This document shows positions 1-36,663 of a DNA stretch of 36,663 bases, piece after piece (position 1 is the stretch's first letter; each line of letters begins with the position of its first letter). The stretch comes from Clostridia bacterium (lineage in GTDB: Bacteria > Bacillota > Clostridia > Christensenellales > Aristaeellaceae). The stretch spans positions 1-36,663 of the forward strand of contig JAFXZO010000102.1 in assembly GCA_017541205.1 (NCBI GenBank), given 5' to 3'. Both the position numbers and the translations under genes were made by a program. The notes below the pieces were generated by a model. That model was not told the origin of the DNA. It made no database searches and saw only the letters and a program-made list of their open reading frames with translations.

Positions 1-454
1 CACCGCCGCCGAAGCCGCCGCCAAGGCCCTCGAAGACGCGAAAGCCGAAGCCGCCACCGCCGCCGAAGCCGCCGCCAAGGCCCTCGAAGACGCGAAAGCC
101 GAAGCCGCCGCTGCCGCGGAAACCGCCATCAAGGCCGCGGAAGAAAAAGCTTCCGAGCTGACCGCGCAGCTGACGGAAAAAGACGGCGTCATCGCCGATC
201 TTACGAAGCAGCTGGAGGAACTCAAAGCGAAGCTGAACGCCGAACCCGCCGCGGAAGAAAAGGCCGCAACGGTCAAGGCCGAAGCGCAGCTGCTTTCCGC
301 CGTGAACGGCGCCGAAAGCGTCCGCACGCTCAAGGAAGGCGATCAGGTCACTGTGCTTGAAACCGTCACCGACGAAGCGAACGTCGAATGGTGCAAGGTG
401 CGGATCGACGATGCGGAAGGCTATATCCCCGCCAGCGCGCTGAATCTGGATTGA
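1..454 (+). CDS. Coiled-coil protein with C-terminal SH3 domain (5' truncated)
   Basis: The reading frame is open from base 2 to the TGA at 452-454 and begins outside the window. The visible 150 residues start with an Ala/Glu/Lys-rich stretch that should form a long helix or coiled coil, including two identical 18-residue units. A more heptad-like segment follows (around residues 50-80). The last 50 or so residues, starting near LLSAVNGAESVR and ending EGYIPASALNLD, look like a bacterial SH3 (SH3b) domain, which usually binds peptidoglycan or acts in envelope-associated proteins. I infer a surface or envelope protein with a helical stalk, but the N-terminus that would show a signal peptide or catalytic domain is missing. 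A terminator hairpin follows 37 bases after the stop. Confidence 0.75.
   Translation, partial: TAAEAAAKALEDAKAEAATAAEAAAKALEDAKAEAAAAAETAIKAAEEKASELTAQLTEKDGVIADLTKQLEELKAKLNAEPAAEEKAATVKAEAQLLSAVNGAESVRTLKEGDQVTVLETVTDEANVEWCKVRIDDAEGYIPASALNLD
2..109 (+). repeat. Two perfect 54-bp tandem repeats in the stalk-coding region
   Basis: Bases 2-55 and 56-109 are identical at the DNA level and encode two copies of an 18-residue Ala/Glu/Lys unit. The array probably continues upstream of the window. Identity at synonymous positions implies recent duplication or homogenisation. Confidence 0.85.
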
Positions 455-490
455 TCGAAAACAGCCCGGCAATATAAACCCAACCACGGA

Positions 491-528
491 AAAACGGCAC
501 GGTCGAAGATATCGGCTGTGCCGTTTTC
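491..528 (+). terminator. Rho-independent terminator after the SH3 protein
   Basis: A perfect 10-bp stem, AAAACGGCAC (491-500) with GTGCCGTTTT (518-527), encloses a 17-base loop and supplies its own T-run. It lies 37 bases after the stop of the upstream gene. Confidence 0.7.
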
Positions 529-696
529 ATTTGCGCAAAGCAGAGGGACGGTAACCGGGGCGTTTCGGTATCTTTGGCTTCCGCCGCAATCTTTGCGTCC
601 CTGTCAGCGATCAAGAATAACCCTCTGTTTTCAGCCAGGATCATCGATGCAGTCTTTCTTTTCGTCAAGGTTCCCCTCCCCGACACCTCCGCAGAA
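529..696. other. Intergenic stretch with no supported gene
   Basis: This region lies between two convergent transcription units, each with its own terminator. Short open frames cross it on both strands, but none has a plausible ribosome binding site or a recognisable product. Confidence 0.5.
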
Positions 697-734
697 CCAA
701 AAGAAACGCCAGGAGCGGCGTTTGCTCCCGGCGT
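697..734 (-). terminator. Rho-independent terminator of the parvulin-type gene
   Basis: Read on the minus strand, the stem ACGCCGGGAGC pairs with GCTCCTGGCGT (one central mismatch) around a 7-base loop and is followed by TTCTTTT. It is 24 bases beyond the stop at 758. Confidence 0.75.
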
Positions 735-757
735 ATTAATTCAATTGATGGAAGCGC

Positions 758-2098
758 TCAGTTCAGGCGATCGCGGTAGATGGTCACTTTCGCTTCATCC
801 AGCCACTGCGCCTGGGCGGCGGTCAGGGCATCGCTCTTTTTGGTGGAGAGCAGAGCGCTTTCGATGGACGCGCGCACCGTTTCGATATCCACGGGGCCTT
901 CCTGCACGTCGGAAACATACTGGATGATGTGGTAGCCGTAATCGGTCGCCACAGGCTCGCTCACCTGGCCCGGGGCGGTCAGCGCCATCGCGCCGGCAAC
1001 GAAGGACTCCACGAAGGAGGAGAAGCCTTCCCGGATCGCATAGCCGCTTTCGGGCATGGAGTCGCTGCTGTATTCCTTCACCAGGGCATCAAAGTCCGCA
1101 TCCGGAGCAGTGGCCTTGGCGTATACTTCATCGGCCTTTTCCTTGATGTTCGCAAGGCCGGCGGCTTTGGCTTCGTCATAAGCGGCCTGCGCGGCGTCCA
1201 GGGCAGCCTGGGCTTCATCCAGGGTGGCCTGCAGGGCGGCCTTGTCCGCATCCTCGGCGGCGCTGTCCAGCGCGGTCTGGGCATTCGTCAGGGCGGTTTT
1301 CGCATTGTCCAGGGCGGTCGCCTTTTCGCTGATCGCGGTGCTGTCTTCCGCGTTGAGGGAGATCAGGATGTGCTTGATCATGCGATAACCGGCAGGCGCA
1401 TAATACGAGGTGTATCCATACATCACGTTGCTGCCGTACAGGTCGGGATTCTGTTCCATGGAAGCCTTGTCGTCTTCCACTTTGGCGTCATAATCTGCCT
1501 TGATTTCTTCTTCGGAAACGGCAACGTCCTTCACCGCGTCCTGCTCCAGCCTGTTCACAGCCTGGGTGAGCAGTTCTTCCCGGACGAAGTCTTCCAGCTT
1601 GGAATAGCCATAAAAGCTCGTAATGCCGTTTTCCGCCACATACGCTTCGGCGGCCTTGTTCAGTTCGTCGCCCTCCAGCTTGCTGCCGGAAAGATAAGTG
1701 CTGGCGACAGAGCTGAGGAAGGTGTTATAGTTTTCCAGGCCGGTCGCCTCAATGGCCGCTTTTTCTTCATCGGACATCTCGGTGAAGCCCAGCGCTTCGG
1801 CCTTATGGCGTTTCACCAGATCGCTCACCAGGGAATCGATCACCTGGGTGGTCACGGTGGCTTCGTCGGTGGAAAACGCGGAGGAAAGGCCATAGGCGGA
1901 ATACATCTGGTTCATATACTGGTTTTGGCTGATCTGGTTGCTGACGAGCGTTTTCACAGTCAGCTTATTCACGGTGTCCCCGTCCACATCCACGATCACC
2001 CGAGCGTTGTCCTTGGCAGAGTCCACGGTCACCAGGGAGCAGCCGCTCAGGATCATCACAAGCGCAAGCAGCAGGGCCAGCATCGTCTTTTTTTGCAT
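758..2098 (-). CDS. Exported lipoprotein peptidyl-prolyl isomerase (parvulin/PrsA-like)
   Basis: The 446-residue product begins with a lipoprotein signal peptide whose lipobox is LSGC (Cys20), so it should be anchored outside the cytoplasmic membrane. A SurA/PrsA-like helical N-terminal region follows (about 30-230). The parvulin-type isomerase domain starts near MIKHILIS (about 240) and ends near YGYHIIQY (about 390); it would speed cis-trans isomerisation of prolyl bonds in secreted proteins. The domain is interrupted after KHILI by about 75 residues of Ala-rich coiled coil (about 255-330, repeated ALDxAQxA patterns) before FDALVKEYSSD resumes the fold. The start is supported by GGAGA 10 bases upstream and by a promoter at 2143-2171. 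The gene is monocistronic with its own terminator. I avoid the symbol prsA because the N-terminal region is divergent. Confidence 0.85.
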   Translation of the reverse strand: MQKKTMLALLLALVMILSGCSLVTVDSAKDNARVIVDVDGDTVNKLTVKTLVSNQISQNQYMNQMYSAYGLSSAFSTDEATVTTQVIDSLVSDLVKRHKAEALGFTEMSDEEKAAIEATGLENYNTFLSSVASTYLSGSKLEGDELNKAAEAYVAENGITSFYGYSKLEDFVREELLTQAVNRLEQDAVKDVAVSEEEIKADYDAKVEDDKASMEQNPDLYGSNVMYGYTSYYAPAGYRMIKHILISLNAEDSTAISEKATALDNAKTALTNAQTALDSAAEDADKAALQATLDEAQAALDAAQAAYDEAKAAGLANIKEKADEVYAKATAPDADFDALVKEYSSDSMPESGYAIREGFSSFVESFVAGAMALTAPGQVSEPVATDYGYHIIQYVSDVQEGPVDIETVRASIESALLSTKKSDALTAAQAQWLDEAKVTIYRDRLN

Positions 2099-2142
2099 GA
2101 TAGAAGCATCTCCAATCTGTTTTGTTCAAACCTAACACGCCT

Positions 2143-2171
2143 ATTATACAGGAAAGATAGAAAAACAGCAA
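2143..2171 (-). promoter_or_regulatory. Sigma-70-type promoter for the parvulin gene
   Basis: On the minus strand: -35 TTGCTG (2166-2171), 17-base spacer, -10 TATAAT (2143-2148), 45 bases before the start codon. Confidence 0.7.
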
Positions 2172-2217
2172 GCACAAATTCTCATCTTTTCACGACTTTT
2201 TCTCTTCTTTTCCCCGT

Positions 2218-2430
2218 TCAGTTAAGCGGCGGTTTTTTCTTCAACTTTTCGTATGTTCCGTCTTCCCGCTCGATGTATACCTGATCCAGCGTGGCTTTGA
2301 GGTTTTCCTTGAAGCCGTCGATGTACGCTCGGCGCAGGCGCGCCTGCTCCTCCGTTTCCGCGGCCGTCAGGCCCACGCTTTTCTTTTTCCGGGCCAATTC
2401 GTTGATCCGGTCGATATCAGCTTTTTCCAT
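2218..2430 (-). CDS. DUF896 (YnzC-like) small protein
   Basis: This 70-residue protein matches the DUF896/UPF0291 pattern: an N-terminal helix with INELARKKK, the central TEEQARLRRAYIDGFKENLKATL, and a Lys-rich tail. Bacillus subtilis YnzC has the same size and layout; it is a small cytoplasmic helical-hairpin protein linked to the SOS-induced yneA operon, and its molecular role is unclear. The start codon lies inside the end of the upstream Lgt-like gene (14-base overlap), so it is the last gene of the envelope operon and is probably translationally coupled. No clear terminator is visible after it. Confidence 0.85.
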   Translation of the reverse strand: MEKADIDRINELARKKKSVGLTAAETEEQARLRRAYIDGFKENLKATLDQVYIEREDGTYEKLKKKPPLN

Positions 2431-3376
2431 CGTTTCTCTCCTTCCTCAGGCGCAGCCCCAGCCATACGGGCACGGCCACCGCGGCCAGGAAGCACGCGTA
2501 AAGCAGGAATCGGTTGGCGTCGGTGCGGTCGATCATGAATTCAATCGCCACCCCGATCCCCACCGTGGCGGGGATGGAAAGGAACGCCGCCAGCGCCAGG
2601 CCCCGCCTTGACCGCCAGGCCCTTGCCGCCAGCAGGATCACCGCCGTGCCCAGCAGCATCATGGCGATCACCTGCTGGTATTTCACATAGGCGTTCACGG
2701 TCATATGCTGGTCATAACGCAGGCTCTCCAGCAAAATCTGGGTGCCGCCAAATAACAGCATGAACAGAAGGAACGTATCCCCATTTTTTCTTTTCCCGGC
2801 CAGATCCCGCAAAAGCGCCGCGCTCAAAACCAGCGCCGTGAAGGATTCCAGCAAATACGTGGACAGTTTCCAGCCGAAATCGTCCTGCGTGGCCAGAAAA
2901 GAGGCGCTGAACACATCGGAAAGCAGGATCCGGCTTACGCCGAAATCCTCAATGTATCTCTCCCCCAGCCGTTCACAGGCGATAAAAAGCATCAGCGCCG
3001 GGGCCAGAAAATCCAGTATTCCGGAAACGCTCTGCCGCGTCAGCCGGGCTGCGAGCACCGCGCCCATGCACGCCCCAAAGATCGCGCCCATCATGGAATA
3101 GCCGCCGGAATTGACCCGCAGCATGGCCCACAGGGGCATCCTTTGGCCCAGGGCGTCGTCCATGAAGCCGTAAAACAGCCGGGACACCGCAAACCCCGCC
3201 AAAATAGCCAGGGCTCCGGTCAGCACGTCCGTTCCCTTTTTCCATTGGGCTCTGCGCAGCGTCAAGGCCAGGGAAACCAGCGCCAGGGCAAGCCCCAAAG
3301 CCACAAACAGACCGAAGGTATATACCTCCACGCCCAGAAAACAGGTTTTTACCGCGTCTTCCCGCAGCGCAATCAT
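2417..3376 (-). CDS. Lgt-like (prolipoprotein diacylglyceryl transferase family) membrane protein, divergent
   Basis: A 319-residue polytopic membrane protein. The central GGYSMMGAIFGA segment sits where Lgt has its GGLSIHGG motif, CERLGERYIED where Lgt has GRxGNFxN, and GGTQILLESLRYD where Lgt has the conserved FxxExLR segment near the C-terminus. Lgt transfers diacylglycerol from phosphatidylglycerol to the lipobox cysteine of prelipoproteins. The essential histidine of the GGLSIHGG motif is replaced (Met) and the Asn of GRxGN is Glu, so enzymatic activity is doubtful and another lipid-related role is possible. I chose the start at 3376 because it forms an ATGA overlap with the upstream stop and has GGAGG 10 bases ahead; an in-frame ATG at 3385 lies directly on that ribosome binding site. 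Confidence 0.7.
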   Translation of the reverse strand: MIALREDAVKTCFLGVEVYTFGLFVALGLALALVSLALTLRRAQWKKGTDVLTGALAILAGFAVSRLFYGFMDDALGQRMPLWAMLRVNSGGYSMMGAIFGACMGAVLAARLTRQSVSGILDFLAPALMLFIACERLGERYIEDFGVSRILLSDVFSASFLATQDDFGWKLSTYLLESFTALVLSAALLRDLAGKRKNGDTFLLFMLLFGGTQILLESLRYDQHMTVNAYVKYQQVIAMMLLGTAVILLAARAWRSRRGLALAAFLSIPATVGIGVAIEFMIDRTDANRFLLYACFLAAVAVPVWLGLRLRKERNDGKS

Positions 3377-4371
3377 TGCTCCCATTCCTCCGCCGGCACC
3401 GCGGAAGCGAAATAAATGATATCCGTTATATCCCGCTCCTGCTTTTTCACGTTGTAAATGCTGTTGTTGAACACCATGATCGCGCTGTTGCCGCCGTCCA
3501 GGTTATAAGCCTCCTTGCAGCCCAATTCAGCCATGAAGGCCGCCAATTCCTGATGGGTCACCCCCACCGAGTCGGACCCTTTTTCATTGTCCGCGATCAC
3601 CAGCACGTAGCTCAGCGTATCCAATTGGCCGATGGCGCTGCGGGGCTGACGGCCCTCGGGGTTATAGCCGTATTGCAGGTCCATTTTCAGTTCCTGCCCT
3701 CCCTGCACAAGCACGGGGCCGAACATGAAGGCGTGCATGATTTTTAAGCCGGTATCCTGTTCAAACGTATCCGCGCCGGCGGATTTGACGAAGGTGTGGA
3801 AATCGCCGTTTTCATCCACGATCAGGATATCCTTGATTTTGTTCAGCTTGGTCTGCCGCATTTCCCCGTTGCGGTAAATGAAGCTGTGTTTGGCCTTGTC
3901 CACGGAAAAATTATCGCCGTTCAGCGCCACGACGGCGTTATCGTTCTTGGCCATCGTGGTCACAAAGCCCGTTTTGTCTTTTTTAATGGTGGCCGGCGCG
4001 TAGTCGGTGCGCAATTGCGTGGGGGAAGCGATCTCGATCCAGGCGATGCGCCAGATCACGCCCTTTTCCCCTTCCCGGGATTCCATCTGCACGCGGATGG
4101 AAGCGTCCTCATAGCCCGCGTCGGTAAACAGGGCGGGGTTGGGCTTCATGCCTGCGGATCGATCCACGGGCAGGGAATAGGGGGCCGCTTCTTCCTCAGC
4201 CGAGGCGGCGGAAAGGAACAGGCGCAGCAGCCCGCTGTCTTCCGCGTCCAATTGATCGATCATTTCCCATTGAGCGTCCTCCAGCATGGTGGGGGACGAA
4301 ACCACAAAAGGCGCTGCCAGCACCATCGCGGCGCACAGCAGGGACAAAATGATTTTGACGGGCAGTTTCAT
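3373..4371 (-). CDS. Exported phosphodiester glycosidase (NAGPA/DUF2233) family protein
   Basis: The 332-residue product has an N-terminal signal peptide or anchor (residues 1-25) and a C-terminal phosphodiester glycosidase domain of the kind named after the mammalian uncovering enzyme NAGPA. Family hallmarks are VALNGDNF, the GPVLVQGG segment, QPRSAIGQ and especially YNLDGGNSAIM near residue 300, the conserved DGGxS motif. These bacterial proteins are thought to cleave sugar phosphodiesters on cell-wall polymers. The gene overlaps the downstream Lgt-like gene by four bases (ATGA) and follows a GT2-GtrA glycosyltransferase gene, which fits wall or teichoic-acid-like polymer metabolism. AGAAGGAG lies 10 bases before the start. 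Confidence 0.85.
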   Translation of the reverse strand: MKLPVKIILSLLCAAMVLAAPFVVSSPTMLEDAQWEMIDQLDAEDSGLLRLFLSAASAEEEAAPYSLPVDRSAGMKPNPALFTDAGYEDASIRVQMESREGEKGVIWRIAWIEIASPTQLRTDYAPATIKKDKTGFVTTMAKNDNAVVALNGDNFSVDKAKHSFIYRNGEMRQTKLNKIKDILIVDENGDFHTFVKSAGADTFEQDTGLKIMHAFMFGPVLVQGGQELKMDLQYGYNPEGRQPRSAIGQLDTLSYVLVIADNEKGSDSVGVTHQELAAFMAELGCKEAYNLDGGNSAIMVFNNSIYNVKKQERDITDIIYFASAVPAEEWEQ

Positions 4372-4396
4372 CGGCGGTACACTCCTTCTCCATTTT

Positions 4397-5497
4397 TTAT
4401 TTTTGCATTGGGAATACCCAGGCCTTCTGCACCCGGTAATTGACGATGTACATCATCACGTCGATCACGATCTTGAGCAGCACATGCAGGAAATTGGTCT
4501 GCACGTAATGATCCAGGAAGCCGAAAACGAACGTCGTCACCGCAAGGCAGCATACGGCCAATACGATATACCGCGCGGCCGCGCCTTTTGCGCTGCCCGA
4601 TTTGAAGACGAAATTCCTGTTCAGAAGGAAATTGACCGGCGACGAGCACAGACGCGCGATGGGCGTTGCGACCAGGGCCTTAAAGCTGAACGGGATGCCA
4701 AGCAGCGTAATATTGGGCTTATCCTTGAACACCCAGAACATCAGCAGCATCAGGACCGCGTAATCCACCAGAAAGGAAAGGATGCTCGCCGCGCTGTAAC
4801 GCAGAAAGGTGCCGAGCAGCAGCTTATAGATGCGGTAGGAATCCCGGATCGGGTGGAAATGCGTGCCTTTGTTTTCGTCCGTATAGATGGTTTCGATGGT
4901 GATGGCCCGCATGGGCACCTTGGTCCCGCTGCACCTGATGAGCATGTTCATTTCGTACTCGAACCGGTCGCCTTCCACGTTCAGCATCAGGTCGATCAGG
5001 CTTCTTGGGAAAGCGCGAAGGCCCGTCTGCGTATCCTGCAGCCAGCGGCCGTACAGCACGCGGAACACGATGCTGGTGAGCCGGTTGCCAAAGCGGGATT
5101 TGGGCGGCACATTTTTATTGCCGCGGGAAAAATCCCGGCTGCCCAGCAGCAATTCTTCCTTTTCTCCCAATTCCGCGGCCAGCTTCAGGGTATCGGGAAC
5201 CGTGTGCTGGCCGTCTGAATCCGCGGTGATAACGCCGGAAAAAAGGGAATGCTCCTTGATCCAGGCAAAGCCGGTTTTTAAGGCCGCGCCTTTGCCGCGG
5301 TTCACCTCGTGATGAAGGACCTTGCAGCGGTCCCATCCCGCGATGCGGGAAAAGATCGGCTGGTATTCCTTTTCGGAGCCGTCGTCCACCACCAGGATCA
5401 GCCCGAAATCCGCTTGCAGCAATTCCTGCACATAGGCCGGGAGCCGTTCATCCGGGCTCAGGGAAGGGATCAGCACACAGCATTCCTGCGATTTCAT
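4397..5497 (-). CDS. Bifunctional GT2 glycosyltransferase / GtrA-like membrane protein
   Basis: The first 220 or so residues form a family 2 glycosyltransferase: VLIPSLSPDERL, VVDDGS, NRGKGAALKTGF, TADSDGQH (the DxD-type metal/nucleotide-sugar motif) and DTQTGLRAFP, typical of polyprenyl-phosphate glucosyl/mannosyl transferases. From about residue 230 there are four membrane helices ending VNYRVQKAWVF, a GtrA domain, which is believed to flip lipid-linked sugars. Such fusions supply sugars for wall polymer or surface glycan decoration. I set the start at the ATG at 5497 (366 aa) because GGAG precedes it by 12 bases and the farther ATG at 5551 has no binding site and would overlap the upstream gene. 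Confidence 0.85.
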   Translation of the reverse strand: MKSQECCVLIPSLSPDERLPAYVQELLQADFGLILVVDDGSEKEYQPIFSRIAGWDRCKVLHHEVNRGKGAALKTGFAWIKEHSLFSGVITADSDGQHTVPDTLKLAAELGEKEELLLGSRDFSRGNKNVPPKSRFGNRLTSIVFRVLYGRWLQDTQTGLRAFPRSLIDLMLNVEGDRFEYEMNMLIRCSGTKVPMRAITIETIYTDENKGTHFHPIRDSYRIYKLLLGTFLRYSAASILSFLVDYAVLMLLMFWVFKDKPNITLLGIPFSFKALVATPIARLCSSPVNFLLNRNFVFKSGSAKGAAARYIVLAVCCLAVTTFVFGFLDHYVQTNFLHVLLKIVIDVMMYIVNYRVQKAWVFPMQK

Positions 5498-5531
5498 TGG
5501 ATCAATACACTCCAATTCCTGGATGCGGCGC

Positions 5532-7031
5532 TTACAGAACCGTATCCACATAATCCAGCAGCAGGGGGCGAAGGTCCATCCCCGCGTACTGGTTCAAAAA
5601 GGCTTCAAACTGTTCCCGGCTGGCGTAGCCATAGGAAAACCGGGCGGCGTACGCCTTGAGGAACGCGTCCGTCCCTTCGGGCAAAAGATCGTCCAGCGCC
5701 AGCAGCAGCGCAGCTCCGCGGCCATACACCACGGTCCGGTAGGTTTCCAGATCGCTGAAATAATCGATGGGGCTTCCGGGGGTCAGCGAGCCGGGGATGT
5801 TTTCCCGCATGGGGCTGTCCACCCGGTAAAATTTCAGCGTTTCAAAGCTTCCCTGGCCGTAGCGTTCCTTCACGTAGCGCAGCATGGCGTATTCGCACAG
5901 CGCTTCGTCCTGCCATGGCGCGTTTGCCTGATCCGAGCCGACCAAGCCGTAAAACCACTGATGCGCCGTTTCGTGCGCGACGGTCAGTTCCAGGGTATCG
6001 GCCTTGTCCTGCGCAAACAGGGGCTCCCCCAGCATGCAAAGGCCCGGATACTCCATGCCGCTGAAGGGAAAATCCACGCAGCAAAGGGTCAGGGACGGGT
6101 ACGGATAGGGGCCGTACAGGCGATTCAGGGTTTCCAGGGCGCGGATGCCATCGTCCAGAGCGCGCTTTGCGCCTGCCTTTGTCCCGGCGTGCGCAGTCAC
6201 CGTTACGCCGCCCGCTGCGCCGCGCGCGGTTTCCCATGCGGGGCTCAGGCAGAAGCAAAAATCCCTCGCTCCCCGGATATGAAAGCGCCATACGCCGGAC
6301 GCGTCCTGTTCCGGCACTGCGGAACCGCATGCCGCAAAGCCTTGCGGCAGATAGAGCGATACGTCGAAATCCGCGCAGTCCGAAACGAACGGATCACCGA
6401 TGGGACTGTACAGGTCCGTCCGCCAGGCGCCGTTTTCATACCGGGATAAAAGCGGGATCAGATTGCCCAATTGGTAATCCTGCCCGACATAGCCCAGGCG
6501 ATAGGCGCAGTTGGGAATCGCGGCGACGCAGCGCAGATAGATTTCTCCGCTTTCGCCGTCCTGAAGCGGCGGGATGGCGAGGGAAAGGGCCGTTTTGTCC
6601 GCATTCCCATATTCCCAGGGAACAGGCGCGCCCTGCCAGTTCACATCGAAAATCGTCAGCCCGCCCGGAGAAAACCCGTTCGGGTAACAGGCGTCATAGA
6701 TCGCCTCCAGCGCCGCGGGGCTGGTTTCCTCCGAAGAAAAGGCGTTCAGCCACGTGCGCAGCACGATCGTGGAAAGCGTCTGGCCGGTTCGGTTGGTGAA
6801 GCGGATGGTCTCCGTGATGGATACGGTGTGGTCCCCGTCGTTCAGGCGCAGGACCAGGTCGTATCGATCCAGGCTTCCTTCGTCCGGCAGGTTCGGCGGC
6901 ACATACGTTTTCTCCCCGCGGCCCCGCATGAAAAGAAAAACGCCAGCGCCGATCAGCATGGCCGTCAGCGCCAGGATCAGGAAGACCGCACGCGCGCGGG
7001 GCACAGGTATTATACACCTCTTTCCCGGCAT
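5532..7031 (-). CDS. Membrane-anchored M1 family metallopeptidase
   Basis: A 499-residue protein with a single N-terminal membrane anchor (about 14-34) and the rest outside the cell. The gluzincin zinc site is HETAH at residues 353-357 with the third ligand Glu376 in WQDEALCEY, 19 residues later, as in M1 aminopeptidases. SGMEYPGL upstream is the M1 exopeptidase-type motif (GxMEN variant) that binds the substrate amino terminus. The N-terminal part resembles the beta-sandwich domain of the family; the length is shorter than classical PepN (about 870), as usual for this bacterial subgroup. It should hydrolyse N-terminal residues from external peptides. It is the first gene of the minus-strand run; an AAGGGGG binding site and an extended -10 element precede it. 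Confidence 0.88.
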   Translation of the reverse strand: MPGKRCIIPVPRARAVFLILALTAMLIGAGVFLFMRGRGEKTYVPPNLPDEGSLDRYDLVLRLNDGDHTVSITETIRFTNRTGQTLSTIVLRTWLNAFSSEETSPAALEAIYDACYPNGFSPGGLTIFDVNWQGAPVPWEYGNADKTALSLAIPPLQDGESGEIYLRCVAAIPNCAYRLGYVGQDYQLGNLIPLLSRYENGAWRTDLYSPIGDPFVSDCADFDVSLYLPQGFAACGSAVPEQDASGVWRFHIRGARDFCFCLSPAWETARGAAGGVTVTAHAGTKAGAKRALDDGIRALETLNRLYGPYPYPSLTLCCVDFPFSGMEYPGLCMLGEPLFAQDKADTLELTVAHETAHQWFYGLVGSDQANAPWQDEALCEYAMLRYVKERYGQGSFETLKFYRVDSPMRENIPGSLTPGSPIDYFSDLETYRTVVYGRGAALLLALDDLLPEGTDAFLKAYAARFSYGYASREQFEAFLNQYAGMDLRPLLLDYVDTVL

Positions 7032-7060
7032 TTTCCAGCCCCCTTCCCAACATCTTTGCC

Positions 7061-7069
7061 ATTATAACA
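7061..7069 (-). promoter_or_regulatory. Extended -10 promoter element upstream of the M1 peptidase operon
   Basis: On the minus strand TGTTATAAT gives a perfect -10 with the TGn extension. I see no good -35 at the expected distance, so the extended -10 would carry promoter strength. It is 30 bases upstream of the start codon. Confidence 0.5.
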
Positions 7070-7150
7070 CAGGAAAAGCGTTTTTCCCTGCATTTTTCTT
7101 CTCATTTATAAAAAATTTACGTCCCGTTCACTTTCCGGCAGGAAAACGGC

Positions 7151-7180
7151 AAAAAAAGAACGGGTTTGCGTTTCCCGTTC
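7151..7180 (-). terminator. Terminator hairpin, copy A of a repeated palindrome
   Basis: GAACGGG (7158-7164) pairs with CCCGTTC (7174-7180) and is followed on the minus strand by seven T. It would end transcription from the acetyltransferase gene at 7250. The 23-base hairpin recurs unchanged at 8109-8131. Confidence 0.75.
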
Positions 7181-7249
7181 AAGACTGCCGACAAACCCCG
7201 GGGATGCGTCGAAGGGGATATATTCAGCTGGCGATAAATCGGGTTTTAC

Positions 7250-7831
7250 CTAACTATTTATACCTTGCAAGCCCACATAATCTTCTCTAAGCATGCCATA
7301 AATATTGTAATCGCAATAAACAGAAACCATTTTTCCTTGGCGAACGGTCCCTTCTTTTAGAAAACCACATTTTTCCATGACCTTATTTGAGGCAATGTTT
7401 CTTACATCCGCCCTCCCGTTCAAACGGTCTATTTCCGTGTTCTCAAATATAAACCGTACCACTTCCCTTAAAGCTTCTGTCGTGATTCCCATATTCCAGT
7501 AATCAGGATTGATTCTGTATCCTATATCACCCATTCTGGCATTTTGGATATCAAATACCGCAATCATGCCTACCACTTTATTGGATTCTTTCAATACAAT
7601 TCCCCAATCAAAATCAGGAGAAGGTTTTCTTACTACCCAAGGGCGCGGATCAGGACCAAACAAAAGTTCAGGATTTTTCTCGTTCTTGCTTGCTTTTCTT
7701 CCCCAATATGTATAGATTTCATCTCTCCCCAGCCACTCTTTTAAGTCAGCCACATCGTTTTCGTTAAGCGTACGAATAATCAATCTGTCCGTTTCAAGAA
7801 TTGGTTTATCTGTCAAATAATCTTTTAACAT
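7250..7831 (-). CDS. GNAT family N-acetyltransferase (RimJ/RimL-like), AT-rich
   Basis: The 193-residue protein begins LETDRLIIRTLNENDVADL, the usual opening of RimJ/RimL-type GNAT enzymes, continues with IGYRINPDYWNMGITTEALREVVRFIF (acetyl-CoA binding motif A region; the usual QxxGxG/A is degenerate, WNMGIT) and ends with RNIASNKVMEKCGFLKEGTVRQ. Family members acetylate the alpha-amine of ribosomal proteins or small amine substrates; the substrate is not evident. The start at 7831 follows GGAGG by about 6 bases; an in-frame ATG farther upstream lacks a site. Base composition is visibly lower in GC than every neighbour, which together with the bracketing repeats suggests horizontal acquisition. 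Confidence 0.85.
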   Translation of the reverse strand: MLKDYLTDKPILETDRLIIRTLNENDVADLKEWLGRDEIYTYWGRKASKNEKNPELLFGPDPRPWVVRKPSPDFDWGIVLKESNKVVGMIAVFDIQNARMGDIGYRINPDYWNMGITTEALREVVRFIFENTEIDRLNGRADVRNIASNKVMEKCGFLKEGTVRQGKMVSVYCDYNIYGMLREDYVGLQGINS

Positions 7832-7884
7832 CGTTTCCTCCGTCAAATCCCGATTTGATGATTCAATCATAACACAATAAAAGC

Positions 7885-7931
7885 AAAAAGAAAAGGGCGA
7901 AATAAAACACCGTGCCGGTGATATTGCGCCC
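7885..7931 (-). terminator. Minus-strand terminator between the HMA and GNAT genes
   Basis: On the minus strand GGGCG (7927-7931) pairs with CGCCC (7895-7899) around an inner CACCG/CGGTG stem, followed by TTTTCTTTTT. It would stop readthrough from upstream into the acetyltransferase gene. Confidence 0.65.
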
Positions 7932-7960
7932 TTGTATATTTGTCGCTAACTGAATGTTCC

Positions 7961-8108
7961 GGGCCCGCAGGCCCTTCGATTCTAATCCGCCGGGGCCGTA
8001 ACGCCCGGAAAACCTGCCCTTGGGCAGGTTTTCAGCGCAGGGCGGCCGGAAGGCCCCGGGCAAGCGGTCCTTGGCCGCTTCCTCTATCAATTTCTGGCCG
8101 ACACCCTG
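7961..8108. other. Cluster of GC-rich hairpins, no supported gene
   Basis: Several short palindromes follow one another: GGGCC/GGCCC (7961-7974), CCGGG/CCCGG (7990-8008), a nearly perfect AACCTGCCC/GGGCAGGTT stem (8009-8032), GGCC/GGCC (8043-8054) and AAGCGG/CCGCTT (8062-8080). One minus-strand frame stays open here but has no binding site and no recognisable product. The stretch could be a repetitive extragenic element or a structured RNA. Confidence 0.4.
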
Positions 8109-8131
8109 GAACGGGTTTGCGTTTCCCGTTC
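8109..8131. repeat. Copy B of the repeated hairpin
   Basis: These 23 bases are identical to 7158-7180 (GAACGGG, a 9-base loop, CCCGTTC). On the plus side CTTTTC follows; on the minus side no T-run is present. It sits 19 bases after the HMA gene stop. Confidence 0.8.
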
Positions 8132-8150
8132 CTTTTCGCTTCGGCGCGGT

Positions 8151-8354
8151 TTATCCGATCACCTGATAGCCCGCGTCCGTCACGGCTTTTGCCAGCACGG
8201 CGGTATCCACATCCTTGGAAAGCGTCACCACCGCGCTGCCGTTTTCATGGCTCACCTGCGCGCCCGTCACGCCGTCCAGCGCTTCCAGCGCCTTCTGCAC
8301 GCGGCCCGCGCAGCGCACGCACATCATGCCTTCGATCTTCAGCGTCTTTTCCAT
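8151..8354 (-). CDS. Heavy-metal-associated (HMA) domain protein, CopZ-like
   Basis: A 67-residue single HMA domain with the metal motif GMMCVRCAGRV (Cys12 and Cys15, CxxC), followed by VQKALEALDGVTGAQV and a C-terminal AVTDAGYQVIG, the usual ferredoxin-like fold. Such proteins bind Cu(I) or a related soft metal in the cytoplasm and hand it to a P-type ATPase or regulator. No ATPase or CsoR/CopY regulator is nearby, so the partner must be elsewhere. I chose the ATG at 8354 because GAGG precedes it and the homology begins at MEKTLKIEG; an upstream extension of the frame is not conserved-looking. Confidence 0.88.
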   Translation of the reverse strand: MEKTLKIEGMMCVRCAGRVQKALEALDGVTGAQVSHENGSAVVTLSKDVDTAVLAKAVTDAGYQVIG

Positions 8355-8479
8355 ATATTTTTTCCTCTTTCCTCGCTTTTTTGAATGCTCGCACGGACTG
8401 CGGCGCATACCCCGTACGGGTATTTTTATTGTAAGCTTCCGGGCGGCGAATGTCAAGAGGCAGAAATTCGCTTTGAATA

Positions 8480-8508
8480 TTGATTTTTTTACAAAAACAG
8501 GGTACAAT
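8480..8508 (+). promoter_or_regulatory. Promoter of the DegV gene
   Basis: -35 TTGATT (8480-8485), 17-base spacer, -10 TACAAT (8503-8508), 39 bases before the DegV start. Confidence 0.7.
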
Positions 8509-8547
8509 GGTCATGTACATCGGCAAGAGGCAAGGAGGAGACTCGTC

Positions 8548-9426
8548 ATGGAAATGAGTTACGTGTTCATGACCGACAGCGACAGCGATTTGTATTATAA
8601 GATCGCTGACGAAAGAAATATACCCGTCGTGCGCATGCCCTATACCCTGGACGGCAAGGAATATTTGGATGACAACGGCCGCTCCGGCGTTGAAATCTCT
8701 TTTTTTGAAAAGATGGAGGCCGGCTCCAACCCCAATACGTCCCTGCTGCCCACCGCCACCTATCTGGAATACTTTGAACCGGTCCTCCAGGAAAAGGATC
8801 TGCTTTTTGTCGCGTTCTCTTCCAAAATGAGCTCCACCATCAACAACATTTTTGAAGCGCGGGAGATCCTGCTGAAAAAATATCCCGAGCGGAAATTCAC
8901 CGTGGTGGATACGCTCAGCATTTCCGGCCCCCAGACGCTTTTGGTCCTTGGCGCGCACGACCTGTACCGGCAGGGCAAATCCATGGAGGAAGTGGAAAAA
9001 TGGCTGCTGGACAACCGCCTGCGCGCGCACGCGTGGCTCACGGTGAGCGACCTGAAATATCTGGCGCGCGGCGGGCGTATTTCCTCCACCAGCGCGTTCT
9101 TTGGCTCCATGCTGGATATCAAGCCCATCATCTGCATGGGCAGAAGCGGCAAGATGGACCCCGCCGAAAAAGTGCAGGGCCGCAAAAAGGCGCTGCGCAG
9201 CATCGTGGACCACACCATGGAATACATCGAGCATCCCGAAGAGCAAACCATCCTCATCATGCAGGCGAACGTGCGCGAGGAGGCGGAAAGGCTGGCCGAC
9301 ATGCTGCGCCACAGCATCCCGAACCTGAAGGGCATCCGTATCCAGACGGTCGGCCCCGTGATCGGCGCGCACTGCGGCCCCGGCACCCTGGCCTGCTGCT
9401 TCATGGGCAAGGAACGCAAGATCTGA
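8548..9426 (+). CDS. DegV family (FakB-like) fatty-acid-binding protein
   Basis: The 292-residue protein follows the DegV fold: N-terminal FMTDSDSDL, then NTSLLPTATYLEYFEPVL (the conserved T-S-x-P lipid-binding segment), FSSKMSSTINN, VVDTLSISGPQ, LKYLARGGRIS (DLxYLxKGGR motif) and C-terminal VGPVIGAHCGPGTL (the G-x-H-x-GPG lipid-pocket segment). DegV/FakB proteins hold a fatty acid so that FakA can phosphorylate it to acyl phosphate for phospholipid synthesis. AAGGAGGAG lies 8 bases before the start, and a promoter and downstream terminator make it monocistronic. The facing minus-strand gene encodes an isolated FakA C-terminal domain, which supports a FakB-type role. Confidence 0.9.
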   Translation: MEMSYVFMTDSDSDLYYKIADERNIPVVRMPYTLDGKEYLDDNGRSGVEISFFEKMEAGSNPNTSLLPTATYLEYFEPVLQEKDLLFVAFSSKMSSTINNIFEAREILLKKYPERKFTVVDTLSISGPQTLLVLGAHDLYRQGKSMEEVEKWLLDNRLRAHAWLTVSDLKYLARGGRISSTSAFFGSMLDIKPIICMGRSGKMDPAEKVQGRKKALRSIVDHTMEYIEHPEEQTILIMQANVREEAERLADMLRHSIPNLKGIRIQTVGPVIGAHCGPGTLACCFMGKERKI

Positions 9427-9450
9427 TTGTGAAAATTCATCTCATACTGC

Positions 9451-9493
9451 AAACGCCCCTTTCCTCCGGCTTACCGGAAGAAAGGGGCGTTTC
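9451..9493. terminator. Terminator after DegV, possibly bidirectional
   Basis: AAACGCCCCTTTC pairs with GAAAGGGGCGTTT with an inner TCCGG/CCGGA stem. It lies between the convergent DegV gene and the FakA-C gene. T-runs are short on both sides. Confidence 0.75.
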
Positions 9494-9503
9494 GTTCGGT
9501 TAT

Positions 9504-9755
9504 TCAGCCCTGCAGGCCGCGGGACTGGCGGTCCATATCCTCGATCACGATATCGTGGATCTCGCCAAGCGAAGCGCAGTATTTCAGGGTTTCCCAGGGT
9601 TCGTTGGTGTGGAAATGGATTTTGATGAGCTCGTCGTCGCCCACCACCAGCAGGCAGTCGCCCTTCAGGTTTTCCAGGAAATAATCGCGGATCACGTCTT
9701 CGTCCAGGTCGCGGCCCTCGATCAGCAATTGCGTATCATAGCGTGGATCGATCAT
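9504..9755 (-). CDS. Free-standing FakA (YloV) C-terminal domain protein
   Basis: An 83-residue protein that aligns by eye with the C-terminal subdomain of FakA/YloV: YDTQLLIEGRDLDEDVIRDYF, then GDCLLVVGDDELIKIHFHTNEPWETLKYCASLGEIHDIVIEDM. Full-length FakA (about 550 aa) carries an N-terminal DhaL-type kinase domain, a middle domain and this C-terminal part, which is involved in FakB binding. Here the kinase domain is absent. The start at 9755 has GGAGG 8 bases upstream, while an earlier in-frame ATG lies before that site. It is the last gene of the thrH-proB-like operon, 14 bases after the kinase stop. It may modulate FakB proteins such as the facing DegV; it could also be a relic. Confidence 0.8.
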   Translation of the reverse strand: MIDPRYDTQLLIEGRDLDEDVIRDYFLENLKGDCLLVVGDDELIKIHFHTNEPWETLKYCASLGEIHDIVIEDMDRQSRGLQG

Positions 9756-9769
9756 GGGGGATTCCTCCT

Positions 9770-10606
9770 TCATTTGTTCGGTTCAATGGCGATGCGGGTG
9801 CGGCGCACTTCGCCGGAAAGAATTTTGGATACGGGGTATTTCGCATTCGCAATGATGACCTCAACGCCCGTCAGGGCGCTCCTGAGCGCGTATTCGAGCT
9901 TTGCGCCCGCGCCGTTGGCCCCCGCGCGGGAAGCGCCGATGCAGTGCGTTTGCCATTCGCGTACTTTTTGACGGAGCGAATCGCTGTCCGGGGCAATGAT
10001 TTCCTCCACCAGCGTGCCCGGATCGCGGGAATCGGCATAGATGCCGTCCGTAGAGGTCAAAAGCACGAGGCGTTTGGTATGCACAAGCTCGGCAACGACG
10101 GCTGCGGTCTCGTCGTTATCCACGCATTCCACCACCTGGGCGTCCGGGTTCCGGGCCTGCAGGGTGGTCAGCTCCATTTTGCGGTTTTCTTCATCGCTCA
10201 CGCAGTCGTTATAATTGATGATGGGGATGGCCCCCTGCTTCGCGGCGCGGATGAGCAGGCCGTAGAGATGCAGCCGCTTTTGCGGATCGTTGAAATGGTT
10301 GTGCTCCACCAGCACCTGCCTTACGCCGTATTCGGGCCGGATAAAGCGGCGGTAGTTTTCCATCAGGATCGCCTGGCCCTGGGCGGAATAATCGGTCTTA
10401 TTCTGTTCCGGATCGCCGTCCAGCGCGCGGCCGGTGCGTTTGAGCATGTCCAGGCGGCCGATTTCCGTCGCGCCAGAGGACACGAGCAGCATCCCGGGCC
10501 TGAGCTCCCCGCTCAGCCTGGCGAAAATGTTATAGTCGATATCGTTATCCTCCCGGCGGATGAGCGCCATGGAGCCGATTTTGATGACCAGGGATATTTC
10601 GTTCAT
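9770..10606 (-). CDS. Glutamate 5-kinase-like amino acid kinase (no PUA domain)
   Basis: A 278-residue amino acid kinase fold protein. VIKIGSMALI is the N-terminal phosphate loop, VSSGATEIGRLDM the typical ProB segment, INYNDCVS and ECVDNDETAA the conserved Asn/Asp substrate segments, and LLTSTDGIYA the LLTxxDGxY nucleotide motif, with a Gly/Ala-rich GASRAGANGAGAKLEYA segment near the end. ProB phosphorylates L-glutamate to start proline synthesis. E. coli ProB has an extra PUA domain (367 aa), missing here. No proA is adjacent, and the substrate segments are divergent, so a related substrate is possible. AAGGAGG precedes the start by about 8 bases; the gene sits between thrH and the FakA-C gene. 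Confidence 0.75.
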   Translation of the reverse strand: MNEISLVIKIGSMALIRREDNDIDYNIFARLSGELRPGMLLVSSGATEIGRLDMLKRTGRALDGDPEQNKTDYSAQGQAILMENYRRFIRPEYGVRQVLVEHNHFNDPQKRLHLYGLLIRAAKQGAIPIINYNDCVSDEENRKMELTTLQARNPDAQVVECVDNDETAAVVAELVHTKRLVLLTSTDGIYADSRDPGTLVEEIIAPDSDSLRQKVREWQTHCIGASRAGANGAGAKLEYALRSALTGVEVIIANAKYPVSKILSGEVRRTRIAIEPNK

Positions 10607-10630
10607 CCCCGCGCCTCCTTATCCTTTGGA

Positions 10631-11233
10631 TCAGCCCAGGTTTTCCTCGATCGCGCGGAGCAAATCGCCGTATTCCTCGAAAGCCGGCAAATGCGGATAA
10701 TCGCGCTTGATCTGCTCCGTGGAACGGAAGAGGAAGCCCGCCTTGCTCGCCTCGATCATGGCCAGATCGTTAAAGCTGTCGCCAACGGCGATGGTGTCAA
10801 AGCCGATGGACTGCAGGGCTTTCACCGATACCAGCTTGGATTTTTCCGCGCGCATCCGATAGCCCGTCACCGCGCCGTCCGGCGAAACCTCCAGCGTATT
10901 GCAGAATATGGTCGGCCAGCCGAGCTTTTTCATCAGCGGGCCGGCGAACTGCGTGAACGTATCGCTCAAAATGATCACCTGGGTCTCCTCGCGAAGCTTA
11001 TCCAGGAATTCCCGCGCGCCGGGCATCGGGTCGATCGCTTCGATCACTCGCTTGATTTCATTCAGCCCCAGCCCGTGCTCCTTCAAAATGCCCAGCCGCC
11101 ATTTCATCAGCTTATCATAATCCGGTTCGTCCCGGGTGGTGCGCTTTAATTCCGGGATGCCGCTTGCTTTGGAAAACGCGATCCAGATTTCCGGCACCAG
11201 CACGCCCTCCAAATCCAGGCATACGATGGTCAT
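10631..11233 (-). CDS. thrH: Bifunctional phosphoserine phosphatase / homoserine phosphotransferase ThrH
   Basis: A 200-residue HAD-family enzyme that closely follows Pseudomonas ThrH along its length: CLDLEGVLVPEIWIAF (Asp7 nucleophile, unusual DLEGVLVPE motif), TTRDEPDYDKLMKWRLGIL, VIILSDTFTQF (motif II), Lys in the MRAEKSKLVSVKAL segment and VGDSFNDLAMI (motif III). ThrH dephosphorylates phosphoserine and can pass the phosphate to homoserine, linking serine and threonine synthesis. The start at 11233 has GGAGG 8 bases upstream; the ATG two codons earlier is only two bases from that site. It is the first gene of a three-gene minus operon with its own promoter. Confidence 0.92.
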   Translation of the reverse strand: MTIVCLDLEGVLVPEIWIAFSKASGIPELKRTTRDEPDYDKLMKWRLGILKEHGLGLNEIKRVIEAIDPMPGAREFLDKLREETQVIILSDTFTQFAGPLMKKLGWPTIFCNTLEVSPDGAVTGYRMRAEKSKLVSVKALQSIGFDTIAVGDSFNDLAMIEASKAGFLFRSTEQIKRDYPHLPAFEEYGDLLRAIEENLG

Positions 11234-11267
11234 ACCCATGTCCTCCCTTTTCTTGAATACAGCATCA

Positions 11268-11296
11268 TTTATACCATATTTGCCGTGTTTTTTCAA
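11268..11296 (-). promoter_or_regulatory. Promoter of the thrH operon
   Basis: On the minus strand: -35 TTGAAA (11291-11296), 17-base spacer, -10 TATAAA (11268-11273), 34 bases before the thrH start. It is divergent from the promoter at 11353. Confidence 0.7.
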
Positions 11297-11352
11297 TGGA
11301 TGCGGGAAAAATCAATGCTCATGTAGGATATGACGAAATTTATCCCAAAAGG

Positions 11353-11381
11353 TTGACAGCGCCATGAAAAAACGGTATATT
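11353..11381 (+). promoter_or_regulatory. Promoter of the DRTGG-ATPase-hydrogenase operon
   Basis: -35 TTGACA (11353-11358) is a perfect match, the spacer is 17 bases, and the -10 is TATATT (11376-11381), 34 bases before the start at 11416. Confidence 0.8.
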
Positions 11382-11415
11382 TAAGCGTAGAATTTGTTTG
11401 GAGCGGAGGATGGAT

Positions 11416-11787
11416 ATGACGTTTGCCGATATGGTAAAGGTGCTGCACGCCAAGGTGCTCGTGGGGGAAGAAAAGATCGATAACCCCGCGCGTACGGCCT
11501 GCTGTTCCGATTTAATGAGCGATGTGCTCGCCTTTGTGAATGAAAAAACCGTGCTGATTACCGGGCTTACCAATCCCCATGTACTGCGCACGGCGGACAT
11601 GCTGGACCTCAAATGCCTCGTGTTTGCCCGGGGCAAGGTGCCCACGGATGATATTTTGGAAGCGGCCGAGGAACAGGGCCTGATCGTGATGACCACCAAG
11701 GAGACCGCCTTCACCACTTGCGGCCTTTTGTATGAAGCGGGCCTGCGCGGCGTGCCCATCGAATGGCCGGAGGAGGAACAGGCATGA
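11416..11787 (+). CDS. DRTGG domain protein
   Basis: A 123-residue protein consisting of one DRTGG-type domain (VLITGLTNPHVLRTADMLDLKCLVFARGKVPTDDILEAAEEQGLIVMTTKETAFTTCGLLYEAG), the small regulatory fold also found in some phosphotransacetylase and CobQ-like proteins. In Clostridia, single-domain versions are often found beside a GHKL ATPase and an iron-only hydrogenase-like protein, exactly the arrangement here. The molecular role is unknown; ligand sensing is the usual guess. I set the start at 11416 because GGAGG lies six bases upstream; earlier in-frame TTG and ATG codons overlap that site. The stop overlaps the next start (ATGA). Confidence 0.8.
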   Translation: MTFADMVKVLHAKVLVGEEKIDNPARTACCSDLMSDVLAFVNEKTVLITGLTNPHVLRTADMLDLKCLVFARGKVPTDDILEAAEEQGLIVMTTKETAFTTCGLLYEAGLRGVPIEWPEEEQA

Positions 11788-12209
11788 GCAGCTTGATTCA
11801 CGCGGAATACCCCGTGGAAAAAGGCGATTACGTGCGCGCGGGCGAAGCGTCCACGGATATCAAGCGCCGCCTCAAGCAGCTGGGCGTTTCCAGCAGCGTG
11901 ATGCGGCGGGTGGCCGTGGCCAGTTATGAGGTGGAGTTGAACCTGGTCATCCATTCGCTGGGCGGAAAGCTGGAATTGGACGTGGGGCCCGAAGGCGTGT
12001 TTTTGATCTCTACCGACGTGGGGCCCGGCATTCCCGATATTGCCATGGCCATGCGCGAGGGCTATTCCACCGCCAGCGAGGAGGCCCGCTCCCTGGGCTT
12101 TGGCGCGGGCATGGGCCTGCCCAACATGAAGCGCAACGCGGACGATTTTGATATTCAAAGTGAAGTGGGCAAGGGGACGCGCATCGCCATGCGTTTTAAC
12201 CTGGCCTGA
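11784..12209 (+). CDS. GHKL (HATPase_c) anti-sigma-factor-like ATP-binding protein
   Basis: A 141-residue single-domain GHKL ATPase. The N box is YEVELNLVIHS, the G1 box STDVGPGIPD and the G2 box SLGFGAGMGLPNMKRN, followed by SEVGKGTRIAMRF. Without a histidine-phosphorylation domain it resembles RsbW/SpoIIAB-type serine kinases. Start and upstream stop share ATGA, with AGGAGGA 7 bases ahead, so it is translationally coupled to the DRTGG gene. Context suggests it receives or relays a signal from the hydrogenase-like protein encoded next; the phosphorylation target is not visible in this operon. Confidence 0.85.
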   Translation: MSSLIHAEYPVEKGDYVRAGEASTDIKRRLKQLGVSSSVMRRVAVASYEVELNLVIHSLGGKLELDVGPEGVFLISTDVGPGIPDIAMAMREGYSTASEEARSLGFGAGMGLPNMKRNADDFDIQSEVGKGTRIAMRFNLA

Positions 12210-12223
12210 GAAAGGCTGCCAAA

Positions 12224-13528
12224 ATGGAACAAAACAAGCGTTATCATTCTGTTCGGCTGGATGTGAGCCGCTGCAAGGGCTGTACCAACTGCCTCAAGCA
12301 CTGCCCCACAGAAGCGATCCGGGTGCGCAACGGCCGGGCGTACATCATTGACGAACGCTGTATCGACTGCGGCGAATGCATCCGCATCTGCGAATACCAT
12401 GCCAAGATCGCCGTGACGGACGATCTGAGCGCCATCCGCGGTTTCCCCCACGCCATCGCGCTCCCCGCGCCGTCGCTCTATGGCCAGTTCAAGAACCTCA
12501 AATCCATCAGCCCCGTCCTGGACGCGCTCAAAGCCCTCGGGTTTGACGACGTGTTCGAGGTGGCGCGCGGCGCGGACATCGTCAGCCGGGCGATTCATGA
12601 AAAGCTGCGGGAGCCCGGGCTGCCCAAGCCCCTCATTTCCTCCGCCTGCCCGGCCGTGGTGCGCCTGATCCAGGTCCGTTTTCCCGATCTGATCCCGCAT
12701 ATCGTGGACGTTCGACAGCCCATGGAGGTCGCGGCCATGATCGCGCGGCAGGTATTCTGCCGAAAGACAGGCTGCGCGCCGGAGGATGTGGGCGTATTCT
12801 TCATTACGCCCTGCCCCGCCAAAATGACGGCCATACGCTCCCCCATCGGCCAGAAAAAATCTGCTGTGGACGGGGCCATTTCCATGATGGAGATTTACGC
12901 CCAGCTGATGCCGCATATCGACCGCGTGCTGACCCACCCGACGCCCACCTCCTCCACCTATTACGGCGTGCGCTGGGCGAACAGCTCCGGCGAAGCGAGC
13001 GCCGTCTGCCCGGAAAACTCCCTGTCCGTGGACGGCATCCACAATGTGCTGCGCGTATTGGAGGAAATCGAAAACAACAAACTGAACGATCTGGTGTTCT
13101 TTGAGGGCAACGCGTGCGCCGGCGGCTGTGTCGGCGGGCCGCTGAACTTTGAAAACAACTATGTGGCGAAAAACGCCATCCGCAAGCTGTCGCATCTGTG
13201 CCCGATGGAGCACCCGGTGGACAACGTGCCCGCCTCCATGATGACCAAGTATCCCCTTTATTTCGATACGCCGATCGAGCCCAACTCCGTGATGCAGCTG
13301 GACGACAACCTGATCGTGGCGATGCAGAAGATGGAAAAGATGAACGCCATTTTGGAAGGCTTGCCGGGGTACGACTGCGGCTCCTGCGGCTCGCCCACCT
13401 GCCGCACCTTCGCCGAAGACATCGTGCGCGGCAACTGCAGCGAAATGGACTGCATCCATAAGCTCAAGGATCAGCTCAAAATCATGGCCGAGCGCATGGT
13501 GGAGCTAGCCCAGACCAAGCGGGAATGA
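12224..13528 (+). CDS. FeFe-hydrogenase-like iron-sulfur protein, sensory type
   Basis: A 434-residue protein. Two 4Fe-4S ferredoxin motifs lie at the N-terminus (Cys17/20/23/27 and Cys46/49/52/56). The hydrogenase large-subunit domain follows with all four H-cluster cysteines: Cys142 in SSACPAVV (L1), Cys197 in TPCPAKM (L2), Cys298 and Cys302 in EGNACAGGCVGGP (L3). The cysteine that relays protons in catalytic enzymes (TSCCP) is Ala141 here, a feature of sensory HydS-type enzymes. The C-terminus carries another 4Fe-4S domain (Cys385/388/393 and Cys405 or 410) but no PAS domain. I infer a redox or H2 sensor working with the ATPase and DRTGG protein rather than a bulk hydrogenase. No hydEFG maturases are in the window. 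The binding site is weak (GAGAAAGG). Confidence 0.82.
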   Translation: MEQNKRYHSVRLDVSRCKGCTNCLKHCPTEAIRVRNGRAYIIDERCIDCGECIRICEYHAKIAVTDDLSAIRGFPHAIALPAPSLYGQFKNLKSISPVLDALKALGFDDVFEVARGADIVSRAIHEKLREPGLPKPLISSACPAVVRLIQVRFPDLIPHIVDVRQPMEVAAMIARQVFCRKTGCAPEDVGVFFITPCPAKMTAIRSPIGQKKSAVDGAISMMEIYAQLMPHIDRVLTHPTPTSSTYYGVRWANSSGEASAVCPENSLSVDGIHNVLRVLEEIENNKLNDLVFFEGNACAGGCVGGPLNFENNYVAKNAIRKLSHLCPMEHPVDNVPASMMTKYPLYFDTPIEPNSVMQLDDNLIVAMQKMEKMNAILEGLPGYDCGSCGSPTCRTFAEDIVRGNCSEMDCIHKLKDQLKIMAERMVELAQTKRE

Positions 13529-13584
13529 CCTTCCCTTCCCTTTGTTCCCAGAAACATTTCATCATATATGAGGAGGAACCCGAA

Positions 13585-14058
13585 ATGAAGAAACTGTTTG
13601 CCCTGCTGCTGGTGCTGTGCCTGCTGTGCGCTTCCGCTTTCGCCCTCGCGGACATCTCCATGAATAACCTGGGCTGGGAAGCGACGGATGACGAACACAT
13701 GGTGGTGACCGATGAGATCCGTGAAAAAGTGGAAAAAGCCCTCAAGGGCTTCAAAGACGGCAAGGTGGAGCCCTTCCTGGTGCTGGCGACGCAGCATGCC
13801 TCCGCCACCGGCGCGGATACCGGCATGGACAGCGCTTCCAAGAGCAAGCTCGATGATTCCCTGGCCGATCTGCTCAAATCCATGGGCGCAGATCCCAAAT
13901 CCGTTACCACAACCTACATCCACGGCGATGACTTGTGCGTGCTCTGCCGCGTCACCCCCAAGGGCAAAAACGTATCCATGTACTGGATCATGGCGTTCAT
14001 CAGCTATGAAGGCGAACTGCTGCACACCGTGAAGCTGGAAACCGAATACGTCCGCTGA
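13585..14058 (+). CDS. Small secreted protein of unknown function
   Basis: A 157-residue protein with a clear signal peptide (MKKLFALLLVLCLLCASAFA, cleavage likely near AFA or ALA). The mature part is about 135 residues, mixed alpha/beta, with no family I recognise; it contains HMVVTDEIREKVEKALKGFKDGKVEPFLVLATQ and ends with an amphipathic YWIMAFISYEGELLHTVKLE. The start follows AGGAGG by about 8 bases; an earlier in-frame ATG overlaps the stop of the hydrogenase-like gene and would bury the signal peptide. It may be co-transcribed with the upstream operon since no clear promoter separates them. A strong terminator follows. Confidence 0.75.
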   Translation: MKKLFALLLVLCLLCASAFALADISMNNLGWEATDDEHMVVTDEIREKVEKALKGFKDGKVEPFLVLATQHASATGADTGMDSASKSKLDDSLADLLKSMGADPKSVTTTYIHGDDLCVLCRVTPKGKNVSMYWIMAFISYEGELLHTVKLETEYVR

Positions 14059-14078
14059 TCGGCCGGCCTGCCCGGCAT

Positions 14079-14112
14079 AAGCCCGCGTGCCCGCAAAGCG
14101 CGCGGGCTTTTC
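14079..14112 (+). terminator. Rho-independent terminator
   Basis: AAGCCCGCG (14079-14087) pairs with CGCGGGCTT (14101-14109) and is followed by TTC. It lies 20 bases after the small secreted protein gene. Confidence 0.8.
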
Positions 14113-14278
14113 ATGTACAAATCCGCCAAATATAAACAATAAAAATACAGCATTATTCAAGAATCGGCCTGGAAAAGGAAGACAAACCGTTCATTTTATG
14201 ATAAAATAAAAATAGAGAAATAGCGCATAGGACCGCGCTGAAAAACGAACGCAATATCTTGGAGGAGGGAGACATGAT

Positions 14279-17200
14279 ATGAAACGAAGAATAGCCCTGT
14301 TCATGACGCTGCTGGTGCTCATCGCAATAGCGCCAAGCGCCATGGCCATCTTTGACCCGTCGGGCACCCCGTACGATCACCAGCACAGCTGGGAGCTGCT
14401 GAATATCGACTATACGGGCTGCACCTCGCCCGCTTACTATGTGTATGCTTGCAGCCTTTGCGGCCAGCAGAAGGTGGAGGAAAAGGCCGGCCCCGGGCAT
14501 GATTACAAGCTGACCTTCACCCAGCCCGCCACCTGCACCGACAGCGGGTACGCAAGCTATACCTGCTCCCGCTGCGGCGACGTTACGCGCGAGGTGCTGC
14601 CTGCCCTGGGCCATGACTGGGGCGACTGGCAGACCGACGAACCCGCCACCTGCAACCAGAACGGCACCGAAAAGCGCGTGTGCAGGCGCTGCGGCGAAAC
14701 CGTATACCGCTCCGTCTCCGGCGGCGAGCATGAATGGGGCGATTGGAAGGTTGAAATCCCCGGCGATTGCGTCACCATCGAGCTGCGTTACCGCAAGTGC
14801 AAACGCTGCGGCGAAACCAAATACCAAAACTGGGGCTACGGCGACCATAAATGGGGCGATTGGGTCGTGTTCCAGTCCCCCGACTGCACCCATACCGGCA
14901 TCATGCGGCAGTATTGCCTGCTCGATTCCACCCACATGAACGAAGCCGAGATCCCCGTGGACCCCGATGCCCACGATTGGGGCGAATGGGAAGTGGAGAT
15001 CCCCGCGACGGAAACCAGCGTGGGCTATGAAAGGCGCGTGTGCAAAATCAACCCCGAGCATGTCGAGCGGCGCGAGCTGGCCTATGTCGGCCCGACCCTC
15101 GCGCCTTTCATTCCCGAACCGGACCTCCTGATAACGGGAAACTATTCCGGCGGCCCCTTCCAGGAGGGCGATACCTTCTCCGTTGATTTGACCATATACA
15201 ACCTGGGCAACGTGCCCCTGCAGCTGGATTCCTTTGAAGCCAGCGACCGCGATCACTCCGGCGATCCCCTCAAGGACCTGCCCAAGGAGCTGGAGGCCAA
15301 CAGCTCCTTGACTGTCACCGTGACCGTCACCGTCACGGCGGACGATATCGCCGCCGCTGTCCCCGATCCCGAAACGGGTCTGTTCTCCATGGAACGTTTC
15401 TGGATCGTGCACTACAACTATATCGACGACACGGCCATCCAGAGCATAAGTGATTCCTGGCTGATCGCGCCTTATCTCATCATCCCGGACAACACGAAAG
15501 GCGGCGGCCTGAACGCCGCCCTGCGCATGACCGTTTCCGCGCCGGACCCCAACAACGCGTTCTATCTTAAGGACGACGTCGTCACCTTCGATGTTACCCT
15601 GACCAATGTGGGCAGCGTGGATTTGACGGACTGCCAGGTCCTCGTCCAGGACGGCGACGGGAACACCTATACGCTGGATTACGGCGCGCTCTCTCCCAGT
15701 GAATCCAAAACGATTGCCTGGTCCGTCGCAATCGGCGATGTTCACGTCGGCATGGGGCGCGACCTGATCGAATTCCGCGGCCATGGCTGGGTGCCCACGG
15801 AGGTCCTGAACGGGGACGCCGCCGTTTCCGGCCATACGGATGGCCTGGTCACCGCCGAGCCCCTCGAACGCGATCTCAAGGTCATGGAAGCCCCGCCTTC
15901 CCCGGAGGATTACGCCCTGTTCCTGGAGGTAACGCCGCTGACCGCGCAGGCGGCGTATAACCTGGACGATCCCTTCAATTACGAAGCCAAGGTCATCAAT
16001 ACTTCGTCCGATACGCTGTACGACGTGGTCATCAACATGACCTTTGACAGCGTGGGCGAGGAGAGCCACTATATCAGCGATCTCGCCCCGAGCGAAAGCG
16101 CGTCCTACGTCTTTTACAATCATGTCATCCAGGAAGATTTGGTATACGCCGCGGAGCATGGCGGCCAGGTCGGCCTGCATTGGGTCGCGGTCGGCCGCAG
16201 CGACGCGGGCGAACAGGTATTCAGCAACGAGTGCGTCGACTACATCGCCATCGATCCGTCCATAGAAGAGCAAAAGCCGGAAATCACGATCACCAGCATC
16301 ACCGAAGGCTCCGGCGCGGGCAAGCAGGTGGGCGATTACGTGTCTGTGCATCTGACCGTGGAAAACACCGGCAACACGAAGTGGAAATTCACGGGCGTAT
16401 GGATCGACGGCACGGGAGACGCTCATTACGATTTCAGCGACGAAGACAATTACACGTACAAAGAATTTGAGCCCGGCGAAAGCTTCGGCTTCGATATCGG
16501 CATCGAGATCCGCGATACGGACGCCGCGTCGGACGTGAAGGCTGTGATCCGTGATTTCACGGCGTACGCGGACTACGGGGAAATCGGTTCCAACACGGTC
16601 TCCTGCAATATCCCGCTGGACGATATTCCCATCCCGCCGCCCGTGGTCGCGCCCGGCGCGCCGGACCTTGTGCTGAACGTCGTCTGCCCGGACGCCGAGC
16701 CCTTCTTCTTTGACGGCGAGGGCAAGACCGGCGACGTCCACTACCAGGCCGTGGTCTGCAACGTCGGCGACGCGCCCTGCTATGTGACCGGCATCCGGAT
16801 CACCACCGCGGCCGGCGCCCGCACCGAGCCCGTGGGCCCCTTCCTCCTCTATCCCGCCGAAGCCACGCCCGATCTGCCGCTCACCAACGATTTCAGCGAA
16901 ACCGAAATCGATACGGACGGCAGGCTGCACATCACCTTCGCGGCGGAAGGCGAAGAGGACGGAAAAGCCTATGAATCGGGCCCCGTGGAGCTTTCGCACG
17001 AAGTATCCCAGGATCCGCCCCCGTGGATCCCGCCCACGGAAACCCAGCTGATCGTGGAAAAGCACGTGGTCAGCACGGAAACCACGTCCGAAGGCTATCT
17101 AAAGGACGACGTGGTGGATTACGAAATCTGGGTGTACAATGATTCCGATATCATCATCCCCTCCATTGATCTGGAAGACCCGCTCTTCGGCGGCACGGTG

Positions 17201-18994
17201 GGGACGATCTCGAACCTGGCTGCCCATGGCTGGTCCTGCATTACCTGCTCCTACACCGTGACCCAGACGGATGTGGACAATAAAAAGATCGAAAACACCG
17301 CCACCGCCCGCTGGACCGATCCCGAAACCGGCGTGGACAAGAGCGAAAGCAGCAACACCGTGATCGTGTTCACCACCGAGCCGAAGGAGGCCGGCGTATG
17401 GATCGATATCACGTTTGAGAAGGAGCCCGCCAACGGCAGCTTCTACGTCGAAGGAGAAACCTTCCCCATCCGTGTGGACTGGAAGAACACCTCCAAGGAA
17501 ATGCTGTATCATGTTTACGCGTACGATGCGATGGCCGATTGGATGGGCTACGGTCTCCTGGTGGACGATGGGACCCTGGCGCCCGATGAAGCCGGAACCT
17601 TCACCTTCGATTATGTGGTGGACGATATTGATGTAGATATTTTCAATGCGGTATACGATGATGCGTCGATCTGGGGCTATGATCAGTACGACGTCATTTA
17701 CATTGCATACGACATGGAAACCCGTCCCGCCGACAGGCCTGTGCCTGCTCCCGATACCAAAACCCCCGGCCTGAAGGTGGAGAAGAAGGAGACCAGCACG
17801 CCGGCCGACGGACGCGCCTACTACATCGAAGGCGAAACCATCACCTATGAAATCACCGTCACCAACACCGGCAACGTGGATCTTTCCAACGTGACCGTGG
17901 CCGATTCCCTCAGCGATACCTTCATGGGCGCGTTCGCCACCATCCCCATGCTGCATCCCAACGAAGCGCGCAAGTATCCGTACAACTACAAGGTCACCCA
18001 GCCGGATGTGGACGCCAAGAAGGTCGTCAACTACGCCATCGGCTATTACAGCTATGACACGCTGCTTGACGTGCCCGTGTTCTCCGAGCCCGTCGAAAGC
18101 CCCACCGGCCCCCAGAAGGGCCCGACCCCGACGCATCATGATCCCGACGGGCACATCGATACGCCCATCGTCAAGAGCGGCAAGGACGACGCCTGCGTGA
18201 TGACGCTGGTCGCCAGGGGCGACGGCACCGCCGAATATGAGCTGCACCTGTGCGCCAAGCACGCCGCCATCTACGATAAGGCGCAGTCCCTTGGCAGCGC
18301 CGCCGCCTGGCAGCAGGCCGCCAACGAATGGAAAAACGCGCTGGAGGAAATCTATCAGCAGATCCTGCGCGCTTCCGCCGGCAGCGCCCGCACCGCCGTC
18401 ATGGAGGAACGCGCCGTATTCTTCGCCTATGTGGACAGCATCAAGGCCGTCATGAACCAGCAGAACCCGCGCAGCGCCGTCCTCGCGGAGCAGACCGCCG
18501 CGGAAATGCTGATGCGCCAGTGTGCGGAGCTGTGCTACGTCGTCCATTACGCGCCTGAGGATCGGCCCGACAGCCTCTTCACCGGCAATTACAGGATCAC
18601 CTGCTTCTCCGGCAGCTCGCCCAAGTGCGCCGAGTCCGAAGCGAAGCATGGGAGCGATCTTACGATCCGCCGGTTCCTCTGCGCGGACCATGCGAAGATC
18701 GACGCCGGCGCTCTCGCCCTCGTTCGCCAGGCGCGCACCCGCGCCTCTGCCGCCGAAGCGTTCAAGCGCGCGCGCCGCAGCTGGCAGGCTGAGCTGAACA
18801 ATCTGGTCAGCGCTCAATATTCCGCCGCGCCCAAGGAGAACCGCAAGCTGATCTCCTCCTGCCGCCAGCTCTTTGATTCGCTGCTCGAAAAGCGCGAAGC
18901 GCTGTATTCGTTCATCTATGCCGACAGGCCCGAGGTCGTCCAGGAAGTGCTCACCCGCACAGTTCTGGAAGACATCATCCGCCGCTGCAAGTAA
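14279..18994 (+). CDS. Large secreted multidomain protein with Cys-ribbon, CARDB/DUF11-like and duplicated C-terminal domains
   Basis: 1571 residues with a signal peptide (cleavage after AMA23). Residues 45-270 hold about five zinc-ribbon-like modules (Cys48/58/61 and repeats of YxCSRCG...HDWGDW), a pattern common in clostridial surface proteins. From about 275 to 1260 there are tandem beta-sandwich modules of CARDB/DUF11 style (DVTLTNVGSVDLTDC; VENTGNTKWKF; YEITVTNTGNVDLSNVTVADSL), ending with two DUF11-like domains (about 923-1020 and 1164-1260). The last 265 residues are two diverged copies of a helical domain (about 1307-1435 and 1441-1571) sharing an LCAxHAxI motif and paired cysteines. 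No LPxTG, SLH or C-terminal membrane helix is seen, so retention on the cell is unexplained. GGAGGAGGG lies 9 bases upstream. An adhesin or extracellular scaffold role is inference. Confidence 0.85.
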   Translation: MKRRIALFMTLLVLIAIAPSAMAIFDPSGTPYDHQHSWELLNIDYTGCTSPAYYVYACSLCGQQKVEEKAGPGHDYKLTFTQPATCTDSGYASYTCSRCGDVTREVLPALGHDWGDWQTDEPATCNQNGTEKRVCRRCGETVYRSVSGGEHEWGDWKVEIPGDCVTIELRYRKCKRCGETKYQNWGYGDHKWGDWVVFQSPDCTHTGIMRQYCLLDSTHMNEAEIPVDPDAHDWGEWEVEIPATETSVGYERRVCKINPEHVERRELAYVGPTLAPFIPEPDLLITGNYSGGPFQEGDTFSVDLTIYNLGNVPLQLDSFEASDRDHSGDPLKDLPKELEANSSLTVTVTVTVTADDIAAAVPDPETGLFSMERFWIVHYNYIDDTAIQSISDSWLIAPYLIIPDNTKGGGLNAALRMTVSAPDPNNAFYLKDDVVTFDVTLTNVGSVDLTDCQVLVQDGDGNTYTLDYGALSPSESKTIAWSVAIGDVHVGMGRDLIEFRGHGWVPTEVLNGDAAVSGHTDGLVTAEPLERDLKVMEAPPSPEDYALFLEVTPLTAQAAYNLDDPFNYEAKVINTSSDTLYDVVINMTFDSVGEESHYISDLAPSESASYVFYNHVIQEDLVYAAEHGGQVGLHWVAVGRSDAGEQVFSNECVDYIAIDPSIEEQKPEITITSITEGSGAGKQVGDYVSVHLTVENTGNTKWKFTGVWIDGTGDAHYDFSDEDNYTYKEFEPGESFGFDIGIEIRDTDAASDVKAVIRDFTAYADYGEIGSNTVSCNIPLDDIPIPPPVVAPGAPDLVLNVVCPDAEPFFFDGEGKTGDVHYQAVVCNVGDAPCYVTGIRITTAAGARTEPVGPFLLYPAEATPDLPLTNDFSETEIDTDGRLHITFAAEGEEDGKAYESGPVELSHEVSQDPPPWIPPTETQLIVEKHVVSTETTSEGYLKDDVVDYEIWVYNDSDIIIPSIDLEDPLFGGTVGTISNLAAHGWSCITCSYTVTQTDVDNKKIENTATARWTDPETGVDKSESSNTVIVFTTEPKEAGVWIDITFEKEPANGSFYVEGETFPIRVDWKNTSKEMLYHVYAYDAMADWMGYGLLVDDGTLAPDEAGTFTFDYVVDDIDVDIFNAVYDDASIWGYDQYDVIYIAYDMETRPADRPVPAPDTKTPGLKVEKKETSTPADGRAYYIEGETITYEITVTNTGNVDLSNVTVADSLSDTFMGAFATIPMLHPNEARKYPYNYKVTQPDVDAKKVVNYAIGYYSYDTLLDVPVFSEPVESPTGPQKGPTPTHHDPDGHIDTPIVKSGKDDACVMTLVARGDGTAEYELHLCAKHAAIYDKAQSLGSAAAWQQAANEWKNALEEIYQQILRASAGSARTAVMEERAVFFAYVDSIKAVMNQQNPRSAVLAEQTAAEMLMRQCAELCYVVHYAPEDRPDSLFTGNYRITCFSGSSPKCAESEAKHGSDLTIRRFLCADHAKIDAGALALVRQARTRASAAEAFKRARRSWQAELNNLVSAQYSAAPKENRKLISSCRQLFDSLLEKREALYSFIYADRPEVVQEVLTRTVLEDIIRRCK

Positions 18995-19007
18995 CATCCC
19001 TGCTCCG

Positions 19008-19045
19008 GGGGCAGCCGCTCCGCAATGGGCGGCTGCCCCTTATTT
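19008..19045 (+). terminator. Rho-independent terminator of the large secreted protein gene
   Basis: GGGGCAGCCGC (19008-19018) pairs perfectly with GCGGCTGCCCC (19029-19039), followed by TTATTTTG. Confidence 0.85.
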
Positions 19046-19065
19046 TGATGAAAACACATTGGGCA

Positions 19066-19094
19066 TTGACAATTCGCTTTTCCGCGCATATAAT
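19066..19094 (+). promoter_or_regulatory. Consensus promoter for the FMN-riboswitch operon
   Basis: -35 TTGACA (19066-19071), 17-base spacer and -10 TATAAT (19089-19094) are all exact consensus. Transcription would start near 19101, just ahead of the aptamer. Confidence 0.9.
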
Positions 19095-19116
19095 AAGCAT
19101 GAATTGAACAGCAAGC

Positions 19117-19225
19117 AATCTTCAGGGCAGGGTGCAAGTCCCTACCGGCGGTACAGCCCGCGAGCCGAAAGGCTGATCCGGTCAGATTCCGGAGCCGACA
19201 GTATAGTCTGGATGGAAGAAGAATT
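19117..19225 (+). promoter_or_regulatory. FMN riboswitch (RFN element) aptamer
   Basis: The sequence contains the conserved RFN blocks in order: ATCTTCAGGGCAGGGTG, CCCTACCGGCGGT, AGCCCGCGAGC, GATCCGGTCAGATTCCGG, AGCCGACAGT and AGTCTGGATGGAAGAAGA. The first and last blocks close helix P1 (ATCTTC with GAAGAAT, one bulge). These are near-identical to the RFN consensus found before rib genes, so FMN binding can be assumed with confidence. The aptamer lies between a consensus promoter and an SD-sequestering hairpin, and the operon downstream encodes an ABC transporter instead of riboflavin biosynthesis genes. Confidence 0.96.
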
Positions 19226-19248
19226 TGCGATTTTCGTATGTCCTTCAT

Positions 19249-19272
19249 CCTCCTGAAGATCGTTTCAGGAGG
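19249..19272 (+). promoter_or_regulatory. Expression platform: hairpin sequestering the Shine-Dalgarno
   Basis: CCTCCTGAA (19249-19257) pairs perfectly with TTCAGGAGG (19264-19272), which contains the whole AGGAGG ribosome binding site of the first permease gene. GGATGGAAG at the 3' edge of the aptamer (19210-19218) can pair with CTTCATCC (19243-19250) as a competing anti-sequestor. Formation of the hairpin on FMN binding would block translation. TATTCTTTT follows, so a weak terminator contribution is also possible. Confidence 0.8.
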
Positions 19273-19279
19273 TATTCTT

Positions 19280-20179
19280 TTGTCTTTGTCTTTCCATGCG
19301 GGAACACGCGGGAAAAAAGGCGCGTTCCAGGCGGCCAAGCCCTATCTGTTCCTGCTGCCGATGCTCGTTTTCGCGGCCGGGTTCGTGTATTACCCGTTTT
19401 TGAAAACCTGCCTGCAAAGCGTGAGCATCGTCAACTTCCGCGGAGAGATTACGGGCTTCGCGGGCTTTGACAATTACCTTTACCTTTTCGGCCGAAGGCG
19501 GGAATTTGGCATCGCGCTTGAGAACACGTTCAAGCTGACGCTGATCAACGTGCCCGTTACGGTCGTCCTCACGCTGCTGCTTGGATACATTTGCTGCCGG
19601 CCGCACCCCTTCCACCGCGCGTATGAAACCATGTTCGCCCTGCCGATGGTGGTCAGCATGGCGGCGATCTCGCTGATCTTCAAGGTGCTGTTCAATCCGT
19701 CCGTGGGCTTCGTCAATTACGCGCTGGGCATCCAATCCGGCTGGTATGAGGACCGGCACACCGCGATGGGCGGCATTCTGATGCTGACGGTGTGGATGGG
19801 CGTCGGGTTCAATTTTCTCTTGTTCCTCTCCGCGTTCCGCGCGGTGCCCAAGGACGCGCTCGGCTGCGCGAAGCTGGATGGCGCCGGGCCCCTTCGGATC
19901 CTGCTTAAGATCCAGCTGCCGCTCATCTCCCCCACCATTCTCTACGTGGTCTGCACCAACCTGATCCTGGCCATGATGACCAGCGGCCCGATCCTGATCC
20001 TGACCCAGGGCGGCCCTTCGCGCTCCACCATGACGCTCATCTTTTTCATGTATACGTCCGGCTATAACTCCTCCAATTACAGCCTGGCCGCGTGCGTGAG
20101 CGTCGTCACCTTCCTGCTCACGTTCCTGTTTACCTTTCTCCTGTTCACGATGGAAAAAAGGAAGGTGCATTATCAATGA
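19280..20179 (+). CDS. ABC transporter permease, CUT1/UgpA (MalF) type, under FMN riboswitch
   Basis: A membrane permease of 299 residues with about six helices. The EAA-type loop that contacts the ATPase is DALGCAKLDGAGPLRILLKIQLPLISP. FVYYPFLKTCLQSVSIVNF and FVGFDNY-like GFAGFDNYLYLF near the N-terminus and LILTQGGPSRSTMTLIFFMY near the C-terminus are standard for sugar/glycerol-3-phosphate permeases. I place the start at the TTG at 19280, seven bases after AGGAGG; the ATG at 19238 lies inside the riboswitch platform and has no binding site. Its stop overlaps the next gene (ATGA). Translation should be repressed by FMN, so the imported compound is predicted to be flavin-related. Confidence 0.88.
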   Translation: MSLSFHAGTRGKKGAFQAAKPYLFLLPMLVFAAGFVYYPFLKTCLQSVSIVNFRGEITGFAGFDNYLYLFGRRREFGIALENTFKLTLINVPVTVVLTLLLGYICCRPHPFHRAYETMFALPMVVSMAAISLIFKVLFNPSVGFVNYALGIQSGWYEDRHTAMGGILMLTVWMGVGFNFLLFLSAFRAVPKDALGCAKLDGAGPLRILLKIQLPLISPTILYVVCTNLILAMMTSGPILILTQGGPSRSTMTLIFFMYTSGYNSSNYSLAACVSVVTFLLTFLFTFLLFTMEKRKVHYQ

Positions 20180-21012
20180 GCAAAGCCTTCCTCAAAAAGG
20201 TGTGGGAAACGGCGCTGGGCGTGCTGTGCCTGCTGCTTGGGTGCGTGCTCCTGTTCCCGCTGTTTTACGGGCTCATGGGCGCGTTCAAGACGCCCGCGGA
20301 ATTTATCGCCTACCCGCCCACGGTGCTGCCCCAAAGCTTTGCCAACCTGCAAAACTTTGAAGCCGTATTTACGCAGGCGCCCATGCTCCGCTATTTCTGG
20401 AATACGCTGCTCGTCTCCACGCTGAGCGCGGGGGTGCGTATGATGCTTGCGCTGCTGGCCGCGTATGCGTTCGCGTTCTATGAATTCAAGGGCAAGCGCT
20501 TCCTGTTCTTCCTGATCCTGTCCACCATGATGCTGCCCGCGGATACCCTGGTCATCACCAATTACCAGACCGTTTCGCGCCTGGGGCTGTTGGACACGTA
20601 TCTTGGCATCGCCGTGGTTTCCTTTGTCGGGGCCAGCCAGATGTTCATGCTGCGCCAGCAGTTCATGGCCTCGCCCGCGCCCATCCGGGACGCCGCGCTG
20701 ATCGACGGCTGCGGGGACGTGCGCTTCATCGCCTTTATCCTGACGCCCATGAGTTCGTCCGTACTCGCGACGCTGTTCCTGCAGTCCTTCATCACCCAAT
20801 GGAACGCCTACCTGTGGCCCCTGCTTGTGACCAACAAAACTGAAATGCGCACCGTGCAGATCGGCATCACGATGCTGACCACCCTGGAGGGCACGAATTA
20901 CGAAACCGTGCTGGCCGGGGCCGCGGTGGTGGTGATCCCGGCGGCGCTCCTGTTCCTTGTCCTGCGAAAGAGCATCACCCGCACGGTCGGCGGCGGCGCG
21001 ATCGTGGGCTGA
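20176..21012 (+). CDS. ABC transporter permease, CUT1/UgpE (MalG) type
   Basis: A 278-residue second permease. FPLFYGLMGAFKTPAEF, FWNTLLVSTLSAGVRMMLALLAAYAFAFYEFKGK and LPADTLVITNYQTVSRLGLLDTYLGI follow the UgpE/MalG pattern; the EAA loop is DAALIDGCGDVRFIAFILTPMSSS and a typical QSFITQWNAYLWPLL follows. It pairs with the preceding permease to form the transport channel. Start and upstream stop share ATGA; GGAAGG lies 10 bases ahead. The ATPase subunit is not encoded here, so the system probably uses a shared MsmK/UgpC-type ATPase made elsewhere. Confidence 0.9.
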   Translation: MSKAFLKKVWETALGVLCLLLGCVLLFPLFYGLMGAFKTPAEFIAYPPTVLPQSFANLQNFEAVFTQAPMLRYFWNTLLVSTLSAGVRMMLALLAAYAFAFYEFKGKRFLFFLILSTMMLPADTLVITNYQTVSRLGLLDTYLGIAVVSFVGASQMFMLRQQFMASPAPIRDAALIDGCGDVRFIAFILTPMSSSVLATLFLQSFITQWNAYLWPLLVTNKTEMRTVQIGITMLTTLEGTNYETVLAGAAVVVIPAALLFLVLRKSITRTVGGGAIVG

Positions 21013-21067
21013 TTTCGTTCCCCGCGGCGAAAGCCGCCCGCATATTTTATCAAGGAGGTCCCCTTCC

Positions 21068-22360
21068 ATGAAAAAACGCTTTTCCTTCCTGATCGCTCTA
21101 ATGCTGCTCTGCGCTCTTTTTCCCGTTTCCCGCGCGGAAACCGTCAAGCTCACCTTCTGGCATTCCATGTCTGAGGGCGCGGGCACGCTGATCGACGGGT
21201 ACGTGAAGCAGTTCAACGAAACCGTCGGAAAGAAGCAGGGCATCGAGGTGGAGGCCGTATTCCAGGGCCAGTACGCGGAAGCGGTATCCAAAATGAAAAA
21301 TATCCTTTTCGGCAAGCAGTACGACGTGCTGCCCGACGTGATGCAATTGGACGCCACGGGCAAGGTACCCTATGCCGCGGCGGAAACCGCCTATCCCATC
21401 GGCGCGGCGCTCCAGGATCACCCGGACGCCGATCTGAGCGTGTTCCTTGCCCCGGCCATGGCGAATTGGCAGCTGGCCGGAGAGCAGCTTGGCCTGCCCT
21501 TCGCCACGTCCACCACCGTGCTGTATTACAACAAGACCGCCCTGGAGGCCGCCGGCTTTGACGCGCCGAAGACCCTGGACGATATCGGCGCGCTTTCTTC
21601 CCTCGCCGCGGACGGCGTCGCCGTGTACGCCTCCATTCCCAATACCCCCCTGCTCGCCAATTGGCTCGGCCAGCTCGGAAGCGATCTGGTGAACCGCCAC
21701 AACGGCACCGAGGGCAGCGCGACCGAATTGGCCTGCGTGGAAAACGGCGCGCTGGCCTCGTTCCTGACCGCCTGGAAAAACCTGTACGCCACCGGCGCTT
21801 TGGTCAACCAGAACAGCTCCGGCGACGAGTTCGCCGCAGGCCGTCAGCTGCTGATGACCGAATCCACCTCAAAGGTCGCCTCCATCTTGAAAAAAATCGA
21901 CGGCCGGTTTGAGCTGGGCATCGCGCCGTATCCGCAGGTGAGCGCGGATTCCGCCGCCGGGGCCACCGTATCCGGCAGCTGCCTGGTGATGTTCGATCAT
22001 GGCGACGAAAGGAAAAACGCCGCCTGGACCTTCCTGCAATACCTGACCGGCGCCGAGATCCAGGCCGATTTCGCCGCCAAGACCGGGTATCTGCCCGCGA
22101 ATAAGGGCGCGGCGGAAAGCGAAGTCTGGCAGGCTTTGATCCGGGAATACCCGCAGTATCAGGTGGGGCTCTCCCAGCTCGCCGTCACCCCCGATACCAT
22201 GCGCTCCGTCACCGTGGGCCCCGCCGCCGATTTCTATTACGCCATCATCAACGATATTTCCGATATGCTGGATCAAAACCTTACAGCCGAGGAAACGGTG
22301 GAACTGATGGTCGGCGATCTGGGCGGCATGCTGGAGCAGTACGCGCTGGCAAATCCATAA
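21068..22360 (+). CDS. ABC transporter substrate-binding protein, UgpB-like (family 1)
   Basis: A 430-residue extracytoplasmic binding protein. The signal peptide ends near VSRAE; the mature protein opens with VKLTFWHSMSEGAGTLIDGYVKQFNE, the opening typical of UgpB (sn-glycerol-3-phosphate) binding proteins, followed by LGLPFATSTTVLYYNKTALEAAGFDAPKTLDDI and AAWTFLQYLTGAEIQADFAAKTGYLPANKGA, standard family 1 segments. The signal peptide has LLCA but not a proper lipobox (Gly/Ala/Ser should precede the Cys), which is odd for a Gram-positive binding protein. AAGGAGG precedes the start by 10 bases. It is the third gene of the FMN-riboswitch operon; the ligand is unknown, and a phosphorylated polyol such as ribityl phosphate or FMN would fit both the family and the switch. 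Confidence 0.88.
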   Translation: MKKRFSFLIALMLLCALFPVSRAETVKLTFWHSMSEGAGTLIDGYVKQFNETVGKKQGIEVEAVFQGQYAEAVSKMKNILFGKQYDVLPDVMQLDATGKVPYAAAETAYPIGAALQDHPDADLSVFLAPAMANWQLAGEQLGLPFATSTTVLYYNKTALEAAGFDAPKTLDDIGALSSLAADGVAVYASIPNTPLLANWLGQLGSDLVNRHNGTEGSATELACVENGALASFLTAWKNLYATGALVNQNSSGDEFAAGRQLLMTESTSKVASILKKIDGRFELGIAPYPQVSADSAAGATVSGSCLVMFDHGDERKNAAWTFLQYLTGAEIQADFAAKTGYLPANKGAAESEVWQALIREYPQYQVGLSQLAVTPDTMRSVTVGPAADFYYAIINDISDMLDQNLTAEETVELMVGDLGGMLEQYALANP

Positions 22361-22425
22361 TCGGGCAGTCTAAGCCTGTTTCCCCGCCGCGCATGGCGGC
22401 GCTTCAATCCCGTTATGAGGGTATC

Positions 22426-22454
22426 TTGAACATCCTGACGATAGATGCTATAAT
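22426..22454 (+). promoter_or_regulatory. Promoter of the STAS gene pair
   Basis: -35 TTGAAC (22426-22431), 17-base spacer, -10 TATAAT (22449-22454), 25 bases before the start codon. Confidence 0.8.
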
Positions 22455-22479
22455 GACAGAAAAAACGGAGGAAAGAAAA

Positions 22480-22776
22480 ATGACCATCACCAAGAAACAG
22501 AACGGAAGCACCTTGGAAATCGCCCTGGAAGGGCGTCTGGACACCATGACCGCCCCCGACCTTGAAAAAGAACTGAAAGACAGCATGGACGGTGCGGAGG
22601 CCTTGATCCTGGACTTTGCCGATCTGGCCTACATTTCTTCCGCCGGGCTGCGGGTACTGCTCGCCGCCCATAAAGCCATGAGCCGGAAAGGCGGCATGAA
22701 GGTGATCAACGTCAACGAGATCGTAAGGGAAGTTTTCGATGTGACGGGCTTCGCCGACATCCTGACGATCGAATGA
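22480..22776 (+). CDS. STAS domain anti-sigma factor antagonist
   Basis: A 98-residue single STAS domain similar to SpoIIAA/RsbV. LEIALEGRLDTMTAPDLEKEL opens the fold, and LILDFADLAYISSAGLRVLLAAHKAM contains the conserved phosphorylatable serine (Ser53 or Ser54). Such proteins bind an anti-sigma kinase when unphosphorylated, releasing the sigma factor or another partner. GGAGG precedes the start. The next gene, 11 bases downstream, encodes a protein with traces of a GHKL ATPase and is the likely partner; no sigma factor gene is adjacent. Confidence 0.9.
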   Translation: MTITKKQNGSTLEIALEGRLDTMTAPDLEKELKDSMDGAEALILDFADLAYISSAGLRVLLAAHKAMSRKGGMKVINVNEIVREVFDVTGFADILTIE

Positions 22777-22787
22777 GGTGAAAAAAA

Positions 22788-23393
22788 ATGAAAACAGATG
22801 TGATCGTCGTTTCCAGCCAGGGCGCTCAAATGGAAGCGGCGCTGGAGCAGGCGGAAAAGGTGGCGGCCTACAAGGGCCTGTCCGCCCGCAACGCCCTGCA
22901 TTTGCGTCTGCTCACCGAAGAAATGATGGGGATGATGCGTTCCCTGACCGGTGAAACGGAAGGAAGCTTCTGGATCGAGGATCAGGAGAAGGAATACCGT
23001 CTGCATTTGCAGGTGCATACCCGGATGGACAGCGGCAAGCGGGAGCAGCTCCTTTCCGCTTCCAGCAGCGGCAAAAACGAATCCGCCAAGGGCCTGATGG
23101 GCAGGCTGCGGGATTTCTTTGACCGCGGCGCAGACGAGGATGTTGCCTCCTTCACAAGCCCGCTTTTTCTGGAAGGCGCGTACGACCATTCCTCCACGCC
23201 CACGCTGGATTGGGAATGGTCCATGATCCGTTATGAGGACGCGCTCTCCGCGCAAGTCAGGCGAAACGACAGCCGGGCGAAGGACGCCTGGGATGAACTG
23301 GAAAAATCCGTGGTGGCGCACGTGGCGGACGATGTAAAGGTCAGCATCCGCGGAAACGCGGTGGAAATGATCATCGTCAAAAAGCTGGCGTAA
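22788..23393 (+). CDS. Probable GHKL-like partner of the STAS protein (degenerate)
   Basis: A 201-residue protein. Residues 25-65 (AYKGLSARNALHLRLLTEEMMGMMRSL) resemble the N box helix of RsbW-type ATPases (LxxEE at the nucleotide-binding helix), and the end (DVKVSIRGNAVEMIIVKKL) looks like the last strand of that fold. The middle (about 85-150) instead has a Ser/Gly-rich linker and an amphipathic RLRDFF segment, and I do not see the G1/G2 glycine motifs. It may have lost ATP binding. GAGGTG lies seven bases upstream and the gene is directly behind the STAS gene. Function by context only: antagonist or effector of the STAS switch. Confidence 0.6.
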   Translation: MKTDVIVVSSQGAQMEAALEQAEKVAAYKGLSARNALHLRLLTEEMMGMMRSLTGETEGSFWIEDQEKEYRLHLQVHTRMDSGKREQLLSASSSGKNESAKGLMGRLRDFFDRGADEDVASFTSPLFLEGAYDHSSTPTLDWEWSMIRYEDALSAQVRRNDSRAKDAWDELEKSVVAHVADDVKVSIRGNAVEMIIVKKLA

Positions 23394-23460
23394 AAAACAT
23401 GCCGGCCCATCGAAAAGCCGGAAAAGTGCAGAACAGAGATCATGATATCATAACAGGCGC

Positions 23461-23494
23461 AGCGCTCTGCTTTTTTGAAGGCAGGGCGCTTTCA
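23461..23494 (+). terminator. Rho-independent terminator of the STAS operon
   Basis: AGCGCTCTGC (23461-23470) pairs with GCAGGGCGCT (23481-23490, one G-T pair), followed by TTCATT. The rest of the 23394-23698 gap holds only the promoter at 23559 and an untranslated leader of about 105 bases. Confidence 0.65.
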
Positions 23495-23558
23495 TTCTCT
23501 GAATGGGGAAACCCCCCTGTTCTCCCGCACCTTCTTTCGCTTAGGCCTCCTGTTTTCC

Positions 23559-23587
23559 TTGCTTCCCGGCCTTTTTAATGGTATAAT
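23559..23587 (+). promoter_or_regulatory. Promoter of the diguanylate cyclase gene
   Basis: -35 TTGCTT (23559-23564), 17-base spacer, -10 TATAAT (23582-23587). It implies a 5' leader of about 105 bases, in which I see no known riboswitch. Confidence 0.6.
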
Positions 23588-23698
23588 CTTTAGGAAGAAA
23601 ACACCGTGAATCAGTGCTCCTTCCCAGGACGGTTCCGCAGACGCGGGATGATCCGCAAATGATTCTATCTACTGTTCCATACAGCGAGGTGGTTTTAC

Positions 23699-24835
23699 TT
23701 GGCAACAGCCATCCATGTCGAGATCGACGCGTTATTCCTTATCATACTGTTCGCCATCGCATACCAAAGCGTAAAGAACGTCAGCCAGCAAATGCGCCGC
23801 GTCCTTTTCCGCATGACGGTATACGGCATCATGATCAGCCTGGCTTTGGACATCGTCTGGAAGCTGATCGACGGCGTAGATCTCCCCGCCCTCATCCCGC
23901 TGAATAAACTGGTGAACGCCTTATTCCTGGCAGTCGGCATCGGGATCGGGTGCATATGGTATTTATACGTGCTGGAAACGCTGGGTTACAAGATTACAAA
24001 GAGGCTGGCCCTGCTTATTCTGGCCCCCAGTTTTTTCTTCACCGCGCTGAATCTGGTTTCCATAAAAACAGGCTGGATTTTCGGTGTGGCAGAGAATAAC
24101 GTATATTACCGCGGGCCCTTTTTCTGGCTGCAAATGGCCGCGGCGCTGACGGCGCTGCTGGTGTCTTTTTTCCATATCGTTATCCGCCTCATCAGGAAAG
24201 ACGACCGTACGCCCCGGCGTGAAGTGCGCAAGCTCCTGCGCTTTTACATCATTCCCGTGGTCGGTACCCTGGTGGCCTTGCCCTTCACCGGCATGCCGAG
24301 CACATGGACCTGCGGCGCGGCATCCATCATCCTGATTTATCTGGATTCACAGGATCACGAGATCGTCCGCGACACCCTGACGGGGCTTAACAACCGGAAA
24401 ACGCTTGGGCAGGTATTCTCCGAATTTGTGAAACAGGAAACGCCGGGCGCGAAGCTCTACCTTTTCATGATGGACCTGGACGATTTCAAGAAAATCAACG
24501 ATACCCTGGGCCATCCCATCGGCGACCAGGCGCTGACAGCGGCATCCAAGCTGTTTCTCAAAGCCGTGGACGGCAAGCGGGCGATGGTGGCGCGTATCGG
24601 AGGCGACGAATTCCTGATCATGGGCTTCTTCCGGGACGATCAGCAGGCGGATGCTTTCAGCAGCGGCATCCAGGAAAGCTTCAGGCTGTACAATGAAGAG
24701 CAGCGTCCGCCCTATCACCTCGCTGCCAGCATCGGATACTGCGCTTACAGCCAGGGGCGTACCCTGGATGAATTCATTGCAGAAGCCGACGAAAAGCTGT
24801 ACCAAGTGAAAAATGAGAAAAAAGTTGGGCGTTAG
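23699..24835 (+). CDS. Membrane diguanylate cyclase (GGDEF)
   Basis: A 378-residue protein. Six or so hydrophobic helices (residues 8-220) form a membrane sensor region of no family I can name. The GGDEF domain follows: DTLTGLNNRKTLG (about 226), MMDLDDFKKINDTLGHPIGDQAL and RIGGDEFLIMG (about 300), all catalytic residues intact, so it should make cyclic di-GMP from GTP. No RxxD product-inhibition site precedes GGDEF. Translation most likely starts at the TTG at 23699, which follows GAGGTGG; no in-frame ATG fits the first membrane helix. It forms its own transcription unit. c-di-GMP in Clostridia typically controls motility, adhesion and surface proteins. Confidence 0.9.
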   Translation: MATAIHVEIDALFLIILFAIAYQSVKNVSQQMRRVLFRMTVYGIMISLALDIVWKLIDGVDLPALIPLNKLVNALFLAVGIGIGCIWYLYVLETLGYKITKRLALLILAPSFFFTALNLVSIKTGWIFGVAENNVYYRGPFFWLQMAAALTALLVSFFHIVIRLIRKDDRTPRREVRKLLRFYIIPVVGTLVALPFTGMPSTWTCGAASIILIYLDSQDHEIVRDTLTGLNNRKTLGQVFSEFVKQETPGAKLYLFMMDLDDFKKINDTLGHPIGDQALTAASKLFLKAVDGKRAMVARIGGDEFLIMGFFRDDQQADAFSSGIQESFRLYNEEQRPPYHLAASIGYCAYSQGRTLDEFIAEADEKLYQVKNEKKVGR

Positions 24836-24916
24836 CGCACCGGCCGCGGACGCGATCCATCAGGTTCCTTCAACAGAGTTTTCGTTTTGATCTGCGCAAG
24901 GAGGAGGAAAGCAAGC

Positions 24917-26467
24917 ATGAAAAGCTTCCGTTTTGAGAGGGACTATCCCATTGCCAACACCACCGAGGGCAGGGTACACGGCTTTGAGCAGGACGGCGTG
25001 CTCTGCTTCCGCGGCATCCGCTATGCTGTGGCGAAACGCTTCCACGCGCCTAAGAAACCGCCCCGGCATGAGGATGTGTTCGACGCCACCAGCTTCGGCT
25101 TCGTTTGCCCGCTGCTGACCAAGGATCATCCGCAGGGCGAGCTGTACGTGCCCCACCGCTTTTGGCCTCAGGATGAGGACTGCCTGAACCTGAACATCTG
25201 GACCCCCGCCCTCGGCGGCAAGCGCCCGGTGCTGGTGTGGCTCCACGGCGGCGGCTTTTCTTTCGGCTCCGCCATCGAGCAGATCGTCATCGACGGATAC
25301 AACATGGCGCGCCTGGGCGATGCTGTGGTGGTTTCCGTGAATCACCGGCTGAACATCCTGGGGTACTTTGACCTGTCCGATTTCGGAAAGGAATACGAAA
25401 ACAGCGGAAATGCCGGCACCGCCGACCTGATTGCCGCTCTTCGCTGGATCAAAAACAATATCGCCTCCTTTGGCGGGGACCCGGAGAATGTGACGCTCTT
25501 TGGCCAGTCCGGCGGCGGCGGCAAGATCACCGCCCTGCTCCAATCCCCCGCGGCAGACGGGCTCTATGCCAAGGGCTTCAATATGAGCGGCGTGCTGGAC
25601 AGGCTCACCGACGCCGTGGGCAGCGGCAGGGAGCTGGCCCGGGCCATGATGCGCGCCTTGAAGATCGACAGCGTGAAGGCGCTGGAAAAGGTACCCTACG
25701 CCGATCTGGCCGCGGCCTATAACCGTCTGGCCCCGCGGTTTCGCAAAGCGGGCAAATACGTCGGCTGCGCGCCGCATCCCAATCGTCATTACCTGGGGGA
25801 CCCACTGGTGCATGGCTTCCGAAAGGAAACGTCGCAGATCCCTCTCCTTGTCGGCACGGTGTACGGCGAATTTGCCGCCTTCTCCCCCGGCCCCTACGAC
25901 AAGCGCGCCATGACGGAAAAAGAACAGCGCCGGGTGGTGCTTGGGTACCTGGACGCCAAAGACGAAAAAAAGCTGGAAAAGCTGTTCAAAGAAGCGTATC
26001 CGGAGCGTCCGCTGCTGGACCTCCTGCGGCTGGATCTGCTTTTCCGCCTGCCGACGGTGCGGTATCTGGCCGCCCGCTCCGCCCTGAACCAAAAAACGTA
26101 CGCGTACCTGTTCAACATGGATCAGCCGCTGTACGGCGGGCTGTGCCCCTGGCATTGCTCCGACATCCCTTATGTGTTCCACAACGCGGACATGATCGAA
26201 TATCCCGGCGGCGTGCCTGAGGCCGAAAAACTGCAGGAAGAAATCTTCCGGGCCGTGATGGCCTTCGCCCGCACCGGCAGCCCCGAAAACGAGCTTCTGC
26301 CCGCCTGGCCGCCCTGCACCCCGGAGCAGGAGCATACCATGGTGCTGGACGCGCATCCCCGGTGCCTGGTAAATTATGATCATGCCCTGCTGGACGCCGC
26401 CGCCCTCTCCCTCGCGCCTGCCTTTCCCCGGATCATGGCCGATCTGTCCGGGCAGGTTCAGCGCTGA
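24917..26467 (+). CDS. Type B carboxylesterase
   Basis: A 516-residue alpha/beta hydrolase of the carboxylesterase/lipase (type B) family. Hallmarks: FRGIRYAVAKRF near the N-terminus, EDCLNLNIWTP, the oxyanion-hole segment PVLVWLHGGGFSFGSA, the nucleophile elbow FGQSGGGGK (Ser198; the usual GESAGG is varied), Glu318 in GTVYGEFAAF and His413 in PWHCSDIPYVF as the rest of the triad. Length is normal for the family. There is no signal peptide, so it acts in the cytoplasm on small esters. AAGGAGGAGG precedes the start by 9 bases. It heads the plus-strand run of accessory enzymes. Confidence 0.92.
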   Translation: MKSFRFERDYPIANTTEGRVHGFEQDGVLCFRGIRYAVAKRFHAPKKPPRHEDVFDATSFGFVCPLLTKDHPQGELYVPHRFWPQDEDCLNLNIWTPALGGKRPVLVWLHGGGFSFGSAIEQIVIDGYNMARLGDAVVVSVNHRLNILGYFDLSDFGKEYENSGNAGTADLIAALRWIKNNIASFGGDPENVTLFGQSGGGGKITALLQSPAADGLYAKGFNMSGVLDRLTDAVGSGRELARAMMRALKIDSVKALEKVPYADLAAAYNRLAPRFRKAGKYVGCAPHPNRHYLGDPLVHGFRKETSQIPLLVGTVYGEFAAFSPGPYDKRAMTEKEQRRVVLGYLDAKDEKKLEKLFKEAYPERPLLDLLRLDLLFRLPTVRYLAARSALNQKTYAYLFNMDQPLYGGLCPWHCSDIPYVFHNADMIEYPGGVPEAEKLQEEIFRAVMAFARTGSPENELLPAWPPCTPEQEHTMVLDAHPRCLVNYDHALLDAAALSLAPAFPRIMADLSGQVQR

Positions 26468-26525
26468 AATCCGCTCCGGGAAAGCATGAAGCAGATCAGA
26501 TGAATGAATCGGGAGGAAAAGAAGC

Positions 26526-27398
26526 ATGGATCAGAGCATTCTGGAATGGCTGCTGGAGGAAGGAACGCCGGAGGTAAGGCTGAGAACGCTGAAGGAATAT
26601 GAAGGGCTTGCGGAGGACGAAGAAACCGTCATCGCATGCAAAAGCGCGCTGCTGCAAAGCAAAACCTACGAACGCGGGCTGAAAAAGCTCAGGGGGGACA
26701 AGCCCTGGGCCAAGTACGACGCCATCCTTGGCTTCGCCGAATGGGGCCTGACCCGCTCCGATATCGGGAAGGACATCGATCGGGAAGTATTCGCCCTGAT
26801 CGAAAGCACAGGGTTTAAAATGCTGTGCGGCGAACCGCTTCTGCTCAGAAACCTGGTGAAGCTGGGTTACGATCAGGAAGAGATCGTGAAAAACGAGATC
26901 GATACCGTTCTCGGCTCGATCAAAGAAGACGGCGGCTTTGGGTGCATCAGCACGAACAAAAAAATCAACGATCCCCGGAAGCCGCATAAGAGCTGCGCGC
27001 GGCTGACGGTGGAGTATCTATTGCTGGCGGCTGAACTGCACGCAAAGGGCAACCGGCCGGCATGCGAAGACGCGCTTGTGCATTATTTCGCCAAGCGGAA
27101 CATTTTCTACCGGACGGACGACAGGAAAACGCCTATGGTGGACGTGATGCTCGGCACCTTCTATCCGCCTGACCCGATCAAGATCGGCGCGCATCTGATC
27201 GTTTACGCTCTGCGGGTATTGGGCTGCGCGCCGGAATCGGAAGCCATGCAGGCCGGATACAGCGTGCTGAATCAGCACAGGCTGGAGAACGGAAGATACG
27301 TGCTGACGGCGTCCAAAAGCGTGCCGGCGTTCAAGGTTGGGAACGTCGGGGAAGAAAACAAGTGGATCACGCTTTACGCTTATTTGGCGCAAAGATGA
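26526..27398 (+). CDS. Prenyltransferase/squalene-oxidase-repeat-like protein of unknown function
   Basis: A 290-residue soluble, mostly helical protein. KEDGGFGCIS, KSCARLTVEYLLLAAEL, GAHLIVYALRVLGC and LENGRYVLTAS...NKWITLYAYLAQR recall the repeat style of the prenyltransferase/squalene oxidase alpha-alpha toroid family, but I see neither the DxDD cyclase motif nor other catalytic signatures. Related clostridial proteins are annotated only as hypothetical. A good GGGAGG site lies eight bases or so before the start. It is followed after nine bases by a P-loop protein gene and probably shares its transcript. Confidence 0.6.
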   Translation: MDQSILEWLLEEGTPEVRLRTLKEYEGLAEDEETVIACKSALLQSKTYERGLKKLRGDKPWAKYDAILGFAEWGLTRSDIGKDIDREVFALIESTGFKMLCGEPLLLRNLVKLGYDQEEIVKNEIDTVLGSIKEDGGFGCISTNKKINDPRKPHKSCARLTVEYLLLAAELHAKGNRPACEDALVHYFAKRNIFYRTDDRKTPMVDVMLGTFYPPDPIKIGAHLIVYALRVLGCAPESEAMQAGYSVLNQHRLENGRYVLTASKSVPAFKVGNVGEENKWITLYAYLAQR

Positions 27399-27407
27399 AG
27401 ACGGCAT

Positions 27408-28511
27408 ATGAACAGAGTGATTTTGCTGGAAGGTCTTCCGGGAACGGGAAAGACGACGAACTCCTATAAGCTTTTTGAACAGCTGGTGCGGAACGGCCGG
27501 AATGTCCGCTGGCTGCACGAGGTTTCGCAGCCGCATCCGACCCTGTTTTTTACGGAATCCTGCCTGACGAAGGAGGAATACCGGCTTTTTCGGGAAGCAT
27601 ATCCGGAAGCCGCCGAAATGCTGGACAGCATCGCCTCGCTCAGGGCGACCACCGTGGGGATCGATTATCTGACCGCGGCACGAAGGATGCCCGGGCAGGA
27701 AAACGCGGCGTGGTATCAGGCGCTTTTGCAATATGACGCCATGGGTTTTCCGTTGGAACGCTATGAACCGGCGGCGCTTGAAAAATGGGAAGCCTTCGTG
27801 AACGCCGCCTTGCGGGATGATACGATCTATCTATTGGACAGCAGTATTTTCCAGTATCAGATCTTTACGTATCTGCTCAGCGGGGCGGAATATCCAAGGC
27901 TGGCCGGATTTGTTCACAGCCTCATGAGCCTGCTGAAGCCCCTTCATCCCGCCCTGATTTATCTGTACCGGGAAAAGACGGAGGATTCGATCGCCTTTAT
28001 GGAAGAGCAGCGCGGCCTGAAGGATCTGGAATCCGCCTGGGAGCGGGACAGGGAGCGGCCCTACTATCGGAACAAACAGCAGGATGTAACGGCGTTTTTC
28101 GATTTCCTGAAGGATTACGCGGAATGTGCGTCCAGGCTTTATGACGAAGCGGAATGTGAAAAACGGAAAATCGAGATCACCGTGCAGACGTGGGATGCTT
28201 ACGAAGCGGAAATGCTCCGGTTCCTCGGGATCGCGCGTCAGGCTGCGCCTTCCTGTCAAGCGAAGGACGGAACGTATGCGAATGCCGCGCTTGGGGCTAT
28301 TCTCTCCATTAAGGACGGTATCCTGACGGACCCGGAAGGGGCGCGCCGCAGGCTCTCTCCCAAATCACCGACAGAATTCTTCATCGAAGGCTTGCCTGAA
28401 ACGCTTTGTTTTTGCGGCGATGAGAGCGTAAAGCTCTGCGGGCAGCAGATCATCCCGCAATGGTCTGAAACGGGAACCGTCTATACAAGAGAACCGAAGC
28501 AGGGAGAATAA
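27408..28511 (+). CDS. P-loop NTPase of kinase/AAA type, unknown substrate
   Basis: A 367-residue protein with a Walker A motif EGLPGTGKTTNS at residues 8-19, followed by a large helical domain and DDTIYLLDSSIFQYQIFTYLL, which resembles the Walker B/lid side of nucleoside- or thymidylate-kinase-like P-loop proteins (LIYLYREKTEDSIAFM is reminiscent of their LID region). The C-terminal 90 residues, with FFIEGLPETLCFCGDESVKLCGQQIIPQW, are unassigned. The substrate cannot be told from sequence. The binding site is weak, and the nine-base gap to the upstream stop suggests translational coupling. Confidence 0.65.
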   Translation: MNRVILLEGLPGTGKTTNSYKLFEQLVRNGRNVRWLHEVSQPHPTLFFTESCLTKEEYRLFREAYPEAAEMLDSIASLRATTVGIDYLTAARRMPGQENAAWYQALLQYDAMGFPLERYEPAALEKWEAFVNAALRDDTIYLLDSSIFQYQIFTYLLSGAEYPRLAGFVHSLMSLLKPLHPALIYLYREKTEDSIAFMEEQRGLKDLESAWERDRERPYYRNKQQDVTAFFDFLKDYAECASRLYDEAECEKRKIEITVQTWDAYEAEMLRFLGIARQAAPSCQAKDGTYANAALGAILSIKDGILTDPEGARRRLSPKSPTEFFIEGLPETLCFCGDESVKLCGQQIIPQWSETGTVYTREPKQGE

Positions 28512-28513
28512 AA

Positions 28514-29206
28514 ATGAATGCAAGATTGTTAGGGCTGTTCAGCGGCTTTCCGACGCGTCATTTTACCGATGAAATCGCGCAGGCCCTGCGGAAAAATTTG
28601 CCCAAAAGGGAAAGCCTGGTTTTTATCAGCGCGCTTCCGGAGGAATACGCGCAGAATGACGATGACGGCGACGGCATGCACGCCATGTTCGCGGAGCGCG
28701 GCATGGGCTTTGCCCGGCATTGCGTGATCGACCGGCGGACGGGCGCCGGGGATGCGGCGAAGCTTTTGCGGGAAGCGGACTGCATCTTCCTGATGGGCGG
28801 GGAAGCAACCTGGCAGATGGCGCTGATCCGCGGCCTTAAGCTTATTCCGGCGCTTCGCGAAAGCCGCGCCGTGATCCTCGGCGTCAGCGCGGGCTCAATG
28901 AATATGGGCCGGCATGTGGCCGATGTCTGGGAATCGAAGGAGCTGTATGAAGGGCTCGGCCTGACAGACATCGTCATGAAAGGGCACTATACCGAAGACG
29001 CGTGGTTTCTTCCGGTGCTCCAGGAAATGTCCATGACGCATCCGGTGGTTGCGATGGAGGATGAGAGCGCGATCTTTATCCGAGAGGACGCCGTATGGCA
29101 GCTCGGCGTGATCCATTGGATCGACAGGGGCCGCGTCACAAGGCTCACCGATGAAATGCTGCGGAAAATTGGAAACCCCTCGTTCCTTGATCCAAATGGA
29201 GAATAA
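28514..29206 (+). CDS. Peptidase E (S51) family protein
   Basis: A 230-residue class I glutamine-amidotransferase-like fold protein of the S51 type. IFLMGGEATWQMALI is the glycine-rich strand, ILGVSAGSMNMG the nucleophile elbow with Ser125, and KGHYTEDAWF provides the His side of the triad. Peptidase E cleaves Asp-Xaa dipeptides; relatives include cyanophycinase. It starts two bases after the preceding stop with GGGAG upstream, so it is in the same operon as the P-loop protein and the methyltransferase. Confidence 0.8.
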   Translation: MNARLLGLFSGFPTRHFTDEIAQALRKNLPKRESLVFISALPEEYAQNDDDGDGMHAMFAERGMGFARHCVIDRRTGAGDAAKLLREADCIFLMGGEATWQMALIRGLKLIPALRESRAVILGVSAGSMNMGRHVADVWESKELYEGLGLTDIVMKGHYTEDAWFLPVLQEMSMTHPVVAMEDESAIFIREDAVWQLGVIHWIDRGRVTRLTDEMLRKIGNPSFLDPNGE

Positions 29207-29209
29207 AGC

Positions 29210-29869
29210 ATGATGAAGCTTGAAAAAATGGACGATTTCTTTGCCGCCCGGGTCGACGGCTACGATGCGCATATGAAGCGCGATATCGAAGGCGCGTCCG
29301 GCTTTTACGCTTATACCGCCTCCTTGCTGCCTTCGGCGGCAGGAAGCCGGGTGCTGGATCTTGGCTGCGGCACCGGCCTTGAATTGGAGGAATACTTTGC
29401 GCTGAATCCCAGCGCGTTTGTCACGGGGATCGATCTGTCCGAAGCGATGCTGAACGCGCTCAAAGCCAAATTCCCGGACAAAAAGCTGACGCTGATCCGG
29501 GCTTCCTATTTTGACGCGCCGCTTGGAAAAAGCCTGTACGACGCCGCCGTGTCCGTGGAATCGCTGCACCATTTTCCCGCGGAAATGAAATTGTCGCTGT
29601 ACGAAAAACTGCATACGGCCTTAAGGGAAAAGGGCGCTTTCGTCCTGACGGATTATTTCGCGGAATCGGAAGAAATGGAGAAAGCATACTTTCAAAACCT
29701 GGAGGCGCTCAAAAAAGAGCAGGGGCTTGCGTTTGACGCGTTCTACCATTATGACACGCCGCTGCTGGTCAAGCATGAAATGGATCTGCTGCGCAAGGCG
29801 GGCTTTGGGGACGTAAGGATCATGAAGCAGTGGGGCATAAGCACGTACACCGTCCTTGCGGCGGCGTAA
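29210..29869 (+). CDS. Class I SAM-dependent methyltransferase
   Basis: A 219-residue enzyme with motif I VLDLGCGTGLELEEYF (about 47-62), the acidic end of strand 2 at VTGIDLSEAMLNAL and motif IV/post-I at DAAVSVESLHHF, the standard layout of UbiE/COQ5-like small-molecule methyltransferases. The substrate is unknown. Two ATG codons lie next to each other at 29210 and 29213, both reachable from GGAGAA. It follows the peptidase E-like gene after three bases and is the fourth gene of the run beginning at 26526. Confidence 0.85.
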   Translation: MMKLEKMDDFFAARVDGYDAHMKRDIEGASGFYAYTASLLPSAAGSRVLDLGCGTGLELEEYFALNPSAFVTGIDLSEAMLNALKAKFPDKKLTLIRASYFDAPLGKSLYDAAVSVESLHHFPAEMKLSLYEKLHTALREKGAFVLTDYFAESEEMEKAYFQNLEALKKEQGLAFDAFYHYDTPLLVKHEMDLLRKAGFGDVRIMKQWGISTYTVLAAA

Positions 29870-29920
29870 ATCCATAGAGGTTTTGAACGTTATCAAACGA
29901 TACGGCGGAAAGGGCGGCGC

Positions 29921-30511
29921 ATGGATAGACTGTATTTTGAAATTCCGGGCATCGAAAGAAAAGCTGACGCCATCGCGTACATCCGTGAGTTTCAGGCATA
30001 TCGATCCGATATCAACGGGACCGGCGGGCTTGACCGCTATACGGACGACTATGAAGGCTGGCTCGAAAAGCTGAAGCAGGATGAGACACGAGAACCGAAC
30101 GAGGAGAAGGTTCCCGCCAGAACGTTCTTTCTTGTCCGCGAGGGGGACCAACGGATCATCGGGATGAGCAATATCCGTTTATGTCTGAATGAACGGTTAA
30201 GCCGCTACGGCGGCCATATCGGATACAGCATCCGGCCTACGGAAAGAGGGAAAGGATACAACAAGATCAATTTGTATCTGGGGCTTAAGGTCTGTGACGC
30301 GTACGGGATCGATCTGGTGTTCCTGGACGCCGATCTGAAGAATCCCGCATCCTGGAAAACGATGGAGGCGCTGGGCGGAATCAGGAAACGGGCATACGAG
30401 GATGTTGTGTATGCGCACTGCACCGTGGTCGATTATGATATCGACGTGAAAAAGGCGCTGGAAGAACACAAAGAATATGAAAGCATGATCTCCGCCCATT
30501 CATTCTTCTGA
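29921..30511 (+). CDS. GNAT family N-acetyltransferase
   Basis: A 196-residue GNAT protein. FFLVREGDQRIIGMSNIRL forms the central strands, GGHIGYSIRPTERGKGYNKINLYLGLKVC holds the acetyl-CoA motif (RGKGYN in place of RGxGxG/A), and LDADLKNPASWKTMEALGGIRK is the C-terminal N-x-A/S motif. The length and YSIRPTERGKGY pattern match a group annotated as predicted acetyltransferases in Firmicutes. The substrate is unknown. GGAAAGGGCGG precedes the start. Its last 12 bases overlap the convergent minus-strand gene. Confidence 0.85.
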   Translation: MDRLYFEIPGIERKADAIAYIREFQAYRSDINGTGGLDRYTDDYEGWLEKLKQDETREPNEEKVPARTFFLVREGDQRIIGMSNIRLCLNERLSRYGGHIGYSIRPTERGKGYNKINLYLGLKVCDAYGIDLVFLDADLKNPASWKTMEALGGIRKRAYEDVVYAHCTVVDYDIDVKKALEEHKEYESMISAHSFF

Positions 30512-30736
30512 TCTTGCGCAGCTGCCCCTGTCTTCTTCCGCGGCGGCGCGGGTATACCGGGCGTTGAACGCCATGTTGATTTCCCTGAGCTCCTTGCGTC
30601 CGTCAATGTATTCCTGATACATCTTGATCAGGCCGGGGCTGCAGCCGTCGCACAGGCCGTCGATGTTCCCGATGGACGCAGCGACGATCTGCTCCCGCTC
30701 TTCCCGGGTGGTATCGGCAATCAGAATGCTTTTCAT
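30500..30736 (-). CDS. Small protein of the family often annotated as PurH-like, cysteine-containing
   Basis: A 78-residue protein opening MKSILIADTTREEREQIVAASIGNIDGLCDGCSPG, then MYQEYIDGRKELREINMAFNARYTRA. In Firmicutes, short proteins with DTTREER, a Cys/Gly cluster and KMYQxYIDGxxEIxEIN are commonly labelled purine biosynthesis protein PurH, although they share nothing with the real PurH and the function is unknown. Here the Cys cluster is reduced to CDGC, a possible metal or redox site. AAAGGAGA precedes the start. It overlaps the convergent acetyltransferase gene by 12 bases. Confidence 0.7.
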   Translation of the reverse strand: MKSILIADTTREEREQIVAASIGNIDGLCDGCSPGLIKMYQEYIDGRKELREINMAFNARYTRAAAEEDRGSCARSEE

Positions 30737-30816
30737 CGCAATCTCCTTTGGCTCGTATCAAATGGTCCCAGGCAGGACCGGCACGGTCAGCGGGGCTTGC
30801 TGTCACCGCAGTTTTT

Positions 30817-31137
30817 TCATCGGCTTTCGACGCTCAGCAATCGAACGCCTTTTTCAAAGCCGCCGCGTTCCTCCCGTTTTCGCATCCGTTCCCGTTCAAT
30901 CTCATCCCAGGAAACGCCCCGATGAAAGGCGATTCCACGGAGCACTTCAAGCACGTCCGCCATTTCTTCTATGCTGCGGCTGTCCAGATATTCCCGCACT
31001 TCTTCCAGCAGCTTCCGTTCAAGGGCTGCCTGTATTTCCTGCGCCGGCAAAAGGTCGGCGACAGGGCGTTTGCCGGAAGCGGCAATCACCTCCGGGATCT
31101 TATCGCGGACCAATTTATCGTACTGAATGGACGGCAT
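30817..31137 (-). CDS. MazG-like / phosphoribosyl-ATP pyrophosphohydrolase-like nucleotide pyrophosphohydrolase
   Basis: A 106-residue helical protein opening with IQYDKLVRDKIPEVIAASGK, a hallmark of small MazG-like proteins, then ALERKLLEEVREYLDSRSIEEMADVLEVLRGIA with the ExxE...ExxD acidic residues that bind Mg2+ in all-alpha NTP pyrophosphatases. It likely hydrolyses a nucleoside triphosphate to the monophosphate as a sanitation enzyme. I take the ATG at 31137, with AAGGAG about 8 bases upstream; a longer frame beyond it overlaps the preceding gene and is not family-like. It is in the minus-strand run with the hydrolase genes. Confidence 0.88.
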   Translation of the reverse strand: MPSIQYDKLVRDKIPEVIAASGKRPVADLLPAQEIQAALERKLLEEVREYLDSRSIEEMADVLEVLRGIAFHRGVSWDEIERERMRKREERGGFEKGVRLLSVESR

Positions 31138-31201
31138 GGCAATTCTCCTTTTTGATGAGGTCCCCGGCTTATATTCCCTTCGTGACGGATCATCCGCTCC
31201 G

Positions 31202-31972
31202 TCATGCCGGGCCGTCCGATGAAACGGTTTCCTTTTGCAGCGTCTCCCGAAGATACGCAGCGTAATCCTGCGGATGGTTGACAGAGAATTCTCCGTGATA
31301 ATATCCCGGCAGCACCGATAGCGAACTGTTGGGCATTTGCTTATGCAAGCGCTCCGCCGACCGCCTGATGCCGGGGGTTTCTTTCCCACCGATGAACAAA
31401 TGGACTTCCGCGCGGCAATGACGAAGGGCTTCCATGGACGTATAAGCGGTATTGGCCTTCATAAACGCGATCATATCCGATTTGGCGATCCGGCAGGTAT
31501 CGCGGTAATAATCCTCAAACAATTCTTCCCGCATATGCAGGGATCGGAACTGGAGAATCGCGAATTGCCTGTTTCGGATCAGGCCATAGCTGCTGCCGAA
31601 GGCCGGAGCGATCAGGGCATGGGTGATTTTTGACGGGATCGCCATGGCGCTTTCCACAAAAGCGTAACGGCAGACGGACCGGCGCCGGGCCAAAATATCC
31701 AGCAGGATCTGCCCGCCCAGCGACAAGCCGCCCATGAACAGCACCTTTCCCCCAAAGTGTTCATCAATATAGGCGATGATTTCAGCGGCATTGTCTTCGA
31801 TCGAAGTGAAGGGACGGTCGCTTCCCGCATGGCCATCCAGAATCGGCAGAACGACATGATACCATTCCTGCAGGATCTCCGCTTCTTCCCGATAATTCCA
31901 CCAGGAAAGGCCGCCGCCGTGCAAAAGCAGGATGGTTTCCGGGCGGTCCCGTCCATATTCGATACACCGCAT
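31202..31972 (-). CDS. Alpha/beta fold hydrolase
   Basis: A 256-residue hydrolase: TILLLHGGGLSWWNY is the oxyanion-hole strand, MGGLSLGGQ the nucleophile elbow with Ser84, and PGYYHGEFS near residue 228 supplies the catalytic histidine. No signal peptide. The general reaction is ester or similar hydrolysis; the substrate is unknown. AAGGAGG lies 10 bases before the start. It is preceded by the HIT gene and followed by the MazG-like gene on the same strand. Confidence 0.87.
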   Translation of the reverse strand: MRCIEYGRDRPETILLLHGGGLSWWNYREEAEILQEWYHVVLPILDGHAGSDRPFTSIEDNAAEIIAYIDEHFGGKVLFMGGLSLGGQILLDILARRRSVCRYAFVESAMAIPSKITHALIAPAFGSSYGLIRNRQFAILQFRSLHMREELFEDYYRDTCRIAKSDMIAFMKANTAYTSMEALRHCRAEVHLFIGGKETPGIRRSAERLHKQMPNSSLSVLPGYYHGEFSVNHPQDYAAYLRETLQKETVSSDGPA

Positions 31973-32014
31973 AGCGCGCCGTCCTCCTTGAAGGATCCAA
32001 TCTGTATATCGCCG

Positions 32015-32416
32015 TCACATCTTCAGCCGTTCAAAGGTCTTGCGCATCTCTTCCTTTGCCCCTGCAAATTTGGGCCACGCGTCGATCCGGTCGTCTCGCT
32101 TCCGGGGGATCACATGGATATGGAAGTGGGGAACGGACTGCCCCGCGCTTTCGCCGCTGGCGTTCAGCAGGTTCACGCCGTCATATCCGCAGTTCTTCAC
32201 CAGATGCAGCGAAACCTTCCTGACGGTTTCCATGACGGCGCCAAGCTCCTCCGGACCGCAATCCAGGATATTTTTGAAATGCTTTTTGGGGATCACCAGG
32301 ATATGGCCGTCCACGTCCTTCGCGATATCCATAAACGCCAGCGTTTCCCCATCCTCATAGATTCTCATGCCCGTTATTTCGCCGGAAGCGATCTTGCAAA
32401 ATACGCAATCACCCAT
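32015..32416 (-). CDS. HIT family nucleotide-binding hydrolase
   Basis: A 133-residue histidine-triad protein. CVFCKIASGEI (CxxC possibly zinc-binding), IPKKHFKNI, NLLNASGESAGQSVPHFHIHVIPR with the triad His97, His99 and His101, all typical of HinT/Hit enzymes that split nucleoside phosphoramidates or dinucleotides. I chose the ATG at 32416, where GAGG lies 8 bases upstream and the family homology begins at MGDCVFC. Confidence 0.92.
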   Translation of the reverse strand: MGDCVFCKIASGEITGMRIYEDGETLAFMDIAKDVDGHILVIPKKHFKNILDCGPEELGAVMETVRKVSLHLVKNCGYDGVNLLNASGESAGQSVPHFHIHVIPRKRDDRIDAWPKFAGAKEEMRKTFERLKM

Positions 32417-32490
32417 ATTCTTTCCTCGCAAATCCTTTTTCGCCGTCCGCAAATATTCTGTCCGAAATCTGGAAGACGTCTCTCCCCCGC

Positions 32491-33069
32491 TCACCATTCC
32501 CCGCCTGCCGTCTCCTTTTCGTATTCCGCCAGGAAATCCGCCAGGTACTGATGCCGCGCCTGCGCCATTTCCCGTCCGGCCCGCGTGTTCATCTCATCCT
32601 TCAAAAGGAGCAGCTTTTCATGGAAATGCCGGATCGACGCGTCCAGGCTCCTGCCGTGCTCGCCGCCATAGGCGAAGGTGCGGGCGATCCCCACCGCGCC
32701 GATCGCGTCCAGCCGGTCGGCGTCCTGCACGATCTTTCCTTCGATCGTCTCCGGGCGTTTCCCTCTGTTCCGGCTGAAGGATACGGCGTTGACCGCCGTG
32801 ACGACCCGTTCGATCCGATCCGGCGGAACGCCGTTTTCCATTAGAAACGACCGCGCGTTGGCATTGTCCTTCGTATCGAACAGTTTATGATCGTCGGCGT
32901 CATGCATAAGGGCCGCGAGCGCGACGATTTCCCGATCGCATCCTGGCTCCAGGCTTGCAATCTCCAGCGCGTTCCGATAGACCCGCAGGGTATGCGCCGC
33001 GTCATGCCCGCCGGAATCATCATGAAAAAGCCGCTGCACGTAGGCAATCGCCGCTTCCACGGTGGTCAT
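32491..33069 (-). CDS. HD domain phosphohydrolase (YedJ-like)
   Basis: A 192-residue HD-domain protein: His22 and His26 in GGHDAAHT, His56-Asp57 in ALMHDADDHK, and a later Asp in IVQDADRLDAIGAVGIAR complete the metal site. The latter motif and RHFHEKLLLLKDEMNTRAGR match the YedJ/YpgQ subgroup, which hydrolyses nucleoside triphosphates. Start overlaps the stop of the upstream VOC gene (ATGA) with GGAGG ahead, so the two are co-translated. Confidence 0.88.
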   Translation of the reverse strand: MTTVEAAIAYVQRLFHDDSGGHDAAHTLRVYRNALEIASLEPGCDREIVALAALMHDADDHKLFDTKDNANARSFLMENGVPPDRIERVVTAVNAVSFSRNRGKRPETIEGKIVQDADRLDAIGAVGIARTFAYGGEHGRSLDASIRHFHEKLLLLKDEMNTRAGREMAQARHQYLADFLAEYEKETAGGEW

Positions 33070-33530
33070 GATCCCGCCTCCCGATCATCCGCCGCCAGAA
33101 GCCTGTCCGCCTGCGCCTGCATGGATTCCGGCGGCATTTCCATGATCTCGATGGGCGTGCCGTCCGGGTCGTGGGTCCAGAACATCCAACATCGGGATTT
33201 GCCGCGCTGGATCTCCCGGTCGATGGGCCCGCCCGCCCGCTTCACCGCCGCATAGGACTTCTGAATATCCCTTGTCATCAGGCACAGGTGGCAAATGCCG
33301 ATCACGTCCTGTCCGGCAAGGCTTTCCCGGACGCCGCCGGCAAACAATTCAAGGTACTGCCCGGCTGCAAGGAAGAGATACACCGTGCCAAGCGTCCCGT
33401 CCTCCCGATGCATGCGGAAGGCTTCTCTAAGGCCCAGCACCTTCGTATAAAACCGCACGCTGTCCGGCATGCTGCGCGTGCGAATGGCCGCGTGGCTCAG
33501 CCCCGCGACGATTTGAAAATCCTGATCCAT
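33066..33530 (-). CDS. VOC (glyoxalase/bleomycin resistance) superfamily protein
   Basis: A 154-residue protein with two beta-alpha-beta-beta-beta units: GLSHAAIRTRSMPDSVRFYTKVLGLREAF, then IGICHLCLMTRDIQKSYAAVKRAGG and FWTHDPDGTPIEIMEM. Metal ligands would be His13, Glu in YLELFAG, His in ICHLCL and Glu in IEIMEM, all present, so it should bind a divalent metal like lactoylglutathione lyase or a related isomerase/dioxygenase. The substrate is unknown. It overlaps the HD-domain gene by four bases. Confidence 0.88.
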   Translation of the reverse strand: MDQDFQIVAGLSHAAIRTRSMPDSVRFYTKVLGLREAFRMHREDGTLGTVYLFLAAGQYLELFAGGVRESLAGQDVIGICHLCLMTRDIQKSYAAVKRAGGPIDREIQRGKSRCWMFWTHDPDGTPIEIMEMPPESMQAQADRLLAADDREAGS

Positions 33531-33539
33531 TGCTTTTCT

Positions 33540-33728
33540 TTACCTTCCCATCTTGCCCATGATCCCGTCCGCCGTGACGCCGGGATGGGTGACATACAGC
33601 CGGGCGATCTGCTCCGCAAGCGCCTTGTCCATGCCGTACTTTTTCTCAATATCCTTTGGTCCTCCGCATTGGATGCAAGATGATTTTTTGCAGCCCCACA
33701 GAGAAAGCACCTGCCGATATTGTACCAT
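33540..33728 (-). CDS. Small cysteine-containing protein, unknown
   Basis: A 62-residue open frame ending nine bases before the VOC gene start. It contains GCKKSSCIQCGGPKD (three Cys, possible metal site), then a helical IEKKYGMDKALAEQIARLYVTHPGVTADGIMGKMGR that looks protein-like and evolved. The binding site is weak (GGGCCGG), and no good promoter is seen, so translation is not certain. I recognise no family. Confidence 0.5.
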   Translation of the reverse strand: MVQYRQVLSLWGCKKSSCIQCGGPKDIEKKYGMDKALAEQIARLYVTHPGVTADGIMGKMGR

Positions 33729-33768
33729 ATCCGGCCCTGCTTTTCCAGCCTTTCCTATGAAATCCTTG

Positions 33769-33798
33769 TTTACAGGAAATGTCCTATTATGCTATAAT
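33769..33798 (+). promoter_or_regulatory. Promoter of the isomerase gene
   Basis: -35 TTTACA (33769-33774), 18-base spacer, -10 TATAAT (33793-33798), about 92 bases before the start codon. Confidence 0.6.
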
Positions 33799-33890
33799 CA
33801 CATCATCGGAAGCGAAAAAAGATCATCGCAGTCATATCGCCGCGAAAAATGCCGGCATCCGTTTTCGCGGTCAAGAAGGAGCGGAATACC

Positions 33891-35375
33891 ATGGATCAAT
33901 CTGTGCGAATCGGGCTTTACAGCGCGGGCCTGCACGCCTATTGGGATCAGTTTGAGGGGCTGAAGGAGCGCCTGCTGGGCTATAATGCATTCATCGCCGC
34001 GCGCCTCAGTCCGTACGGCGAAATCTGTAATTTCGGTCTTGTAGATACGGAAAGCGCCGGACGGGAGGCCGGGGCGTTCTTTAACGACCATCATGTGGAC
34101 ATCATCTTCGCGCACAGCGCGACCTATTTCACCAGCAGCTGCGTGCTGCCCATCCACCAGATCTGCAAAGCCCCGGCTGTGTGGCTGAATCTTCAGCCCG
34201 CAGCCCGGATGAATTACCCCGTCACCGATACCGGGGAGTGGCTGGCGCATTGTACCGGCTGCCCTGTTCCGGAGGCTGCCAACGCTTTTGAACGCGCCGG
34301 GATTGCTTTCCGGGCGGTCAACGGCCTGCTCGGGCTCGCTTCGACCCCGGCGCTTTCCAAAGCCAATGAAGACACAGGCAATATGCCGCAGGCCCGACGC
34401 GCCTGGGCGGAAATCGAACAGTGGGCGCAGGCCGCTCAGGTGAAGCATGCCCTCGCGCACGCCCGCTTCGGCTTTCTGGGCAACAATTACAGCGGCATGC
34501 TGGATCTGTACAGCGACTTTACCATGCTCCAATCGCAGCTCGGATTGCATGTTGAATTGCTGGAGATGTGCGATCTGGACAGCGAACTGAAAAGGGTGAC
34601 GCCTGCGGAGGTCCGGGAAAAGCGCTGCGAGGTGGAGCGCTTTTTCACGATCAGCGGCGATTCGCCTTCCGACCCGATCGCCCGCAAGCCGACGGAAGAG
34701 CAGCTCGACTGGGCCTGTCGGGTGGCCGCGGCACAGGAACGTCTCGTCCGCGGCAAAAAGCTCGACGCCCTGTCTTACTATTACCACGGCGCGGATGGCA
34801 ATGCCTATGAAAAGCTGCAAAGCGGCTTTATCGTCGGGCATTCGCTGCTCACGGCCAAGGGCGTTCCCTGCGCGGGCGAGGGCGATCTGAAGACCAACGT
34901 GGCGATGAAGATTGCCGATGTCCTGGGCAAGGGCGGGTCGTTCACGGAAATCGTCGCCATGGACTATGTGACGAATACGATGCTCCTGGGCCACGACGGT
35001 CCCTTCCATATTTCCATTGCCGACGGCAAGCCCATCCTGCGCGGCATGGGCGTATTCCACGGAAAGCGCGGATCGGGCGTCTCTGTGGAAGCCCATGCGA
35101 TTTCCGGTCCCGTAACGACGCTTGGACTGACGCAGACCGGCAAGGGCAGGCTTCGCCTGATCGCCAGCGAAGGAACGGCGGTCAAACACCCCATCCTGAC
35201 CATCGGCAACACGCAGACGCACGTTGATTTCGGCATGCCCCTGGACGATTACATGGACGCGTGGTTCCGCCAGGCGCCGACCCATCACTGCGCAATGAGC
35301 GTGGGCCATAACGCGCGCCTGTTTGAAAAGGTCGCCAATCTTTTGGATGTGGAATACGCGCGCGTAGGGAAATAG
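33891..35375 (+). CDS. L-fucose/L-arabinose isomerase family protein
   Basis: A 494-residue protein of the aldose-ketose isomerase superfamily. RIGLYSAGLHAYWDQFEGL opens the N-terminal Rossmann-like domain; HARFGFLGNNYSGMLDLYSDFTMLQSQLGLHVE, CAGEGDLKTNVAMKIADVLGKGGSFTEIVAMD and NTMLLGHDGPFHISI carry the Glu and Asp/His residues that bind Mn2+ in AraA/FucI. It is divergent from both named enzymes, so the sugar cannot be told. AAGGAG lies 10 bases before the ATG at 33891. Class II aldolase is encoded 800 bases downstream on the other strand, which fits a sugar-catabolic neighbourhood. Confidence 0.85.
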   Translation: MDQSVRIGLYSAGLHAYWDQFEGLKERLLGYNAFIAARLSPYGEICNFGLVDTESAGREAGAFFNDHHVDIIFAHSATYFTSSCVLPIHQICKAPAVWLNLQPAARMNYPVTDTGEWLAHCTGCPVPEAANAFERAGIAFRAVNGLLGLASTPALSKANEDTGNMPQARRAWAEIEQWAQAAQVKHALAHARFGFLGNNYSGMLDLYSDFTMLQSQLGLHVELLEMCDLDSELKRVTPAEVREKRCEVERFFTISGDSPSDPIARKPTEEQLDWACRVAAAQERLVRGKKLDALSYYYHGADGNAYEKLQSGFIVGHSLLTAKGVPCAGEGDLKTNVAMKIADVLGKGGSFTEIVAMDYVTNTMLLGHDGPFHISIADGKPILRGMGVFHGKRGSGVSVEAHAISGPVTTLGLTQTGKGRLRLIASEGTAVKHPILTIGNTQTHVDFGMPLDDYMDAWFRQAPTHHCAMSVGHNARLFEKVANLLDVEYARVGK

Positions 35376-35421
35376 CCAAACGGATTCTGCAATACGGCGA
35401 TCAAGCGTCAAAGCGCATTCG

Positions 35422-35877
35422 GAGGCAAAAAAAAAGGATGTTTCTGCGTTCATTTCCTATCGCGGCCGTTTGGTCGAGGCCTGTTCGCAGGCCATTGTCG
35501 GCAAAAAGCAGGAGATCGCTTTGATCGCCGTCTGTTATCTTTGCGGAGGTCATATCCTGCTTGAGGATGTGCCGGGAACAGGCAAGACCATGCTGTTCCG
35601 CGCGTTTGCCAGGGCATGCGGCTGAAGCTCGGTTATATGCAGCGGGAGGAGGAAATCATCGTCGCGCTGCGAAGCGATACAGAGGATATCATCGAAAAGA
35701 CCCAGCCGGCCGTTTCCGCGGAACAAACGCTGAAGCTCCGCGGAATGATCGATCAGATCGAGATAAGCAAACCGGTGATGGGATACCTCATGGACATCAT
35801 TGAAAAGACGCGAAACGACGTACGGTTCCAGATCGGCGCTTCGCCGCGCGGGACGATCGCTCTGATCTGCAAAAAAT
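35422..35877 (+). pseudogene. Remnant of a MoxR-family AAA+ ATPase gene
   Basis: Two pieces of a MoxR gene in different frames. The first (to TGA 35623-35625) encodes RLVEACSQAIVGKKQEIALIAV, then GGHILLEDVPGTGKTMLFRAFARA, the N-terminal MoxR helix and intact Walker A. The second (from 35616) encodes MRLKLGYMQREEEIIVAL and later VMGYLMDIIEKTRND, GASPRGTIALICK, the lid domain. The roughly 120 residues that should lie between, with Walker B and sensor 1, are missing, and the reading frame shifts at the junction. The 3' end stops abruptly at SPRGTIALICKK. The first frame has no start codon; GGAGG and a run of nine A (35427-35435) mark where it probably began. The gene cannot make a working ATPase. 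Confidence 0.85.
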
Positions 35878-35910
35878 CAGTTAGCCCCCATTTTCGTCAA
35901 TGTGGGATTT

Positions 35911-36119
35911 TGTCGCCAAATTGTTGCCACCCGGGCCTTTGGCCGCCCGGAAACCCTTATTACGCGGGGTTCAGACTGTTAGCCTCATTCCCACTCGCTC
36001 CTGGCAAAGCCATTCTAAGCGATTTTGTTAGGCTTTTTTAGCTCTCATTATCCACATTCGTCATATTCCATCCTTTGGGATGGGCTATCCGACTTTGTGT
36101 TGCCAAAGTGTTGCCACGC
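35911..36119. repeat. Pair of imperfect 22-bp direct repeats in a non-coding scar
   Basis: Bases 35911-35932 (core TTGTTGCCACCC) and 36098-36119 (core GTGTTGCCACGC) agree at 19 of 22 positions and lie 187 bases apart. Read on the minus strand they encode similar short peptides (GGNNLATKSHIDENGG and RGNTLATQSRIAHPKG), as if two related gene ends lie here. Apart from these repeats, a GC-rich palindrome near 35931-35950 and a possible AAGCC/GGCTT hairpin near 36007-36038, I see no gene between 35878 and 36191. Confidence 0.5.
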
Positions 36120-36164
36120 TTGACACCCTTAGTATATCAGAATATGATGCAAAAATCAAGCATA

Positions 36165-36208
36165 TTCGTTTATTTTTGTGATGCAATTCGTTTATTTTTG
36201 TGATGCAA
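36165..36208. repeat. Perfect tandem duplication of 22 bp at the end of the aldolase gene
   Basis: Bases 36165-36186 and 36187-36208 are identical (each begins TTCGTTTATTTTTG and ends GATGCAA). The second copy includes the stop codon and last four codons of the aldolase gene; the first lies just behind it. Confidence 0.85.
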
Positions 36209-36663
36209 GTATCTTTCCTGCAAAAATCCTCATGGCTTTTTCAGCGTCGGCCTCCATGGCGTTTTGCGCTGCCAGGGCCAGGTCGTGGAAGAAGGTCACG
36301 TCTTCTTTTTCCAGCAGTTCTTTGACTGCGGTCACGCCCGCCTTGGACATATAGCTGTAATAGTTGATCTTGCGCAGGCCGTTTTGGATGCCGGTGCGGT
36401 AATCCTCGGGCGATACCCCGCTGCCGCCGTGCATCACCAGGGGCAAGCCGGTCTTTTCGGCGATGACCTTCACCCGTTCCAGATCCAGCACGGGCTTGGA
36501 TTTGTAGATGCCATGGGCAGTGCCGAAGGAGGGGGCCAGGGCGTCGATGCCCGTTTCCTTGCAGAATACCACCGCCTGATCGGGATCAGTGTATACCGGA
36601 CCGCTGCCAGCGGATGCGCCACCTTCCCGGGAGGCCAGCGCACCCAATTCCGCTTCCACGCCG
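36192..36663 (-). CDS. Class II fructose-bisphosphate aldolase family protein (C-terminal part)
   Basis: The visible 157 residues are the C-terminal portion; the frame continues beyond the window edge. GVEAELGAL opens the active-site loop region, FGTAHGIYKSKPVLDLERV and LVMHGGSGV hold zinc-binding histidines, and GLRKINYYSYMS corresponds to the NIDTD-like substrate segment (Asn-Tyr-Tyr here, a departure from NID). These enzymes cleave ketose bisphosphates such as fructose-1,6- or tagatose-1,6-bisphosphate. The last four residues (ASQK) come from a tandem 22-bp duplication at the 3' end, so the native tail may have been altered. Confidence 0.88.
   Translation of the reverse strand, partial: GVEAELGALASREGGASAGSGPVYTDPDQAVVFCKETGIDALAPSFGTAHGIYKSKPVLDLERVKVIAEKTGLPLVMHGGSGVSPEDYRTGIQNGLRKINYYSYMSKAGVTAVKELLEKEDVTFFHDLALAAQNAMEADAEKAMRIFAGKILASQK

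Follow-up and report, generated by a model that had tools for sequence, protein, structure and literature searches.

What does an ABC importer of the sugar-type CUT1 class carry when its genes stand behind an FMN riboswitch? The question is raised by a 36,663-nt contig of a Clostridia bacterium (JAFXZO010000102.1; hereafter 'the window', meaning this whole stretch of DNA), in which an FMN riboswitch lies directly 5' of two CUT1 permease genes (A and E) and a gene for a UgpB-like binding protein (B), together termed AEB (Table 1). A sequence-only reading of the window had proposed import of FMN, riboflavin or a ribityl precursor, and had known of no CUT1-class transporter under such control. 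None appears in the table of FMN-regulated non-biosynthesis genes of a 2015 survey of 842 FMN riboswitches (PMC4418817), and the literature searched, which covered few subscription papers, held no earlier report of a CUT1-class flavin importer under an FMN riboswitch. Our analysis suggests, with a probability of roughly two in three, that a lineage without riboflavin synthesis relies on AEB as its flavin importer, with FMN itself as the most likely substrate.

Table 1 Features of the AEB locus in window coordinates
Feature	Position	Strand	Basis
FMN riboswitch aptamer (RFN element)	19114..19227	+	RF00050, 116 bits, full length
Expression platform: 10-bp hairpin, then U-rich tract	19249..19281	+	fold; arms 19249-19258, 19263-19272
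Permease A, UgpA-like CUT1, 299 aa, TTG start	19280..20179	+	PF00528, E 1.9e-13
Permease E, UgpE-like CUT1, 278 aa	20176..21012	+	PF00528, E 1.5e-9
Binding protein B, UgpB-like, 430 aa	21068..22360	+	PF13416, E 9.8e-35

The FMN riboswitch and its expression platform

The aptamer scored far over the RF00050 gathering cut-off (116 versus 66.2 bits; E 1.3e-26), which bears out the near-consensus RFN element claimed earlier, and it represents the single RF00050 match in the 3.0-Mb genome (a draft, 84.86% complete). Judged by its sequence, the element is a canonical FMN riboswitch. Comparing the aptamers of 29 AEB loci with those of 13 ribU loci revealed three fixed differences, all within a loop of variable length, and none in the aptamer core.

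The Shine-Dalgarno motif AGGAGG (19267-19272) sits within the 3' arm of the platform hairpin, which can thus act as a terminator, as a sequestor of this motif, or as both. A hairpin followed by a U tract was detected by script 3' of the aptamer in 27 of 29 AEB leaders versus 3.1% of mononucleotide shuffles, a count that includes one hairpin judged spurious (L107) and leaves out L117 and L122, which did not pass the script. Read by eye, A most likely begins at TTG 19280, 7 nt past AGGAGG, and not at ATG 19238, which falls within the leader. By visual inspection of the window leader, 19210-19218 may also pair with 19243-19250 as a putative anti-terminator.

A CUT1-type operon without an adjacent ATPase gene

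Pfam assigned both permeases to BPD_transp_1 and the binding protein to SBP_bac_8/SBP_bac_1, the composition of a CUT1 importer; all three proteins belong to the CUT1 class, and none is an ECF S component such as RibU. Their best NCBIfam models were UgpA, UgpE and UgpB, and none of the three reached the respective equivalog cut-off, all scoring far under it (132.1/335, 133.6/297 and 95.7/411 bits). The N-terminus of B resembles a signal peptide. Of the single overlapping operon described at the outset, the gene composition and the A/E overlap (ATGA) stand; B lies apart, its ATG at 21068 being placed 55 nt past E.

An ABC ATPase gene was indeed missing from the window, as judged by a motif scan of ORFs of at least 150 aa. 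Across the 40 AEB loci of the family sample introduced below, the motif scan returned candidates at three, each several kb away, that at L027 being UgpC-like (two were tested); apart from these distant candidates, no AEB-linked ATPase was found. Bacillus has multitask ATPases, MsmX among them (PMC7658222). A comparison of B to plasmid proteins gave 539 records, all below 60% identity, with UgpB-like and other ABC binding proteins among the matches listed.

Recurrence of riboswitch and AEB

The family sample comprised 300 genomes, 40 with and 260 without AEB, 120 of the 300 being near-complete; the genomes are drafts, many of them incomplete, and our association tests take no account of shared ancestry. 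Since AEB was called from five candidates per genome, some carriers may be missed in the family; within the genus of the window bacterium, a deeper search (up to 60 candidates) returned the same 15 AEB genomes. The riboswitch was found directly 5' of AEB in 29 genomes from nine genera, and was absent from nine further carriers; in the remaining two, the contig is cut off upstream of AEB. The nine riboswitch-less operons belong to the window's genus (six) and to genus g20 (three, with RibU also present), and two genomes (G164 and G265) combine a riboswitch-led AEB with RibU. A separate named genome collection yielded 13 AEB loci, mostly on the same contigs, 11 of which carry the riboswitch.

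The pairing of RF00050 with CUT1 genes is hence conserved: its recurrence at 29 loci across nine genera rules out a one-off rearrangement, and ribU is the alternative partner in sister genomes. One match to B in the family sample, that of G057, was not counted as an ortholog, since its identity is 30%, RibU is present and its 9 kb contain no RF00050.

AEB and RibU as alternatives

Among the 29 genomes of the genus, RF00050 was found in 22, preceding AEB in nine and ribU in 13; AEB is encoded in 15 genomes, RibU in 13, both in none and neither in one. The anticipated absence of ribU held, as the RibU profile had no match in the window genome and none of the 15 AEB genomes of the genus contained RibU. 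At family level (RibU called at E ≤ 1e-10), RibU was present in 5/40 AEB genomes versus 241/260 others. Twelve of the 120 near-complete genomes lack RibU and all twelve encode AEB, and the 19 genomes (of 260) in which both transporters went undetected include no near-complete one. According to PMC9973259, FMN and FAD are reported substrates of RibU in Listeria, which riboflavin still enters by an unknown route when RibU is missing, so the absence of RibU alone is no proof of dependence on AEB.

Lumazine synthase and riboflavin kinase

Lumazine synthase, the one riboflavin biosynthesis enzyme covered by our search, was detected in 0/29 genus genomes and 1/300 family genomes (controls, 14/14), and the expected absence of biosynthesis genes stands for this gene. 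With the enzyme missing in 299 of 300 genomes, biosynthesis alongside uptake is unsupported, and the window bacterium seems unable to make vitamin B2.

Flavokinase (PF01687) was found in none of the 15 AEB genomes of the genus versus nine of its 13 RibU genomes. Across the family, riboflavin kinase was present in 10/40 AEB genomes and 195/260 others, that is, missing from 30 and 65, respectively; the latter include four RibU genomes of the window's genus. Given its retention in ten AEB genomes, the kinase is not invariably lost where AEB is present. The archaeal-type CTP-dependent kinase (PF01982) was found as a substitute in 0/34 kinase-lacking genomes searched; 30 of these are AEB genomes, in which neither kinase was found, and 11 of the 30 are near-complete. 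FAD synthetase was detected in 28/29 genus genomes, and the RibF protein of the window genome, 182 aa in length, matches the N-terminal (FAD-synthetase) part of RibF models only.

The binding pocket of B

The phosphate ligands of UgpB are Tyr64, Ser143, Ser266 and Tyr342, as given in PMC12718374. Their equivalents in B (Y69, S148, S266 and Y341) are invariant in 41/41 ortholog rows, and the glycerol contact Glu88 is replaced by Ala in all 41. No Trp was aligned at the UgpB clamp sites Trp188/Trp191 in these rows, which are gapped here; an invariant W199 follows the aligned clamp position by six residues, in a region of low model quality, so that clamp loss depends on the alignment. Among 19 other CUT1 binding proteins from the family, seven also have the complete phosphate quartet, which thus marks a phosphate-ester class, not FMN. 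A structure model of B (pLDDT 79.3, pTM 0.82) had UgpB among its neighbours and, as best Foldseek match, 7c0v, a dinucleotide (UpG)-binding CUT1 protein of ~23% identity. We predict B to be a flavin-nucleotide binder.

Which cargo does AEB carry?

The replacement of RibU, the near-absence of lumazine synthase and the recurring riboswitch together make AEB very probably a flavin importer. FMN appears likelier than riboflavin as its substrate because of kinase loss and the conserved phosphate-binding residues. The transporters of the FMN regulon named in Table 1 of PMC4418817 are described there as riboflavin transporters, and AEB might likewise import riboflavin, or any flavin, with an unrecognised non-homologous kinase making FMN inside the cell; in the ten genomes that keep flavokinase, imported riboflavin would be usable. 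We regard this as unlikely, since PF01687 and PF01982 are both missing from 30 AEB genomes, 11 of them near-complete, and B retains a phosphate quartet needless for riboflavin. Uptake of FAD, or of both flavin nucleotides, would also be compatible with kinase loss, and the dinucleotide bound by the nearest solved relative (by Foldseek) indicates that pockets of this class have room for a large ligand; an FAD synthetase kept by nearly every genus genome would, however, be needless under FAD-only uptake, which renders this cargo distinctly improbable.

That an ordinary glycerophosphate, glycerophosphodiester or sugar is transported next to an incidental riboswitch would agree with the Ugp-type best models, with the nine of 40 operons devoid of a riboswitch and with the quartet's occurrence in other CUT1 binding proteins. 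The conservation of the riboswitch at 29 loci, the near-complete replacement of RibU, the uniform Glu88-to-Ala exchange and the want of an aligned clamp Trp make it very improbable. PMC11477304 reports a lumichrome/lumiflavin aptamer variant that precedes the gene of an efflux protein in C. difficile, and were the AEB aptamer such an ON switch, the transporter would handle flavin breakdown products. This is scarcely credible: the operon encodes a binding protein, as befits an importer, the hairpin and U tract behind the aptamer suit an OFF switch, and the comparison to ribU aptamers, which covered the fixed differences between the two sets, showed none in the core.

The general idea of FMN, riboflavin or precursor import is thus supported by the RF00050 score, the conservation across loci and the absence of ribU and lumazine synthase. 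For FMN import as the preferred reading, we infer substrate, switch direction and ATPase partner as follows. B would capture FMN outside the membrane via the FMN phosphate, A and E would form the channel, and a shared MsmX/UgpC-type ATPase encoded elsewhere would provide power. Imported FMN would be used directly, rendering riboflavin kinase dispensable, and the single-domain FAD synthetase still present would convert it to FAD. At high cellular FMN, the aptamer would close and the downstream hairpin form, ending transcription and burying the ribosome-binding site, whereupon uptake would stop. With somewhat less assurance, we favour AEB as an FMN-dedicated CUT1 importer that arose from a UgpB-type phosphate-ester binder and, along with a trimmed RibF, may allow several anaerobic gut-type genera to subsist on preformed FMN while lacking both riboflavin synthesis and riboflavin kinase; the riboswitch would then sense the very molecule imported.

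Relation to known transporters

RibU, which works with EcfA/A'/T, resembles AEB in FMN-riboswitch-controlled flavin uptake in lumazine-synthase-less genomes and, in sister genomes, stands in the place of AEB under riboswitch control. As a membrane S component that uses no soluble binding protein, however, it is unrelated to the CUT1 ABC importer AEB. RibXY/RibXYZ belongs to another ABC subfamily than AEB, the RibXY binding protein being NMT1/THI5-like. Found in Chloroflexi and Actinobacteria, these systems share with AEB the ABC type, a soluble binding protein and an FMN riboswitch (PMC4418817). Spirochaetal RfuABCD is an ABC importer as well, its cargo being riboflavin. It is of the BMP/CUT2 type and includes a dedicated ATPase, whereas AEB is of the CUT1 class and has no linked ATPase. 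An RfuABCD homologue of Spirochaeta smaragdinae is preceded by an FMN riboswitch, according to PMC4418817. From the glycerol-3-phosphate importer UgpB-AEC, AEB differs in the pocket substitutions and low equivalog scores described above, in its FMN riboswitch and in lacking a linked ATPase. The UpG-binding protein (PDB 7c0f series) differs from B in its dinucleotide ligand, and we know of no FMN riboswitch for it. U3G-binding protein shares the UgpB phosphate quartet, according to PMC12718374.

Should AEB import FMN as proposed, it would represent a new transporter class for vitamin B2 uptake, an ABC importer of the sugar class co-opted for cofactor uptake. It would explain how bacteria can lose riboflavin kinase and would alter metabolic models in which such genomes count as incapable of obtaining flavins. 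It would further suggest that rumen and gut communities share FMN as a common good, and not riboflavin alone; the named relatives of the window bacterium are Clostridia from ruminant stomachs.

An FMN riboswitch precedes a CUT1-class operon

The sequence-only reading had placed an FMN riboswitch (RF00050) ahead of two permeases and a UgpB-like binding protein, an arrangement that was confirmed (table). We refer to the three genes as AEB, for the UgpA- and UgpE-like permeases and the UgpB-like protein of a CUT1-class ABC importer. No second RF00050 match was found in the window's genome, a 3.0 Mb draft of 121 contigs that is 84.86% complete. Named relatives are Clostridia metagenome-assembled genomes, by title several from ruminant stomachs and one Christensenellaceae. 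Upstream of the operon lies a gene for a 1571-aa protein that carries DUF7507 repeats and is probably displayed on the cell surface. A promoter-like sequence, recognized by eye, precedes the downstream genes (a STAS protein gene and those following), which probably form a transcription unit apart from AEB.

Features of the window and of named loci (L, DNA cut from genomes; G000, the window's genome)
Feature	Position	Strand	Remark
DUF7507-repeat protein	14279-18994		1571 aa
FMN riboswitch RF00050	19114-19227	+	116 bits; sole one in window
UgpA-like permease (A)	19280-20179	+	TTG start at 19280
UgpE-like permease (E)	20176-21012	+	
UgpB-like binding protein (B)	21068-22360	+	
Promoter-like sequence	22426-22454		TTGAAC-17-TATAAT
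RibF	G000:C40:91876-92424 (L069:3877-4425)		182 aa
NiCo riboswitch	L048:8822-8902; L049:7485-7550; L050:8826-8905; L051:5877-5954	opposite to AEB	

Conservation of the pairing

RF00050 occurs in 22 of the 29 genomes of the genus set, ahead of AEB in nine (in one of which, G010, the operon is apparently divided between two contigs) and of ribU, encoding the ECF S component for flavin uptake, in 13. The ribU assignment rests on a PF12822 match in one member and on best profile matches to solved RibU structures (3p5n, E 1e-30). Genome G008 carries two extra FMN aptamers (L034, L035), each with a contig end 12 nt past the aptamer. In a family sample of 300 genomes, B-like proteins were found in 41 at E ≤ 1e-60; that of G057, at 30% identity, was dropped, leaving AEB orthologs in 40 genomes of 10 genera. 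Among the 25 outside the genus, the riboswitch lies directly upstream in 20, is absent in three (all genus g20) and is cut off by the contig end in two. The pairing is thus conserved, with the riboswitch at 29 of the 40 loci (nine genera), missing from nine, and the contig cut short upstream at two.

Riboswitch-less copies fall in three places of the B tree, in which the G164 copy (genus g7) nests within the window-genus clade, suggesting acquisition by transfer. Six orthologs (L061-L066, from G013, G001, G007, G006, G012 and G005; 54-59% identity), lacking both FMN riboswitch and RibU, sit behind ordinary-looking promoters; flavin uptake there would apparently be unregulated or under other control. 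In four close relatives, a NiCo riboswitch lies a few kb from AEB.

The leader fits an OFF switch

In the window, the aptamer is followed by a 10-bp hairpin and a U-rich tract, the 3' arm of the hairpin holding the ribosome-binding site AGGAGG 7 nt ahead of the TTG start. A script detected terminator-like hairpins 3' of the aptamer in 27 of 29 AEB leaders (26 without one spurious-looking case), as compared to 3.1% of shuffled leaders. By eye, the stem varies on both sides across genera (CCUCC/GGAGG, CCCCC/GGGGG, CUCCGG/CCGGAG), and terminator and ribosome-binding site are distinct elements in several loci. A hairpin and U tract whose stem changes on both sides would fit an OFF switch, the direction of which we infer. 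A lumichrome-type variant of the FMN riboswitch has been described for C. difficile (PMC11477304); the aptamer core, without a single fixed difference between AEB and the ribU aptamers of sister genomes, argues against this variant here.

AEB replaces RibU

Within the genus set, 15 genomes possess AEB, 13 RibU, none both and one neither, weak S-component matches in G005 (E 6.7e-5) and G019 (E 1.4e-4) being left uncounted. Across the family, 5 of 40 AEB genomes encode RibU, versus 241 of 260 others, 19 of the latter having neither transporter. In the near-complete subset (≥ 90% complete, ≤ 5% contaminated; n = 120), all 12 genomes without RibU carry AEB. Fisher tests, which ignore shared ancestry, gave p = 1.4e-26 (family) and 4.3e-14 (near-complete). 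Three of the five genomes with both transporters are the g20 members with riboswitch-less AEB; in the remaining two, G164 and G265, the riboswitch is present. Of the riboflavin biosynthesis enzymes, lumazine synthase alone was looked for; it was found in 14/14 control genomes and in 0/29 of the genus, and was absent from 299/300 of the family. AEB hence replaces RibU where riboflavin synthesis, judged by this enzyme, seems absent. The checks on ribU and riboflavin biosynthesis proposed by the sequence-only reading came out as expected, with no RibU match in the window's genome and no lumazine synthase in the genus set.

Probable flavin import, with FMN as the likely main substrate

We consider AEB a flavin importer under FMN-riboswitch control (probability about 0.9), a known kind, here built from a CUT1 transporter; a literature search, with subscription journals mostly outside its reach, returned no prior report of such a CUT1 importer. 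The originally guessed import of FMN, riboflavin or a ribityl precursor survived those proposed tests that could be run.

Within the genus set, nine of the 29 genomes have flavokinase (PF01687); every one of these carries RibU, and none of the 15 AEB genomes has the enzyme. In the family it is present in 10/40 AEB genomes versus 195/260 without an AEB ortholog (the other 65 of these lacking it), and among near-complete genomes in 4/15 versus 86/105. A search of 34 genomes lacking flavokinase (30 carrying AEB, four carrying RibU) for the archaeal-type kinase PF01982 found it in none. FAD synthetase was detected in 28 genomes of the genus set, all but one. The window's draft genome (3.0 Mb, 84.86% complete) yielded no flavokinase domain, and its RibF, which matches the first part of bifunctional RibF models alone, is cut down to the FAD-synthetase domain. 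At six loci (L036, L042-L046), ribU is followed by a gene for a free-standing riboflavin kinase domain (~126 aa), both behind an FMN riboswitch; by its arrangement, this sister-genome domain is a putative split RibF, the kinase part having moved to the transporter locus.

A cell without riboflavin synthesis or a known kinase that retains FMN adenylylation would need external FMN, which is probably the main substrate of AEB. Against a strict FMN reading, ten AEB genomes retain flavokinase. Nor is kinase loss peculiar to AEB: four RibU genomes of the genus (G016, G022, G023, G025; L039, L041, L037, L040) have no detectable riboflavin kinase and may likewise import FMN, through RibU, since Listeria RibU is reported to carry riboflavin, FMN and FAD (PMC9973259). 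According to the same source, riboflavin still enters RibU-lacking Listeria, through a route not yet identified.

As the sequence-only reading had noted, no ABC ATPase gene accompanies AEB in the window (motif scan). The same scan gave candidates at three of the 40 AEB loci, several kb away, one being UgpC-like. In Bacillus, shared ATPases such as MsmX are described as powering several sugar importers (PMC7658222).
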